From the NCBI RefSeq assembly GCF_000758165.1, contig NZ_JNUP01000065.1:271359-335358 (forward strand): a stretch of 64,000 bases of DNA, read 5' to 3'. The stretch comes from Spirochaeta lutea (lineage in GTDB: Bacteria; Spirochaetota; Spirochaetia; DSM-27196; Salinispiraceae). The notes beneath the pieces were generated by a model. The model was not told the origin of the DNA. It searched no databases and worked only from the letters and a program-made list of their open reading frames with translations. Made by a program: the position numbers and the translations under genes. Shown here one piece after another: positions 1-64,000 of this stretch; position 1 is the stretch's first letter, and the number at the start of each line of letters is the position of its first letter.

Positions 1-2134
1 AGCCCAGGGCAGGAAGGGTGATTTTCTTAAAGGCCAGAAGACTGCGGGCAGGCCGGGGAAGGCTGCTCTCCGGATCCTCCAGATAGAGCTGTAGAGTGGG
101 TTTTCCCGGCAGATCCCCGGTATTGGTAAGGGTAACCTGGGCGTCCCAGCGGTCTTCATCCGGGTTATCCACATCAGGCCGCTGCTTAATCTGGACATCT
201 CCCAGTTCGACGGTGGTGTAGCTCAAGCCGAAGCCGAAGGGGAAGGCCGGGGTAGCATCCGCCGCATCCAGGGGCAGGGGCTCGGAACCCGCCGAGGTAT
301 TCCAGCCTGCGAAGGCCCGGTACCCTACCATCTGCCCCTCCTTATAGGGCATGGACCAGGGTTGCCGCTTGGTAACCTTGCCTTGATCCAGGAATACCCG
401 GCGCAGGGCTATGGATCCTGGATTGTCTACGTAGTAGTGATTCGAGGGCAGGTCGTCCCAACGGCTGATCATGGTAAAGGGGAGTTTTCCGGAGAAGGTA
501 TCCCGTCTGGATAGGAGCCGGGACAGAGCCTCGGGGCCTTCCTGACCGGGGTATCCCGCCCAGACAAGCCAGTCTACCTGGTGCAGCCAGCTGCGGGTTT
601 CTACTCCCCCGCCGGTAAACAGGACCACTCCCAGCTTGAATCCTTGGCTGGCGCGGCGGTTCATGAGTTTTCCGAGGACCAGGAGCTGGTCTTTGGGAAG
701 CTGCCAGTCCCGGTCGTAGGCCTCGGACTGGCGGTCCTCGTCGAAGCCGCCGAGGAAGATGACGGTGTCCTCGGGTCCCAGCTCCTTCATGAACGACCGT
801 TGATGGTCCCAGGAGAGAATCTCCGCTCCGGAACCGAGATCCTTTGCCAGTTCCGAGGCGAAGACCTGGGTATGCGCAGGGCTGCGGACCAGGCATGATC
901 CACCCCCTCCCCGGGGGAATTTTTCCTGGAAGGGGCCGGCGAGCATGATCCGCATGGTCCGGTCTTCCGGGGGTGTTAGGGGAAGGGGCGGGAGCTCCCG
1001 GGGGGTGGTTTGAGGACCAGCCGGGGAGTCGTCAACCCCGGAGGCGGGGGTGGCGATGGCAGTAGAATCACCATTTTTTAATAGTACGATGCCCTCCAGG
1101 GCGATAGCCAGAGCTGCTTCCCGGTGGTCGGGGTCGCCGATGGGGATGGGCTCCCGGGGAATGACGGGGTTATCATAGGCTCCCATCCGGAAGAAGACGG
1201 TTAGAACCCGACAAACCATGGTGCGTAGCTGCTCCTCCCGGATCTCCCCGGCTTCCAGGGCTTGAAGGATGCGTTCCCGGGAAAACCAATCCGCCTTGGG
1301 CATTTCCAGATCCAGGCCCGCTTGGACCGGACCGGCGGTGTCGTAGAGGCTCAGCCAGTCGGACATGACAAAACCATCGAATCCCCATTCCTCCCGGAGG
1401 ATTTCCGTGATCAGTTCCCGGTGTGCGCTGGCAAAGATGCCGTTCACCGGGTTGTAGGCGGTCATGACTGAGCCGACTTTCGCCCGGCGGACAGCCCGTT
1501 CAAAGGCGGGAAGGTAGATTTCCCGGAGGGTCCGGGGATCCACATCGGAGCTGGCACGGTGGCGGTCGTAGTCGGAATTGTTGGCGGCGAAGTGTTTAAT
1601 TGTGCAGATTGCCCCCGCCTTTTGGGCTGCCTTGATGTACTCCTCGGCGAGTATGCCTGCCAATAAGGGGTCTTCGCCCATATACTCGAAGTTGCGGCCG
1701 CCGGTGGGGTTCCGGTAGATGTTCACCCCCGGTCCAAGGATGACATAGGCTCCTCGGGTCCGGGTTTCCTCCCCCACGGTTCTCCCGTAGTTTCCCGCCA
1801 GGGCCGGGTTCCAGGAGGCTGCCAGATTCAGGGGTGAGGGCATGGAGGTGCAGGGCCCGAATATCCGGGGGCCGCTGGTTGCATCGGTGAACCAGATCGA
1901 GGGTAATCCGGCCTTGGGGATGGCTGGGAAGGCCATACTCTTATATCCTCCCAGGCAGCTAATTACCTCATCCAAGGACAGGGCGTCTACAATCCTCTGG
2001 GCCCGCTGGTCCGGCTCAAGTTCCGGGTCGGGACCGGGGCCCTGGTAATCGGCATCATCGGGACATTCCACGGTCATACTGAAAGGGCCGTTCATCAGGC
2101 CCTGAAAAAATCTTCGTTTAAGTTGATCCATCAT
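1..2134 (-). CDS. Glycoside hydrolase family 3 beta-glucosidase, C-terminus cut off by the window edge
   Basis: Hydrolyses terminal beta-linked sugars from oligosaccharides, probably in the cytoplasm since no signal peptide is visible. The frame stays open from the start near 2134 (two adjacent ATG codons, 2134 and 2131) to base 1. The N-terminal GH3 barrel carries the KHFAANN substrate-binding motif and a VMSDW motif near residue 259, whose Asp is the family nucleophile. The GH3 C-terminal domain follows, and the last visible residues (FKKITLPALG) look like the start of the fibronectin III-like tail. A linker around 1020-1075 reads NGDSTAIATPASG and contains a copy of the dispersed GGTGATT repeat. 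Exact sugar specificity cannot be read from the sequence. Confidence 0.9.
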   Translation of the reverse strand, partial: MMDQLKRRFFQGLMNGPFSMTVECPDDADYQGPGPDPELEPDQRAQRIVDALSLDEVISCLGGYKSMAFPAIPKAGLPSIWFTDATSGPRIFGPCTSMPSPLNLAASWNPALAGNYGRTVGEETRTRGAYVILGPGVNIYRNPTGGRNFEYMGEDPLLAGILAEEYIKAAQKAGAICTIKHFAANNSDYDRHRASSDVDPRTLREIYLPAFERAVRRAKVGSVMTAYNPVNGIFASAHRELITEILREEWGFDGFVMSDWLSLYDTAGPVQAGLDLEMPKADWFSRERILQALEAGEIREEQLRTMVCRVLTVFFRMGAYDNPVIPREPIPIGDPDHREAALAIALEGIVLLKNGDSTAIATPASGVDDSPAGPQTTPRELPPLPLTPPEDRTMRIMLAGPFQEKFPRGGGGSCLVRSPAHTQVFASELAKDLGSGAEILSWDHQRSFMKELGPEDTVIFLGGFDEDRQSEAYDRDWQLPKDQLLVLGKLMNRRASQGFKLGVVLFTGGGVETRSWLHQVDWLVWAGYPGQEGPEALSRLLSRRDTFSGKLPFTMISRWDDLPSNHYYVDNPGSIALRRVFLDQGKVTKRQPWSMPYKEGQMVGYRAFAGWNTSAGSEPLPLDAADATPAFPFGFGLSYTTVELGDVQIKQRPDVDNPDEDRWDAQVTLTNTGDLPGKPTLQLYLEDPESSLPRPARSLLAFKKITLPALG

Positions 2135-2170
2135 AATCCCAAGGGTACCATTGCTTTGTCCGGTCTGCAC

Positions 2171-2206
2171 TAAAAAAAATCCCGTCCCCCAAAAGGGGAA
2201 CGGGAT
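2171..2206 (-). terminator. Rho-independent terminator of nifJ
   Basis: On the minus strand an ATCCCGTTCCCC / GGGGGACGGGAT hairpin is followed by eight T residues. It lies 29 bases past the nifJ stop codon and before the GH3 gene. Confidence 0.9.
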
Positions 2207-2234
2207 CCGTTGTGTTCTTGGCAGTGAGTACTGC

Positions 2235-5819
<3,585 letters not shown>

Positions 5820-5884
5820 AGTGATCCTCTTATCTAATGGATTTTGGTTTCTCGTAAAGAGCCTTACGTGGTACGTTTTCCTTC

Positions 5885-5913
5885 ACTATATACCCCAGAC
5901 CGGGGTAATGCAA
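5885..5913 (-). promoter_or_regulatory. nifJ promoter with a palindrome between -35 and -10
   Basis: Minus-strand TTGCAT (5908-5913), a 17-base spacer and TATAGT (5885-5890). The spacer is itself an inverted repeat, TACCCC-N5-GGGGTA (5891-5907), well placed for a repressor or a MerR-type activator. The regulator is unknown. About 65 bases separate the -10 from the start codon. Confidence 0.75.
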
Positions 5914-6180
5914 GGTTATTTGAGATGAGTATGCGTTTTAATGCAAATATGAGTAAGTTAATATGATTTATTTCACAATAAATCAACTGGATTTCCAGGG
6001 TAGATTATAGGGCTGGGAGGCAGGTTCTGTCCAGGGAGGGGCATGTCTTTACCGAGGGTGGGGAGTTCATGAACCCTCATGGCCGGCCTTGATTTGTCCC
6101 TGGTGCGGATACTCCCTCTTTCACTTTAGACGACGTCTGAGGGGGGCTTTCCTGTGGCGAATTTCGGATAGAGCCTGCCA
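5914..6180. other. Intergenic stretch between nifJ promoter and broken lipoprotein gene
   Basis: No gene is visible. The first 80 bases are A+T-rich, unlike the surroundings, and could hold upstream activating sites for nifJ. A short perfect palindrome AGACGACGTCT sits at 6128-6138 with no run of T next to it, so I do not call it a terminator. Confidence 0.4.
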
Positions 6181-7333
6181 TCATGGGTGGTTTGCTAGTG
6201 CATTACCTATCTGAATAAAATGATACAGTGCTTTCTGACGATGGAATCCGGTTTCAAGGTTTGGATTGACTTCGCCGTGAACGGTTTGGTATAAGCAGTT
6301 TGCATAGGCATCCATCTGATTCGAATTCAGAGCAGGCCACTTACCGATAGCAGATAGATTTTCAATCTCAGACCAGACCCTGGCATTGATGCCCGGCCAT
6401 TGAAACGCATAGGGTGATCCTTGATCGGTACTCTCCTCAAGATAGGTAATGGCGTTGCTCAAATGGAATTCCAGAACAGGGTTGAACTCATGGGAAGCGG
6501 GTAGTGCCTGTTTTAAAGCAACTAATCCGCTTACGATGAATCCATGGTACCATGCCTCCTGGTTATGAGCGTTACCGAAGGAACCGTTGTCATTGCTCTG
6601 AGATATCACCGCTTCTTGGGTCATATTGACAGCTTTATCTAGATAGTCCTTGGTTTGGGTTACCCGATAGGCAAAGGATAGTCCTTCTATCACAGCCGAA
6701 TTGTAATTGACATTGTGTACCGCTGGCTTATCGAGGATCCAATTAGCTCCCCGTTCGATGAATGGTAAAAGTCCTTCATCGTGGGTGTCTAGATATACCT
6801 TCGAAAAAGCAGTGAGGGTCCTTCCATGATCATAATACAGGTGCGAAATATCATCACCCTCAAGGGTATATAAGAATCCGTTTTCAAAATATTCTGGGTG
6901 TACTGCCTTAATATCCTGTATCAATGAGCCAAATTCCGGATTGTTTGCATCAGCCGGAATACCCCAGACCCCTTGGTCTCCTTCGATAATTTGCACGCGT
7001 TTTAGGTATTCCAGGGCTTCGTCTCTTCTTGCTACATACACCCCGGGGCTTGATGGGTCGTGGGTTCCCAAGAAATGATATGCTTCAACCCTCCAACTAT
7101 ATATCTCTCAGGGCCATCTTATAACCAACCGTTGATTCACCCCAGGTTCCGTTTTTCGGACCGTCATAGAGTTCCTCACTCAAACCATGCAATGTTTCAT
7201 GGAAGTAGGTTCTTGATTCTGTAATGACGCTCTCAAATTGGTACGGTTCAAATACAACCCGGGAGTCAACGCCAAGACAAGAACTGGTTAGGATGCACAG
7301 TATTGAGAGAAGGTATATTACAAATTCTTTCAT
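6181..7333 (-). pseudogene. Lipoprotein of unknown function (alpha-helical, possibly glycosidase-like), interrupted by a frameshift
   Basis: The 5' part (7333 to the TAG at 7097) starts MKEFVIYLLSILCILTSSCLG, a lipoprotein signal peptide with lipobox Cys, after a GAGGATAT Shine-Dalgarno. It stops at ...YKMALRDI. The rest continues in another frame (EIYSWRVEAYHFLG...) to the stop at 6181. Restoring one AT pair to the GATATATAGT run near 7100 joins both parts as ...LRDIYSWRVEAYHF..., so loss of an AT unit by slippage is the simplest cause; a sequencing error is the alternative. The body, rich in W, H and aromatic repeats, resembles alpha/alpha-toroid polysaccharide enzymes, but I do not recognise a family. 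Confidence 0.7.
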
Positions 7334-7391
7334 ATTGGATATCCTCGGCATTGGTTTCCTCAGTCTTCAGCGAACAGATGGAACTAATCTG

Positions 7392-7496
7392 TAGTGCGCA
7401 AACGGTTGCAACCTTACACCTTGGCCCCACTACCCCTGGGGAGAATTCCGGAAGATTCTGCTGTATCTGGCGTAGTTTTCAGCCTTTTGCGCACTA
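7392..7496. mobile_element. MITE-like element, copy 1
   Basis: A 105-bp element bounded by TAGTGCGCAAACGGTTGCAA and an inverted counterpart ending CCTTTTGCGCACTA. It shares the internal TATCTGGCGTAGTTT with the copy at 57061. It sits between the broken lipoprotein gene and the sirtuin gene. The terminal TA on both sides would fit a TA target duplication of the IS630/mariner kind; no transposase is in the window. Confidence 0.75.
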
Positions 7497-7544
7497 AGGA
7501 ACCACTAGAACGGGAGGGAATCCCCTTCTCCGTCTTAATACAAT

Positions 7545-8333
7545 CTATACCTCGGAGGTACCCAGATTTTCCATTCCCGGGAACCCCCGGGGCAGATCCA
7601 GGGCATCTCTGAGGGCCTGACAGGCGGCCACGGCATTCAGTTCGATGTGCAGATCGGAGATTGCTGCGGTAAACGCCGAGGGCAGGGGGTTGATTTCAAT
7701 AATGCGTGCTCCGAATTTTTTGGCGATTCCGGGCAGGGCCGCTGCAGGAAAGACCTCTCCGGTGGAACCGATGACGATCATAGTATCGCAGCTCTGGGCA
7801 GCGGTCTGGCTGCTCTGGGCCGCTTCGGCAGGAATGGTCTCTCCGAAGAAGACAAAATCGGGTTTATACACCCCACCCTGGGGACTCAGGGGGGGCAGAT
7901 CGGAGAGGTCTACTGCATTGGCAGGAACCCTCTGTCCGGTTTTTGTACAGATCAGGGTCCGGGTATTTCCGTGGTACTCTGCTACGGCCCTGCTCCCCGC
8001 CCGGTGGTGCAGTTCGTCGATGTTTTGGGTGATGAGATACCTAAGCAGTCCTTGGCGCTCAAGGTCCGCCAGAAAGTAGTGGGCTTCATTGGGTTCGGCC
8101 TCAAGGAATTGGTCGTAAAAGATCTCCCGGATGACCTTCCAGCACTGCTCGGGGTGCTGGCGGAAGTAGCTTATTTCCAGAACCCGGGGATCATAGCGGT
8201 TCCAGATCCCGTCTTGTCCCCGGAAACTCGGGATGCCCGACTCAACAGATATACCTGCCCCTGTGAATGCGGTGAGATACCGGGATTCCCTGATCCACTG
8301 GGCTGCTGTGGCAATAGCGCCTCTTCCCATCAT
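7545..8333 (-). CDS. Sir2-family NAD-dependent protein deacylase lacking the usual zinc cysteines
   Basis: Sirtuins remove acetyl or other acyl groups from lysines using NAD and release nicotinamide. Seen here: the NAD motif GAGISVESGIPSFRG (residues 25-39), TQNID (102-106) and the catalytic His in EYHGN (H121). In the family a zinc ribbon with four Cys follows; here only C129 remains, and the second pair is replaced (PPLSPQGG, 147-154, where PxCxxCGG is normal). The fold motif KPDFVFFGE is kept. The gene follows the cysteine hydrolase gene by 7 bases, so both are probably one transcript. Activity with the altered zinc site is uncertain. Confidence 0.88.
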   Translation of the reverse strand: MMGRGAIATAAQWIRESRYLTAFTGAGISVESGIPSFRGQDGIWNRYDPRVLEISYFRQHPEQCWKVIREIFYDQFLEAEPNEAHYFLADLERQGLLRYLITQNIDELHHRAGSRAVAEYHGNTRTLICTKTGQRVPANAVDLSDLPPLSPQGGVYKPDFVFFGETIPAEAAQSSQTAAQSCDTMIVIGSTGEVFPAAALPGIAKKFGARIIEINPLPSAFTAAISDLHIELNAVAACQALRDALDLPRGFPGMENLGTSEV

Positions 8334-8340
8334 AGAACAG

Positions 8341-8895
8341 CTACTTTATAAGCCGGGAGATGGTCCGGAATGCCGGATCCTCGGCGGTTTCCAGGAGCTC
8401 AAACAGGATGGATTCCACACTTCCGATCCGGGCTCCCTCCTGGCGCATCCGTTCCAGGGCCTGCTGGTGATCAATGATAGAGCGTGATCCTGCGGCATCG
8501 TGAACTACCATTACCTCCATACCCAGGTTCAGGGCTTCTAGGACCGTCTGCTGGAGACAGACATGGGTTTCGATTCCTGCCACGATGAGTTGTTTTGCTC
8601 CGGTCTTCCGTATGGCCTCCCGAATTGCACCATCGGAGAGGCAGCTAAAACTGAGCTTTTCGTAGCATGGGCTGGGCGGGTTAAACCCGTTGAGGTGGGA
8701 TTGCAGGGGCAATACAGTGTGCCCCAGGCCTCGGGGATACTGCTCGGTATGCAGAACCGGCACGTCAAGAGCCTGCAACCCCTGAAGCAGGGTACTGCAC
8801 GCCTCTTCGATGCTGTCCGGGTTGCCCATGGCCGGGAGCAGCCGTTCTTGTATATCGATGATGAGTCCCAGGGAGGTTTGTTTTTCTAGTTTCAT
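8341..8895 (-). CDS. Isochorismatase-family cysteine hydrolase
   Basis: A 184-residue protein of the isochorismatase/nicotinamidase superfamily. Candidate triad: Asp in LIIDIQE (near residue 14), a Lys in the middle of the chain, and Cys in GIETHVCLQQT. It resembles YcaC-like hydrolases of uncertain substrate more than true nicotinamidase. The tight link with the downstream sirtuin makes a role in nicotinamide recycling tempting but unproven. The start is leaderless in appearance: TATACT at 8902-8907 ends six bases before the ATG, and no Shine-Dalgarno is present. Confidence 0.88.
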   Translation of the reverse strand: MKLEKQTSLGLIIDIQERLLPAMGNPDSIEEACSTLLQGLQALDVPVLHTEQYPRGLGHTVLPLQSHLNGFNPPSPCYEKLSFSCLSDGAIREAIRKTGAKQLIVAGIETHVCLQQTVLEALNLGMEVMVVHDAAGSRSIIDHQQALERMRQEGARIGSVESILFELLETAEDPAFRTISRLIK

Positions 8896-8987
8896 GCCCG
8901 AAGTATAGCGATTTCCCGGGGTTCTGTGTATGCTTACCGGGAGGTGCCCCCAAGAATCCTATGCCTCACCATCCCTAGGAGGTTTCC

Positions 8988-10481
8988 ATGTCTCAATTGT
9001 TTTTCCATCGACTGTCACAGCGCTGTCAGGAGGCTCAGACCCTGCTCTGTGTAGGTCTTGATCCCCGGGTTACCCTGGTTCCCCAAGCAGAGGTTTCCGA
9101 GGCTGTACAGCAGATTGTTGAAATGAATCGGCGTATTATTGATGCTACCAGCCCCTACGCGGCGGCATTCAAACCGAATATCGCCTTTTATGAGGCCTTC
9201 GGGATTCCGGGATTGGAGGCCCTTAAAATCACCCTAGAACTCATTCCTGAAGAGATTCCGGTAATCCTGGATGCGAAGCGTGGAGACATCGGCGCCACTG
9301 CCAGGGCCTATGCCCAGGCGGTATTTGAGGATCTGGACGTGGAGGCGGTAACCCTGAGTCCCTACATGGGCAGTGACAGTGCCGAGCCCTTTCTGGATTA
9401 TAAAGACCGGGGGGCCTTTTTCCTCTGTAAGACCTCGAACCCCGGGAGCCGGGATTTCCAGACCCTGGAGAATTGTAAGGGCACGCCCCTGTATCTCCAG
9501 GTGGCAGACCGCGTTCTGACCTGGGGGGCCGGGGAGGGACAGTGCGGCCTGGTGGTGGGAGGAAATGATATCCCGGCACTCCGGGCGGTGCGGGAACGCC
9601 ACCCCGGGGCGTGGATGTTAGCCCCGGGGATCGGGGCTCAGGGGGGAAGTATTGAGGATTGTATTCGCTGGGGAGCCGGGAAGGATGGTATGGGTATTCT
9701 TCCGGTGGTTGCCCGGGGAATAGCCCAGGCTGAGAATCCCGGAGAAACCGCGAAATGGTACCGAGACCAGTTGAATGAGGCTCGTAGGACGGTTCAGAGT
9801 CCGGGCAGTTCCCTTCAAAACCTCCAGCAGGGATCGGCGATTGAAGATTCTGAACCTACCCTGAGCGAGGATGATCACCTGCGCCGCCGGGTGCTTCGCG
9901 GACTGGTGGATAACCAGTGTTTCCGTACCGGAGAGTTTACCCTGAAAAGCGGGGAGAAAAGCCCTTTTTACATCGACCTGCGGCTCATCATGTCCAGTCC
10001 CGAGCTGTTGGCCGTCACCGCCAAGGCCTACGCGAGTCTGCTCGACCGGGCATCCCTCCGGGGGTACAGCTTTGACAGGATCGCAGGGATACCCGCCGCC
10101 GGCCTGCCCCTGGCTACGGCAGTGAGCCTGGAGACGGGGATTCCCATGATCTTCCCCCGGCTGAACGTCAAGTCCCACGGGACGGGGCGGTTTATCGAGG
10201 GGGCCTACAATGAGGGTGAACGGGTGTTGCTTCTGGATGACCTGATTACCTCGGGAAAGAGCAAGATCGAAGCCCTGGAGGTGCTGCGGCAAGCAGGGCT
10301 ACGGGTGGATCACTTGGTGGTGCTGTTGGAGCGGGGAACCCAGGGCAGGAAGGATATGCAGGCGGCCGGCATCACCCTGGAGGCCTTTGCCCATGTGAAT
10401 GAATTCTTTCCCCTCCTGGAGGATTTGGGGGTGCTCTCGGCTGAACAGCGCCGTAGCATGGAGGAGTTCGCGAACCGATAG
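8988..10481 (+). CDS. pyrFE: Bifunctional orotidine-5'-phosphate decarboxylase / orotate phosphoribosyltransferase
   Basis: Carries the last two steps of UMP synthesis in one chain: orotate plus PRPP to OMP, then decarboxylation to UMP. Residues 1 to about 270 are a type-2 OMP decarboxylase with DAKRGDIG (95-102) holding the catalytic Lys/Asp. A Ser/Gln/Glu-rich linker (about 270-300) follows, then an orotate phosphoribosyltransferase with the PRPP-binding motif VLLLDDLITSGKS (414-426). The decarboxylase-first order is the reverse of animal UMP synthase. Shine-Dalgarno TAGGAGG, five bases before ATG. No other pyrimidine gene is nearby. Confidence 0.95.
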   Translation: MSQLFFHRLSQRCQEAQTLLCVGLDPRVTLVPQAEVSEAVQQIVEMNRRIIDATSPYAAAFKPNIAFYEAFGIPGLEALKITLELIPEEIPVILDAKRGDIGATARAYAQAVFEDLDVEAVTLSPYMGSDSAEPFLDYKDRGAFFLCKTSNPGSRDFQTLENCKGTPLYLQVADRVLTWGAGEGQCGLVVGGNDIPALRAVRERHPGAWMLAPGIGAQGGSIEDCIRWGAGKDGMGILPVVARGIAQAENPGETAKWYRDQLNEARRTVQSPGSSLQNLQQGSAIEDSEPTLSEDDHLRRRVLRGLVDNQCFRTGEFTLKSGEKSPFYIDLRLIMSSPELLAVTAKAYASLLDRASLRGYSFDRIAGIPAAGLPLATAVSLETGIPMIFPRLNVKSHGTGRFIEGAYNEGERVLLLDDLITSGKSKIEALEVLRQAGLRVDHLVVLLERGTQGRKDMQAAGITLEAFAHVNEFFPLLEDLGVLSAEQRRSMEEFANR

Positions 10482-10514
10482 CCTATATTCATACAATCGG
10501 GTATACTCCGGGGT

Positions 10515-11720
10515 ATGGAGTTTCTTGCCCAAATCATGGATTTCTTGAAGCAGCCCATCCGAATAGCCGGTGTTGAACTTCCCTTTAGCATCGGCGCATT
10601 CTTTCTTGAATTTCTCCTGTTGTCCGTGCTGGTATTTCTGGCCGGGGTTGTACTCCGACGGATACTGGCGTGGGCCCTTGGCAAAAGCAGGCTCCGGGAA
10701 CAAACCCGGGATAAAACCAGCAGAACCGCCCGGCTCGTTATCAGGGTTTCAGAGTGGCTCGGCGTCTTGCTATTATTCGCCCGGATTTTGGGTGCGGAGG
10801 TTCTGGGGTTCTTCGGTACCCTAGCGGCCTTGGTAAATACCCCCTTCATATCAACCGGAGCAATGCGCATTTCCGTACTTACCCTCGTCGCTCTGGTCCC
10901 CATCGGGTGGCTCGCTGTTTGGAGCGGGAAGTGGAGCCGCTACCTCCTAGAGACCCGGGTGTTCGACCGCCTGAAGGTAAAACATAGCCAGCGGTTCAGT
11001 ATCGGGAATCTGGTACGGTATGTGGTTATGACCCTGGTTGTGCTTCTGGGACTGTCAGCGGTTGGTATCAGCTTATCCGGTTTGGCGGTTCTTTTCGGGG
11101 TCTTGGGTGTCGGGCTGGGTTTCGGACTCCAGGGGACGGTGGCTAATTTCTTTTCCGGGTTGGTAATAATCCTCTCCAGACCCATTAAGGAGGGGGATTT
11201 TATCAAGGCGACCTCGTCGGACGGCACCTACGAGGGGACTGTTACCCAAATTAAGCTCATCTATTCGGTCATTAATACAGCCTTGAATGAGACGATTATC
11301 CTTCCGAATTCCGCCATTGTGGGGAACTCGGTGCATAACTATTCCTACGATGACCCCTCCATTACCCTGTTGATACCTATCCAGGTATCGTATTCCAGCG
11401 ATATCGACCTAGCCTTAGAGGTGCTGAGGGACATCGGGGATGCCTGTCCGGTACGGAAGCCCCGCAGCGAGACCCTGGCTGCCATCGAAAGCTTCGATGA
11501 CTCAGGGATAACCTTGAAACTCCTGGTACCCCTCCGGCGGGCGGATGAAAAATATCAGGCCCGCAATACCATTCATCACCAGATTTGGCGTAGATTTAAA
11601 GATCAAGGCATTGAAATTCCATTTCCGCAGCTGGACTTACATCTAAAGGATCATATTCTGCGGGGTATTACCGTCGAGACAACGAGCTCAGAGAATAACA
11701 AAGGAGGAACCAGTACATGA
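10515..11720 (+). CDS. MscS-family mechanosensitive channel, with coupled chemoreceptor
   Basis: A 401-residue small-conductance mechanosensitive channel that would release osmolytes on membrane stretch. Several transmembrane helices precede the pore-lining helix and MscS beta domain, with the characteristic [19 protein letters not shown] stretch followed by [10 protein letters not shown]. The C-terminus is the usual alpha/beta vestibule. TATACT (10502-10507) ends seven bases before the ATG, so the mRNA may be leaderless. The stop overlaps the start of the next gene, a chemoreceptor, as ATGA. Confidence 0.92.
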
Positions 11721-13360
11721 TACTGAAAAAGGAATTATCCCGGATATACCGGGGCAGCGACATTGAGGATAGGCTCCGAGCTCCGTCCCTGGGTACTATC
11801 GTGCTACTCTATGCCGCGGTGTACATCACTGCGGTAATCGTCCAGCTGGTGTCCGGCCGGGGGATTGATCCGGTGATGATCGGGCTTCCGCTTCTCCTGG
11901 GCCTCACCCTGCTCCCCTTAATCAGGGGGAAGTTGAATATTGCGGTTTGGGCGGCGATGATTCTGCTCTTCGGCGGCACCCTGGGAAATCAGGTGCTGCA
12001 GCTCTCCCAGGGAAGCTCCACCGAGATCCTGAGTATGGTGATCAGCGACGTTAGTCTGGTGCTGGTCGTTGCAATACTGATTAAGAATCGGAAGATCAGC
12101 TATGTTCTGTACGGCCTCATTGGGGTGTGGTTTTTAACCATGCTGCTCATCGGCCAGTTTTCCGCCGGTAGCTCCGATGTCGTATCCGGGGCAACCAACT
12201 GGCAGGAGAACGTCCAGGCCGACTATTTTAGCGCCCTGTACTCCCTGGTCCTGAACCTCGTGTTGGTGGCAACCCTCCGGAGAAACCTTGAGCTTATCAT
12301 TACCCACTCGGAGACCCAGCGGGATATGGTGAAAACCCGGGAGGAGAGCGCCCGGCGGCTCATCGAATCCACCAGTAACCAGTTTTCTCTCTATGAAGAC
12401 CTGGACAGCCACAGCGGTACGGCCGAGACTGCGGCCCGGGGCATCGAGTCCTCGGTATCGGAAATCGCCCAGCGGATTGAGGTACTCCAGCAGAGCAGCC
12501 GCCAGCTGGAAGAAGCGCTTTCCCACACCGGCAGCAGCTTCGCCAAACTCAAGAACTCAGCCCAGGACCAGATGAGCCACGTAACCCAGTCGAGTGCGGC
12601 GGTGGAACAGATGGTCGCTTCTATCGGGAGCGTCCGTACCGTAGTGGAGAATCGTCAGGAAAGCGCTGAACGGCTGCGGGGTGCTGCTCAGGAGGGCAGT
12701 CAGACCCTTAGCGCTGCCTCTGCTACCAGCAAAGACGTTATGGCATCCATCGGGAATATCAATGATATGATAGCCATCATCTCCAACATCGCCAGCCAGA
12801 CCAACCTTCTGGCGATGAACGCAGCTATCGAGGCGGCCCATGCAGGTGATGCCGGCCGGGGGTTCGCGGTAGTTGCTGATGAAATCCGCAAACTTGCCGA
12901 GTCCAGCGGCTCCAGTGCGAAAACCATCAAGGGGACCCTGAAGGAGCTTATCCAGGGGATCGAAGAATCGAACCGGGTGGTTCAAAGCTCCTCGGACTCC
13001 TTTTCCCAGATTACCGAGGATATCGAGTCGGTTATCCAGGCCCTGCAGGAGATCAATCATAGCACCCAGGAACTGGCGGCAGGAAGCAAGGAGATTCTGG
13101 AGAGTACCGGCGTGTTGAATCAGACCACGGCTTCCCTGGGCGATACCCTGAAGCAGGTGGAAGAGGACCATGGTAAAATGTCCAGGGCCAGTGAATCCAT
13201 TACCCAAGCCACCGGGCAGGTAGCCCAGGGCTCGGAGATTATCGGAACCCGGGGTCAGGAGATTCAGGGGGTGATTGACGAAATACGCCGGGTTGCCCGG
13301 ACTATGAAGCAGAAGGGAGAGGAGCTCAAGGAGGCTATCGCCGACGCCCAGCACTCCTGA
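11717..13360 (+). CDS. Methyl-accepting chemotaxis protein with a multi-helix membrane sensor
   Basis: 547 residues. About six hydrophobic helices occupy the first 190 residues with no periplasmic ligand domain, then a cytoplasmic signalling coiled coil. The hairpin tip ([20 protein letters not shown]) is the CheA/CheW contact site. No HAMP domain is obvious. The start overlaps the mscS stop by four bases and has AAAGGAGG nine bases upstream, so the two proteins are probably made together. The same six-helix layout recurs in the receptor at 60436. What it senses (membrane state, oxygen, small hydrophobic compounds) cannot be told. Confidence 0.93.
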
Positions 13361-13422
13361 GGCCTCGGGGCTAATCCCCGGCTTGCACGGAATACCCATG
13401 GACCCTGCCCACCCCGGCGGGG

Positions 13423-13509
13423 TTCAGGGTGATTTTCATGCCCGGGGTCGTCTCATGTGCCGAAACCTAGGGTTGCTGGGAACTTTCAGGGTGATTTTCA
13501 TGCCCGGGG
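13423..13509. repeat. Two identical 25-bp copies of the dispersed GGTGATT repeat, 62 bp apart
   Basis: Positions 13423-13447 and 13485-13509 are identical (TTCAGGGTGATTTTCATG followed by CCCGGGG). The rest of the 62-bp unit differs. The same core recurs elsewhere, singly or paired. A GC-only hairpin at 13365-13379 lies before it. Confidence 0.85.
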
Positions 13510-13563
13510 CCCAAAAACGCCGGGAGGTTCTCCGGTCAATGCCGGAGAGATCCCGCGGATGAC

Positions 13564-14028
13564 CTATCCTATTTTAACGTCCTCACCGGATAGGAGATTG
13601 TTCACCTCCGAGTTTTGCGCGTCATCCATGATTTTCTGGAGGGTGATGCTGTCGAAAAAGCTGTTTATCTTTTCGCTGGCTTCTTTCCATACATTATGGA
13701 CCAGGCAGGTGTCCATTTTGGTGCAGGGGATGGCATCGTCGCTGCAGCTGGTACAGGGGGTGAGATCCAGTCCTTCGTCCACGGCTTCGAAGATGGCCCT
13801 GACGGTAATCTCCCGGGGTTGCTGGTGGAGGATGAATCCACCGCCGGGACCCCGGACGGAGCTGATGACCCCCGCTTTTTTTAGTTTAAAAAAGATTTGC
13901 TCCAGAAACTCAGGAGAGATTTCCTCTTCTGCGGCAATGGATTTGATTGCTTTTGGTTTGGTGGTGTCAGAAAGGGCGAGGTTCGTCATTGCGCGGAGCG
14001 CATACCGTCCCTTGGTAGTAATTCTCAT
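13564..14028 (-). CDS. Rrf2-family (IscR-like) transcriptional regulator
   Basis: 154 residues. Winged helix at the N-terminus (MRITTKGRYALRAM, then SIAAEEEISPEFLEQIFFKLKKAG and VRGPGGGF in the wing). Four Cys at about residues 100-115 (CTSC...PC...DTC) could bind an Fe-S cluster that senses iron, oxygen or nitric oxide. No isc or suf genes are adjacent, so its targets are unknown. Start with AAGGAACT Shine-Dalgarno. Confidence 0.92.
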   Translation of the reverse strand: MRITTKGRYALRAMTNLALSDTTKPKAIKSIAAEEEISPEFLEQIFFKLKKAGVISSVRGPGGGFILHQQPREITVRAIFEAVDEGLDLTPCTSCSDDAIPCTKMDTCLVHNVWKEASEKINSFFDSITLQKIMDDAQNSEVNNLLSGEDVKIG

Positions 14029-14059
14029 AGGTACAGTTCCTTATCTTGATTCTAATAGT

Positions 14060-14088
14060 AATGTATCCCGAAACCCCATAAATGGCAA
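14060..14088 (-). promoter_or_regulatory. Promoter of the Rrf2 regulator gene
   Basis: Minus strand TTGCCA (14083-14088), 17 bases, TACATT (14060-14065), about 31 bases before the start codon. The A+T-rich stretch over the expected transcription start (ATTAGAATCAAGAT) is a plausible autoregulatory site. I see nothing else in 14089-14314. Confidence 0.6.
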
Positions 14089-14314
14089 TCCATAGCCTTC
14101 CCGGACAGGCCAGGGGTAGTAATAGAGGTGTTGAGATAGATCCGGTTGGCGGTGAAGGGCGTAATATTCCCTTCGAGGCAGGGTTCGGGGGGGGCTTTGC
14201 ATCCCTTGGTACCGGGAGCCGGGGATCCTGATGGACCCCGGGTTCCTCGATTGTCGTTTTATTGGTATGGAGGGACCTGCAAATCGGGTGCTGCACGTCC
14301 CTCGGGGTGTGGTT

Positions 14315-14878
14315 CTAGCTGTTTACACGCTCAACGTAGTCGCCCGTTTCGGTGTTGACCATGATTTTTTCGCCCTCTTTGATGAAGATGGGGCATTTTA
14401 CCTGAAGGCCCGTCTCGCAGGTGACCAACTTGGTAGCACCGGTAACGGTATCACCCTTAATAGCCTCGGGAGCCTCAGTGACCACAAATACCATTTTCAT
14501 GGGTAGGATGATGTCGATGGCATTCGCCTCCCAGAATACGATTTTGTAGCTGTCGCCTTCTCTGAGATAGGGTGTTTTATCCTCCATGCCCTGGACCGGT
14601 ACCTCAAACTGGTCGTAGGTATCGTTGTCCATGAAGTGGAGCACCTCGCCGTCGGCATACATGTACTGGGCGTTTTTTTCGTGAACATCCGCTTCCTCGA
14701 CGTTGTCGTTGGATTTTACGGTTTCTTTGAGAACCGAGCCGTCCTTCAGGTTCTTGAGTTTGAGCCGGGAGAAGGCCGCACCCTTTCCGGGGTTAACAAA
14801 TTCCCGCTCTACTACCAGGTAGGGTGCACCCTTCATAATGAGGCACATTCCCTTGCTTATCTGACCGCCTTTTATCAT
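14315..14878 (-). CDS. efp: Translation elongation factor P
   Basis: 187 residues, the usual length. EF-P binds between the P and E sites of the ribosome and relieves stalling at proline runs. The modified-lysine loop reads NPGKGAAF (Lys near residue 32), the form lysylated by EpmA in other bacteria. The three beta-barrel domains are complete and end MVNTETGDYVERV. Start chosen from AAGGAAG eight bases upstream. The likely modifying enzyme EpmA is encoded 144 bases upstream on the same strand. Confidence 0.96.
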   Translation of the reverse strand: MIKGGQISKGMCLIMKGAPYLVVEREFVNPGKGAAFSRLKLKNLKDGSVLKETVKSNDNVEEADVHEKNAQYMYADGEVLHFMDNDTYDQFEVPVQGMEDKTPYLREGDSYKIVFWEANAIDIILPMKMVFVVTEAPEAIKGDTVTGATKLVTCETGLQVKCPIFIKEGEKIMVNTETGDYVERVNS

Positions 14879-15022
14879 TGTCGTATCTTCCTTCTTAGAA
14901 TTCGTGTGTGGTTGTTCATCCCGCCGACTGCCGCAGCTGCTGTGGGGCTTGATCTGTGATGGGATTCTGACAGTCTATCCTATTCAGCCGGGGGATGTCC
15001 AGCTGCGGGGATTTTCGGGGTA

Positions 15023-16099
15023 TTAGTCCCGATCCAGGCTGCTGTGGAGGGGAAAGAGGGTCACCTGGGCAATGTGGTCCAACCCCAGGGCGAGCATAAC
15101 CAGGCGGTCAATCCCCAGAGCACCCCCGGAACACCGGGGCAGGGATCCGGCTACGGAAACAAACTCCGGGTCGCCCTGAACGGGGCTGCCCTGACGGCGT
15201 AGCTGGGCAAGCTCCCGTTCCATGAACAGCCTGGTTACCCCGGGATCGCTTTCTTCGGTATAAACGTTGGCAACCTCCAACCCTCCCGCATAGAGCTCCC
15301 AGCGTTCAGCCCAGGGAGTACCAGGTTTGCGTTTTGCGGTACTGGGTACCAGGTAGGGATAGTCCAGGAGAACCAGCGGCCGGTCCTGGGGAAGCTCCGG
15401 TTCGATGTGGGTTAAAAAGATCCGCTGGAAGATGTCATCCCACGACTCATCGGGTTGAACACCCATATCCAGGCTGCTCGCCATGGCAGCCAACCCCGTC
15501 CGAGCCTGGTCGGGGTGATCAGGATCGGCGGCAGATGCCAGATCCCGGCCGAGGATCTGTGTGAAGGCGTCTTCCATGGTGAGGATATGGAAATCCCGGT
15601 GTAATCCCCCGGGGCCGGGCCAGGCCGAGGCGGAATCAAAACTACCGCCAGAGGGGGTTGGGGGCTCAGGGGCATGGAAATCACCCTGAATACCCAAGGG
15701 GAGGCTGGCAAAGAGTTCCTGGGTCAGGGCGATGGAATCACGGTAGTCTTTTTGGACGCTGTAGTATTCCAGCATGGTGAATTCCAGGGAATGGGCCCGG
15801 GTTAAGACCTCCTGGTTTCGGAAGCACGGAGAGATGGAAAAGAGATTTCCCCAATCCCGGGAGAGGAGCTGTTTGAGGTAGTATTCCGGGCTGGGCAGCA
15901 GGTACAGGGGCTGGGCCTCCCGGTCATCGGCACCGGGGATGCGGTAGGCGGTAGAGAATAGGGGAATGGTTGCCTCGGGGATGACCCTGGGGCTGAGGAT
16001 GGGCGGGGTAATTTCGAGGTAGTCCCGGCTGGTGAAAAAATCGCGGACCGCCTGGATGATCCGGGTCCGGGCGCGGTAGGTTTCGGGGCTCATGTTCAT
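15023..16099 (-). CDS. epmA: EF-P lysyltransferase (LysRS-like GenX/PoxA)
   Basis: A class II aminoacyl-tRNA-synthetase catalytic core without the anticodon-binding domain. In other bacteria this enzyme attaches (beta-)lysine to the EF-P loop Lys. Visible: motif 2 region FSISPCFRNQEVL...HSLEFTMLEYY and motif 3 GIDRLVMLALG at the C-terminus. At 358 residues it is longer than the usual ~325, because of an insert around residues 145-175 (GDFHAPEPPTPSGGSFDSA...) that contains a dispersed-repeat copy. TATACT (16106-16111) ends six bases before the ATG with no Shine-Dalgarno. Next gene downstream is efp. The aminomutase EpmB is not in the window. Confidence 0.93.
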   Translation of the reverse strand: MNMSPETYRARTRIIQAVRDFFTSRDYLEITPPILSPRVIPEATIPLFSTAYRIPGADDREAQPLYLLPSPEYYLKQLLSRDWGNLFSISPCFRNQEVLTRAHSLEFTMLEYYSVQKDYRDSIALTQELFASLPLGIQGDFHAPEPPTPSGGSFDSASAWPGPGGLHRDFHILTMEDAFTQILGRDLASAADPDHPDQARTGLAAMASSLDMGVQPDESWDDIFQRIFLTHIEPELPQDRPLVLLDYPYLVPSTAKRKPGTPWAERWELYAGGLEVANVYTEESDPGVTRLFMERELAQLRRQGSPVQGDPEFVSVAGSLPRCSGGALGIDRLVMLALGLDHIAQVTLFPLHSSLDRD

Positions 16100-16145
16100 G
16101 CCATGAGTATAGCGGTTAGCCGGCTTGTGGGCTACAATGCGGGGT

Positions 16146-17432
16146 ATGAGTATACAATTTTATAACCGTCGGGGTACGGGATCAATTAAGTGGGATAGGA
16201 TCGGTGAGGATGTGCTGCCCCTGTGGGTTGCGGATATGGATGTGGCCAGCCCGGAGGTGATAACTGAGGCGATCAGCCGCCGGTTGCAGCATCCGGTTTT
16301 TGGTTACACCGACCCGGATGATGAGTTTTTCCGGAGCTTTGCGGAGTGGACCGCCCGCCGCCAGGGTTGGCGGCCCGAGCGGAAATGGCAGCTCTATGCC
16401 CCGGGGATGATGCCCGCCGTCCGGGCCCTGGTGGCCGGGTTTGCTGAACCGAGTCAGGGGGTGATCGTTCAATCCCCGGTATACCATCCCTTTTTCACCG
16501 CGGTGACCGGCCAGGGGCGTAAGCTCTTGGAGAATCCCCTGGTACGCCGGGAGGATGGAGGGTACGAGATGAATCTCCGGGAACTTGAGCAGTTGGCGGC
16601 TCTGCCCGATGCCCGGGTACTCCTGCTCTGCTCCCCCCATAACCCCGTAGGCAGGGTTTGGACCGTCGGCGAGCTGGAGGCCATGATGAATATCGTGGTG
16701 GAGCATAATCTGGTGGTGGTGGCTGACGAAATTCACGGGGACCTTATATTGCCGGGGAACCGGTTTGAATCCCTGGGTCGGTTTTTGACCCGGGAACCCT
16801 GGGCTGACCGGGCTGAAGACTCGGTGGTGGTGCTCCAGTCTCCGGGAAAGACCTTCAATATACCGGGGCTGCCGAGCTGCCAGGCTGTGGCTGCCGGTGA
16901 AGGTCTCAGGCGGGGGGTGCGCCGGTCCTTCGAAGCGGCGGGGTTTGATATTTCTAATATTCTGAGCCTGGAGGCCTCCAAGGCGGGGTACCGGGGTGGC
17001 GATGCCTGGTTGGATGAGGTGATGGATCATGTGGCGGTAAACCGGGGGCTGCTTGCCCGGGGAGTGTCCCGCCTGGCGGCCCTGGTAGGAGCCGGTAATA
17101 GTCCGGGAGCCCTCCCGGAATCCGGGGACGCCCCGGGGCATGGGGTGACGGAAGCTGGGGGATCCTGGCTCAGCCCGGCCCAGGGAACCTATCTGGCCTG
17201 GTGGGATGCATCGCCCCTCTGCCGGTTTTTTAAGCTCGATGCGGAGCAGTTGAACCGCAGGATACGGGATGAGGCTGGGGTGTTTTTCAGCAGCGGACCC
17301 CAGTTCGGCGCCGGGGGGGAAGGGTTTCTCCGGGTTAATCTCGGGTGCTCCCGGGAGATGCTGAGGGAGGCTTTGGAACGTCTGGAGGCCTGGCTGACCA
17401 AGGTAGTGGCAGCGGAGCCAGGGGTCAGGTGA
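16146..17432 (+). CDS. PLP-dependent C-S lyase / aminotransferase of the MalY/PatB family
   Basis: Fold-type I PLP enzyme, probably a cystathionine beta-lyase splitting cystathionine or cysteine conjugates. Motifs: LPLWVADMDVASPEVI near the N-terminus, LLCSPHNPVGRVW, VVADEIHGDL, and the cofactor Lys in SPGKTFNIPGL. Start taken at MSIQFYNRRGTGSIKWD; TACAAT (16133-16138) ends seven bases before this ATG, a leaderless layout. An insert of about 25 residues (near 315-340, GNSPGALPESGDAPGHG) interrupts the conserved C-terminal domain before GTYLAWWD; its DNA is GC-rich and partly palindromic. A MalT-regulating role is possible but there is no evidence. Confidence 0.88.
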   Translation: MSIQFYNRRGTGSIKWDRIGEDVLPLWVADMDVASPEVITEAISRRLQHPVFGYTDPDDEFFRSFAEWTARRQGWRPERKWQLYAPGMMPAVRALVAGFAEPSQGVIVQSPVYHPFFTAVTGQGRKLLENPLVRREDGGYEMNLRELEQLAALPDARVLLLCSPHNPVGRVWTVGELEAMMNIVVEHNLVVVADEIHGDLILPGNRFESLGRFLTREPWADRAEDSVVVLQSPGKTFNIPGLPSCQAVAAGEGLRRGVRRSFEAAGFDISNILSLEASKAGYRGGDAWLDEVMDHVAVNRGLLARGVSRLAALVGAGNSPGALPESGDAPGHGVTEAGGSWLSPAQGTYLAWWDASPLCRFFKLDAEQLNRRIRDEAGVFFSSGPQFGAGGEGFLRVNLGCSREMLREALERLEAWLTKVVAAEPGVR

Positions 17433-17460
17433 GGCAGCGCCGGACGAGGGTGTAGAAGGG

Positions 17461-17537
17461 GCATTCGAATCACCCTTCGGTCTTGATCCATCGGATGTAA
17501 TCGCCACCGGGACTACCGGGGGCGTTCGAATCACCCT
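17461..17537. repeat. Pair of dispersed short repeats, 61 bp apart
   Basis: GCATTCGAATCACCCT at 17461-17476 and GCGTTCGAATCACCCT at 17522-17537, the inverse of the GGTGATT repeat. They lie between the C-S lyase gene and the second mscS. Confidence 0.75.
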
Positions 17538-17565
17538 CCCCGAAGCAGATCAGAACATGCAGACC

Positions 17566-18390
17566 CTAGGGCATGGGTGGTTCGGGGACCTGCTGAATTT
17601 GGTACTTGGGCATCTGGAAGGTGATGCCGGCCTGGGACAGCCGCTGGGTGAGCATGGTGAGGACGCTGTTCCGGGTAACCACGTAGTCGGTTTTGCTGAA
17701 CCAGACCCCGAAGAGCACCTCGATGCCCGATGGACCGAAGCCGGTAAAGAGGATGAGGGGCGCCGGTTCGTTCAGGCAGTAGATGTTCTGGGCATTTATA
17801 TCCTCCAGAATGCTGGTGACAAGGTCGGTATCGGCATCGAAGGCCAGGGTAAATTTGAAGTCCTGGCGGCGGATGGGAAACCGCGTAATGTTGGTAACCT
17901 CGGCGTTGAGTATTTTTTCGCTGGGGATTCGAATGTACTGGTTATCGAAGGTGCGAATCTTGACCGAGAGCAGGTCGATGGACTGGACGATGCCGGTTTT
18001 ATCCCCGACCTTGATGATATCCCCTACCACGAAGGGCTTTTCCGAGATCAGGAAGACGCCGCTGACCATATTCGAGAGGCTCGCCTGACTTGCAAAGCTC
18101 AGGGCAACCCCCAGGATTCCCGCAGCTCCCAAGAGGGGGGTGGCGTCGATTCCAAGGCTGGTAAGGGCGAAGAAAAATATGAGCAGCATCAGGGTGTATC
18201 GGACAAGTTTGTCGATGAGCATGCGGAGCTGGTCTGAGAGAGGCTTGAGCAGGTAGCGGCGGAGGATGAATCCCACAAATCGGGTAAGGATGTAGCCCCC
18301 TACCAGGATGAGTATGCCCTGGACCAGTTGGAGCAGGGTTTCGGTGGTGAGTAGGGTTTCAAAATTAACCGAGGATAGGAGGTTCTGCAT
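17566..18390 (-). CDS. MscS-family mechanosensitive channel, short form
   Basis: 274 residues, near the size of E. coli MscS: three transmembrane helices, pore helix region LLGAAGILGVALSFASQASLSNMVSG, then EKPFVVGDIIKVGDKTGIVQ in the beta domain. It would act as an osmotic safety valve. CACAAT (18398-18403) ends seven bases before the ATG, and no Shine-Dalgarno is seen. The next gene upstream on the same strand encodes a DUF432 protein, a known neighbour of mscS genes as I recall. Confidence 0.93.
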   Translation of the reverse strand: MQNLLSSVNFETLLTTETLLQLVQGILILVGGYILTRFVGFILRRYLLKPLSDQLRMLIDKLVRYTLMLLIFFFALTSLGIDATPLLGAAGILGVALSFASQASLSNMVSGVFLISEKPFVVGDIIKVGDKTGIVQSIDLLSVKIRTFDNQYIRIPSEKILNAEVTNITRFPIRRQDFKFTLAFDADTDLVTSILEDINAQNIYCLNEPAPLILFTGFGPSGIEVLFGVWFSKTDYVVTRNSVLTMLTQRLSQAGITFQMPKYQIQQVPEPPMP

Positions 18391-18725
18391 AGCTTCTATT
18401 GTGCATCAATTCGAGGAAAAAGTCTGCGGAAAAAGCTGCGGAAAGGGTCTGCCGGCGGGGATGGGGGCTCCCCGGGAATCCGGCGGGGGTGAGGCGTAGT
18501 TCCCCGGGGCTCCGGCCGGGGTTTGGTTCCAGGCGTTGACGGGGCTTGGTCCCTCCCTCGGGGGCTCCCCGGGGCTCCGGCGGGGGTGAGGGCCGCGGTT
18601 TGGTTCCGGGCCATTTCTTCGATGCTACCCACCAGGTTAGCAGAAGGCCGGGTTCGGAACTTGGCCGTTTATGCCTGAGGAGGCGCCGGGCTCGGCCGCT
18701 CCTCCCTCGTTCTTCGGGCCTGGAA
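18391..18725. repeat. G-rich non-coding stretch with imperfect direct repeats
   Basis: 335 bp without a convincing gene. GGGGGCTCCCCGGG and TCCGGCGGGGGTGAGG recur at 18463-18493 and 18559-18591, with a weaker version between them. Strand asymmetry is strong (G and T on the plus strand). An open frame at 18396-18632 codes only low-complexity Pro/Arg/Gly sequence. The segment separates the DUF432 gene from mscS and may hold a transcript processing or regulatory structure. Confidence 0.6.
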
Positions 18726-19550
18726 TTATAGACCCGTGATTTCTTTGAATCGGTCGAAGGTTTTTCGGATGGCGCCCTTGTTTGCAGGAACCCTGGCTGT
18801 CCGCAATCTGGTTGTTTTTCCCTGGGATTCTCTGGCCGGGGTCTTTTTTATGTCGATCTGGCTGAGCAGCTCCGCTCCCTTGTAGGTAACAGTAATCTGA
18901 TTCGTCCAGAGCTGTGTCTCCTCCTGATAGAGTTCCAGGTTTTCCACATGCAGACAGAGACGCTGAAACTGGAGGAGCTCCTTGGAGCTGTTCTTGATGG
19001 TCAGGGGACAGATGGCGGTGACCGGGTTTTTCTGGATTTCATCGGGGCTGCGGTGGAAGGGGGTGTCCAGGGCGTAGCATAGTTCACCCCCGGTGGTGTT
19101 CCCGAACCAGGTGTTGGAGAGCAGGGTCAGGGGGATCTCCTGGAAGATGGTCTGTTCCTTGGATTTCAGGGTGACAAGGTTGGCCCAAACGGGTATTGCG
19201 AGAAAAAACTGTGCCCACCGGCCGGGCAGCAGGGTGGAGGACATGCTGGGGCGTATGACCAGGGGACGGTCCGGGAGAGCCGGCAGCAGACCTAATTCAT
19301 CCTGTTGGAGGGTTACGAAGCGGCTCCAGCCGTTGACCTCCGGGGGATCCACAGGGATTGCCGCTTCCAGGGGTAGGTTATCGGTGGTGTGGTGGGTTGC
19401 TACGGGCAGGGCGTAGTCCTGGGCGTGCTGGGTGAGGACGAACCACTCGTCTGTGACGCGGCGTATCCAGAGTTCGCATTGGGGAAAGGACCAGTAGAGG
19501 CATGTGGTGTCATCAGTCCGGATGGGGCCCCATAAATCGGTGTTCTTCAT
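18726..19550 (-). CDS. DUF432-domain protein, probable partner of the adjacent mscS
   Basis: 274 residues, soluble. It begins LWGPIRTDDTTCLYWSFPQCELWIRR, typical of DUF432 as I remember it, and contains long beta-rich stretches ending in a basic Lys/Arg tail. The function of DUF432 is unknown. Genes of this family are often next to mechanosensitive-channel genes, as here (17566-18390, same strand). The promoter appears as TTAACC (19581-19586), 17 bases, TACCAT (19558-19563), then seven bases to the ATG: a leaderless layout. Confidence 0.7.
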   Translation of the reverse strand: MKNTDLWGPIRTDDTTCLYWSFPQCELWIRRVTDEWFVLTQHAQDYALPVATHHTTDNLPLEAAIPVDPPEVNGWSRFVTLQQDELGLLPALPDRPLVIRPSMSSTLLPGRWAQFFLAIPVWANLVTLKSKEQTIFQEIPLTLLSNTWFGNTTGGELCYALDTPFHRSPDEIQKNPVTAICPLTIKNSSKELLQFQRLCLHVENLELYQEETQLWTNQITVTYKGAELLSQIDIKKTPARESQGKTTRLRTARVPANKGAIRKTFDRFKEITGL

Positions 19551-19634
19551 GGCAGGAATGGTACATTCTTTTATGATTTTGGTTAAGCAGGGCCACGACC
19601 CCCCCTCGGTGGTAAAGGGGTTGTGAACTATTCA

Positions 19635-20384
19635 TCACATATCCGCCCGGGTGTACCGTTTTTGCAACAAGTCGGTAATACCGAAGAGAATCCACCCCAA
19701 GACTGAAAGGCCCAGAATTCCTGCGTACATATCCAAATAGTCGATTCTCATCCAGGCATCCATGGTGAAGAAGCCCAGGCCATGGCGGGTGAAAAAGGTC
19801 TCGGCAAAAAACAGTACAGCCAGGGCTGTGCCGATGCCGATGCGCAGGGCGGTAAAGAAGGCGGGCAGGATGGCCGGGATCAGCAGGAGGGTGACTTTTT
19901 TAAGCCCGCGGCCGCCCATGGTGGTAAAGGTTTCTATCAGCTCCCGGGGAATGCCTTTTGCAGCATCCCGGATGGCCAGTACAATCTGGAAGAACAGCAC
20001 CAGGGCAACGATGAGGACCCGGGAGAGTTCGCCGATGCCGAAGAGCAGGAACAGAACAGGTAATAGGGCGATTTTGGGAACCGGGAACAGAATGTAGAAT
20101 CCCGGGGTCATGAGGGTGTCGGCCAGGGGTTTTCGTCCGCTGAGAATGCCAAGAGGCAGGGCAAATAGACTCGCGATACCTACCCCGGCGAGGGTCCTTC
20201 CCAGGGTGGCCAGGCTGTGGATGATGAGCCGTCCCTGACTGGTAAGAAGCACAGCCCGAGCGAAGACGGCTTCCGGGGGCGGCAGGGCGCTACTGACGAT
20301 TCCCAGGGATACCAGCTTCCAGAGCAGGATCATGATACCCAGGGAGATCGTCCGGTGGAGCACGGTTTTTATGCTTCCGGGCAT
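19635..20384 (-). CDS. ABC transporter permease, SsuC/TauC type
   Basis: About 249 residues, six membrane helices and the EAA-loop signature of binding-protein-dependent permeases (FTTMGGRGLKKVTLLLIP). Start taken at MPGSIKTV, giving a 16-base overlap with the ATPase gene; an upstream in-frame start adds 12 residues. Last gene of a three-gene importer operon. The family imports sulfonates, nitrate, thiamine precursors or riboflavin; the substrate here is not evident. Confidence 0.92.
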   Translation of the reverse strand: MPGSIKTVLHRTISLGIMILLWKLVSLGIVSSALPPPEAVFARAVLLTSQGRLIIHSLATLGRTLAGVGIASLFALPLGILSGRKPLADTLMTPGFYILFPVPKIALLPVLFLLFGIGELSRVLIVALVLFFQIVLAIRDAAKGIPRELIETFTTMGGRGLKKVTLLLIPAILPAFFTALRIGIGTALAVLFFAETFFTRHGLGFFTMDAWMRIDYLDMYAGILGLSVLGWILFGITDLLQKRYTRADM

Positions 20385-21160
20385 TGCAGTTCCTCCAAGC
20401 GGGTTCGAATGGTCCTGCATCGGTGAAAGTACCCGGGGCTGGTACGCCCCTCCAGGGCAGAGGACCGGGGAGGTCTGGAGACAACCTGCGGGGTGGTTTT
20501 TTGGGGCGGGTCTACCGGTTCCCTAAGGATTTCCAGTCCCCGGGGGGTCAGTATCCCGATTTGGGTTCCCATTATGGCCGCTTCTTCAATGCTGTGGGTG
20601 ACCAGGATACAGCCAAGATTCCGGGATTGGATAAGGGAGGCGAGGAGGTCTTGCAGGGATTCCCGGGTCATGGCATCCAGGGCGGAGAAGGGTTCGTCCA
20701 ACAGCAGCAGTTTGGCCTGCCCTGCCAAGGCCCTGGCCAAGGCGGCCCGTTGCAGCTGTCCCCCGCTGAGCTGGGATGTGCGCCGGGTCGTGAAATCACC
20801 CAGATCAACACTATCCAAGGCCTGCCGGGCTGCGGCGATCCTGGGTTGTTTCTGTATGCCCTGGAGGGTAAGGGGCAGGGCTACGTTTTCCTCCAGGGAG
20901 AACCAGGGGAACAGGCTTGTGTGCTGGGGGATGAAGCTCATCTGGTGGGGTTTGTAGCTGCGGACAACCCTGCCTGAGGATGGCTGGTGAAGATCGGCAA
21001 GGGTCCGCAGAAGGGTGCTTTTCCCGCAACCCGAAATACCCAGTACGACAAGGCAGTCCCCGGGGTGTACAGATAGATTCACCCCACGAAATACCTCCGG
21101 GGCATCCCGATAGCCGGCGGAGAGGTTCTCTGCTTGCACCATTGCCGGGACAACTGCCAT
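20369..21160 (-). CDS. ABC transporter ATP-binding protein, SsuB/TauB type
   Basis: 263 residues with Walker A GISGCGKST, Q-loop, signature LSGGQLQRAALARAL, Walker B LLLLDEPFSALD and H-loop VTHSIEEA. It powers the importer formed with the permease that overlaps its 3' end and the binding protein five bases upstream. The last ~40 residues (VDPPQKTTPQVVSRPPRSSALEG...) are a low-complexity tail not usual in the family. Confidence 0.94.
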   Translation of the reverse strand: MAVVPAMVQAENLSAGYRDAPEVFRGVNLSVHPGDCLVVLGISGCGKSTLLRTLADLHQPSSGRVVRSYKPHQMSFIPQHTSLFPWFSLEENVALPLTLQGIQKQPRIAAARQALDSVDLGDFTTRRTSQLSGGQLQRAALARALAGQAKLLLLDEPFSALDAMTRESLQDLLASLIQSRNLGCILVTHSIEEAAIMGTQIGILTPRGLEILREPVDPPQKTTPQVVSRPPRSSALEGRTSPGYFHRCRTIRTRLEELQCPEA

Positions 21161-21165
21161 GGGGG

Positions 21166-22299
21166 TTAGTCTTCCTGTACAAACCGGGTGTCGATCACCT
21201 GGCTGTAGACCGGCGGATCGGTGAGTAAACCCTTACTCTGCATCCAATCCAATACGGACTGATAGGTCTCCGGGCTGGGAGGCAGGGCCTGGGTGAAATC
21301 CGGAAGCTGGATGGATTCCCTGGTGGGGGCTGGAAATCCGAGACCTTGGATAATGATGTCGGTGTAAGCCTGGGGATTTTCAGTTAGGGCTTGGACGGCA
21401 CGGTTATAGGCCCGATAAAAGGCATGAATTTCTGCAGGCTTTTCCTGGATGGCCCGTTGGGTGAACAGGAGAACCCCCGGGGTTTGGTCTAGAACCGTTG
21501 TTTCCGTGATGATATGACCTCCCGCTGCGGTAACGATCCGGGTCAGGGGTTCGGGAAGGCAGGCGGCCTGGAGTTTTCCGGCCAGAAGCATCTCGATGCG
21601 CAGGGGCATTTGCAGGACGGACACCAGATTGATGGTTTGGGTATTACCGCCGGATTGGCTGAGCATGGCCTCGGTTACGTAGTAAATAATAGACTGTTCC
21701 AGGAGCCCGGTATCGATGGGCCCGGGGTGGGCGTTCCATTCCTCCAAGGTTGTAATATCCGAGGCCGGGCTGGTAACCAGGGCGAAGCGGCCCTGGGTTG
21801 TGGAGGTCACCGAGAGAGGGAACCCCTGCTGGACTGCACTGATGGCATTGATCAGGTCCGATACCGAGCCGTCGATGGTCTCGGTTTGTAACGCCGTTTC
21901 CCGGTACATCTGGTTGGTAAACAACTCCAGGGTGACCCTAAGGCCCTCTTCTTGGAAATACCCCAGATGTTGAGCCACAAGGAGCGGGATTGAATTGACC
22001 GCCGGCATGAGGCCCAGGGTAAGGCTCTTTAGTGCTGGTGCCTGTTGCTCCTCCCCTGGCGGCGACCCGGCCTCCCGGGCCGAACCGCCAACCAAAGGCA
22101 AGGGAAGCGCCAGCAAAAACCCCAAGAGCAGTCCCGCTGCCCTTCCGATACCGGAGGAAATGCCCCCAGCCGCCCCAGGCGCCGGGGGTACCCGGGATGG
22201 GGAACCCGCACAGGAGCCCTTGAGCCGCTCTACATCAGGAGCCGGGCTGAACCGGGGAACACGTAAATCATGTATGAATTTCGATAAATTATTACCCAT
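21166..22299 (-). CDS. ABC transporter substrate-binding protein (NMT1/SsuA-like)
   Basis: Periplasmic component of the three-gene importer. The mature part (from about residue 90, LTLGLMPAVNSIPLLVAQHLGYFQEEGL) is a type-2 periplasmic binding fold of the NMT1/SsuA group. The hydrophobic export segment (GLLLGFLLALPLPLVGG) begins only near residue 55; about 50 polar, Pro/Gly-rich residues precede it, an unusual extension for a signal peptide, and no better in-frame start exists in between. TACCAT (22306-22311) ends six bases before the ATG. Substrate unknown; I found no riboswitch upstream. Confidence 0.87.
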   Translation of the reverse strand: MGNNLSKFIHDLRVPRFSPAPDVERLKGSCAGSPSRVPPAPGAAGGISSGIGRAAGLLLGFLLALPLPLVGGSAREAGSPPGEEQQAPALKSLTLGLMPAVNSIPLLVAQHLGYFQEEGLRVTLELFTNQMYRETALQTETIDGSVSDLINAISAVQQGFPLSVTSTTQGRFALVTSPASDITTLEEWNAHPGPIDTGLLEQSIIYYVTEAMLSQSGGNTQTINLVSVLQMPLRIEMLLAGKLQAACLPEPLTRIVTAAGGHIITETTVLDQTPGVLLFTQRAIQEKPAEIHAFYRAYNRAVQALTENPQAYTDIIIQGLGFPAPTRESIQLPDFTQALPPSPETYQSVLDWMQSKGLLTDPPVYSQVIDTRFVQED

Positions 22300-22318
22300 A
22301 CCCCTATGGTATCATAGC

Positions 22319-23140
22319 TTAGACAAAAAGAGCCAGACTTAAGGCCATGACCGCCATACCACCCACCAGGCCGTAGATCGCAATATGGTGCTCGCCATAT
22401 TTTTCTGCAGTGGGAAGCAACTCGTCCAAGGAAATGAACACCATAATGCCCGCCACGCCCGCAAAGAGCAGCCCGAAAACCAGGTCGTTCATAAAGGGAA
22501 GGAGCACAAAATACCCCAAGGCTGCACCTATCGGCTCTGCCAGACCGGAGAGGAAGGACAGACCGAAGGCCTTCCTTCTACTCTTGGTAGCATAGTAAAT
22601 CGGGACGGAAACCGCGATACCCTCGGGAATATTGTGGATGGCAATGGCTACGGCAATCCCGATGCCCAGGGCGGGATCCTCCAATGCCCCGATAAAGGTG
22701 GCAAGGCCCTCGGGAAAGTTATGGATGGCGATGGCCAGGGCGGAAAATACGCCCATCCTCAGCAGGGCCGCGTGGCTGTGGGGATGGGGCTGTCCCTGAG
22801 GCTCAGCCTCCCCCATTTGACGGGGTTCGTGGGGATTTTCGAAACTGGGTACCAGCTTATCGATGATAGCGATGAGGGCGATTCCCCCGAAAAAGGCCAG
22901 GGTGGTATACCAATACCCGGTTTTCGGTCCCACGACCTCAGCTAGGGAGGTGTACGCCTTGGCGAATATCTCCACCAGGGAGACATAAATCATAACCCCG
23001 GCTGAAAAACCCAACGCTCCCGCCAGGAACCGTGGGTTGGTTTGTTTTGTAAAAAACGCCAGGGTGCTGCCGATGCCGGTGGCTAATCCGGCAAATAGGG
23101 TAAGCCCGAAGGCAAATAGAATATTCGTTGTAGTTATCAT
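22319..23140 (-). CDS. ZIP-family metal transporter (ZupT-like)
   Basis: About 273 residues, eight membrane helices, imports zinc or other divalent metals. The two metal-site helices read [14 protein letters not shown] and [15 protein letters not shown], and a His-rich loop ([12 protein letters not shown]) lies between helices 3 and 4. Start placed at [12 protein letters not shown]; a longer reading upstream would have to run through the promoter. No Shine-Dalgarno is present, and the mRNA is probably leaderless. Confidence 0.93.
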
Positions 23141-23146
23141 ACCAAA

Positions 23147-23175
23147 AATATATTTTGAGTACTCAAAAAAATCAA
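23147..23175 (-). promoter_or_regulatory. ZIP transporter promoter with 16-bp operator palindrome
   Basis: Minus strand TTGATT (23170-23175), 17-base spacer, TATATT (23147-23152), then TTTGGT and the ATG. The spacer contains the perfect palindrome TTTTGAGTACTCAAAA (23153-23168). A metal-sensing repressor binding there would block RNA polymerase; the regulator is not identified. Confidence 0.75.
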
Positions 23176-23268
23176 GACGATGAATGCACATTCCTACTAA
23201 AATATTTCTTACCCCGTCACCCTACCTTTCTGCTCCAGCCTGTAATGGCGAGGAGCTAACGGGGTGAC

Positions 23269-23372
23269 TAGTGCGCAAAGGGTTGTACCATTGCCCCAGC
23301 GGAGTTTCCCCTGGAACCGGCTGAAAGCTAGTACCGCTACCCCTGGTGTGGTTTACAGCCTTTTGCGCACTA
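23269..23372. mobile_element. MITE-like element, copy 2
   Basis: 104 bp from TAGTGCGCAAAGGGTTGTAC to CAGCCTTTTGCGCACTA. The interior differs from the other copies more than the ends do. It lies just after the ZIP-transporter promoter region and before the 3' end of the DMT exporter gene. Confidence 0.75.
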
Positions 23373-23394
23373 GGTATTTCTTCCCACCCGGCCC

Positions 23395-24387
23395 CTATTT
23401 GCCCGGTCCAGCCCCCTGTTTCTGGATGATGTATACCGCAGCGGCGGAGAGGCTGCCCCCCAATAGGGTAAATATCCCGGGCTGTTCCCCCAGGAGAATC
23501 CAACTGAGTAGCAGGGCCGAAAGGGGCACCAGAAAGGTAAAGCTCGAACCCCTGCCGCTGCCCAGGGCGTGGGCGGCAAAGAAGTACATTCCCGTGGCGA
23601 ATACCCCGGCCGGAAGGGCCAGGTACAGTTCGTTCAGCCAGAAATTCGGCTGGAACATGACCGGATCGCCCAGCCAGGTGAATCCCCGGGTGGCAAGCAG
23701 CAGAACCAGTAGAATCCCCGAGGATAGGCTGTACACCCGGGCCGTGTAGGTAAACACCCCGGAACCCCGCTGAGCCCGGTGGCTGCATAGGGTAAGCCCG
23801 GCCCAGAGCAGGCCCGCCCCCAAAAAGAGAAGGGTGTAGACCGTCAGTCCCCGATCGCCGCCCAGTAGATCCGGGAGGGTCTGCAATGCCCCGCCTGCAA
23901 TTCCCAGGGCGAGGCCGAGCCATTGCAAGACCTTGGGTTTGTGGGCCTCGAAGAGACTGGCCAGGAGGAAGGCAAAAAGCGGGTTGATGGTGGTAACAAT
24001 GACCCCGGCCTTCCCCGAGGCTCCGTATTGGAGCCCGCCGAAAAACACCAGGTTGTACAGGGTCAAGAGAACTGCAGCCAAAACGGTCCAGCACCAGGTG
24101 TGCCTGTTGCTCTGGGTTGTTTTGTTTGTTTCGGGTGATTTTGCTGCCCGGTGCTCCAGGCCCTTCCCGGGATTCACCGGGGGCGTAGTCTCGGCTCCTC
24201 CACCAGCCCTGATAGCCCAGGATCCCAGGCGGCGGTCCAGGCGGATAAGGGGCAGGGCCGCCACACTGATCAGGGCGAAGCGCCAGAAGGTTAAGAGCAC
24301 CGGATCTGCAGTCACCGAAAGCAGCTTGGCACTGACCCAGCTTCCCCCCCAAAAGAACATGGCAAGAAACATAACGATAAACAGCAT
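23395..24387 (-). CDS. EamA/DMT-family transporter
   Basis: About 330 residues with ten predicted membrane helices in two EamA repeats; such proteins export metabolites, amino acids or drugs. Start chosen at MLFIVMFLAMFFWGG, preceded by TGGAG seven bases upstream. A polar loop of about 40 residues (AGGGAETTPPVNPGKGLEHRAA...) between the second and third helix is longer than usual and includes a copy of the short dispersed repeat. Substrate unknown. Confidence 0.88.
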   Translation of the reverse strand: MLFIVMFLAMFFWGGSWVSAKLLSVTADPVLLTFWRFALISVAALPLIRLDRRLGSWAIRAGGGAETTPPVNPGKGLEHRAAKSPETNKTTQSNRHTWCWTVLAAVLLTLYNLVFFGGLQYGASGKAGVIVTTINPLFAFLLASLFEAHKPKVLQWLGLALGIAGGALQTLPDLLGGDRGLTVYTLLFLGAGLLWAGLTLCSHRAQRGSGVFTYTARVYSLSSGILLVLLLATRGFTWLGDPVMFQPNFWLNELYLALPAGVFATGMYFFAAHALGSGRGSSFTFLVPLSALLLSWILLGEQPGIFTLLGGSLSAAAVYIIQKQGAGPGK

Positions 24388-24472
24388 ATTCACTCCAGGA
24401 CCGCTACTGTACTCTAAAAAACCCATTGCAGGGTAGTCCCCCGAGGGCTACAATCCAGGAAGGGGTAGGATT

Positions 24473-26170
24473 GTGAGTACTGATTATGAGATTTCCGTAC
24501 AACCCCGGGATGATTGGATGCAGGTGTTTCTCAGTATCCGGGTCCGGGGCCCGCTGACAGAGACGATACCCGAGGAAGAGATCTATACCCGGCTGACCAC
24601 CCTGGGGGTAACCCAGGGTATCGACATTCCCGCCATCCGGCGGAGCATAGAGGCAGCCTCCCGTCACGGGATGTCCCAGAAACGGGTACCCATCGCCCAT
24701 GGGGTACCACCCAAGGCCCAGTGCCCAGGGTACTATATCTTCGCACCCAAACTCCGCGCCCTGGATCCCATTTTTCGCCAGGACCGGGATTGCGGTCCCG
24801 ATGAAAAACCGGACCGCCTACCCGACAATGCTGAGGGTGCCGAGGTCAGCCCCTCCCCCGGCCCGGACTCCGGCGGGGTTTCAGATCCTCAACGCGGCCT
24901 TCGGTCTGCACCGGAGTCCCAGTCGACTTCCGGAACCTTTGCGGGAGAGTCCCCCGTTGGGGACTCCGGCGGGGTTTCCGACTCTCAAGCAGCTCATCCG
25001 TCCAAACCGGAGTCCCCGTCTTCCGGCGGCCCTGTCGGGCATTCGGCTTCCGGGACCGGGAAAAGCACACCTGAAAAATCCACACCCGGAAAAGGGCCGG
25101 ATTATTCGGAACCCGTGAGCATCCACAACCGGGTGGACTACCGGGAGATCCAAAGTTACCTTGTGGTGTCCCGGGGAGAAATTCTGGCCATCTGGAAACA
25201 ACCGACCCCGGGAGAGCCGGGCTACGACGTACGGGGCCGTCAGGTTACCCTTCCGAATCAGACCATTACTACCCTTGAACCCGGGGAGGGCACGAGGGTA
25301 GAAGGGGGCCGGGTCTATGCCGAGGTAACAGGGAAACTGAGCTGGAATGCGAAATCCTTTTTTGTGGAGACCACCATCCGGATTAAGGGAAATATCGACT
25401 ACCGGGTCGGCAATATCCGTTTTCCCGGAAACCTGATCCTGGAAGGGGAGGTTCGGGACCGCTTCAAGGTTTGGATCGGAGGAACCCTGGACTGCCTCCA
25501 CGGACTGGATGTGCACCAGATTATGACCGGGGGAGCGGTGACGGTGAAGGAGGGCATCATCGGCCACGGTCGGGGTTTATTGCGTACCAAATCACGGGTT
25601 TCTGCCCGGCATGTGGAAAACTGTACCATCGAAGCCCTGGGCGATGTCGTCCTGGAGAAGGCTTGTTACAACAGCCGGGTGTATACCCGGGGCTCGGTGA
25701 TCCTACCCAAGGGCAGGATAGTGGGCGGCCAGGTGAAAACCCGGGATACGATTTCCGCCGGGGTCGTCGGGAATGTGGCCGAGAGCGTTACGGAGCTGGT
25801 GTTAGGCATCGACTTCGTGGTTGAACGAATGGTGGATCACTACAACACCCGGCAGCAAGCCATTCGATCTGCCCGGCGGGAACTTGCCCGGGAAGCCCGG
25901 GTGGGCCGTATCCGGGAACAGCGGGCGGAAAAACGCTTTGCCCAGCTCATGGAGGAAGAGGAATACAATAATGAACAGTTGATTCGGTTATTACCCCTCC
26001 TGGATGTCAACGATACGGCGGCCCTGGAGGTTCACGATACCATCTATCCAGGGGTACGGTTACGAATCTGCTCCCTGCAATTTACCCCCACAAAGCCCCT
26101 GAAGGCGGTACGGTTTTTCATCGACAAGGAAAACGGGATAATTTCCTATGAAAAATTGGCGCGTTCATAG
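24473..26170 (+). CDS. FapA (DUF342) domain protein
   Basis: 565 residues; GTG start with AGGGGTAGGA upstream. The FapA family forms a right-handed beta-helix between helical arms and is linked to flagellar gene control or cell-envelope signalling; function is poorly known. Conserved core: GEPGYDVRGR..., then the beta-helix with repeating DVVLEKACYNSRVYTRGSV-like turns and a C-terminal coiled coil (IRSARRELAREARVGR...). Residues ~130-185 are a Ser/Gly/Pro linker coded by two palindromic repeats. The last 23 bases overlap the histidine kinase gene, so the two are coexpressed. Confidence 0.85.
   Translation: MSTDYEISVQPRDDWMQVFLSIRVRGPLTETIPEEEIYTRLTTLGVTQGIDIPAIRRSIEAASRHGMSQKRVPIAHGVPPKAQCPGYYIFAPKLRALDPIFRQDRDCGPDEKPDRLPDNAEGAEVSPSPGPDSGGVSDPQRGLRSAPESQSTSGTFAGESPVGDSGGVSDSQAAHPSKPESPSSGGPVGHSASGTGKSTPEKSTPGKGPDYSEPVSIHNRVDYREIQSYLVVSRGEILAIWKQPTPGEPGYDVRGRQVTLPNQTITTLEPGEGTRVEGGRVYAEVTGKLSWNAKSFFVETTIRIKGNIDYRVGNIRFPGNLILEGEVRDRFKVWIGGTLDCLHGLDVHQIMTGGAVTVKEGIIGHGRGLLRTKSRVSARHVENCTIEALGDVVLEKACYNSRVYTRGSVILPKGRIVGGQVKTRDTISAGVVGNVAESVTELVLGIDFVVERMVDHYNTRQQAIRSARRELAREARVGRIREQRAEKRFAQLMEEEEYNNEQLIRLLPLLDVNDTAALEVHDTIYPGVRLRICSLQFTPTKPLKAVRFFIDKENGIISYEKLARS
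24865..25017. repeat. Two in-frame palindromic repeats inside the FapA-like gene
   Basis: Palindrome 1 has arms GGACTCCGG (24865-24873) and CCGGAGTCC (24911-24919). Palindrome 2 has arms GGGGACTCCGG (24959-24969) and CCGGAGTCCCC (25007-25017). Period 96 bp, exactly 32 codons. Both code for SGGVSD...PES-like linker sequence. This recalls Rickettsia palindromic elements inserted in genes. Confidence 0.8.
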
Positions 26171-28736
26171 CCGGGCCCTGGGGGCGGGGATTTGTTTGGG
26201 GGTGATTTTGGGCGCCCTGCTTACCCTTTGGACGGTAACCCGCATTCAAGACCAACGGCACATCGACCAGCAGCGGATGGTGGAAGCCCGGTTATCCTCC
26301 CTCCAGGTGGAACTGGACCAGTACCTATCCCGGCTCTCCCTTGCCGTTGAGGGTCTGGCCGATTTCGCCGCTCACCAGCAAAACAGACTATCCCGGGAGA
26401 ATTTTGAGGTAGCAGCCCGGGTTCTCCACGCCGGCCTTCCGGTTCTCCGAAATCTTTACCTTGCCCCCGCAGGAGTGATCACCCATGTGTATCCCCACCA
26501 GGGAAACGAGACGGTTTTGGGTCTGAATCTCTTTGCCGATCCTCGGTCGGCAGTGAGAGAGGAGGTGTTCATGGCCCAGTATTCCTCGGGGATTACGGTT
26601 TCCGGCCCCCTGGAACTCTTTCAGGGTGGGCAGGGACTGGTGTTTCGGCGGGCTGTCCGGGATGCCCAGGGGGATTTCTGGGGGTTTGCCGGTCTGGTGG
26701 TGGATGTGGATTCTATGGCCGGGATGCCGGGCCTCCAGACCGATCCAGCAATAGAGCTGGGGGTTAAAAACGAGATGGGGACACTGCTCTGGGGTTCCGA
26801 GGGGGCCTTCGATGAGCATGCCCTCCTCCGGGATGTCCGGCTGCCCGACGGCGAGGGATGGTCCGTGGCAGCCGTCTACCGCCCGGAACAGGCGATGTCG
26901 TCCCCGGGGTTTCCAGCGGCCCGGGGTGCGGGTGTTTTTTTCGCGGCATTGGCGCTGGTTGCCGCCGGGGTGACTGGTACCGCCGGTTTATACCGGAGAG
27001 CAGTCATGAGGGCCGGGGCGGCAGGCCCTGGGCTGCTGGTGGATAACCGTGGCTGCGTTCTTGGTCCCCTGCCTCGGGAATGGACAGGCACGGATGCGAA
27101 TCACCCCCTGATTTCCCTATTTCCCCCCGGCTCAGTCCTGGGCGAGCCTTTCGGACCGGGTGAGGGACCGGGTACGGGGGGGTCAGAGGACACCGGGGGG
27201 CAGATCACCGCGCAGGTTGGCCCTGAGGAACGTATCTTGGGAATGACCAGGAGGAAGATCCCCTTCAGCTCCCTAGGGGCGGTAATCCTGGAAGATATCA
27301 GTGTCCGGGTCGGAGCGGAAAAAGAGCTGGCTCGGTTGAGGGACCTTTTTACTGACCTCTGGTCTCAGGATGCTTTGGGTCTAGTGTGGATTTCCCGAGA
27401 CGGCATAATTCGGAGCATAAATCCCTGCGCTTCCTACTGGCTGGGACTGCTCCAGGAGGGAAGGGTGGTTCAGCCCGGAATGGTTATGCCCCTGGATCTG
27501 CCCGAAACCGGCGGCTCTCGGGACGTTGTTCTGCCCGGAGGCGAGCCCATGAGGATGAGGACCCTGGGTTCCGAGGATGGTCGGCATCTGTTGGTTGTGC
27601 TCCAGGGCGCTGCCCGAGAAGTCAGGACGGCCGGCGAACTCCAGTCGCTCCGGAGGGAGGTGCAGGGGTTGTTCGACCGCACTAGCGCTGTGGTACTCCG
27701 GATTGATCCGGGGGGTAAGCGGGTGTTGGAAGCTAATCCAGCTGCTGCAGCCTACTACGGCTACAGCGAGGAGCAGTTTCGGGGAATGGCCTTCTCCAAG
27801 CTGGGTATGCAGGGTGTCCCGGATTTAATCCGAGAGGATGGGGCAGCCGGGGAAGCGCCGGGGGCCGGGACTAGAGGGGCAGCCGGGTCGCCCGGTGAGG
27901 ATGGGTCGGTAGAATCAGCGGAGAGGGGCAGCGGATTTGGTACCGTACGGGAGCTTCATGTGGATGCATTCGGCGAGCCCAGAGCGGTAGAGGTCAGTTA
28001 CAGCCGATCTGTCGCCGGAGAAGAGGGTGAAACCGGCTTCGCGGTGATCCATGATCTCAGGTCGCTGACCCAAGCTCAGGAGCGCATTAGCGAGGTTTTG
28101 AAGGATAAGAAGACCCTGCTCCGGGAATTGTACCACCGTACCAAGAATAATATGCAGGTCATTGCCTCCATGATTTCCTTGAAACGGTTTACCCTGGATG
28201 ACCCTGCCATGGACGGGCTGTTGGCTGAGCTAGAGGGAAAGATTCACTCCATGGCTCTGGTTCACCAAAAACTCTACCAATCGAAAAGCCTGTCCCGGCT
28301 TAGTCTGGGAGAGTACCTGGAGGATGTGGCCCAGTTAGTCATTGCCACCCTGGCGGGATCGGGCATACGTCTTGAGGCGGACTGCGGGGACGTCGAGGTG
28401 CTCATCGATATTGCCACCCCCCTGGGATTGGTGTTGAATGAACTTATCACCAACTCAATAAAGTATGCATTTCCCAAGGGCGGTCCGGGGGTTATCAGTT
28501 TGGAGGTCGCCCGGGAGGACGAGGGGCGGTGCCGGATAGAGGTGGCAGATTCCGGATGGGGTATGCCCGGAGGATTTTCCTTGGCTACCCACGGGGGCAT
28601 CGGACTCCAGACCGTGGGTAAAATCGTTGAGGGTCAGCTGAGGGGTACCCTGGAACTCCGGGAGAACAACCCCGGTGTCCGATGGGTGATGACCTTCTAC
28701 AATACCCTCTACACGGAACGGGTATACCCTCAATGA
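26148..28736 (+). CDS. Membrane sensor histidine kinase with CHASE and PAS domains
   Basis: 862 residues. An N-terminal membrane helix (GICLGVILGALLTLW), an extracytoplasmic CHASE-type sensor (about 40-260), a second membrane segment (AGVFFAALALVAAGVTG), two PAS-like domains, then a HisKA_2-type kinase: phospho-acceptor His 663 in ELYHRTKNNMQ, N-box LNELITNSIKYAFP and G-box DSGWGMPGG. The second PAS holds a Gly/Ala-rich insert (GAAGEAPGAGTRGAAGSPGEDG). No response regulator gene is adjacent. It overlaps the FapA-like gene by 23 bases. Confidence 0.9.
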   Translation: MKNWRVHSRALGAGICLGVILGALLTLWTVTRIQDQRHIDQQRMVEARLSSLQVELDQYLSRLSLAVEGLADFAAHQQNRLSRENFEVAARVLHAGLPVLRNLYLAPAGVITHVYPHQGNETVLGLNLFADPRSAVREEVFMAQYSSGITVSGPLELFQGGQGLVFRRAVRDAQGDFWGFAGLVVDVDSMAGMPGLQTDPAIELGVKNEMGTLLWGSEGAFDEHALLRDVRLPDGEGWSVAAVYRPEQAMSSPGFPAARGAGVFFAALALVAAGVTGTAGLYRRAVMRAGAAGPGLLVDNRGCVLGPLPREWTGTDANHPLISLFPPGSVLGEPFGPGEGPGTGGSEDTGGQITAQVGPEERILGMTRRKIPFSSLGAVILEDISVRVGAEKELARLRDLFTDLWSQDALGLVWISRDGIIRSINPCASYWLGLLQEGRVVQPGMVMPLDLPETGGSRDVVLPGGEPMRMRTLGSEDGRHLLVVLQGAAREVRTAGELQSLRREVQGLFDRTSAVVLRIDPGGKRVLEANPAAAAYYGYSEEQFRGMAFSKLGMQGVPDLIREDGAAGEAPGAGTRGAAGSPGEDGSVESAERGSGFGTVRELHVDAFGEPRAVEVSYSRSVAGEEGETGFAVIHDLRSLTQAQERISEVLKDKKTLLRELYHRTKNNMQVIASMISLKRFTLDDPAMDGLLAELEGKIHSMALVHQKLYQSKSLSRLSLGEYLEDVAQLVIATLAGSGIRLEADCGDVEVLIDIATPLGLVLNELITNSIKYAFPKGGPGVISLEVAREDEGRCRIEVADSGWGMPGGFSLATHGGIGLQTVGKIVEGQLRGTLELRENNPGVRWVMTFYNTLYTERVYPQ

Positions 28737-28751
28737 ATTGGTTCGGGCTGG

Positions 28752-29918
28752 TCAGGGTTGATTATCCAGCCGTCGAATCACCACCGGTACAAGCACAAAC
28801 AGCAGTATCAGACACACCGCCGAGGGAATAAAGGCGCGTTGAATTCCCCCTTCACCAAGACTACCCATGAGGGGAAGTACCAAGCTGGTGATGGCCCCCA
28901 GGGAGGCGTAGGTTCCGCCGTTGAAGAGGCCTTTTTTCTCATCGGGAAGATGGTTGTTAATGAACTTTTGCATAGCGGGGAAGATTGGACCCAGAGCAAG
29001 CCCGATAACCAGGAAGGTCCAAACCCCGGCTCCGAGGATCCATCCTATCAGAGCCAAGAATGCAATGCCTACACAGGCAAGCACCAGGGTTTTTGTGCCG
29101 AAGCGCCGGGCAAGAGGGTCGGTGATAAACCGCGAAAGGGTGAACACCACCCAGAATCCGCTGAGGACCAGACTCGCCTGGGCCGGGGTGGTACTGTAGG
29201 TTCCGATGTGCTGGTTTCCCGCGTAGGTTACGATTCCAATCTCCGCGGCTGCATAGGTACCCATTACCGCGATTCCCATGATCAATAGGGGGCCGAGCAG
29301 GGTTTTTACCATGGACCCCATGGAGCCGTTTTGGTATTTCCGGTTTTCCAACCCGGGAAAGAGCAGAAAAACCAAAAAGCTTACGAACATAAGTATGAGG
29401 TACACCAGGAAGATCAGATGGAAGTCCAACCCGCGGTTCTGTACGAACCCGGTTATCAAGGGCGCGACGATACCGCCGATCCCGAAGAAGGCGTGGTAGA
29501 GACCGAAGTCGCGGTAGCGTTCCGGCAGATGGCTGTAGAGGGTGGTCAGACTGGTGAAGGCTGAACCGATGGCAAAGCCGTAGGCGATGTATGCCAGGGT
29601 CAGGACCGCAAAGCTCGGGCTCAAAAAGGCAAGCAGGCTGGCGAGGACACCCAGGATTCCCGCCCCCAGAATCATCCGCTTGATTCCCAATTTACCGATG
29701 AAAAACCCTACGGCCAGGTTTGTGAACGCCAGGGAAACGGTGTAGATGGTAGGCAGGGCGCTGCTGGCGAAGATGCTTAATCCCAGTTCCTCCTGGATGG
29801 TGGGAAGCAGGGGTTGGATGGTATTCGCCGCCAGGGCGAAGATGAACTGGGCTCCCAGAACCAGAAACTGGACGGCCCTGAAATTCGTCGGTGATGGGGA
29901 TTGTGCTTTGTTGGACAT
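28752..29918 (-). CDS. Major facilitator superfamily transporter
   Basis: About 388 residues with twelve predicted membrane helices and the MFS loop GFFIGKLGIKRM between helices 2 and 3; sugar or drug efflux families are nearest in look, substrate unknown. Start taken at MSNKAQSPSPTN, because TTGACC (29949-29954), 17 bases, CACTCT (29926-29931) and seven bases lead directly to this ATG. An upstream TTG start would lie in the -35 box itself. Confidence 0.88.
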   Translation of the reverse strand: MSNKAQSPSPTNFRAVQFLVLGAQFIFALAANTIQPLLPTIQEELGLSIFASSALPTIYTVSLAFTNLAVGFFIGKLGIKRMILGAGILGVLASLLAFLSPSFAVLTLAYIAYGFAIGSAFTSLTTLYSHLPERYRDFGLYHAFFGIGGIVAPLITGFVQNRGLDFHLIFLVYLILMFVSFLVFLLFPGLENRKYQNGSMGSMVKTLLGPLLIMGIAVMGTYAAAEIGIVTYAGNQHIGTYSTTPAQASLVLSGFWVVFTLSRFITDPLARRFGTKTLVLACVGIAFLALIGWILGAGVWTFLVIGLALGPIFPAMQKFINNHLPDEKKGLFNGGTYASLGAITSLVLPLMGSLGEGGIQRAFIPSAVCLILLFVLVPVVIRRLDNQP

Positions 29919-29991
29919 ACCGGAAAGAGTGGTGGAAAAGCTCCGGTTGGTCAAGCGGACGATCTATCTTCCCCGGGGTCGGATAGGGGCT

Positions 29992-31434
29992 TCAGGGGTT
30001 CGGGTGTTCCTGATTTCCCTGATGAATGAGCTGCTCCAGGGTCAGTCCGATCCGGCACAGCTGTTCATCCTGGCCGGGGCGTACCAACAGGCTTACCCCG
30101 ATGGGGAGGTGTTCCGGGGTCCGTCGGCGGTCCAGGGGCAGGGTGGCGCTGGGCCAGCCGCTTATGGCGGCGAGGCTGGAGGTTCCCCCGGAGTATCCCT
30201 GGGGTTTGCCGGGACGGCGTATCCATGCGGGTCCGTTGCTGGGCATGAGCAGCAGATCCAGATTGTTGGATTCGAAGAGGGGAACCAAGCAGTCCTGGAG
30301 CATGATGTGGTTCAACCGGTCCCGGCTCTGACGGTAGGCGTGGCTTCTTTTGCCCGGCGTCCCGAGGGCCTGTTCAAACAAATCCTGGCCGAAGTAGGGC
30401 ATGACCTGTTCTCGGTGGATCTCGTTGTAGCCGATGAGTCCTTCCAGGGATTGAATGGGGCTGGTGCTGCGCCGGGTGGTGAGGTACTCGGTAATCTCGT
30501 CCCGGAACTCATGGAGCAGAATCGCCATTTCTAGTTCACCTGCCTCCCGGAGGGAGATTCTATCCTCGGGATCGCAGAGCTCATCGGGGACCCGTACAGC
30601 CCCTGCCTGGACCAGACTGACTGCAAGTTCCTCCAGGAGCAGAAGAATCGGTGCATAGGGTTTCTGAAGGAACACCTCGCCCCCCGTCCATACACCGAAG
30701 CGTAGACCGGCGGGATTGGCTGCCTGAGGGGTTATGAGTCGTTCAACAATAGCCTGTGCGGCGGGGTCCGGGGGAAGCAGGGCTGCCAGCAGCCGGGCAG
30801 CGCCGCCCATGGTTGCCGCCATGGGTCCCGGGGTGTCTTGGCTTGAGGCAATGGGGATGATCCCGGTGCAGTCCAATAGTCCCTTACTCGGCTTTATGCC
30901 GACGATACCGGCGTGGGCTGCGGGACTGATGATGGAGCCGTCGGTCTCGGTGCCCAAGGCATACTCGGCATATCCCCTGGCGATGGCTACCGCGCTGCCG
31001 GAGCTTGAGCCGCTGGGCGACCGGGCGGGATCAAAGGCATTGAGGGTTTGACGTCCCTTACTGCTCCATCCGCTTAATGATCGGCTGGAGCGGAAGTTGG
31101 CCCATTCGCTGAGGTTGGTTTTGCCGAGTACCAGGCCGCCGGAGGCCCGGAGATTTTTGATGATAGGGGCGTCGGAATCCACCCTGACCCCCGAAAGAGC
31201 CAAGGATCCAGCGGTTGTACCTAACCCCTGGGTGTCGATGTTGTCCTTCACCAGCACTGGGGCTCCGGCGAGGATGCTTTCCCTGATGTCCCGAGGGCTG
31301 GTGTTAAAGGGAGACCGGTTCCATTCGGACTCAAGCTCTGCCAGACGGATGACGGCGTTACACCCTGTTTCGTCCTCCTGGAGGATACGCTCCAGCCTGC
31401 TGTCGAATTCCCGGGCAATCGGAAGGGGTACCAT
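29992..31434 (-). CDS. Amidase-signature family amidase
   Basis: 480 residues. The Ser-cisSer-Lys triad is visible: Lys in VLVKDNIDTQG, cis-Ser in SPSGSSSGSAVA and the nucleophile Ser in GTETDGSIISPAA. The family hydrolyses amides and includes GatA, but this is a stand-alone enzyme with no gatB or gatC nearby, so a general amidase is more likely. TACCAT (31441-31446) ends six bases before the ATG. Confidence 0.92.
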   Translation of the reverse strand: MVPLPIAREFDSRLERILQEDETGCNAVIRLAELESEWNRSPFNTSPRDIRESILAGAPVLVKDNIDTQGLGTTAGSLALSGVRVDSDAPIIKNLRASGGLVLGKTNLSEWANFRSSRSLSGWSSKGRQTLNAFDPARSPSGSSSGSAVAIARGYAEYALGTETDGSIISPAAHAGIVGIKPSKGLLDCTGIIPIASSQDTPGPMAATMGGAARLLAALLPPDPAAQAIVERLITPQAANPAGLRFGVWTGGEVFLQKPYAPILLLLEELAVSLVQAGAVRVPDELCDPEDRISLREAGELEMAILLHEFRDEITEYLTTRRSTSPIQSLEGLIGYNEIHREQVMPYFGQDLFEQALGTPGKRSHAYRQSRDRLNHIMLQDCLVPLFESNNLDLLLMPSNGPAWIRRPGKPQGYSGGTSSLAAISGWPSATLPLDRRRTPEHLPIGVSLLVRPGQDEQLCRIGLTLEQLIHQGNQEHPNP

Positions 31435-31518
31435 GGGGCTATGGTATGACGATTTCTTGGGCTCTGTCCATGAAAAGTGGTTGCGGTCTACTCCCTGGGG
31501 TTATACAATTTTATATAA

Positions 31519-33732
31519 ATGGAAAAGATTGAAGTAAGTCCCGGTGTATACCTGGTTACCATACCCAAGGCGGGGCGGTCGGTTCTCTGCGGCTGCCCCC
31601 CGGATGTCACAAAACACCTCATGAAGCGTGGGTTGATCCACCGAAAACCCTGGGATGGAGGCCTCTTTGAGTCCGGCCCGGATGCTATCCTGCTTTCGGA
31701 TCTGCCCCTCCAGGGCGGGGTGTTCACCAACATGGCGGAGTTCCCGATTCTGCAGATGTTCTACCGCCAGGGGATGATTATTCCCGGCCATCCGGGGAAC
31801 ACGGGGCGTAAACCCCTCATCCTGGGTCTGAGCCAGCAGCTTCGTAGTCTGCGGGATTATTTGTTCCGGGGTACCTACGGACTGGGAACCCTGGAGGAGA
31901 TCCAAGCCTGCGGGGTGGACGACCAGTTGGCCCGGGAACTGCTGCGGATTAAGCTGGCCTTTTCCTTTGAAAAGATCCGGAAATACGATGAGTTATTGGA
32001 AATGGTCAGCCTCGACGGCGGCCAGGTGGAGCTTGCTCCCGGGGTAACCGCCCAGCGCCTGGGAATGAACCGCTTCCGGTTTACCGAGGATGATCAGGAG
32101 CTGGAGGTAGATCTGAATCTGCCTGCTGGGCAGACCTATCCGGCCCCGGTAACCCTGGGGTTTCACCGGATTCAACGGCATTATTTCTCGGTTATCCACG
32201 TGGGGGAGGGGGACGGATGGGATCCCCACCGGCCGTGCATGTCCAGCATTGTGATGTTCCAGGGGAAGATTTATCTCATCGATACCGGGCCTAACATTCT
32301 GGATAGTCTCACAGCCCTGGGCATCAGCGTGAATGAAATCCACGGTATCTTTCAGACCCACGCCCATGACGACCATTTCGCCGGGCTCACCAGTCTCGTT
32401 CGCACAGACCACCGTATCGCCTACTTTGCCACCCCCATGGTCCGGTCCACTATCATGAAAAAACTGGCCGCCATCATGGGATTGCCGGAGAAACGGTTCC
32501 AGCGGACCTTTGAGTTCCACGACCTCAAGGAGGGGCAGTGGAATAATATCGACGGCCTGGAGGTTAAACCCATCCTTTCCATCCACCCCGTGGAGACCAC
32601 GGTGCTCAAGTTCCGCAGTATGTGGGAGGGCGGTTACAAGACCTACGCCCACCTGGCGGACATCGCCTCCTGGGATGTCATGAAGAGGATGCTCCTGGAT
32701 CATCCGAAGGCTGACGAATTTTCCCGTCAACTCTATGAGCGGATAGCCGGTCAGCTATTAAAACCTGCGGATATCAAAAAAATCGACATCGGAGGCGGGC
32801 TTATCCACGGAGATGCCCGGGATTTCTCCGGAGATCGATCCAAGAAAATCATCCTCGCCCACATGGACCGGGACCTGACCACCCAGGAAAAGGAAATCGG
32901 TGCAAATGTCAGTTTCGGCCAGGAAGATGTGCTCATTCCGGCCCACAGCGATTACGTCCGGGTTCAGGCCGGGGCCTATCTCCGATCCTACTTCCCCCAG
33001 GCGGCCCGCTACGACCTGCATATGCTGTTGAACTGCCCCCTGGTGAGTTTCAATTCCGGGGTGCTCATCCAGCGCTCGGGTGTCCAGGCAAAAAACGTGT
33101 ATCTGATTGTTAACGGCGTAGCCGAGGTCGTACAGAGTTCCAGGGAACTGGACCATATGCTATCCGCCGGCACCCTAATTGGCGAGTTGGAGGCCCTGGG
33201 GGGCGAGGCTCCTGCCCAGACCTACCGGGCAAGGAGTTATGTGAACGCCCTAGCCATACCAACGGAACTCTACCGGCTCTTCATCCAGCGGAACGCCGAC
33301 CTCCGCAGTGTTACCGCATCCTGTGAGGCCATGCTCTTTCTCCAGACCACCTGGCTCTTCGGCGAAATGGTCTCCAGCCCGGTCATGCACCGGGTGGTTC
33401 AGGCCATGGAAACCCGGCTATACCCCCCAGGAGACCGGATTAAAAACTTCGATGAATCCAGCCTCTTCCTGGTAAAGTCCGGCAGGGGAAGGGTTCTCAT
33501 GGATGACCGGGAGATCGAGGTATTGGGGCCCGGGGACTTTTTCGGGGAAGAAAGCATATTCTTCGGTAAAACCGGCAGCCTCTTCTCCCTGGTTCTGGAT
33601 GAGGATTCTCAGCTCTTCGTCATAAAGGGCTCAGCCCTCCGGGACATCCCGATTATCGAATGGAAGATTGTTGAAACCTACGAGCGGCGGCTCCGTGCCT
33701 TCGGCGAGTCGGTATCCCGGATACATTCCTAA
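31519..33732 (+). CDS. Metallo-beta-lactamase-fold hydrolase with two cyclic-nucleotide-binding domains
   Basis: 737 residues. Residues 1-190 match nothing I know. A metallo-beta-lactamase fold follows, with metal ligands in THAHDDH (H281, H283, D285, H286), a later His in LSIHPVET and GGGLIHGDARDF. Two cyclic-nucleotide-binding-like domains come last (about 505-590 and 640-715, the second with GPGDFFGEESIFF). Possibly a phosphodiesterase or hydrolase under nucleotide control; the reaction is unknown. The start lies in an A+T-rich stretch (TATACAATTTTATATAA) with no Shine-Dalgarno. Confidence 0.8.
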   Translation: MEKIEVSPGVYLVTIPKAGRSVLCGCPPDVTKHLMKRGLIHRKPWDGGLFESGPDAILLSDLPLQGGVFTNMAEFPILQMFYRQGMIIPGHPGNTGRKPLILGLSQQLRSLRDYLFRGTYGLGTLEEIQACGVDDQLARELLRIKLAFSFEKIRKYDELLEMVSLDGGQVELAPGVTAQRLGMNRFRFTEDDQELEVDLNLPAGQTYPAPVTLGFHRIQRHYFSVIHVGEGDGWDPHRPCMSSIVMFQGKIYLIDTGPNILDSLTALGISVNEIHGIFQTHAHDDHFAGLTSLVRTDHRIAYFATPMVRSTIMKKLAAIMGLPEKRFQRTFEFHDLKEGQWNNIDGLEVKPILSIHPVETTVLKFRSMWEGGYKTYAHLADIASWDVMKRMLLDHPKADEFSRQLYERIAGQLLKPADIKKIDIGGGLIHGDARDFSGDRSKKIILAHMDRDLTTQEKEIGANVSFGQEDVLIPAHSDYVRVQAGAYLRSYFPQAARYDLHMLLNCPLVSFNSGVLIQRSGVQAKNVYLIVNGVAEVVQSSRELDHMLSAGTLIGELEALGGEAPAQTYRARSYVNALAIPTELYRLFIQRNADLRSVTASCEAMLFLQTTWLFGEMVSSPVMHRVVQAMETRLYPPGDRIKNFDESSLFLVKSGRGRVLMDDREIEVLGPGDFFGEESIFFGKTGSLFSLVLDEDSQLFVIKGSALRDIPIIEWKIVETYERRLRAFGESVSRIHS

Positions 33733-33755
33733 CTACCCAGCGTTTCCGACGGGGT

Positions 33756-34430
33756 TTAGGGTGATTTCAAGGCAAGGTACACCGTCAGGGTCAGGCCCAG
33801 ATAGGCAAGGTTGTAGAAAAAGTCCTCCAGGGGAATGCTTCCCACCCGGATTCCGAGCATTGCCCGGGAATTATAGCGGATGGTGGGCAGGCTGGTGTAG
33901 ATTCCGTTGACCAGGGAGAAGGCCAGAAACGAGAAGAGGAAGAACAGCCAGAAGCTTGATGAGGCAAAGAGCCCGGGAACAAGAATCAAGGAAACCAGGG
34001 CAAACAAGGCTACCGACGACATGGCCAGCAGGGTGTATCCCCGACGACGGAATAGGAAGGCCAGGGCCAAAAAGGGCGGGATTGCCAGGGCCTGGGTCCA
34101 CCAGAGCTCCGGCCGGAGGGTTCCCATGCCGAAATAGGCCTCTACCACCTCAAAAATGAAGAGGGTTGCGTAGGGAACACAGAGAAAAAACAGCCACTCC
34201 CCCGGGGGAAGGTCGAGCAGCCGTCGTGTTCCCACAAATTCATCGTTGAACTGCCAATGTCCTGCCCGGGTTACCAGCATATCCCAGATGATATACAGGG
34301 CGCCGATGATTCCCGTGGCTCCCAAGACCGGGAGCAGGTACTGAATGAAGTTCACCTTCTGATCAAAGCTCAAAGCCAGGGGGCCGGCAATCACTACCAG
34401 GGCGATAAGGGTGTAGCTGTGTTTCTTCAC
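33756..34430 (-). CDS. Lycopene cyclase of the fused CrtYc-CrtYd type
   Basis: 224 residues, six to seven membrane helices in two related halves. Conserved cyclase motifs: WDMLVTRAGHWQFN..VG with PPGEWLFFLCVP in the first half, YNSRAMLGIRVGSIPLEDFFYN in the second. Such enzymes cyclise lycopene to carotenes. GTG start behind AGGAG. No other carotenoid gene is in the window, and the neighbours are unrelated (convergent with the MBL gene, divergent from purK). Consistent with a pigmented spirochaete. Confidence 0.82.
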   Translation of the reverse strand: MKKHSYTLIALVVIAGPLALSFDQKVNFIQYLLPVLGATGIIGALYIIWDMLVTRAGHWQFNDEFVGTRRLLDLPPGEWLFFLCVPYATLFIFEVVEAYFGMGTLRPELWWTQALAIPPFLALAFLFRRRGYTLLAMSSVALFALVSLILVPGLFASSSFWLFFLFSFLAFSLVNGIYTSLPTIRYNSRAMLGIRVGSIPLEDFFYNLAYLGLTLTVYLALKSP

Positions 34431-34586
34431 TGGGACTCCTTTCTCGAATCCGTTCAGCCGAGGGCGTTTCTGACGGTCTGCATGGTGGTATTAAACCGCA
34501 GCTTCCCTGAATATACCCACTAACCCCGGGGGCGGGCAATGAAATCCCCCAAGACCCCGTCTCATGGAGCGGATCTCCGGAGGCCC

Positions 34587-34615
34587 TTGAACCCCGGGAT
34601 ACATTCTACCATAAT
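34587..34615 (+). promoter_or_regulatory. purK promoter giving a probable leaderless mRNA
   Basis: TTGAAC (34587-34592), 17 bases, CATAAT (34610-34615), then six C residues and the ATG at 34622. No Shine-Dalgarno is present. Confidence 0.75.
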
Positions 34616-34621
34616 CCCCCC

Positions 34622-35764
34622 ATGGTAGATCATACATCCCTTCCCGGGCTGCGGCTCGGCATAATCGGAGGCGGGCAGCTGGGCCGGATGATGGCCCAGG
34701 AGGCGCGCCGCATGGGTATTCATACCACCTGCCTGGATCCTCAGGAGCATCCCCCGGCGGAGGGAGTGGCGGATATCTGTATCCGGGGTGACCTGCAGAG
34801 CCCGGAGGCGATCCGGGAACTCGCAGGCCGGGTGGACGTTCTCACCTTTGAAATTGAACATATTCACACCCCGGTGCTCCATGAAATCCGGAGCAGGGGC
34901 ATTCCGGTGTTCCCCCAGCCCGATACCCTGGAAACCATCCAGGATAAACTGGTCCAGAAGCAGTGTTTCCTTCAGGCCGGTCTGCCGGTACCCCGGTTCA
35001 GTGCCTGGGATAGCCCCGGGGAGGGTCTGCCCCGGGGGTTTGGATATCCGGCGGTGCAGAAACTCCGCCGGGGGGGCTACGACGGCCGGGGAGTCCAGGT
35101 GCTCACCGGGCCCCGGGGGGAGATTCTGGAGGGGCCTTCCATGGTGGAAGAGTGCATATCCTTCGAGATGGAGCTCGCCGTACTTCTGGCCCGGGGCCGG
35201 GATGGTGAGATCCGAACCTGGCCGGTCATAGAGATGGTTTTCGATCCCCATACCCAGATCTGTAATTCCGTATGTGCCCCGGCCCGGATCTCCCAGGAGG
35301 TTGCCGAACGGGCTCTGGATGTTGGCACCCGGGCTGTGGAGGCCCTGGAGGGGGTGGGGGTGTTCGCCGTGGAGCTGTTTTTAACTCCCCAGGGGGAGGT
35401 GTTGATAAACGAGGTGGCGCCCCGCCCCCATAATTCCGGTCACTGGACCATTGAAGGAAGCCTTACCAGCCAGTTCGACCAGCACATCCGGGCGGTCTGC
35501 GGACTGCCCCTGGGCAGCACGGACCTGACCAAACCCTCGGTGATGGTGAACCTTCTGGGGGCGGCAGGCGCATCGGGAAGCCCGGTTATCCGGGGATACG
35601 ATCAGGCCCTGGCCCTACCGGGGCTTAATTTCCACTGGTATGAGAAGGACCGGGTCAGTTCCCAGCGAAAAATGGGCCATGTTACCATCCTGGCTGATCG
35701 CCTGGACGAGGCGCTGGAGCTGTCCCGCCGGGCGGAGCAGATTCTGCGGGTTGAAGGAATATAG
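34622..35764 (+). CDS. purK: N5-carboxyaminoimidazole ribonucleotide synthase
   Basis: 380 residues, ATP-grasp enzyme that carboxylates AIR to N5-CAIR in purine synthesis. Motifs: GIIGGGQLGRMMAQEA at the N-terminus, FEIEHI, QKLRRGGYDGRG in the ATP-grasp, EVAPRPHNSGHWTIEG near residue 265. It heads a purK-purE operon; the product is the substrate of PurE. Confidence 0.97.
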   Translation: MVDHTSLPGLRLGIIGGGQLGRMMAQEARRMGIHTTCLDPQEHPPAEGVADICIRGDLQSPEAIRELAGRVDVLTFEIEHIHTPVLHEIRSRGIPVFPQPDTLETIQDKLVQKQCFLQAGLPVPRFSAWDSPGEGLPRGFGYPAVQKLRRGGYDGRGVQVLTGPRGEILEGPSMVEECISFEMELAVLLARGRDGEIRTWPVIEMVFDPHTQICNSVCAPARISQEVAERALDVGTRAVEALEGVGVFAVELFLTPQGEVLINEVAPRPHNSGHWTIEGSLTSQFDQHIRAVCGLPLGSTDLTKPSVMVNLLGAAGASGSPVIRGYDQALALPGLNFHWYEKDRVSSQRKMGHVTILADRLDEALELSRRAEQILRVEGI

Positions 35765-35785
35765 AAGGAATATGGAAGGAATATA
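35753..35785 (+). repeat. Three tandem 11-bp repeats at the purK-purE junction
   Basis: GAAGGAATATA, GAAGGAATATG and GAAGGAATATA in a row, the first containing the purK stop codon. A purE Shine-Dalgarno (GGGAGG) follows. The AAGGA units could act as extra ribosome landing sites. Confidence 0.8.
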
Positions 35786-35800
35786 AGGGAGGATGAGACG

Positions 35801-36310
35801 ATGGTCGGAATAATTATGGGAAGCGATTCTGATTTACCGGTGATGGCAAAGGCGGCTGAGGTGCTTGAAGCCCTGGATGTTCGGTGCAGCACGACCATTG
35901 TATCTGCCCACCGCACACCCCGGAGGATGTTTGAATACGCCCAAAACGCCAGAAAGCAGGGCCTCAAGGTGATCATCGCCGGTGCAGGCGGGGCCGCCCA
36001 TCTGCCGGGTATGGTTGCCGCCCTGACGGATTTGCCGGTCATTGGCGTGCCAGTACGGTCCAGCAATCTCCAGGGATTGGACTCCCTGCTTTCCATTGTT
36101 CAAATGCCCGGAGGCGTTCCTGTGGCAACCATGGCTATTAACGGTGCTAAAAACGCGGGGCTACTGGCTGCCCGGATGATCGCAGCCTGGGATGAAGAGC
36201 TGGCCCGGCGCTTAGCGGGGTTTCAGGAGGCAATGGAGCAGGAGGTGGGGGATAAAATTACCTCGTTGGAATCTCTGGGGTGGCAGGAGTACCTTCGGGG
36301 TATGAAGTAG
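35801..36310 (+). CDS. purE: N5-carboxyaminoimidazole ribonucleotide mutase
   Basis: 169 residues, the normal class I PurE length. GSDSDLPVM and the catalytic loop [13 protein letters not shown], then [11 protein letters not shown]. Converts N5-CAIR to CAIR. 36 bases after purK. Its last 53 bases overlap the 3' end of the convergent thioredoxin gene. Confidence 0.97.
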
Positions 36311-36653
36311 CCGGCTGGGGGGATGCTGCCGAGGAAAAGAGGGCGACCAGGCGGTCAATCCGCCGGCGGAGTTCCTCCAGGGAGAAGTACCTGGCTTCCC
36401 GGATATGCTCCCGACCCTGGACGCTGACCAGAACCGCGGGAATGGTGAACACCGAAAGCTGGGCCGCAAGTTCCCGGTCCTGGTGGGCGTTGATCTCCAG
36501 GGCTGTGATATCCGGGAAATCGGCGAGAATCTCCCGGATCTTGGGTTTTACCGATGAACAAACCCCGCAGTTGGTTCCGGTAATATAGGTGAGGACCAGG
36601 GGGTTTTGATCCAGGAGGTCTTGGTATTCTTCCAGGGTGTGGACGGGTTTCAT
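36258..36653 (-). CDS. Thioredoxin-family protein
   Basis: 131 residues with active site [10 protein letters not shown] and the cis-Pro FTIPAVLV, so a thiol-disulfide exchange protein in the cytoplasm. A Pro/Ser-rich C-terminal tail overlaps the purE end. The start at [11 protein letters not shown] is fixed by a promoter that ends seven bases before the ATG. Could accept electrons from the ferredoxin-thioredoxin reductase-like system at 41.4-42.1 kb. Confidence 0.88.
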
Positions 36654-36660
36654 GGGGATT

Positions 36661-36689
36661 AAAATATAGTAAAATGCATATATAGTCAA
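36661..36689 (-). promoter_or_regulatory. Thioredoxin-gene promoter, leaderless layout
   Basis: Minus strand TTGACT (36684-36689), 17 bases, TATTTT (36661-36666), seven bases (AATCCCC), ATG. There is no Shine-Dalgarno. Confidence 0.78.
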
Positions 36690-36859
36690 TGAGGCGTGAA
36701 TACCCCGGGTGGGGGAGGAAACGGCATTGGAATCACCCTAGGACCGAAAAACCCTGGGAGCCGATTGTAAAACGGGGTTTTGCAAGAACCTTCTATGCTT
36801 GTATTTTTAGCGCCTTCCATGCACTATAGAGATATATTCAGGAATAAGGAATTGAACTC

Positions 36860-37966
36860 ATGCCATTAAATTGCGGTATCGTCGGCCTTCCGAATGTGGG
36901 AAAGTCGACTATTTTTTCTGCCTTAACCTCCGCACCTGCGGAGAGTGCCAACTACCCCTTCTGCACCATCGATCCCAATGTGGGAATCGTGAATGTGCCC
37001 GACCCCCGACTTCAGAGCATCGCCGAGCATATACCCACCGAGAAGATTATTCCCGCGGTGGTGGAATTTGTTGATATCGCCGGTCTGGTGAAGGGAGCCA
37101 GCAAGGGAGAGGGTCTGGGTAATAAGTTTCTCAGCCATATCCGGGAGGTGGGGGTCATCGTCCATGTAGTCCGCTGCTTTGAGAATCCCGATATTGTACA
37201 TGTGGACAACCGGATCGACCCTGCTGGGGATATTGAGACTATCAATATCGAGCTGGCCCTGGCTGATCTTGAGACGGTGGAGAAGCGTCTGGTCCGGATT
37301 GAGAAGGATTCCCGGGCGAGCAAGGAGGCTGCCAAGAAGGCTTCTGCGCTGGCTCCTATTCTTGAGCAGTGTAAGGCCCTGCTTCAGGAGGGCCGTCCTG
37401 CCAGGGCCTTGGAGTTGGATGATGAACAGGAGGAGCTCCTGCGGGATCTACACCTCATTACCCGGAAGAAGATGCTCTATGTATGCAATGTGGACGAGGC
37501 CAGTATCGGCACTGAGAATGAGTACGTGGCAACCGTACGGTCCATCGCCCAGGCTGAAGGGGCCGGGGTGGTGGTTCTTTCCGGTCAGATTGAGAAGGAG
37601 ATCGCAGCTCTGGAGGATCCCGAGGAGCGTCAGGCCTTCCTGGAGGATGCCGGGCTTACCGAAAGCGGTCTGAGCAGCCTTATCCATGAGGGATATCGGC
37701 TTTTGGGTCTGCGCACCTATTTTACTGCCGGACCTAAGGAGGTACGTGCCTGGACCTTCCATGAGGGCGACAAAGCTCCCCAGGCGGCGGGGGTTATTCA
37801 TACTGATTTTGAAAAGGGATTCATCCGGGCTGAGACCTACTCCTTCGATGATCTGGTAGCCTATAAAAGCGAGCAGAAGGTGCGTGAGGCCGGCAAACTC
37901 CGTCAGGAGGGTAAAGAATACCTCGTGAAGGACGGAGATATTATGCATTTCAAATTTAACCTGTAA
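36860..37966 (+). CDS. ychF: Ribosome-binding ATPase YchF/OLA1
   Basis: 368 residues. G1 motif GLPNVGKST, G3 DIAGLVKGASKGEGLGN, and NVDEA where GTPases have NKxD, which gives the family its ATP preference. The C-terminal TGS domain (RAWTFHEGDKAPQAAGVIHTDFEKGFIRAE) is complete. Acts on ribosomes and stress responses. Shine-Dalgarno AAGGAA upstream. The next gene starts 12 bases downstream. Confidence 0.97.
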   Translation: MPLNCGIVGLPNVGKSTIFSALTSAPAESANYPFCTIDPNVGIVNVPDPRLQSIAEHIPTEKIIPAVVEFVDIAGLVKGASKGEGLGNKFLSHIREVGVIVHVVRCFENPDIVHVDNRIDPAGDIETINIELALADLETVEKRLVRIEKDSRASKEAAKKASALAPILEQCKALLQEGRPARALELDDEQEELLRDLHLITRKKMLYVCNVDEASIGTENEYVATVRSIAQAEGAGVVVLSGQIEKEIAALEDPEERQAFLEDAGLTESGLSSLIHEGYRLLGLRTYFTAGPKEVRAWTFHEGDKAPQAAGVIHTDFEKGFIRAETYSFDDLVAYKSEQKVREAGKLRQEGKEYLVKDGDIMHFKFNL

Positions 37967-37978
37967 GGGAGCCTGATT

Positions 37979-38722
37979 GTGCCAACCCCTAGAATTCTCA
38001 TCGTGGAGGATGAGGGTATTATCGCCCGGAACATAGAGCGCCATCTGGAACGCCTGGGATATGGTATTACCGGTATCTGCGGGGATGCGGATTCGGCCCA
38101 GGCTATGTTGTCCCAGGAGCGTCCCGATCTTGTGCTCATGGATGTTCAGTTGGAGGGTGATTTGGACGGGGTCGGGCTTGCCGACATTATCCGCCGAGAC
38201 CTGGATATTCCGGTAATCTACCTAACCGGGTACCTGGATGATGCCACCCTGGAACGGGCTAAAATCACCCAGCCCTTCGGGTACATCGCCAAACCCTTTA
38301 CCCGGCGGGAGCTCCAGGTAACCATTGAAATAGCCTTGTACAAATACCGCATGGAGCGTACCTTGTCGGACCGGGAGCTGCAGATCCAGGAACTCTTGGA
38401 TACCATGCAGCAGGGATTCTGTTTATTGGACGGGGAACACCGCATTATTTCGGCAAATAGGAAGCTGGCAGAGCTCATGGGTCTGGCCTCAGATGCCCTT
38501 CAGGGCCGGGATCTTTTTACCCTGATCCATCCCGAAGACCATGAGACCCTTCGCAGTGCTTTGAGCGGCCAGGATGCCCAAGGCGAGCGGCCCCGGAGAA
38601 TCCGGATTCTCAGCTCGGCCCAGGGGGTTGTTCCCCTGATTCTCATTGCCAAGGTGTTGGGTTCCATCCAGGTGCCCCGGGGCAGCTTCATAAGCCTTAC
38701 CGAGATTCCCCGGGAAGACTAG
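37979..38722 (+). CDS. Response regulator with receiver and PAS domains
   Basis: 247 residues. Receiver domain with EDEG (acidic pocket), phospho-acceptor Asp in VLMDVQLEGDLDG and Lys in PFGYIAKPFTRRE, followed by a PAS domain (about 140-245). No DNA-binding or enzymatic output domain, so it probably works by protein contact. GTG start, 12 bases after ychF. The cognate kinase is not adjacent; orphan kinases of the HisKA_2 type at 26 and 46 kb are possible partners. Confidence 0.9.
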   Translation: MPTPRILIVEDEGIIARNIERHLERLGYGITGICGDADSAQAMLSQERPDLVLMDVQLEGDLDGVGLADIIRRDLDIPVIYLTGYLDDATLERAKITQPFGYIAKPFTRRELQVTIEIALYKYRMERTLSDRELQIQELLDTMQQGFCLLDGEHRIISANRKLAELMGLASDALQGRDLFTLIHPEDHETLRSALSGQDAQGERPRRIRILSSAQGVVPLILIAKVLGSIQVPRGSFISLTEIPRED

Positions 38723-38852
38723 TCCCCACCCATGCCGGGGCCTGTCAGTCGAGATTTTGATTCACTCTGCAAAGCAGGAAAGCCCCCGCCCATGCCCGGT
38801 ACCACGGCAAAACCTAGTTTTGCAAGCCTCCCCCCTATGCTACAATAGGGGC

Positions 38853-40235
38853 ATGTCATTCAACTATGTTGCCCTACCGATTCCGTCCCGCAGCGAGCTT
38901 GAGGAACGCTACAACGGCTACGCCGATGCCTGGGAACGGGCCCTTTTTGAGATTCACCGCCGCATCCGGTCCCAGCTCATGGATCTTGGCCTTCGGGCTA
39001 CGGTCAAATACCGGGTGAAGGAGTTCCAGAGTTATTACAAGAAGCTCCTCCGCCGAGGCGCACCCCTGGGGCTGGAAAACGGCCAGAACGGAGTGAATGG
39101 CCACAGTGAGGAGGGGGGGAGCGGTGCAGCGCCGGAATGTGTTCCCGTTACCGACCTGCTGGGAATTCGGATTGTTTGTCCCTTTATGGAGGATCTTACC
39201 ACGGTGGAGCAAATCCTTGCCCAGGAATACCGGGTGGTGGAGCGGGAGCAGAAGGGGGCCGAGTTCTCCTTTAAGGAGTTCGGGTACGAATCTACCCACT
39301 ACCTCTTGAATATCCCGGGAGACGTGGTGGACAGCTTCCATATTGACGCCGATCTTGTGTTTGAGGTACAGCTGCGGACCATCCTGCAGGATGCATGGGC
39401 CGAGGTGGAGCATGAGCTGGTGTATAAGAGCGAGTTTACCCCCTTCGATGATCCTATGCGCCGGAAGCTTGCCGCCCTGAACGCAAACCTGAGCCTGGCG
39501 GATATTATTTTTCACGAAATCCGGGTCTTTCAGCGTGAACTGCAGCAGCAGATCCGCCAGAGGCGTTCGGCGTTTTCGACGTTCCTGAGTGATGAGTTCT
39601 CCAGCACCCCCGACCCTTCCCAGGGGTCGGCTGTCCGGGAGGCTTTAGGGGATTCCGCTGCCCCCAACCCCGAGGTGGCCCCTCCCGCCGGTGATGGCGC
39701 CGCCCCCGGGGATGAACCCGAGGGGGGGATAGATATCATCCAACAAACCACCGGCGCGGCGAATACCACGGATTCCTTGCTGCTCAAGGCCCTCTATGCC
39801 CATAACAGGAGTGATTACCCCAGAGCGGTGGAATTGTACTCCAAGATTCTGGATTCTGAGCCCCGGTCGGCGGTCTACTTTGTGGTGGTGCTTCACCGGG
39901 GAATGGCGTATTTCGCCCTGGGGGATTATGCCGCGGCGCTCCAGGATTTTGAACGGTCCCTGGGCTCCAAGGGTGACCTCCGGCGTTCTTACCACTACCG
40001 GGGGTTGGCTCACCGGCAATTGGGGGACGACGGGGCTGCTCTGGAGGATTTCTGTCGGTCCCTGGAGCTGGACCCCTTTCAATACGAGGTGCTGATGAGC
40101 CGGGCGCAGGTGTACCATCGAACGGGGGACCTCGCCGGAGCGCTCAAGGACTGTGATGCAGCCCTGTCGCTGGAGCCCGATTCCAGCGAGGCCCGGCGAT
40201 TTCATAGCCTGCTGACCCAAGAACTAGGAATGTGA
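38853..40235 (+). CDS. RelA/SpoT-type (p)ppGpp synthetase domain protein with TPR repeats
   Basis: 461 residues. The RelA/SpoT nucleotidyltransferase domain has DLLGIRIVCPF, EFGYESTHYLL and EVQLRTILQDAWAEVEHELVYK, so alarmone synthesis from GTP/ATP is likely; no hydrolase domain. A Gly/Asn-rich insert (ENGQNGVNGHSEEGGSG) sits inside the synthetase domain. After a Pro/Ala linker come four TPR units (about 310-455). TACAAT (38841-38846) ends six bases before the ATG: leaderless layout. Confidence 0.9.
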   Translation: MSFNYVALPIPSRSELEERYNGYADAWERALFEIHRRIRSQLMDLGLRATVKYRVKEFQSYYKKLLRRGAPLGLENGQNGVNGHSEEGGSGAAPECVPVTDLLGIRIVCPFMEDLTTVEQILAQEYRVVEREQKGAEFSFKEFGYESTHYLLNIPGDVVDSFHIDADLVFEVQLRTILQDAWAEVEHELVYKSEFTPFDDPMRRKLAALNANLSLADIIFHEIRVFQRELQQQIRQRRSAFSTFLSDEFSSTPDPSQGSAVREALGDSAAPNPEVAPPAGDGAAPGDEPEGGIDIIQQTTGAANTTDSLLLKALYAHNRSDYPRAVELYSKILDSEPRSAVYFVVVLHRGMAYFALGDYAAALQDFERSLGSKGDLRRSYHYRGLAHRQLGDDGAALEDFCRSLELDPFQYEVLMSRAQVYHRTGDLAGALKDCDAALSLEPDSSEARRFHSLLTQELGM

Positions 40236-40245
40236 GGACCCTTCC

Positions 40246-41400
40246 ATGACACAACTATTTGCCAGTGACAACTCCGCCCCGGCACACCCGGCCCTGCTTT
40301 CAGCCCTGGCCGCCATGCCCCAGGACCATGCCTACTCCTACGGCGCAGATTCCCATACCCACGGGGCCTCTGGCCTGTTCGCCGAGATATTCGGCGTTTC
40401 TCCCGGGGATGTTCAGATCCTCTACACTGCCAACGGAACCGGCGCCAATGTTATCGGATTATCCAGCTTTCTGGCTCCCTGGGAGGGGGTGATCGCCACC
40501 CATGAAAGCCATATCACCGAGGATGAATGCGGGGCCCTGGAGGGCCTGCGGGGGATCAAGATCTACCACCGGGAGGGTGGGGATGGCAAACTTACCCCCG
40601 AGGATTGCCGCGTCTTCCGGGCTTATCAGGCCAACATCCACCGGAACCGCCCAGGAGCGGTGTCCATTACCCAATCCACCGAGCTCGGGACAGTTTATAG
40701 CCCCGGGGAAATCCGGGCGATAGGCGAGGCCGCCCGGGAGCAGGAAATGATCCTCCATGTTGACGGCGCCAGGCTGGCAAATGCGGTGGCCTATCAGCTC
40801 CGATGTGAGCGGCCGGGCCTAGAGCCCGGGCAGGACGGCTTTTTAGCTCGGGGCCGGGAGATACTCCGGCAGATGACCGTGGATGCCGGGGTGTCGGTGG
40901 TCAGTCTCGGTCTGAGTAAGAACGGCGGCATGATCGGGGAGGTCCTTGTGGTCTTCAGCAGGAATCTGCCGGAGCGGTATGCCTCCCGGGTAACCCGGAC
41001 CAAGGGGGGTGGGGAGCTGATGCGCAGTCAAAAGCAGGCCATGCAGCTCATCAGCAAAACCCGATACATTGCCTGTCAGGCTGAGACCTTGTTCCGGGAC
41101 GGCTTGTGGTTGGAGAATGCCTGGCGGGCTAATCAAGCGGCTCGTCGTTTAGGCCAGGGGATTGAGGAGCTGAGCCGAAGCTATCCGCAGTGGGGCGGCG
41201 GGGTCGAGTATCCGGTTCAGGCGAACGGGGTTTGGGCCGTTCTGCCCGAGGCGTGGATAGAACCATTGCGTAGGGACTTCGGATTTTATGTTTGGGACGA
41301 GCAGCGCCGGGTGGTGCGGCTGATGTGTAGCTGGGATACCGAATCGGGGCTGATCGATGCATTTCTTTCAGCCCTGGGCGAACGGGCAGCCCGGGGATAA
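40246..41400 (+). CDS. Threonine-aldolase-like PLP enzyme (beta-eliminating lyase family)
   Basis: 384 residues, fold-type I PLP. FASDNSAPAHPALLSAL at the N-terminus, HVDGARLANAVAY (Asp contacting PLP) and the cofactor Lys in LGLSKNGGMIGEV. The family splits threonine to glycine and acetaldehyde. A good Shine-Dalgarno (GAGG) follows the Rel gene stop by few bases, so the two genes are likely cotranscribed. Confidence 0.9.
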   Translation: MTQLFASDNSAPAHPALLSALAAMPQDHAYSYGADSHTHGASGLFAEIFGVSPGDVQILYTANGTGANVIGLSSFLAPWEGVIATHESHITEDECGALEGLRGIKIYHREGGDGKLTPEDCRVFRAYQANIHRNRPGAVSITQSTELGTVYSPGEIRAIGEAAREQEMILHVDGARLANAVAYQLRCERPGLEPGQDGFLARGREILRQMTVDAGVSVVSLGLSKNGGMIGEVLVVFSRNLPERYASRVTRTKGGGELMRSQKQAMQLISKTRYIACQAETLFRDGLWLENAWRANQAARRLGQGIEELSRSYPQWGGGVEYPVQANGVWAVLPEAWIEPLRRDFGFYVWDEQRRVVRLMCSWDTESGLIDAFLSALGERAARG

Positions 41401-41454
41401 CGGGGCTGCCGGCCGGGGCTGCCTGGTTGGGTACCGGTCTGTGGGGATCAGTCC

Positions 41455-41796
41455 CTAATCCCAGAGTTCATCCGGGCGGCGTTCGGGGATGGCCTCTGTT
41501 TTTTTGCCGGTAGCGGCGAATTCCAGGCTTAGGAAGAGGCCGCAGTAGCAGTGGCCGTATTCCGCCTGGTCGGCCAGGTTGTAGCTGCAGGGGCAGGTAA
41601 TGTCTCGGTCATGCTGCCGGTCACCATCTCCGTCCCTGCAGGGGCAGAGGAAAAAACCGTATCGGTTGTAGTTGGTCTGCAGCCCCTCTTCGATCTTTCG
41701 TCGGAATTCCTCGTCCGGATTGGGAACCCAGCCTTGTTTTGCACTTACCCGTTCAACAAAGGTGCGGATCTGTGAAAGGCTCTTTTGTTTCGGCAT
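41455..41796 (-). CDS. Ferredoxin:thioredoxin reductase catalytic-subunit-like protein
   Basis: 113 residues. Six Cys in the family pattern CPC ... CPC ... CYC (FLCPCRD, DITCPCSYN, EYGHCYCGLF) coordinate a 4Fe-4S cluster beside an active disulfide. It passes electrons from ferredoxin to thioredoxin-like proteins. Last gene of a three-gene set with the glutaredoxin-like protein 17 bases upstream; it lacks a variable-chain partner, as in many anaerobes. Confidence 0.92.
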   Translation of the reverse strand: MPKQKSLSQIRTFVERVSAKQGWVPNPDEEFRRKIEEGLQTNYNRYGFFLCPCRDGDGDRQHDRDITCPCSYNLADQAEYGHCYCGLFLSLEFAATGKKTEAIPERRPDELWD

Positions 41797-41813
41797 TCGA
41801 ATCCCCCCTATTC

Positions 41814-42131
41814 CTAGGCTTCACCGTCTTCCGAGAGAAATTCCTTCCATTTTTCCTCCACAAAGCCTGAGATGTGAACTGAATCGTTCTTCACCAGGAG
41901 GGGGAAAACCGGAATGCTCCCGAATTGGGCCTTCAGCTCGGCTTTCATGGCGCGTTTTTCGTTGATGTCGATTTGATCCATGAAGATGTACTCGTACTGA
42001 TAGCCCTGGTCCTTGAGAAAGTTCATGGCCCGTTCGCAGAAGGCGCAGGTGGAGAGGGCGTAGACCCGTAAGTTCCCGGCGTTTTTTGGACCGGGTACGG
42101 TGCTGTAGTCGGCTTTATCGATGTACCGCAT
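41814..42131 (-). CDS. Glutaredoxin-like protein
   Basis: 105 residues with active site STCAFCERAMNFL and the cis-Pro GSIPVFPLL. Probably the redox partner of the FTR-like protein encoded next. Starts inside the 3' end of the HExxH-protein gene (17-base overlap), with GAGGAACC as Shine-Dalgarno. An N-terminal extension of about 20 residues precedes the fold. Confidence 0.9.
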   Translation of the reverse strand: MRYIDKADYSTVPGPKNAGNLRVYALSTCAFCERAMNFLKDQGYQYEYIFMDQIDINEKRAMKAELKAQFGSIPVFPLLVKNDSVHISGFVEEKWKEFLSEDGEA

Positions 42132-42966
42132 CTGGTTCCTCCTCGTAGGGCTGACCGTGTTGTTCCTGGTAGTCTGAGTAGCTGGCCAGCTGCTCTTCCA
42201 ATTCCTCCAGGCGGGTGCGGAGACTCGCCAGAGTTTTTTCTATTCGGCGTTTTTCCTGTTCCAATTTCTTGACCGGGTCTACTTGTTTTTCAGGCTCCCG
42301 GGTTTTCAGGGCTTGTTTTACCTGATCGGGGGTTTGCCCGGCTTGAAATGCCTCGATGGCGTCTATTCTGGCCTGGGTGTTTCTGATGCCCGCCAGGGTT
42401 TTCATATTGTCGTACCCCAGATCCGGGGGAAGGTCCATGGCCTTCATCTTCATAAGGGTGGCAGCGGTTTGTTTGGGCATCCGGAGTACCCGTTCGATGA
42501 AGTCCTCAAATCGGGCGTTGTGTTTACGGCAGAGCTTTTCCGCCTCCATGAGGGCATGGCCGAAATCCTTCATGAGTTCACCGTTGATGCGTACAAACTG
42601 ATCCCGGATCCGCTGGGCAAGCTCCAGGAGTTCCGGGGTTTGGCTGACGGTATTGGCGTATATGCCAACCTCCTCAGCCTTGGATAGGAGCTCATGAAAG
42701 ATGCTGCGGAATTCCACGGTATGGGCGCGGTTGGATACCGGTGTTGGGCTGCGGGTAAAATGTACGTGGTGGGCGAACTCATGGACGGCGGTGTACATGA
42801 GGCTGTTATCGTCTTCAAAGTTTTTGTTATGGATGATGATTTCCCGGCTTTCCGGATGGTACAAGCCGTTTACCTTTTTGCTGGTTTTTCCAGAGAAAAT
42901 CACTGAGAACTCCTCCACGTCTTGGTCGAGCTGGAGCAGTTTTTCTTTTACCTGATCTTGATTCAT
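42115..42966 (-). CDS. Putative zinc metalloprotein with HExxH motif and C-terminal coiled coil
   Basis: About 283 residues. HEFAHHVHF in the first third is an HExxH zinc-protease-like site; the last 60 residues are a charged coiled coil (KKLEQEKRRIEKTLASLRTRLEELEEQL). I do not recognise the family. It opens the operon with the glutaredoxin and FTR genes. Start taken at MNQDQVKEK: TTGTAC (42997-43002), 18 bases, TATCAT (42973-42978) and six bases to the ATG. Confidence 0.8.
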   Translation of the reverse strand: MNQDQVKEKLLQLDQDVEEFSVIFSGKTSKKVNGLYHPESREIIIHNKNFEDDNSLMYTAVHEFAHHVHFTRSPTPVSNRAHTVEFRSIFHELLSKAEEVGIYANTVSQTPELLELAQRIRDQFVRINGELMKDFGHALMEAEKLCRKHNARFEDFIERVLRMPKQTAATLMKMKAMDLPPDLGYDNMKTLAGIRNTQARIDAIEAFQAGQTPDQVKQALKTREPEKQVDPVKKLEQEKRRIEKTLASLRTRLEELEEQLASYSDYQEQHGQPYEEEPDAVHR

Positions 42967-43082
42967 GCCTCCATGATACTGATTTCTGCCCGGGATGTAC
43001 AAGGAACTTTAGTAATCCTTCCCGGGGATTCCCCGAGGATTATGGTGGCCGAGGCGTGAACCTTGGTATACACTGGAAATGT

Positions 43083-43283
43083 ATGATGGAGTATAACGAA
43101 TATTACCTATTGCCCCGGGAGGATAGATGGCTGCTGAAGACCCCCGGGGTGATCAAGCCGTTAAAGACGTTTCAGGATCTATCCGCTGCCCGGGAGTTTG
43201 CCCGTCGCCTTGAGCAGAATCAGGAGGCCCGGGTACGGGTACAGCTTCAGACGGGTGAATGGAAGGGGTTAGCGCATGTCTAA
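43083..43283 (+). CDS. Small protein of unknown function
   Basis: 66 residues from the ATG at 43083 (another ATG follows directly). Charged, compact, with YYLLPREDRWLLKTPGVIKPLKTF. TATACA lies ten bases upstream. Its end overlaps the start of the short-chain dehydrogenase gene by eight bases, which supports it being translated. No known domain seen. Confidence 0.65.
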   Translation: MMEYNEYYLLPREDRWLLKTPGVIKPLKTFQDLSAAREFARRLEQNQEARVRVQLQTGEWKGLAHV

Positions 43284-44109
43284 ATGGGCTCTTGTGACCG
43301 GTGCTTCCAGCGGGCTGGGTGTAGAGTTCGCCCGCCAGTTGGCGTGTAGGGGCTATAATTTGGTATTGGCTGCCAGGAGGGAGGAGACCCTCACCCAGGT
43401 AGCCAACGAGTTATTGGCAGACCCGGGAAATCCCGGGAATCTGGAAATCAGGGTGTTTCCCGTGGACCTACAGGATGCATCGGGGGTACATCGATTGTAC
43501 GAGTTCTGTAAGGCCAAGGGGATCGCTATCTCAGTTCTGGTCAACAATGCCGGGTTCGGTGATCACGGGTACTTCCAGTCCGGGGATGAGAAAAAGTTTT
43601 CTGATATGATCGACCTGAATTGCCGGAGCCTCACTTCCCTGATCCATGTCTTCCTGCCGGATTTAATCGAACAGGGTAAGGCCACCGGAGACGGCGCTCC
43701 CGGCATTTCCCGGATACTCAATGTCGCCAGTGTGGCGGCCTTTCAGCCCGGACCCTTTATGGCGGTGTATTATGCTACCAAAGCCTTTGTTCTTTCCTTG
43801 ACCGAGGCTCTGTGGAAGGAGTTCCGTATTGCAGGATTTCCTGTTACCGCCACAGCCCTCTGTCCCGGTCCGGTGAAGACCGGATTCCAGCAGACGGCGG
43901 GACTTCGCGAGGGCAGCTTCGCCAACAATGCCCGAATTCCCGGCCCCCGGGAGGTGGCAGCCTTCGGTCTCAAAAAGACCTTTAAGGGGCGGCGGGTTGC
44001 AACCCACGGACTGATGTTCAAAATAAGCCGGGGGCTTCTTAGAATCCTTCCCCAGCGTGCTGTTCTCTCCACCGTAGCCCGACTGCAGGCGGCCCGGCTG
44101 AATTCCTGA
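43276..44109 (+). CDS. Short-chain dehydrogenase/reductase
   Basis: 277 residues. Rossmann NAD(P) motif VTGASSGLGVEFA, LVNNAGFGDHG, and catalytic Ser/Tyr/Lys (NVASVAAFQPG, YYATKAFVLSL). The sequence resembles the DltE/YqjQ group of membrane-associated reductases; substrate unknown. Overlaps the small protein gene upstream. Confidence 0.93.
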   Translation: MSKWALVTGASSGLGVEFARQLACRGYNLVLAARREETLTQVANELLADPGNPGNLEIRVFPVDLQDASGVHRLYEFCKAKGIAISVLVNNAGFGDHGYFQSGDEKKFSDMIDLNCRSLTSLIHVFLPDLIEQGKATGDGAPGISRILNVASVAAFQPGPFMAVYYATKAFVLSLTEALWKEFRIAGFPVTATALCPGPVKTGFQQTAGLREGSFANNARIPGPREVAAFGLKKTFKGRRVATHGLMFKISRGLLRILPQRAVLSTVARLQAARLNS

Positions 44110-44222
44110 GGGTCCTGAATTCTCTTCTCCCACTCTGTTCCCCCCTCCCCCCCTACCGGAACTTAGGACTTGTATGTCTCCGGGGGGTCCCAGGGCCTAA
44201 AAGCTAAGGTCTTTCCTCAGGA

Positions 44223-44250
44223 TTGACAAAGCCATGCCTGTGGATACAAT
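44223..44250 (+). promoter_or_regulatory. fba promoter
   Basis: Perfect -35 TTGACA (44223-44228), 16-base spacer, TACAAT (44245-44250). Start codon 41 bases downstream with strong Shine-Dalgarno AAGGAG, a conventional leadered gene. Confidence 0.8.
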
Positions 44251-44290
44251 ACCATGATAACGAATCCCCCATTTTTTGAAGGAGAATTAC

Positions 44291-45364
44291 ATGTCTAAAA
44301 TGAAGTTAGAGCCCGGAGTAATCACGGGAAAAAAGCTTCAGGAAGTATTTGCTTACTGTAAAGAAACCAAATGTGCCCTGCCTGCGGTAAATGTCGTAGG
44401 ATCAAATTCCATCGCAGCGGCCCTTCAGGCTGCCCGGGAGGCCAATGCTCCCGTCATTATCCAGTTTTCCAACGGCGGTGCCCAGTTTAACGCCGGTAAG
44501 AAGGCCCCCAACGGTAACCTTGAAGCCTGCATCGCCGGCGCAGTAGCCGGTGCGTACAGCATCCGCCGTCTGGCAAAACTCTACGGTGTACCGGTGATTC
44601 TTCACACCGACCATGCTGCAAAAAAACTGCTCCCCTGGATTGACGGACTGCTTTCTGAGAATGAAGAGTACTACAAGCAGTTCGGAGAGCCCCTGTTCTC
44701 CAGCCACATGCTCGACCTTTCAGAGGAACCCATTGAGGAAAACCTGGAAATTTCTAAGAAGTTCCTGGAGCGGATGAATAAGATTGATATGACCCTGGAA
44801 ATTGAGCTGGGGGTTACCGGCGGTGAAGAAGACGGTGTGGATAACTCCGATGTTGATTCCAGCCGGCTCTATACCCAGCCTGAAGAGGTTCTCCAGGCCT
44901 ATGATGCCCTGAAGCCTGTAGGAAAGTTCACTGTCGCTGCAGCCTTCGGAAATACCCACGGCGTTTACAAGCCTGGAAACGTGAAGCTGCGCCCCGAAAT
45001 CCTTAAAAACAGCCAGGATTTCATCCAGAAAGAGCGTGGTACCGATGAGAAGCCGGTTGACTTTGTGTTCCACGGCGGTTCCGGTTCAAGCCGCGAGGAA
45101 ATCCGTGAAGCGGTTGGTTACGGAGCTGTGAAGTTTAATATTGATACCGACACTCAGTGGGCCTTCACCAAGCCCATCAAGGACTACATGGACAAGAACG
45201 ATGCCTATCTGCACAGTCAGATCGGTAACCCCGACGGGGATGACAAGCCGAATAAGAAGTACATCGACCCCCGGGCCTGGTTGCACGAAGGTGAGAAAGG
45301 TATGACTGCTCGACTGGTAGCAGCCTTTGAAGACCTGAATGCCAAGGACCAGTTCGAATTCTAA
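44291..45364 (+). CDS. fba: Class II fructose-bisphosphate aldolase
   Basis: 357 residues, like E. coli FbaA. Zinc and substrate residues in VILHTDHAAKK, SSHMLDLSEEP and the Gly-rich VFHGGSGSS near residue 260. Splits fructose-1,6-bisphosphate in glycolysis or joins trioses in gluconeogenesis. Start taken after AAGGAGAATTAC. Single gene with its own promoter and terminator. Confidence 0.97.
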   Translation: MSKMKLEPGVITGKKLQEVFAYCKETKCALPAVNVVGSNSIAAALQAAREANAPVIIQFSNGGAQFNAGKKAPNGNLEACIAGAVAGAYSIRRLAKLYGVPVILHTDHAAKKLLPWIDGLLSENEEYYKQFGEPLFSSHMLDLSEEPIEENLEISKKFLERMNKIDMTLEIELGVTGGEEDGVDNSDVDSSRLYTQPEEVLQAYDALKPVGKFTVAAAFGNTHGVYKPGNVKLRPEILKNSQDFIQKERGTDEKPVDFVFHGGSGSSREEIREAVGYGAVKFNIDTDTQWAFTKPIKDYMDKNDAYLHSQIGNPDGDDKPNKKYIDPRAWLHEGEKGMTARLVAAFEDLNAKDQFEF

Positions 45365-45385
45365 GAACTGGGTAGGTAGTCTATG

Positions 45386-45427
45386 AGCCCTGGGTTGTTC
45401 CTTCGAAGGACCCGGGGCTTTTTTTAT
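45386..45427 (+). terminator. Rho-independent terminator of fba
   Basis: Arms AGCCCTGGGT (45386-45395) and ACCCGGGGCT (45410-45419) followed by a run of T (to 45425). Confidence 0.9.
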
Positions 45428-45443
45428 TGAGCAACCCCTTCGG

Positions 45444-45549
45444 TGGTGCGCAAAAGGCTGTAAGATCGCCCATGGGCCACACTACCCTTGGGGCCTGGTC
45501 GCCGGTAACACCGCTATAATCGGTGTCTGTTACAACCCGTCGCGCACTA
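45444..45549. mobile_element. MITE-like element, copy 3
   Basis: 106 bp from TGGTGCGCAAAAGGCTGTAA to TTACAACCCGTCGCGCACTA. It lies right behind the fba terminator and before the CheB-CheR-kinase stop codon. Confidence 0.75.
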
Positions 45550-45597
45550 CGCAAGAAATTCTACCCTGACCCTGTAGTGTGGGCGACCAGCCGGGGG

Positions 45598-48500
45598 CTA
45601 CTCCTCAGAGTTCAGGGGAAAGGATAGCTCAAAGCGGGTGCCGTGGTTCCCGGTGAACCGGTAGCTGCCCGCAAGCTGGCGGGTTAGGCTGGTTACCAGG
45701 CGCATCCCCATGCCCTGGCGTCTGCCCTGGACGACCTCCTCGGGTATACCGACTCCGGTGTCGGAGTATTCCACCTGGCAGGATGCGTCTTCCTGGCGAA
45801 TGGATAGGGATATGTCCTTGGGGCCCGAGTGATCCTCAGGGAAGGCGTATTTTAGGCTGTTGGTCATGATCTCGTTGAGGATGAGGGCCAGGGGGATCAT
45901 GGCGTCAATGGGCAGTCTGAGGTCTTGAATATTCCGTTTGAGTTGCAGTTCCTTATTTTTTAAGGGGTAGGAAAACAGGATGTTCTCCATGAGGGCCTCT
46001 AGGTATCCCCTGAGCTGGATTCCCCCAAGATCGTCATTCTGGTAGAGCTCACGGTGGATGAGGGCCATACTGGTTATCCTGTCCTTGGTATCCGAGAGGA
46101 ACTGTTGAATCTGCCGGTCCTCAACATCCATGAGCTGGAGTTCTAGGAGGGAGCTGATCATCTGGAAGTTATTTTTAACCCGGTGATGGATTTCCCGGAG
46201 GAGAATCTCCCGTTCCTTAATCGCCCGGGCGAGTTCAATTTCCGTCCGCTTACGGCGATCCACATTGATGACCACACCGATTACCCGGAGGGGTTTCCCC
46301 GCGGAACTCCGGGATACCACCTGGCCCTTGTCCCAGAACCAGATATACGAGCCGTCTTTACAGCGAATCCGGTATTCCACCTCGTATAGGCCGGTTTTTC
46401 CTTCCAGGTGGTTCCGCATGGCTTCCATGGTCCGGTCGTAATCCTCGGGATGTACCAGTTCCAGGAAGGAGTCTAATGTCCGGGGAAATGTCTCCGGGTT
46501 GTACCCCAGCATGGATACCTTGTTGTCGGCGAAGTTGACCTGGCTGCTGGGAATATCCCAGTCCCACCAAGCGAGGTCGCCGCCCCAGAGCGCCAGCTCA
46601 AGGCGCTCCCGGCTTGCTCCGAGTTCCTGCTCCCGTTCTTCCAGGCGGGTATTGCTCAGGCGCAGCTCGGTATAGGCTACCTGAAGTTCCTCATTGGAGG
46701 ATTGGAGTTCTTCGTTGCTGGTTTCTAATTCCTCGTTGGAGCTTTGAAGTTCCTCGTTGGTTGATTGCAGCTCCTCGTTCAGGGACTGGAGTTCTTCATT
46801 GCTGGTTTCGAGTTCCTCGATGTAGTTTTGCAGGTCTTCCCGGGCGCTGTCGAGTTCTAATTGCAGGGCTGCTACCTGGGTATTGTCCTGAATTGTCCCA
46901 TCCCCTGGGGTGTCCGAGGGCCGGGCATCAGAATCACCCCCAAGATCGAGAAGATCCAGGATTTCAAAGATGATGATGTACAAATCCTGATGAATGCTGG
47001 AGTAGAGCAGGGGTGCGACGGTGATACGCAACCGGGAGGTGTGGGGGAGGTCCTGGAAGGTCCTGAAGGCTGAGCGCCGGGGTTTGCGCTCCTCCACGGC
47101 GTGGCCGAGGAGATTGCGGACCTCGAGGTTGAGGGCGGGATGGACGAGATTGGTGATGTTGCCATCCAGTAACCCCGGCCGGAGTCCCAGGAAGGGGCTG
47201 GTATCGCCCTGGAGTTCCAGAACCTGGCCTTGGTTATTGATGACAGCGTAGGGATGTTCAAACCCGGTGAAGAGGGTTTCTTTTACCATGTCGCTGATGC
47301 TCTGCTTCGGACCCTTGGGACGCGAGGGTTCGTAGCCCGTCTTTCGACGGTAGCTGGGGTGGGGTGCCGGGACGAGTTTTTCCCCGGTGCGCCGGGAGAA
47401 TATCCGGTGCCGGGGGTGGACGGGGTTGAATAGATCGGTGAAGGGGCCGATGGTTTCGGATTTACCGAGAAACAGCAGTCCCGGGTTGTTCAGGGCGTAG
47501 TGGAATACCGGCAGGACATGGTGCTGCAGCTCCGAGGTGAAATAAATAAGCAGATTGCGGCAGCTAATGAGATCCAGCCGGAGGAAGGGCGGATTTTCCG
47601 TAAGGTCGTGCCGGGAGAACAGGACCAGTTGGCGGATGTTCTTGTTGATGGTGTAGCCCTGGCCGTCCTGGGTGAAGTAGGTGTCAAGGAGATCCTGGGG
47701 GACCTCGATGAGGGCTTCGGGGGAGTAATGGCCCTTCCGGGCGCTGTCGATAGCCTTGGTGTCCAGGTCGGTGGCGAAAATTTGGATGGAGGGGGGCGAA
47801 TCCATGGCTGATGCGAGGTCTTTGGCAATGATTGCCAGGGTGTAGGCTTCCTCGCCGGTGGAACAGCCGGGAACCCAGACACGCAGGGTGCTTCCCTTGG
47901 GCTTCTGCTCCATGAGTTTGCGAAGCTCATCCTTCAGGGTTAGGAACGCCTCCGCATCCCGGAAAAAGTGGGTAACCCCGATAAGCAGGGTCTGAAAAAG
48001 GATGTCCAGCTCTCCGGGGTTGGTATCGATAAACTCAAGATACTGGGTAAGGGTCGGGAGTTTGAGGGTGGTGAGACGTTTGTGGATGCGTCGAAGGATG
48101 GTGGTTTGCTTATAATCCTGGAAATGTACACCCCGGTGGGTCCCCAGGATTTCCAGGAGGGTTTGCAGGTCTTCTTTTTTAGTACCCAGTGCCTCCCGGG
48201 TGACCTCCTGGGGGTCATCCAAATAGATCAGCAGTTCGGGTAAAATTCTATCCGGGGGGAGCACGGCATCCACCAGGCCCACCGAAAGGGCAGCCTGGGG
48301 CATCCCGTCGTACTTGGCTGTTATCGGATCCTGGATAATAACAAGTCCGCCTTCCCGTTTAATATCCTGGCATCCCTTTGATCCGTCCCGTCCGGTTCCC
48401 GAGAGGACTATTCCTGCAGCATATTCCTGGCAGTCTGCTGCCAGGGAATGGAAGAGGATATCTACACTGGGTTTCGGGCCGGTCTGAGATATGGGTTTCT

Positions 48501-48783
48501 GAAGGTGAATGACTCCGGCTTTTACGAGTATATTTGTGTCCGGGGGGGTAATGTACACCACATCGGCCCGAAGGGTTTCGCCGTGTTTGGCTTCCTGGAC
48601 TGTCAGAGGACAGACCCGGGCAAGAAGTTCGGTGAGCATGCTCTTGTGGGTGGGGCTGAGGTGCTGGGCAACAATAAAACTGGCATTGGTTGGTTTCCGG
48701 GGTAGAGCGCCCAGGAGTTCCTGTAGGGCCTCCAAACCCCCGGCGGATGATCCTATGCCTACCGTGAACCTGGGTGTACTCAT
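45598..48783 (-). CDS. CheB-CheR-PAS-histidine kinase fusion protein
   Basis: 1061 residues. CheB methylesterase domain (GIGSSAGGLEAL, QHLSPTHKS, LSGTGRDGS), with no receiver; CheR methyltransferase domain (LRVWVPGCSTGEEAYTLA, LDLISCRNLLIYF); a coiled coil of NEELQS/SNEELE repeats (near 690-730); PAS; then a HisKA_2-type kinase with HHRVKNNFQM (His 866/867), N-box LNEIMTNSLKYAFP and DTGVGIPEE. The fusion may couple receptor methylation-like chemistry to phosphorelay signalling. Start at MSTPRFTVG, set by TTGCCA-17-TACAAT and six bases to the ATG; a longer frame upstream passes through non-coding hairpins. Confidence 0.9.
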   Translation of the reverse strand: MSTPRFTVGIGSSAGGLEALQELLGALPRKPTNASFIVAQHLSPTHKSMLTELLARVCPLTVQEAKHGETLRADVVYITPPDTNILVKAGVIHLQKPISQTGPKPSVDILFHSLAADCQEYAAGIVLSGTGRDGSKGCQDIKREGGLVIIQDPITAKYDGMPQAALSVGLVDAVLPPDRILPELLIYLDDPQEVTREALGTKKEDLQTLLEILGTHRGVHFQDYKQTTILRRIHKRLTTLKLPTLTQYLEFIDTNPGELDILFQTLLIGVTHFFRDAEAFLTLKDELRKLMEQKPKGSTLRVWVPGCSTGEEAYTLAIIAKDLASAMDSPPSIQIFATDLDTKAIDSARKGHYSPEALIEVPQDLLDTYFTQDGQGYTINKNIRQLVLFSRHDLTENPPFLRLDLISCRNLLIYFTSELQHHVLPVFHYALNNPGLLFLGKSETIGPFTDLFNPVHPRHRIFSRRTGEKLVPAPHPSYRRKTGYEPSRPKGPKQSISDMVKETLFTGFEHPYAVINNQGQVLELQGDTSPFLGLRPGLLDGNITNLVHPALNLEVRNLLGHAVEERKPRRSAFRTFQDLPHTSRLRITVAPLLYSSIHQDLYIIIFEILDLLDLGGDSDARPSDTPGDGTIQDNTQVAALQLELDSAREDLQNYIEELETSNEELQSLNEELQSTNEELQSSNEELETSNEELQSSNEELQVAYTELRLSNTRLEEREQELGASRERLELALWGGDLAWWDWDIPSSQVNFADNKVSMLGYNPETFPRTLDSFLELVHPEDYDRTMEAMRNHLEGKTGLYEVEYRIRCKDGSYIWFWDKGQVVSRSSAGKPLRVIGVVINVDRRKRTEIELARAIKEREILLREIHHRVKNNFQMISSLLELQLMDVEDRQIQQFLSDTKDRITSMALIHRELYQNDDLGGIQLRGYLEALMENILFSYPLKNKELQLKRNIQDLRLPIDAMIPLALILNEIMTNSLKYAFPEDHSGPKDISLSIRQEDASCQVEYSDTGVGIPEEVVQGRRQGMGMRLVTSLTRQLAGSYRFTGNHGTRFELSFPLNSEE

Positions 48784-48789
48784 AGCCTT

Positions 48790-48818
48790 ATTGTAGGTCA
48801 TGGGGTTGGTGGTGGCAA
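48790..48818 (-). promoter_or_regulatory. Promoter of the CheB-CheR-kinase gene, leaderless layout
   Basis: Minus strand TTGCCA (48813-48818), 17 bases, TACAAT (48790-48795), six bases (AAGGCT), ATG. No separate Shine-Dalgarno. Confidence 0.75.
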
Positions 48819-48863
48819 ACCCTATTTTCCGGGTATACTTAGGGGTATCGGTGACGGGTAGCT

Positions 48864-48904
48864 CCCCGTTTTCCAAAATTGCGAAACAATTTTGGAAAAC
48901 GGGG
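48864..48904. repeat. Perfect 18-bp inverted repeat (hairpin)
   Basis: CCCCGTTTTCCAAAATTG (48864-48881), loop CGAAA, and the exact complement (48887-48904). No T run on either strand, so not a simple terminator. Confidence 0.9.
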
Positions 48905-49060
48905 CGGCGGGCAAGTCCGCCAGCTGTCCTGGGTTGCTTCCCAACTACGGACAACTGGCGGGTATCCACAATGTCTCGGTCAAGCCTGGGGCTTGCCCAG
49001 GCCGCTGCGGATACCTGCCAGCCCCGGTATCTGGCGTACCGTACAGCCTTGTGCACACAA
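48905..49060. other. Structured intergenic region with a decayed MITE end
   Basis: Adjoins the perfect hairpin. CCGCCAGCTGTCC (from 48918) pairs with GGACAACTGGCGG (from 48951) with one mismatch, and CCTGGGGCTTGCCCAGG is a small hairpin near 48985-49001. Positions 49027-49060 resemble the right end of the MITE-like elements (TATCTGGCGTA...CAGCCTT-TGC-CAC). No gene. Confidence 0.55.
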
Positions 49061-49106
49061 CCTAGGGCAAGGAAGATCATGGTGGTATAGAGGGAGGAGA
49101 CAGGGG

Positions 49107-50480
49107 ATGAATGATCTTCAGTACCGTTTAGATAATTCCGCAAAAATCTGGCCGGCTCTTCTCTCGCCGCGATACACCACCTGGTTCCGCTTATTTGCTG
49201 TTTTTACCGAGCCGGTACTGTATGAGGCAGCCAGAGGTGCGGTTTCTAAGGCCTTTAATGATCATCCCTACCTTGCTGTGAGGCTGAAACCCGGATTGTT
49301 CTGGTACCATCTGGCGCCCCTTAAGCATCCCGTGGATCTGCAACCCGACAATAGTCCACCCTGCATGACCTATGAGGGATCCAGGAAAACCGGTCCCCTG
49401 GTTCGGGTGTATGCCTACCGGAAAACCCTGGCTGTCGAAGCCAGCCACATGGTAACCGACGGTACCGGTCTAAAGGTGTTCTTCACCACCCTCCTGGCCG
49501 AGTACACCCGGCTCCGCCGGGAACTCCTCGCGGCCGGACCGGAGGTCCGGGAATCCCTTGTGCAACACTGCACCAAGCCCCTGCCCATTCCCGATCCGAC
49601 CCATCACCGTCCAGAAACCTGGGAAGACAGCTATGTGACCCACGGTATTGTGGATCCCCCGGGCGCCCGGCACCGGTCCATGCCGAAACCCGATGTCCCA
49701 AGCAAGGCCCTGCATTTTCCCCTGGCTCTGCTTCCCCGGGGCCAGTATCGGATATCACTAATCCGGTACAGCGCCGCGGCAATCCGGGGCCGGGCAAAAC
49801 AGTACGGCATCAGCGTAGGCGAATACCTTGAATCCCTGGTTATGCTAGGCTTCCAGCGGGCAGCCCGGGAAGCGGAGCAGTGGCCGGGGATGCTGCCCGG
49901 GAGGAGCCGCCTCTCCAGGCCGATTCGGTTTCTGATTCCCGTGGATTTACGGAGGCTCTATAATTCCCGGACCATGCGGAACTTTTTCATCGGACTGCCT
50001 GTGGAGATTGACCCCAGGCTCGGGGATTTTACCCTGGAAGAGATCATCCGCCGGGTGCACCATGCCCAACGGGCGGAGCTGGATGCCAAGTACCTGCGTA
50101 AGCAACTCGCCCGGAACGCCCGGAGTCAGCAATCCCTGATGCTGCGACTGGTGCCCCTCTGGCTCAAGGATATTGTGCTCCGAATGGTATACCGAAGCAT
50201 CGGTGATGTTCGGTACACCGGAAGCTTCAGTAATCTTGGCCGGGTTAGTGAAACCGTACCCGGTCTGGCCTGGGTGGGATTCGTGCCGCCCCCCAGTCCG
50301 GTGAATCCTATTAATGTGACGGCTATTACCTACGGGGATGAGCTCTGTCTGGGGTTTGGGAAGATGACCCGGGTGGGCAGGATTGAGCATCAGGTAGTCC
50401 GGGCCTTTGCCGAGCAGGGGCTGAGGGGCCGTCTGATGACGAATTTTGAGGGATCGACCCTCTGGGGAGGTTTACAATGA
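49107..50480 (+). CDS. Acyltransferase of the alcohol-acetyltransferase / condensation-domain type
   Basis: 457 residues. SHMVTDGTGLKVF resembles the HxxxDG active site of CoA-dependent acyltransferases; the C-terminal half fits the same fold. Start at MNDLQYRLD with AGGGAGGAGA upstream. Substrates unknown. The stop overlaps the start of a DUF6320-like membrane protein (ATGA), a pairing I recall from other bacteria, which suggests lipid or envelope acylation. Confidence 0.78.
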   Translation: MNDLQYRLDNSAKIWPALLSPRYTTWFRLFAVFTEPVLYEAARGAVSKAFNDHPYLAVRLKPGLFWYHLAPLKHPVDLQPDNSPPCMTYEGSRKTGPLVRVYAYRKTLAVEASHMVTDGTGLKVFFTTLLAEYTRLRRELLAAGPEVRESLVQHCTKPLPIPDPTHHRPETWEDSYVTHGIVDPPGARHRSMPKPDVPSKALHFPLALLPRGQYRISLIRYSAAAIRGRAKQYGISVGEYLESLVMLGFQRAAREAEQWPGMLPGRSRLSRPIRFLIPVDLRRLYNSRTMRNFFIGLPVEIDPRLGDFTLEEIIRRVHHAQRAELDAKYLRKQLARNARSQQSLMLRLVPLWLKDIVLRMVYRSIGDVRYTGSFSNLGRVSETVPGLAWVGFVPPPSPVNPINVTAITYGDELCLGFGKMTRVGRIEHQVVRAFAEQGLRGRLMTNFEGSTLWGGLQ

Positions 50481-51328
50481 ACGCCGGACCGGAACACGAC
50501 CGAGATAGCCATCACACAAGAAGCGAGGGTGATTATTCTGAATCCCTCCAAAGGACGAAGGAGCAAGAAAGACCCCTCGGCATCCGAGGATGCGGCAACT
50601 GCGGTATTCAGATTTTACAGCCCGGAGAATTCTGCCCCCTATGCGGCGGGCCGTTGGAGGACACGTCAGAGGATGTGAACGCTCCCCTTCAGTCTCCCCG
50701 GGAACCCCTCAGGGAAGACCGGGTTTTTCCCAATCCCTCGGGCCAGCAGGATTTTTCCCTGGGACGGAGTCTGGTCTCCCGTATCCCCTACGCCCTGGTG
50801 GTTTGGGGAATCTTGCTCATCCCTGCCCTGGTGGTGCTGATCATCGACGGACAGATGACCGGGATGTGGTCCTGGTCCCGGTACGTCCATTTGTCCCTGG
50901 GGTTCTTAGCCCTGGGGGTGGGAGGCTCAATCTTGGCAGGTTCCAGGGCTTGGGTTCATATTGTAGTCTGGTATGCCGCGTGTACCGGGTTTGTCCTGCT
51001 TTTAGACGGCTTAACACCCCTTCACGGATGGGCCCGGGGGATTGCCGTGCCGGTAATCTCCATGGCGTTTGCCGGTATCGGCCTACTATCCATCCTGGTA
51101 CGGGCCCTCCATCCCGGGGGGCTTGGGGTACTCAGCGGGTTATCCGTCATCCTTAGTCTGTTTTGCATCGGGGTTGAGCTCCAGCTCTATCTCTACTTTC
51201 AGCTCGCCGCCGCCCTGGTCTGGTCTCCCATCGTTGCTGCGGTGCTGCTCCCCCTGGGGCTGATCCTGGGGATAATCCGACGGTTGATGCATAATAGTTC
51301 CCGGGTACAGCGGTTCTTCCACTGGTGA
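50477..51328 (+). CDS. Zinc-ribbon membrane protein, DUF6320-like
   Basis: 283 residues. A short zinc ribbon (CGNCGIQILQPGEFCPLCGG, about residues 36-55) is followed by a polar linker and six membrane helices. Its start overlaps the acyltransferase stop. The N-terminus contains EGDYSES, coded by a degenerate short-repeat copy (near 50524). Function unknown, probably works with the acyltransferase. Confidence 0.75.
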   Translation: MNAGPEHDRDSHHTRSEGDYSESLQRTKEQERPLGIRGCGNCGIQILQPGEFCPLCGGPLEDTSEDVNAPLQSPREPLREDRVFPNPSGQQDFSLGRSLVSRIPYALVVWGILLIPALVVLIIDGQMTGMWSWSRYVHLSLGFLALGVGGSILAGSRAWVHIVVWYAACTGFVLLLDGLTPLHGWARGIAVPVISMAFAGIGLLSILVRALHPGGLGVLSGLSVILSLFCIGVELQLYLYFQLAAALVWSPIVAAVLLPLGLILGIIRRLMHNSSRVQRFFHW

Positions 51329-51429
51329 CGGGCTCTTCTCGGGGCTGCCCTTCTCTAGGAGCGGATTTGGGGTGATGGTACTGCTGGAATCTCCCTAACC
51401 CCGGGGTGCTCCTCCGGATCCTGGCCCCT

Positions 51430-52395
51430 CTAGGCAGTCAGATGATTTGCCAGCTCGACGGTATGCTGGGAATCCCGGGCCAGGCCATCGGCTCCCAGGG
51501 TCTTCCAGAGGTCGGGATCCAGGGCAAAGGCCCGACCGCCCAGGATAATCCGGGGACAATCGTCTCCCCGGAGGTGGGAGCGGAGAAAACCGATAATATT
51601 GGCTGTGCTGTCGATATGGTGGGGCATGGTAACACTTATTCCCAGCACATGGGGGTTGTAGGAATGGATTGCCTTCAGGGTTTCCTGGGAGGGCAGGTAG
51701 GTTCCCAGGAAAAATGTATCCCAGCCGTCCATGTACAAGAAGTCAGAGGCCATTTGCAATCCGATATCGTGGAGTTCTCCGCTGGCCGCCATGGCAAGGA
51801 AGCGCCGGTTTTTTTTAGGGGCCTGATTAACCCTGGTCCGCAGGTTGGCCATAATATTCCGGATCGTCTGACTCGCCAGATGTTCGGTATACACATCCAC
51901 CTGGCCCTGTTCCCAGAGATCTCCGATCCTATGCAGTACCGGTTCCAGGATATGGCGGTAGGTTAATTCGATGGTCTGTCTATCCTGGGCGAATTGCAGG
52001 ACCCCGTCGGCCCCCTCCTGGGGTTGCCCGTGGATAATGGAACTCAGGAGCAGCTCCGAGAGTCGTTGGGAGTGCAGTTCCTCCGATTCCTTTAGGGGCC
52101 TATCAGGTTCCCGGCTCAACCGGGCGCTATCGTCCCTACCGCCCGGATAGATCCGGGGGATGGTCTCGGTGGCGGGGTACGGGGGCGTGGGGTTCATGTT
52201 CCTGCCCAGGAGATAGTCCAGGCTCACAGAAAAATAGTCGGCGATTTTTACCAGCATCTCGCTGTCGGGAAATCTGGCGCCCTGTTCGTAGTTGGCCACT
52301 GTGGTTTGCCCGATCCCGAGAACATCTCCCAGTTCGCGTTGGGTGAGACCCTTCTTCTTCCGTAGATTACGCAGATTTTCTGAAAATATAGTCAT
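51430..52395 (-). CDS. XRE-type regulator with a CarH-like B12-binding domain
   Basis: 321 residues. An XRE/Cro helix-turn-helix (about 8-62, LTQRELGDVLGIGQTTVANYEQG) replaces the MerR domain found in CarH. After a linker comes a B12-binding helical bundle with the W-x9-EH motif of CarH photoreceptors (W161, E171, H172), then a Rossmann B12 domain with the base-off ligand ELHDIG (H209). CarH uses adenosylcobalamin to sense light and represses carotenoid genes in the dark; the same here is inference. The residue after W161 is Glu, where CarH has a His used in its light state. Neighbour: divergent glycosyltransferase gene. Confidence 0.82.
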   Translation of the reverse strand: MTIFSENLRNLRKKKGLTQRELGDVLGIGQTTVANYEQGARFPDSEMLVKIADYFSVSLDYLLGRNMNPTPPYPATETIPRIYPGGRDDSARLSREPDRPLKESEELHSQRLSELLLSSIIHGQPQEGADGVLQFAQDRQTIELTYRHILEPVLHRIGDLWEQGQVDVYTEHLASQTIRNIMANLRTRVNQAPKKNRRFLAMAASGELHDIGLQMASDFLYMDGWDTFFLGTYLPSQETLKAIHSYNPHVLGISVTMPHHIDSTANIIGFLRSHLRGDDCPRIILGGRAFALDPDLWKTLGADGLARDSQHTVELANHLTA

Positions 52396-52426
52396 CGGTT
52401 ACTGTTCCCTATTCCTCAGGGACAAA

Positions 52427-52446
52427 ATAACACATAATGTTGTTAT
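52427..52446. promoter_or_regulatory. Candidate operator of the XRE-B12 regulator
   Basis: ATAACA (52427-52432) and TGTTAT (52441-52446) form an inverted repeat with an 8-base spacer, just downstream of a minus-strand TATACT -10. Position favours autoregulation and possible control of the divergent gene at 52537. Confidence 0.5.
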
Positions 52447-52489
52447 AGTATAGCAGCACATCACCCTTCATCACAAAGTGAGTTGTATG

Positions 52490-52518
52490 TTGCGGTTTTA
52501 CCGGTCATATTCTATAGT
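52490..52518 (+). promoter_or_regulatory. Promoter of the glycosyltransferase-like gene
   Basis: TTGCGG (52490-52495), 17 bases, TATAGT (52513-52518), then AGGAG and the ATG at 52537. Confidence 0.6.
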
Positions 52519-52536
52519 GACCACAGGAGTTGCTCA

Positions 52537-53988
52537 ATGCAGGTGTTTGGAAATAAGCTCTCACAACGTGCTGTGCGTAGTGCCCGACGGAAGGCAGCCC
52601 GGATGGCAAGGCGGTACGGCTACACTTCCGACGACCGTGTAAACATCATGGAGGGGCAGCCCAAGGCCCAGCCTCCCCTCTTGGGAATTCATCCTCTTGT
52701 TCCTGCGCCGGGGGTTACCGAACCCCTGAAAATCGACAAGGGGATTGTCCTGGGAACCATCCGCATGGGATTCGGCCATTACCGTATGGCCCTGGCCCTG
52801 GCCTCTGCAGCCCACTCCCGGGGCCTGATACCCTATTGGCTTGACTTTTTGTCCTTTCCTGAGAGCCCGGTTTCAAAGATCATCGACTATCTGGACGGTC
52901 TCTACCGCTTCGGATCGAGATTGAGCCAGCGCTGGCCGCTTTTTAATAACCTGGTTTGGGAGCGTCTGACCTCGGAATTCGGCCGACCCATAACGGGCAC
53001 CGCCCGGTATCTGGCCCTGGCTGAGATTCTGGCCCAGGTACCCAAGGGACTGTCCCCTGATACTCCCTACGTGGCAACCCATCCCTGGACAGCCCAGGCT
53101 GCAGTCGCTGCCGGACTCACCAATGTCGTGAATATTGTCCCTGACAACATGCCCCTGGCCTTCCATCTGGCTGAGGGAGCAGTACACACCGTTCAAACCG
53201 CCTCAGGCTTCTTGGGGTACAGGACCCTCCGAGAGATGGGCATTACCAGGAATGAGGTGATGAAACCTATGTCCCAAGGAAATATCGTGTACACCGGCCA
53301 CTACGTAGACCACGAGCTGGTGGCAAACCTAGAAGGAGATTGCGCACGCCGTCTTGACCGTATCCATTCCGGGGCACCCCGGCGGGTTCTCATGACCATA
53401 GGCGGGGCCGGAGCACAACTGTCCAAGTTTACCGCCATCATACGCCATCTGCGTAGACGCATCCTGGACCGGAGCGTAACGGTGCTGGTAAATCTGGGGG
53501 ACCACTACAGTCGATGGGCGGAGCTTAAACAAAATCTCACCCGGATGCGGCTTCCCTTTCAACTCTGGGATGATGATTGGGCGGGGTTCCAGGACTTCGT
53601 CGCCCGGCTTCAGAGCGAGACCCTCGGGGGCATTTTTGTAATTTTGCACCGGGATACCTTTCCGGCGGTGTATTCCACCAATCTTTTAATGCGGGAAAGC
53701 GATGTACTAATTACAAAACCATCGGAGCTGTCCTTCTACCCGGTTCCGAAGCTCTTTATTCAGCGGGTAGGCAAGCATGAGGCCATGGGCGCTATTCATA
53801 GCTCGGAGATCGGTGACGGATCCCTGGAGACCAGCAGGATGCCTCATGTGCTACAAATTCTCGATGTGCTGCTTGACGATACGGATCTACTATCCCTCTA
53901 CATCGACCGTCTTTTGGGGAATAAAAAAGCGGGAGTGTACGACGGCGCTTACCGCGCTATTGATCTGGTTCTATCCCGGCGGCAGTGA
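52537..53988 (+). CDS. Glycosyltransferase-like protein (MGDG synthase/MurG-like fold)
   Basis: 483 residues. GIVLGTIRMGFGHYRMALALASAA resembles the nucleotide-sugar-synthase N-domain loop of MGDG synthases, and GGAGAQLSKF with a C-domain ending LLMRESDVLITKPSELSFYPVPK resembles the acceptor/donor half of GT28 enzymes. Likely makes a membrane glycolipid; I am not certain of the exact family. Start chosen by AGGAG seven bases before ATG. Divergent from the XRE-B12 regulator. Confidence 0.65.
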   Translation: MQVFGNKLSQRAVRSARRKAARMARRYGYTSDDRVNIMEGQPKAQPPLLGIHPLVPAPGVTEPLKIDKGIVLGTIRMGFGHYRMALALASAAHSRGLIPYWLDFLSFPESPVSKIIDYLDGLYRFGSRLSQRWPLFNNLVWERLTSEFGRPITGTARYLALAEILAQVPKGLSPDTPYVATHPWTAQAAVAAGLTNVVNIVPDNMPLAFHLAEGAVHTVQTASGFLGYRTLREMGITRNEVMKPMSQGNIVYTGHYVDHELVANLEGDCARRLDRIHSGAPRRVLMTIGGAGAQLSKFTAIIRHLRRRILDRSVTVLVNLGDHYSRWAELKQNLTRMRLPFQLWDDDWAGFQDFVARLQSETLGGIFVILHRDTFPAVYSTNLLMRESDVLITKPSELSFYPVPKLFIQRVGKHEAMGAIHSSEIGDGSLETSRMPHVLQILDVLLDDTDLLSLYIDRLLGNKKAGVYDGAYRAIDLVLSRRQ

Positions 53989-54082
53989 GGCGGTTCCGAC
54001 TCCGCCCATGACAGGAGGTCCTGCCAAGGACGCCGTGTCCCGGGTAGGCCGGATAATCAATTCTGAGGGGATTTTAAAGGGA

Positions 54083-54466
54083 TTAGGAAGCTGGAGACCC
54101 CAGGTAGCGCTGTAACGCATCCTGCACGGCTTGGATCTGGACGGGTTTTATGAGCACCTCGTTCATCCCTGCTTCCAGACAGAGGCTGCGGTCTTCCTCG
54201 GAGGAGTGGGCCGTTAAGGCCAGGATGGGGGTGGTGACCCCCTGGGCGCGAAGCTCCCGTGCGGCTTCAAGTCCGTCTTTCTCAGGCATACTCAGATCCA
54301 TGAGGATGATCCCTACCTCTTCGCCCCGGCGCTCATATACCCGGATGGCCTCCTCCCCGGTCTGAGCCTCCAGGGCTGAAAACCCGGCGCGTTCAACTAT
54401 CTTTACTAAGAACATTCTGTTAATTGCTTCATCCTCGGCGATGAGGACCAACTGAGGTGTTTTCAT
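54083..54466 (-). CDS. Single-domain response regulator
   Basis: 127 residues, only a receiver: acidic pair AEDEA, phospho-Asp in GIILMDLSMPEKDG, Thr/Lys in ALTAHS and VLIKPVQ. It would pass phosphate or dock to a partner, like CheY or Spo0F. TACACT (54473-54478) ends six bases before the ATG at 54466, the leaderless layout. Divergent from ttcA. Confidence 0.9.
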   Translation of the reverse strand: MKTPQLVLIAEDEAINRMFLVKIVERAGFSALEAQTGEEAIRVYERRGEEVGIILMDLSMPEKDGLEAARELRAQGVTTPILALTAHSSEEDRSLCLEAGMNEVLIKPVQIQAVQDALQRYLGSPAS

Positions 54467-54513
54467 TCTACAAGTGTAATCATTTTCCCTGGTATGTGCT
54501 ATTGTCCACGGAT

Positions 54514-55257
54514 ATGTCAGATCTACTCGCAACAATTCAGAAACGGATGGCCCGGTCGGTTAAGGAGTATGACATGATTCATCCGGGCGATCGGGTTCTA
54601 TTGGCGGTATCCGGGGGTAAGGACTCCATGACCATGGCTCGGGTCTTCCCACTGCTTCGAAGGGGACTCGGTATAGATTTTGAGTTCGCGGCCCTCCATG
54701 TGCGGTCGGACTTCGCCCAGTCGGTGGATCTTTCGGCCATGAAGGGGTTCCTGGATGACTGGGGGGTGCCCTGGGAGATCATTGAGGTGGGGGTACAGAA
54801 GCGGTTAAAACCCGGTCAGAAGATGAACTGCTACTGGTGTTCCACCCAGCGCCGGACTGAACTGCTCAAGTATGCTAGAGCGAAGGGGTACAACAAGATA
54901 GCCTTGGGTCACCACATGGACGACATACTAGAGACCTTTCTCATGAACATGATGCTCAAAGGTGAGCTCTCTACCATGATGCCGGTGTTACCCTACGAGC
55001 AGTATCCCCAAACCGTCATCCGGCCCATGAGTCTGCTCTCCGAAGAGGAGATAATTGCCTTCGCAGACTGGTCGGGAATCCGGAAATACGCCTGCACCTG
55101 CGGGTACGATACCCAGAGCCGTCGCAGGGATGTACGCCGGGTACTGGATACCATGGAGGAGGAATTCGGCAGGGATGTAAAGCGGAAAATGTTCCAGGCC
55201 ATGGGAAACCCGGTTCTATCCTACCTGCCGGTTCCACAAAAAAATCCCGCCGGTTAG
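54514..55257 (+). CDS. ttcA: TtcA-family tRNA thiolation enzyme
   Basis: 247 residues. PP-loop SGGKDSMTM (near residue 33), CYWC (Fe-S Cys pair) and a later YACTCGYD motif are as in TtcA, which makes 2-thiocytidine-32 in tRNA with a 4Fe-4S cluster. GHHMDDILETFLMN matches as well. Start chosen at MSDLLATIQKRM, close to TATTGT (eight bases before). The 3' end holds the terminator of the convergent hsp20. Confidence 0.9.
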   Translation: MSDLLATIQKRMARSVKEYDMIHPGDRVLLAVSGGKDSMTMARVFPLLRRGLGIDFEFAALHVRSDFAQSVDLSAMKGFLDDWGVPWEIIEVGVQKRLKPGQKMNCYWCSTQRRTELLKYARAKGYNKIALGHHMDDILETFLMNMMLKGELSTMMPVLPYEQYPQTVIRPMSLLSEEEIIAFADWSGIRKYACTCGYDTQSRRRDVRRVLDTMEEEFGRDVKRKMFQAMGNPVLSYLPVPQKNPAG

Positions 55258-55265
55258 GGCGGGAT
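55237..55265 (-). terminator. Terminator of hsp20, overlapping the end of ttcA
   Basis: Minus strand hairpin ATCCCGCCC ... GGCGGGAT followed by seven T. It lies 44 bases past the hsp20 stop and covers the ttcA stop codon. Confidence 0.85.
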
Positions 55266-55308
55266 CGGGCAGCTCCTGAAGGCCGAAGGGGCTTTGATGA
55301 ACCCCAGG

Positions 55309-55791
55309 CTATTCTGCGGAGATGGAAATCTTCTTCGGTAGAGCCTTTTCCTGTTTGGGCAGCTCCAGGATCAGTAAGCCATGGGCGAACCGTGCCTGAA
55401 CCTTGGCCTGATCAACATCCTTGGGAAGCACGAAGCTCCGGTTTATTTCGGCGCGGTTCCGCTCCCGCAAGAGGTAGCGCTCCGCCGGCTTAGTCTGCTC
55501 TTGCTGTTCGGTTTCTCCGGCATTGGAATCACCAGAACCCTTGGAAGACTGACTCAGATGCAACACCCCGTCCTCCAGGGTTATATCGATGTCCTCCTGG
55601 GTCAGACCGGGCAGCTCCGCCTCGAGGATGTACCCCGCTTCGTTCTCCCGAATGTCCACCGAGGGATGCCGGGTCGTCAGGGAACCCACGCGCCCGAAGC
55701 TGTGGCTGTTATCGAACATGCTATCCAGAATGCGGTCCATTTCGTTGAAGATGGATGCCGGCTTGCGGTTGGTAATGACAATATTTCTCAT
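55309..55791 (-). CDS. Small heat shock protein, Hsp20 family
   Basis: 160 residues. Alpha-crystallin domain: PSVDIRENEAGYILEAELPGLTQEDIDITLEDGVLHL and the C-terminal FAHGLLILELPKQE; IXI-like IS tail. Binds unfolding proteins. An insert (KGSGDSNAGETEQQEQTKPAE) between strands carries the GDSNA form of the dispersed repeat. Start chosen at MRNIVITN behind AGGAGG. Confidence 0.92.
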   Translation of the reverse strand: MRNIVITNRKPASIFNEMDRILDSMFDNSHSFGRVGSLTTRHPSVDIRENEAGYILEAELPGLTQEDIDITLEDGVLHLSQSSKGSGDSNAGETEQQEQTKPAERYLLRERNRAEINRSFVLPKDVDQAKVQARFAHGLLILELPKQEKALPKKISISAE

Positions 55792-55824
55792 GGTTGTCCT
55801 CCTAAAAAATCTTGTGCCCATAGT

Positions 55825-55842
55825 ATTGCAAACGCCGTGCCA
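55825..55842 (-). promoter_or_regulatory. Sigma-54 promoter of hsp20
   Basis: Minus strand TGGCACG-N4-TTGCAAT (55842 down to 55825) is a near-perfect -24/-12 pair. The expected start is near 55815, about 25 bases before the ATG. No sigma-70 promoter of similar quality is present. Confidence 0.85.
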
Positions 55843-56120
55843 ACTTTGCTTTCATTTTTATTATGGTGATTCGAATGCGTTACGCCTCAGGGGCTTTTCT
55901 TTCTAACCCTTAATAATGTAAGGAAATAGCGGTTCCTGTCCGGGGGTATTTCGTCGGTTCGGATCCGGGGTTTTCCGGTACCGGGTCGTGGGCAAATCTC
56001 CACCACACCCGTCCGGGGTGGGGTTTTTCGCCGCCTTGGACCAGGGGAGGGTATGGGAATGGGTCAAAACGGCCCACTCTGCCGGGGTGCTGTCGAATTA
56101 TGGGTCCTTTCCGGGCTAGG
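55843..56120. other. Intergenic region upstream of hsp20
   Basis: No gene. The hsp20-proximal part holds a ...GATTCGAATGCG... copy of the short dispersed repeat (55862-55875) and could carry activator sites. The remainder (about 55930-56110) is GC-rich with no clear structure. Confidence 0.4.
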
Positions 56121-57014
56121 TTATTCCAGATCCCCATAATCTTCGTCCGGGGTGGCACAGGGAAAGTCTATTCGGAAGGTGGTGCCTGATTCCGGAGAGG
56201 AGCTGCAGTCGATGGTTCCCCGGAGTTCCCGGGTGACCAGGCGGTGGACGATGTTCATGCCCAGTCCGCATGCTCCGTCCTTACCTCGGGAGGTGAAGAA
56301 GGGGCGGTAGAGGTGTTTCAGCTGTACCGGATGGATCCCCTGACCGTCGTCCCGGTAGGTTAGGACGACCCGGTGCGGGGCCGGGGGTTCTTCCCCATGA
56401 TCCGGGGAGGTCTGGCCGGAGCTGGGGCCGGAGCTGGAGCTTGAGTTGGAGCCGGAGGAGCCGCTGCTTGGTCCTGTGAGGACGGCGTCTACCAGCACCC
56501 TGCCGGTGCGGCCCGGGGGGTAGGCGTGTTTCACGCTGTTGGACAGCAGATTGTACAGAATTTCCTGGACAATTCCCGGGCGGGTGAGGCAGGTAAGATC
56601 CTCGGGGATGGTGTTTTCCAGCACCACCCCCTTCCGGGAGAATTCGTCAGCCAGGGATTGGAAGGCGGTGTCCAGGGCACCCCGGAGGGAGACGGGCATT
56701 TTGGGGCTATTCAGGTGCTCACTCGTTATACTCCGGAAGGTCTGAATGGTTTCCACCGCCCTTTCGAGGTTTTGTCCTATGGTTTTAGCGGTTTCCAGGG
56801 TGGTTTTGAGGTAGTCCTCCAGTTGGTGTTTTCCCAGGGTTCCCGAGGCCAGGGCCTGTTGGAGCTGCTTTGTTTCATCCTCAATGAAGCTTAAAGCGGT
56901 AATCCCGATGCCGATGGGGGTATTAACCTCATGACTCAGGGATCCTGTTAGGCTGTTAAGGTAGGCGATGCGGGCGTGAAGCAGATCATCCGGCGGACGG
57001 GAGGAGGTATCCAT
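56121..57014 (-). CDS. Soluble sensor histidine kinase
   Basis: 297 residues with no membrane segment or sensor domain. H-box SLSHEVNTPIGIG, N-box LYNLLSNSVKHAYP, and DDGQGI / GLGMNIVHRLV ATP-lid motifs. A run rich in Ser (GSSGSNSSSSSGPSSG) is inserted in the ATPase domain. TATACT (57021-57026) ends six bases before the ATG. Likely part of a chemosensory or two-component network without a local regulator partner. Confidence 0.88.
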   Translation of the reverse strand: MDTSSRPPDDLLHARIAYLNSLTGSLSHEVNTPIGIGITALSFIEDETKQLQQALASGTLGKHQLEDYLKTTLETAKTIGQNLERAVETIQTFRSITSEHLNSPKMPVSLRGALDTAFQSLADEFSRKGVVLENTIPEDLTCLTRPGIVQEILYNLLSNSVKHAYPPGRTGRVLVDAVLTGPSSGSSGSNSSSSSGPSSGQTSPDHGEEPPAPHRVVLTYRDDGQGIHPVQLKHLYRPFFTSRGKDGACGLGMNIVHRLVTRELRGTIDCSSSPESGTTFRIDFPCATPDEDYGDLE

Positions 57015-57060
57015 ACAGGAAGTATACCATCCATGTCCCGGGAATGCAGTGAGGATTTTG

Positions 57061-57165
57061 TAGTGCGCAAAAGGTTGTAACTTTTCACCCTTGCAACACC
57101 ATCCCTGGGTAGGTTCCCGGGCTGTGCCGCTATATCTGGCGTAGTTTACAACCTTCTGCGCACTA
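57061..57165. mobile_element. MITE-like element, copy 4
   Basis: 105 bp from TAGTGCGCAAAAGGTTGTAA to TTTACAACCTTCTGCGCACTA. It has the best-preserved terminal inverted repeats and shares the internal TATCTGGCGTAGTTT with copy 1. Flanked by TA. Confidence 0.8.
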
Positions 57166-57176
57166 CGTGGGGAATT

Positions 57177-58094
57177 TTAGATGCCCTGTACCTCGACTTT
57201 GCTGAGCTGGTAATTTGATCCGCAGAAATGGCAGTTTAATTCCAGGGGGAAGGGGCCGTTTTGACGCAGATCCTCCTTATCTTCCTTGGGCAGGTTTCTC
57301 AGGTGTCCCACGAACCGGTCCTTGCTGCAGTGGCATTGGAAATCCACACTTCGGGGATCCAGGTGCTGAATACCGAAATCCTGAAACCAGAAATCCACAT
57401 ACTCCATGGCACCCTGGCCGTGGGCGATTTCCGAACCCAGGGATGGAAGCAGCATCATCTGACTTTCGATGCGCCGTACCACATCCTCATCAGCTCCCGG
57501 CATGGTTTGGAGGAGAAGTCCACCGGCACCGATGACCTTCCCTTGGTCGTCGAACCGGATACTCAAATGAAATCCCGAGGGGGTCTGCTCACTGACGGTG
57601 AAGTACTGAGCCAGGTCCTGGGCAATATTCCCGTGTTCCAGTTCTATGGTGCTGGTGAAGGGCTGTTTTCCCCCCTCAAGTATCCGGGTAACCGCCAGTG
57701 TCCCGGCTCCGAAGAATTCTGAGTAGTCGTTGCTCTCCACCGGCCGGGTAACAGGAATGGATTCGTTTTTCAGGTACCCCCGGACCTCTCCGAAGGCGTT
57801 GGCCTCCACCACCAGACCCTGAACCGGGCCGTCGCAGTCTATCCGCAGACTGATGGTATCCTGGCCCTTGTGCTGGCTGGTAACTAGGAGGGCCCCCATG
57901 TATGCGTGCCCGAGGATCAGGGTTTCCAGGATGCCGAGGTTATGGTTCGCCCGCATCTGGCGGATGAGCAGGGTTGCATCCACCGCGGCGCCCCGGACGG
58001 TATTATTTCCCAGAAGGAACCGGTGCATCCGTGAAGCGCTGTAGGCGCGGATGTGGTCTTCTGTGCTGAGGTCTTCTATTGGTTTTTTAATCAT
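57177..58094 (-). CDS. hslO: Redox-regulated chaperone Hsp33
   Basis: 305 residues. The C-terminal zinc switch has the CxC ... CxxC pattern (FQCHCSKDR, NCHFCGSN). The N-domain has RAYSASRMHRFLLGN and ILETLILGHAYMGALL. Activated by oxidative unfolding, holds unfolded proteins. Start at MIKKPIEDLS fixed by the promoter seven bases upstream. Divergent from the HAD phosphatase gene. Confidence 0.95.
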   Translation of the reverse strand: MIKKPIEDLSTEDHIRAYSASRMHRFLLGNNTVRGAAVDATLLIRQMRANHNLGILETLILGHAYMGALLVTSQHKGQDTISLRIDCDGPVQGLVVEANAFGEVRGYLKNESIPVTRPVESNDYSEFFGAGTLAVTRILEGGKQPFTSTIELEHGNIAQDLAQYFTVSEQTPSGFHLSIRFDDQGKVIGAGGLLLQTMPGADEDVVRRIESQMMLLPSLGSEIAHGQGAMEYVDFWFQDFGIQHLDPRSVDFQCHCSKDRFVGHLRNLPKEDKEDLRQNGPFPLELNCHFCGSNYQLSKVEVQGI

Positions 58095-58101
58095 GCCTAG
58101 G

Positions 58102-58130
58102 AGTTTGCCCGGTGGCCAGGGCTTTGTCAA
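58102..58130 (-). promoter_or_regulatory. hslO promoter, leaderless layout
   Basis: Perfect -35 TTGACA (58125-58130), 17 bases, CAAACT (58102-58107), seven bases to the ATG. Confidence 0.75.
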
Positions 58131-58151
58131 TTCTGGTACACTGGGGGTACT

Positions 58152-58922
58152 ATGGCAAAGAGTATAATTTCCGATATGGACGGGGTGATTTACCGGGGGG
58201 GTACCCTCATTGACGGTGCGAATGAGTTCGTCCAGCGTTTATTAACCAGCGGTATTCCCTTTTTGTTTCTGACCAATCTCAGCGAACAAACCCCCCTGGA
58301 CTTGGTTCGAAAACTGGAGCGCCGGGGCATCCACGGCCTGGAGGAACACCATTTTATTACTGCAGGCATGGCCACCGCTATGTTCCTCAAGCAGCAGCGC
58401 CCGGGAGCCACCGTCTTTGCCATCGGGGGGGGCGGGCTTATGAACGAGCTGTACAACGCGGGATTTTCTATTTCCGAGCATAACCCCGAGTACGTGGTGG
58501 TGGGAAAGACAGAGTCCTTCAATTTCGAACAAATGAAGAAGGCCGTGCAGTTCATCTCCCGGGGCGCCAAGTTCATCGGCACCAACCCGGATGTTATTGA
58601 TCCTACCGATGACGGCATTGAGCCTGCCTGCGGGGCCCTGTTGGCCGGCATTGAATCCGCCACGGGCCGCCGGCCCTACATTGTCGGTAAACCGAACTCC
58701 CTGATGATGACCCTGGCTACCAAAAAACTCGGGGTTCATCCCGATGATACGGTCATGATCGGTGACCGCATGGATACGGATATTGTCGGCGGTATGGAGG
58801 CGGGTATGCGTACCTGTCTGGTTCTCAGCGGGGTTACCCGGCGGGAAGATATTTCGGCCTATCCCTACCGCCCGGATTACATTATGGACTCCGTGGCGGA
58901 TATCGACCCCCTGGAGCTTTGA
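58152..58922 (+). CDS. HAD-IIA phosphatase (NagD/AraL-like)
   Basis: 256 residues. Motif I ISDMDGVIYRG, motif II FLTNLS, later motif III/IV KPN and GDRMDTDIVGG. The group dephosphorylates small sugar phosphates and nucleotides. TACACT lies nine bases before the ATG and GGGGG could be a Shine-Dalgarno. The next gene starts three bases downstream. Confidence 0.9.
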   Translation: MAKSIISDMDGVIYRGGTLIDGANEFVQRLLTSGIPFLFLTNLSEQTPLDLVRKLERRGIHGLEEHHFITAGMATAMFLKQQRPGATVFAIGGGGLMNELYNAGFSISEHNPEYVVVGKTESFNFEQMKKAVQFISRGAKFIGTNPDVIDPTDDGIEPACGALLAGIESATGRRPYIVGKPNSLMMTLATKKLGVHPDDTVMIGDRMDTDIVGGMEAGMRTCLVLSGVTRREDISAYPYRPDYIMDSVADIDPLEL

Positions 58923-58925
58923 ACA

Positions 58926-59399
58926 ATGGGACGCCCGAGGGTTTTGGTTATGGTGATTCTCATGTCCCTGGCAAGTTTGGGGGCGTGGGGGCAGACCGTT
59001 GCCGGGGAGGTTGTCCTAGTGGTGGAGGTGGATCCCCGGGTGCTGCAAGGCGGCCCGGTGCTCTTGAATCTGGCCCTCCAGGACCGCAGAGAATTTGATG
59101 ATGCCCGGATTACACCCCGCTACAGTAGATCCGTTGAAATCACCCCGGAATCCCTGGGAGAGGCACCCCTGGAGCTGGTGTTTACCGGTGTTGAAGCCGG
59201 GGAGTTTGTGGTCAGCGGGTATATAGATACCAACCGGGACGGCAGGTTAACCATGGGGCTGTTCGGACCCACCGAGCCCTGGGGTATGGCAGGGTTACGC
59301 CGGCCGCTGTTGGCTCGGCCCCGGTTCGACTCATTGAAACTCTCACTGCCGCGGGATGTTTCCTCGGATAACAATAAAATTTTACTAAAAATCAAGTAA
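58926..59399 (+). CDS. Secreted DUF2141-like protein
   Basis: 157 residues. A short N-terminal signal peptide (VLVMVILMSLASLGAWGQ) and a beta-sandwich with YIDTNRDGRLTMGLFGPTEPWGM, the DUF2141 calcium-loop-like signature. Function unknown. Starts three bases after the HAD gene stop, so the two are translated together. Confidence 0.8.
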   Translation: MGRPRVLVMVILMSLASLGAWGQTVAGEVVLVVEVDPRVLQGGPVLLNLALQDRREFDDARITPRYSRSVEITPESLGEAPLELVFTGVEAGEFVVSGYIDTNRDGRLTMGLFGPTEPWGMAGLRRPLLARPRFDSLKLSLPRDVSSDNNKILLKIK

Positions 59400-59400
59400 A

Positions 59401-59421
59401 ATTTATTGCAAAACAATAAAT
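59401..59421. promoter_or_regulatory. Inverted repeat upstream of the DUF2975/HTH operon
   Basis: ATTTATTG (59401-59408), five bases, CAATAAAT (59414-59421), beside TTGCAA and TACAAT/TACTGT promoter-like boxes. A likely operator for the downstream HTH regulator. Confidence 0.55.
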
Positions 59422-59503
59422 ACAATGATACTGTTCTCCTCAGGGGGCTGCTGCGGGCCGATGGACTGCAGAGGCTCCTGACAATTTACTGAGGAGGATG
59501 AAC

Positions 59504-60073
59504 ATGAAAGAAATGAAAAACAGCTCCCTGCTGACATGGCTGAACGGCGCCCTGGGGGTAATGGTGTGGGTATTGGTCTTCGGCCTGGTCGTGCTCAGCG
59601 TCATGCTGGTATTGGGACTGCTGGGTGTCGGTGCCGGAACAGCCCACATGGAATGGTCCGCCATGGGTCTTCGTCTTGAGGTGCCAGGGGCGGAGTTCGA
59701 CGGTCTGTTTTTTACGGTGTCTTCGGGAATGGGCATCGGGATGGCGGTATTCGGATTGTTGATCCTACTTCGGTGCCGGAGTATTATCCGGAGGGTCATC
59801 CAAGGAACCCCCTTTCACCCGGACCAGGGCAGGGATATGCGCTGGATCGCTTGGCTGATTCTGGCATCCGAGGCCTTCCAAACAGCAGCCCAGGTTTTTG
59901 TGGCCTCCCGGATCGGATCGGTGCTGCAGGCGGCAGCCGGCCCAGCCATAACAGCGGATGCAACGGTGAGTCTGCGTCCCGAGGTTATCTTTCTGGGGCT
60001 GATAATACTGGTTCTTGCCCAGATCTTTTCCTACGGTTCCGCCATGGAAGAAGAACAGCGCTACACGGTGTAG
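59504..60073 (+). CDS. DUF2975 membrane protein
   Basis: About 189 residues with four membrane helices. The layout and the adjacency to a YozG-type HTH gene match DUF2975 operons. Function unknown. Start chosen at the second ATG of MNMKEMK because GAGGAGG is six bases upstream of it and abuts the first. Confidence 0.8.
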   Translation: MKEMKNSSLLTWLNGALGVMVWVLVFGLVVLSVMLVLGLLGVGAGTAHMEWSAMGLRLEVPGAEFDGLFFTVSSGMGIGMAVFGLLILLRCRSIIRRVIQGTPFHPDQGRDMRWIAWLILASEAFQTAAQVFVASRIGSVLQAAAGPAITADATVSLRPEVIFLGLIILVLAQIFSYGSAMEEEQRYTV

Positions 60074-60083
60074 AGGGGGCGGC

Positions 60084-60302
60084 ATGATCGAGATGCGACT
60101 TGACGTCATGATGGCTGAGCGCAGGGTCAAACTGATTGACCTTGCCCAGCAGATTGGGCTGACCAATGCGAACCTGTCGATACTGAAAACCGGGAAGGCC
60201 CGGGCCATCCGGCTTGAGACCCTGGATGCCCTCTGTAAGGCTCTGGACTGCCAGCCCGGGGATCTGCTCCGGTACGTGGAGGATGCCGGGGAAGATGAGT
60301 AG
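60084..60302 (+). CDS. YozG-type Xre-family HTH regulator
   Basis: 72 residues, only a helix-turn-helix: DLAQQIGLTNANLSILKTGKARAIRLETLDALCKALDCQPGDLL. Starts ten bases after DUF2975 behind GAGGGGGC. It probably binds the inverted repeat upstream of the operon. Confidence 0.88.
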   Translation: MIEMRLDVMMAERRVKLIDLAQQIGLTNANLSILKTGKARAIRLETLDALCKALDCQPGDLLRYVEDAGEDE

Positions 60303-60352
60303 TCGGGGTCAGATCCGATATAATCGGTACCATCTGACCGGGGCCCTGATGT

Positions 60353-60440
60353 GACGCACCCTTCCGGGCTGGGGTTACTTGGCTTAAAATGCGGCTGTTC
60401 GTGCTAACAAGCAGATGCACCCATCCGGGCTGGGGTTACT
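60353..60440. repeat. Two 27-bp direct repeats, 61 bp apart
   Basis: 60353-60379 and 60414-60440 agree at 25 of 27 bases (GAYGCACCCWTCCGGGCTGG, then GGTTACT). The second covers the end of the mcp coding region (stop at 60436). Confidence 0.85.
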
Positions 60441-62055
60441 CCCGGATTTCCTGGAGGATGCGCTCCATGGTCCGGCGGTTTTGCTGACCGATTTCTTCCA
60501 CGGTGGAGGCTTGGTTGAATACCCCGCCGGTGTGCTCCTCAATTTGTTGAAAGTGGGTTTTTACGGCACCAACATGATCGGCCATGGCGGCAAAGCCGGC
60601 CCGGTTCTGCCCCAAGGCTTCCTCCATAGTCTCCAGGGCGCTGGTTACCTGGGATGAGAGGGCCTGGAGGGTGTCAACCTGCTCGGTGATGCCCTGGGAG
60701 AAGGTGTTGGTTTCCCGGGCGTCGTTGAGGACTTGTTCGAAGGCGGTTTTTACCCCGCTAATGTTCTGGATGATCTGATCAAAGAGGGTTTTGAGAACGG
60801 CGGCTGCTTCACCTGTTTCTTGGATTTGCAGGGAGGTTTCTTTGAGATTCTCCCGGATACGGCCGGAGTTCTGATTCGTTTCACCGGCCAGGGTGCGTAT
60901 TTCCGACGCAACCACGGCAAAGCCTCTGCCGGAATCTCCGGCGTGGGCGGCCTCAATGGCAGCGTTCATGGCTAGGAGGTTGGTTCGTTCGGCTATGTCC
61001 TCGATCACCTGGATTACCTGGAGCATCTGGGCGCTTCCCTGGGATATCCGGGTAAAACGGTTCATGGTGGTATCCAGCTGGTGCTGGCCCTCCTGGGCGC
61101 TGGTGATCAGCTGGGATAAGATGGTGTTCTGCTGTTCAGCGGCCTTCTGGACCTGGGTGATTCGGGCGGAGATCTCCTGAACACCCCGGGAGACCTGGGT
61201 TATTCCCGAATTCTGGGATGCTATTTCCTGCTTCATCTGAGATTCTGCCTGGACGAGGTGGTTCTCCGTTTCACCCAGTTGAAGCGAGACGGCCCCCAAA
61301 GAGGAGACCTGGGAGTTCATTTCTTCCAGGGATTGGTTGAATCCGTCTACAGTTTGAAGGGTGCGGTGGGCGGATTCGAGCAGCCGATCACCGATGTCTG
61401 CGCCGTCCCCGATGTCCTTTAATATTTGGTTCAGTTTATCATTCTTTTTTGCGGTTTCCTGCTGGTTATGTTCCAGCTCATCAATGCTGGTGTGCTGGGT
61501 TTTAAAGAGCTGGTAGGCGAAGTATCCGGTTAGACCCATAAGGAGGGCGATGACCCCGGCATCGAAGAGCAGCTGGCTCCTGATTTGGGGTTGATCCTGG
61601 AAGAGGGGGGCATACCGGACTAGGGCCACGGTCATGACCATGGTGATGGAGTAGATGACCGTCGCCCAAATCTGCCATGTTGCGAAGGCAAGCATGGGAA
61701 CGGTGAGGAAGGTCGAGAGGAGGTACATCCCCAGGGAGTAGATACTCTTGGGGTTTCCATCGAAGGGTCGTAGGAAATACAGGGTTGTTGCGGCGGCTAT
61801 GAAAATCACCATAACTACAATACTGGCAACCCGGAAGCTGCCCCGGAGAATTTGTAGATTCACCACCACCAATAACAGGGTTACCCCGAATTCCCCCAGG
61901 GCGACGCCGATCTCGCCTTCGATGGCTCTAAGCAGCCCCAGAAGCAGAAAGCCCACGGCTAGGATGATATTGATCCAGAAGAGGCTCTGGGCCTTCCGTT
62001 GGATGAGGGTTGTTTCGCCGTTGTATTTGGCGGCGAGGGTGCTTTGGATAGACAT
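60436..62055 (-). CDS. Methyl-accepting chemotaxis protein with a six-helix sensor
   Basis: 539 residues. Six hydrophobic segments fill about residues 25-200, then a cytoplasmic domain with the hairpin tip [20 protein letters not shown]. No HAMP is clear. The layout mirrors the receptor at 11717, so the two may descend from a duplication. Start fixed by TTGTAT-17-TAAACT and six bases to the ATG. Confidence 0.93.
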
Positions 62056-62061
62056 ACCAAA

Positions 62062-62090
62062 AGTTTAGGATAAATTTCCCCCGGATACAA
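62062..62090 (-). promoter_or_regulatory. mcp promoter, leaderless layout
   Basis: Minus strand TTGTAT (62085-62090), 17 bases, TAAACT (62062-62067), six bases (TTTGGT-like), ATG at 62055. Confidence 0.75.
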
Positions 62091-62182
62091 AGCCGGAATA
62101 GAAAAAATGATTTACCCCTGGGGCGGGAAGAAGAATCTTGCGGATTCTCCGAGCCAGCTGGTATAGTGGAGGAACAACTTAC

Positions 62183-63844
62183 ATGGGGGTATGTATGAAA
62201 CGTTCTTTTGTATTGGTGTTCCTGCTGCTTTTGGGAGCGACCCTGGGGCTGAGTGCCCAGGTCACCCCGGAGGACAGCATGTACTTTTTAATGACCGACC
62301 GGTTTTTGGATGGCGACTCGTCCAATAACTACACGGTGCGGCCCAGGGATCTGACGGCGTATCACGGGGGTGATTTTGCCGGAATAATCCAGAAATTGGA
62401 TTACATAAAAACCTTGGGGTTCTCGGCTATCTGGATTAGTCCCGTGGTGGATAACCAGAGCGGCGGATACCATGGCTACTGGGCTGTGGATTTCTACGGG
62501 GTGGAGGAGCACTTCGGGGATATGGAGATCCTCAAGCGGCTGGTGGATGAGGCCCATAAGCGGGATATCAAGGTGATTATCGATCTGGTGGTGAACCATA
62601 CCGGGGTTATGCATCCCTGGCTTCCTGATCCTGAGTATGCTGATTGGTTCCATGAGCGCCGGACTATTCAAAACTACGAGGATCAGTTCGAGGCGGAGAA
62701 TTATTGGTTATCCAGTCTGCCGGACCTTGCCCAGGAACATCCTGAAACGCGGCAGTACCTCATCGATATGGCTATTTGGTGGATCGATCAGCTGGGCCAT
62801 GACGGATACCGCTTGGATACCGTCCGACATGTTCCCCACGATTTCTGGACAGATTTCGCCCGGGCCATAGACCAGCGGTATCCGGATTTCTACCTCATGG
62901 GTGAGGTATTCCACGGTGATTTTACCAAGGTAGGCAGTTACCAACAGGCGGGACTGGACGGACTGGTGGACTTCCCCATCTACTTCAGCATCCGGGATTT
63001 TCTCCGGGAGGGGAAGAGCGGAACCCAGTTTGCATCCCGGATTAACCAGGCCCGGAGCTACCAGGACCGGGATCAGATGGCCACCTTCATCGATAATCAC
63101 GATGTCCAGCGCTATATCAATCAGGTCCGGGAGCGGGTGGATGAAAAGCTCAGCCAGGGTTTGCTGTTCATGTTTACCTACACGGGAATTCCCCTGCTTT
63201 ATTACGGTACCGAAGAGCCCATAGACGGGGGATCCGAGCATTCCGGACGCCGGGACTTTAATTGGGAGGCGGAGCTGCGCTTCGGCGGCCTCATTTCCAC
63301 CTTCAACACCCTGCGCAGGGAGAATCCCGCCCTTACCTCCGGGGATTTCCGTATTCTTTACAGCGATGAGCATACCCTGGCCTTTACCCGGAGCACCGAT
63401 GATCAGGCCTTTGTGACGGTGTTGTACAACGGCGAGGAACCGGTGAAACGTTCTATTCCCCTGCCCGAGGATTTTTCCGGGTACAAGAGCGGGGTTCAGC
63501 TGCTGGGACCTGAGTGGTTGGGCGATTCCGGGGGCAGCGACCGGCCCGGCCGGCAGCGGGAGGCCCGGGATCGGGAGGTTGTTGCAATAGCCCGTCAGGA
63601 ATCGGTGGAGGTGGCCGATGAATATTCCGCCCGGGGTGCCAAGAATACCCGGGAATTGGAAGAGGCCGGCCGGGTGTTCCGGGTTTCGGGTGATACTCTG
63701 ACGGTCGAACTCGAGCCGTATACCGGTTCGCTCATTAAGATGTCCCAGGAGCCGGCTCCGGCAGGTAAGGGACTGCTGATTACCGTACTAAGCGTGGTCG
63801 CCGCTGCGGTGGCTGGTCTGCTGATCGGATTATTGGCAAAGTAG
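62183..63844 (+). CDS. GH13 alpha-amylase-type glycosidase, exported and C-terminally anchored
   Basis: About 553 residues. Signal peptide (MKRSFVLVFLLLLGATLGLSA) after a short leader; GH13 barrel with DLVVNHTG, nucleophile Asp in GYRLDTVRH, acid Glu in LMGEVFHG and IDNHDVQR. A charged insert (DSGGSDRPGRQREARDREV) splits the C-terminal beta domain, and the last 25 residues (LLITVLSVVAAAVAGLLIGLLAK) form a membrane anchor. Cleaves alpha-glucans outside the cytoplasm. GGAGG lies ten bases before ATG 62183; ATG 62195 is a close alternative. Confidence 0.88.
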   Translation: MGVCMKRSFVLVFLLLLGATLGLSAQVTPEDSMYFLMTDRFLDGDSSNNYTVRPRDLTAYHGGDFAGIIQKLDYIKTLGFSAIWISPVVDNQSGGYHGYWAVDFYGVEEHFGDMEILKRLVDEAHKRDIKVIIDLVVNHTGVMHPWLPDPEYADWFHERRTIQNYEDQFEAENYWLSSLPDLAQEHPETRQYLIDMAIWWIDQLGHDGYRLDTVRHVPHDFWTDFARAIDQRYPDFYLMGEVFHGDFTKVGSYQQAGLDGLVDFPIYFSIRDFLREGKSGTQFASRINQARSYQDRDQMATFIDNHDVQRYINQVRERVDEKLSQGLLFMFTYTGIPLLYYGTEEPIDGGSEHSGRRDFNWEAELRFGGLISTFNTLRRENPALTSGDFRILYSDEHTLAFTRSTDDQAFVTVLYNGEEPVKRSIPLPEDFSGYKSGVQLLGPEWLGDSGGSDRPGRQREARDREVVAIARQESVEVADEYSARGAKNTRELEEAGRVFRVSGDTLTVELEPYTGSLIKMSQEPAPAGKGLLITVLSVVAAAVAGLLIGLLAK

Positions 63845-63948
63845 GTGCGCAGGCCGTAACCTCCGGCTCCATGGGGGCCACCCCTGGGGGTGAACTGGAG
63901 AGGGACGCCATACCCAGGCTGGGTTACCGGTGATTACCCACTGCGGAT
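63843..63948. mobile_element. Degenerate MITE-like element, copy 5
   Basis: The left half (GGTGCGCAGGCCGTAAC, CCATGGGGGCCAC, CCCCTGGGG) matches copy 3 with changes; the right end is hardly recognisable. It follows the amylase stop codon directly. Confidence 0.45.
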
Positions 63949-63963
63949 AATAACACATTAATA

Positions 63964-63997
63964 ACGGGCCTTTCGTGGATGCGCGCGGGAGGCCCGT
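63964..63997. terminator. Possible terminator hairpin
   Basis: ACGGGCCT (63964-63971) and AGGCCCGT (63990-63997) with an 18-base loop. No clear T run follows on the plus strand, and only TTATTAATG on the minus strand. Confidence 0.3.
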
Positions 63998-64000
63998 CAT

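Follow-up and report, generated by a model that had tools for sequence, protein, structure and literature searches.

The window, that is, the whole stretch of 64,000 nucleotides analyzed, carries on its minus strand a gene whose product joins an XRE (CI-type) helix-turn-helix to a light-type cobalamin-binding module, and a divergent gene for a GT-B-like protein lies beyond two operator-like sites (Table 1). Three Pfam domains were recognized in the protein, all well above cut-off: HTH_3, B12-binding_2 (residues 114–185, 3.5e-10) and B12-binding (residues 200–309, 1.9e-14); among them HTH_3/XRE is the only DNA-binding domain, with no MerR-type N-terminal domain in the Pfam search, and neither Pfam nor the AlphaFold2 (AF2) model, which hold XRE and B12 domains only, reveals a bilin-binding globin domain. 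The full light-responsive B12 signature, GxxW, EH, GxxH and GxxxP, which was experimentally validated on exemplars by Yu et al. (SignatureFinder; PMC11796333), is met by G158DLW161, E171H172, G206ELH209 and G231TYLP235, and W161, E171, H172, E207, H209 and G212 are invariant or nearly so across the relatives described below; the motifs W161-x9-E171-H172 and E207-x-H209-x-x-G, from which a sequence-only reading had proposed a CarH-like module, stand where they had been placed. In the XRE head, the recognition segment is Q30-T-T-V-A-N-Y-E37, in which Q30, T31, N35, Y36 and E37 are invariant in 46 sequences.

The AF2 model, built from 46 family members, has a mean pLDDT of 90, with a low-confidence linker at approximately residues 68–95, and its B12 part aligns to a photocobilin (Z 25.5), CtMerR (Z 22.5) and CarH (Z 20.4). 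By sequence, the B12 part is closest among solved structures to CtMerR (8JBS), photocobilins and CarH, and the head to an ICEBs1 XRE regulator and further XRE proteins; the NCBIfam CarH model matches with 58.6 bits (cut-off 400), and only in the CBD part. The genome encodes a PduO-type adenosyltransferase and only three proteins with B12-binding domains, namely, this one, one of MetH length and one radical-SAM-like, the last two being named by length and sequence appearance; no Rfam element, such as a cobalamin riboswitch, was found in the window at the gathering threshold. On its sequence and modeled fold, the protein is predicted to be a vitamin-B12 light sensor with a phage-repressor-type DNA-binding head, AdoCbl binding and light response being inferred.

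Table 1. Features of the XRE-B12 locus in the window and stand-alone B12-binding genes of other loci
Feature	Position	Strand	Details and basis
Gene for XRE (CI-type HTH) plus light-type cobalamin-binding module	51430..52395	-	321 aa, ATG start 52395; ORF, Pfam, AF2 model, family
XRE/CI-type helix-turn-helix, residues 8–62	52210..52374	-	Pfam HTH_3 1.4e-16
B12-binding_2 four-helix cap plus B12-binding Rossmann domain, residues 114–309	51469..52056	-	Pfam, structure matches
Putative adenosyl-capping motif G158-x-x-W161-x9-E171-H172	51880..51924	-	Residue 162 Glu, not His
Putative lower axial His motif G206-E-L-H209-D-I-G212	51760..51780	-	GxxxP next, residues 231–235
Operator 1, CACATAATGTT (minus strand AACATTATGTG)	52431..52441	.	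Centre 52436; 11-bp dyad; best site of the window
Operator 2, CACAAAGTGAG	52472..52482	.	Centre 52477; weaker copy; second-best site of the window
Predicted extended -10 (TG-T-TATTTT) of the XRE-B12 gene	52424..52432	-	Sequence and family consensus TGTGnTATWAT; overlaps operator 1; inference
Predicted extended -10 (TG-T-TATAGT) of the divergent DUF6937/DUF6938 gene	52441..52449	+	Sequence; abuts operator 1; inference
Divergent GT-B-like protein (DUF6937-DUF6938), probable local target	52537..53988	+	Pfam, predicted fold
Lycopene cyclase domain protein (PF18916)	33756..34430	-	Probably not part of the XRE-B12 unit
Stand-alone Trp-less B12-binding genes	L100:8126-8794, L101:8108-8770, L104:7049-7768, L108:8063-8755, L113:2374-3033	- (all)	

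The replacement of MerR by an XRE head on this module is not peculiar to one protein, since at least 53 proteins with the same architecture and motif were collected from Spirochaetota and Clostridia. Relatives occur within the same order of spirochaetes, and a scan of 84,980 species genomes added further Spirochaetota and many Clostridia, including Clostridium bowmanii, C. intestinale, C. tetanomorphum, Proteiniclasticum, Natronincola, Alkaliphilus and Anaeromonas; the full architecture, judged by the start of the profile match, is sporadic in the sample of the phylum (approximately 6 of 393 genomes). Wx9EH and [ED]xH are kept in all 53 collected proteins; the collection step itself demanded W-x9-[EQ]H, and two further candidates, the loci L137 and L146, escaped it. 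In a tree of the B12 part, the XRE proteins form a single clade (85/85; 84% of bootstrap trees), which suggests a single XRE-B12 fusion event followed by spread; the clade adjoins non-XRE CBDs of globin-type appearance, not Thermus CarH, with the reservation that the CarH branch is long and its placement unsure, and that CtMerR was not in the tree. The SignatureFinder network comprises 1,561 putative B12 photoreceptors, including unspecified HTH domains fused to light-type CBDs (PMC11796333), and some XRE-B12 members may already be in it; the text of that paper describes no XRE family, operator or regulon, and no account of these was found in the open literature, subscription papers being outside the search. 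Light-type B12 domains joined to HTH partners of unspecified kind are, thus, already known, and the XRE-B12 family is apparently undescribed.

A palindrome, a putative operator on sequence evidence alone, is conserved at the promoter of the XRE-B12 gene itself across the family. The form CACANNNTGTG occurs without mismatch before 10 of the 53 genes and with no more than one before 32, against 0.06–0.18 and 1.6–1.9, respectively, expected from shuffles and random segments; the operator common to the family can be written CACAWWWTGTG, and it overlaps extended -10 promoters, the right half of the longer consensus CACAWAWTGTGnTATWAT running into the extended -10 (TGnTATAAT). Two or more sites occur in 24 of the 53 promoters, no pairs being found in the shuffled set, and the 27 spacings between adjacent sites fall at 20, 30–31, 39–42, 49–50 and 60–61 bp, that is, at whole helical turns (Rayleigh p of 1e-9 for all spacings, 2e-6 for representatives and 0.0016 for distinct values only). 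In 814 kb around family genes, 58 sites of at least 14 bits were found, and approximately 50 of them lie at XRE-B12 promoters or at the adjoining divergent gene; a motif trained on Clostridia recovers the spirochaete XRE-B12 promoters (p 7e-25). The window fits this pattern, with operators 1 and 2 standing 41 bp apart centre to centre and ranking first and second in the 64 kb, also with the motif derived from clostridial sites alone. An ATAACA-N8-TGTTAT repeat had been noticed in this promoter; it is present exactly at 52427-52446, overlapping operator 1, and is the only exact copy in the genome, but the axis of the conserved 11-bp dyad lies half a base pair off and the second operator copy had been missed. 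As a bare 6+6 dyad the repeat would be weak evidence, and among its near-exact copies genome-wide the reversed control gave more matches (139 vs. 69 per strand); we prefer to read its halves as a pair of back-to-back extended -10 boxes on either side of operator 1, TGTTATTTT on the minus strand for the XRE-B12 gene and TGTTATAGT on the plus strand for its neighbor, so that one bound repressor could, by inference, close both divergent promoters.

The glycosyltransferase-like character ascribed to the divergent gene is supported by DUF6937/DUF6938 and a GT-B-like predicted fold. This gene shares the operator region with the XRE-B12 gene here and in G003 only, and it was rejected as a family-wide target, since it is present in several families of the order and the site accompanies it only where it diverges from an XRE-B12 gene. 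DUF6937-DUF6938 is a GT-B-like family of unknown function, and a second copy lies in the genome at G000:C60:20532-21209. Strong second operators elsewhere in the genome were also discarded, being inside genes or without a clear link to light. The lycopene cyclase gene pointed out earlier is real and lies at a distance of 17 kb, but the scan of the window showed no operator-like site near it, and it is probably irrelevant.

A look for the operator near carotenoid genes had been proposed, and sites do precede carotenoid and mevalonate operons, in this genome as one weak site. The carotenoid operon is on another contig (C3) and comprises, in order, HMG-CoA synthase, an FMN-dependent isomerase-like protein (IDI), a CrtI-type protein, CrtB, a second CrtI-type protein, a PF04240 carotenoid protein, a fatty-acid-desaturase-like protein and a polyprenyl (GGPP) synthase; the site ATATTACGAAGTGTAATAA lies 54 bp before the ATG of HMG-CoA synthase (centre L065:4248, ATG 4302) and is weak when taken alone (p 0.011, with TTAC/GTAA half-sites, under the Clostridia-trained motif, which was also used for the following values). 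Orthologues of HMG-CoA synthase in G003, G002 and G013/G006 also have upstream sites, that of G001 being weaker (p 0.11), and the promoters combined give a Fisher p of 1.6e-8, or 2.5e-6 once the G013 copy, a neighbor of an XRE-B12 gene, is omitted. The signal is weaker at crtB promoters (p 1.8e-4 over eight genomes), where two sites are found 48–50 bp apart in four genomes; the 814-kb set includes further sites before crtB (L092), HMG-CoA synthase (L093) and a fasciclin gene (L122). The photolyase gene of this genome has no operator site. The regulon was assessed by pattern searches and selected genome stretches only, not by an exhaustive whole-genome motif scan. The family operator before the regulator's own gene and before carotenoid genes suggests that light protection is switched on by the XRE-B12 regulator, and the HMG-CoA synthase–IDI–CrtI–CrtB operon is probably a target in this genome.

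The gene neighborhoods add to this picture. Phytoene synthase adjoins the XRE-B12 gene in six spirochaetes, and a CrtI-type desaturase occurs in three loci, adjacent in Alkaliphilus and Anaeromonas and beside crtB in L087, the operators in Anaeromonas lying in the intergenic region common to the CrtI-type and XRE-B12 genes. A class II-type photolyase (PF00875) is near the gene in six loci (L079, L100-L102, L112 and L114) and in L045, and its gene overlaps the XRE-B12 gene in the spirochaetes L045 and L112; approximately 0.2 would be expected by chance in this much DNA at our estimate of one photolyase per 3.5 Mb or so. Several of these loci are close relatives, and the independent lineages number approximately four for photolyase and three for crtB. 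Many clostridial copies, by contrast, diverge from MacB/FtsX exporters or chemotaxis genes, not light genes, and the regulon there is therefore wider or different.

Some other recurrent neighbors were recorded in these loci. A MacB/FtsX-type ABC exporter is divergent or adjacent in approximately a dozen Clostridia (L072, L074, L078, L088, L096, L146 and others). L088 also adjoins what appears from its sequence to be a FecCD-type transporter; transporters of this type are a class able to import B12. In some loci, a stand-alone B12-binding protein without the capping Trp (...GNEEMDIWKEH...) diverges from the XRE-B12 gene, with an operator-bearing intergenic region in common (Table 1), and might be a partner or an anti-repressor. 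Fasciclin-domain genes near the XRE-B12 gene (L122:7482-8987 and L103:6785-7900) have one to three family operators upstream. In L041 (9445-10506; G036), a B12-domain gene without the XRE head is near CrtI-type and lycopene-cyclase-like genes; its N-terminus is likely of globin type, and it may represent a carotenoid-linked photocobilin in a spirochaete.

The protein resembles several known systems without coinciding with any of them. With CarH or class I LitR (Thermus, Bacillus, Myxococcus) it shares the four-helix cap and Rossmann AdoCbl domain, Wx9EH, ExHxxG and the putative repressor logic, and the family shares the crtB/photolyase neighborhood, Thermus carH adjoining crtB and phr; the differences are the MerR winged helix of CarH in place of XRE, the His after the Trp in TtCarH that no family member has, the position of the CBD in the tree, and the operator, which in CarH consists of 11-bp direct repeats (PMC8156234), whereas the XRE-B12 palindromes are spaced by 30, 40, 49 or 60 bp. 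CtMerR (Chloracidobacterium, PDB 8JBS/8JBT), the top Foldseek and sequence match, is also without the His but has a MerR-type DNA-binding domain; the photocobilins SasPcob and AbDPcob share the CBD fold, and the CBDs beside the XRE clade look like theirs in being of globin type, but they carry the bilin/globin domain that XRE proteins do not. The DNA-binding head is that of CI/RstR/PezA-type XRE repressors of phages and mobile elements, which have other C-terminal sensor or dimerization domains.

We consider it probable that the protein is an AdoCbl-dependent, light-released repressor of itself and of carotenoid genes. The domains, motif conservation, predicted fold, common operator, helical phasing and presence of the operator before carotenoid genes of relatives are computed, whereas AdoCbl binding, oligomer change, dark repression and light release are inferred. 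In the dark, the protein would bind AdoCbl with His209 as the lower ligand and with Trp161 and Glu171/His172 capping the adenosyl group; the B12 modules would drive oligomerization, the XRE heads would hold CACAWWWTGTG palindromes over extended -10 promoters, and where at least two palindromes share a helical face, they would be gripped together. Light would break the Co–C bond and loosen the oligomer with no need for a bis-His state, CtMerR being the precedent, after which transcription would start; in this genome, the protein would control its own gene, its GT-B-like divergent neighbor and, probably, the operon headed by HMG-CoA synthase. We lean, only slightly, towards the broader proposal that the family is a distinct lineage of B12 photoreceptor-repressors, present across Spirochaetota and Clostridia that are mostly anaerobic, in which a photocobilin-side module drives a CI-type head, reads helically phased palindromes, releases without bis-His and gives strict anaerobes green-light control of photoprotection.

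An unlikely but not negligible alternative is a sensor of B12 level, whose DNA binding would respond to AdoCbl or a different cobalamin without light playing any part in the cell; AdoCbl being both ligand and chromophore, sequence alone cannot separate this from a light sensor, and the clostridial locus L088 does lie beside a FecCD-like importer. A family tied to B12 or methionine genes had been named as a pattern that would refute light sensing; no cobalamin-transport, cobalamin-synthesis or methionine family is in the top 25 of the Pfam tally of 120 near neighbors. Neighbors and operators point instead to carotenoid genes and photolyase, and the Trp-x9-Glu-His cap, kept in 53 of 53, belongs to the signature validated for light response (PMC11796333).

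One difficulty for the light-released repressor lies in the residue after the Trp. The doubt raised earlier that Glu162 would permit the bis-His light state of CarH is well founded, as the position is Glu in 41 of 53 relatives, otherwise Asp, Ser, Met, Gln or Ala, and His in none; judged from these residues, a bis-His state via residue 162 cannot form. By analogy, the missing His does not count against light sensing, because light still converts the tetramer of CtMerR, which has Arg at this position, into monomers (PMC11796333); the corresponding residues are Gln in SasPcob and Tyr in AbDPcob (PMC11796333), and SasPcob has no bis-His light state (PMC10979010). The TtCarH H132A variant, on the other hand, largely remains tetrameric in light (PMC10442372), which makes DNA release by XRE-type members a real open point; on this analogy, Glu162 in place of His132 would count against the light-release model, and release could fail or need another trigger. 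One variant of the model, which we hold to be improbable, makes the protein a light and oxygen (redox) sensor, where photolysis primes and oxidation of cobalt by O2 signals; CarH needs O2 for its final light state (PMC10442372), and many members are in anaerobes, in which the photoproduct would meet a different redox fate, but the CarH-type ligand switch cannot occur in the same way without the His upper ligand, and a redox site is without sequence evidence.

Very little credit is given to a B12-independent or degenerate regulator, similar to CarA or class II LitR and under the control of a partner, for example a second CBD protein, since all ligand-contact residues are kept and no such partner gene exists among the three B12-binding domains of this genome, even if CarA works without B12 (PMC8156234) and several clostridia have a Trp-less stand-alone CBD beside the XRE-B12 gene. 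That the palindrome is a chance feature and the protein acts elsewhere is hardly tenable, as AT-rich promoters often contain a lone 6+6 dyad, but a family-wide, helically phased operator is not explained in this way.

If the light-released repressor is true, it would bring a second DNA-binding architecture to B12 photoreception, and its operator code would allow targets to be predicted. The family makes it testable how light-type B12 domains without the upper-ligand His of CarH release DNA and whether strict anaerobes sense light through B12, and a small CI-type repressor with short palindromic operators would be an attractive green-light switch for laboratory use.

Two further observations concern other genes of the window. 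The ZIP transporter at 22319-23191 is similar to the one encoded after the XRE-B12 gene of Proteiniclasticum (L101:10019-10858), with only a weak site near its start (9.7 bits, 23145-23163). The gene pair at 48879-51328, acyltransferase-like by appearance (no Pfam match) and a zinc-ribbon membrane protein weakly similar to DUF6320, recurs approximately 7 kb from the XRE-B12 gene of G001 (L036:15544-17567).
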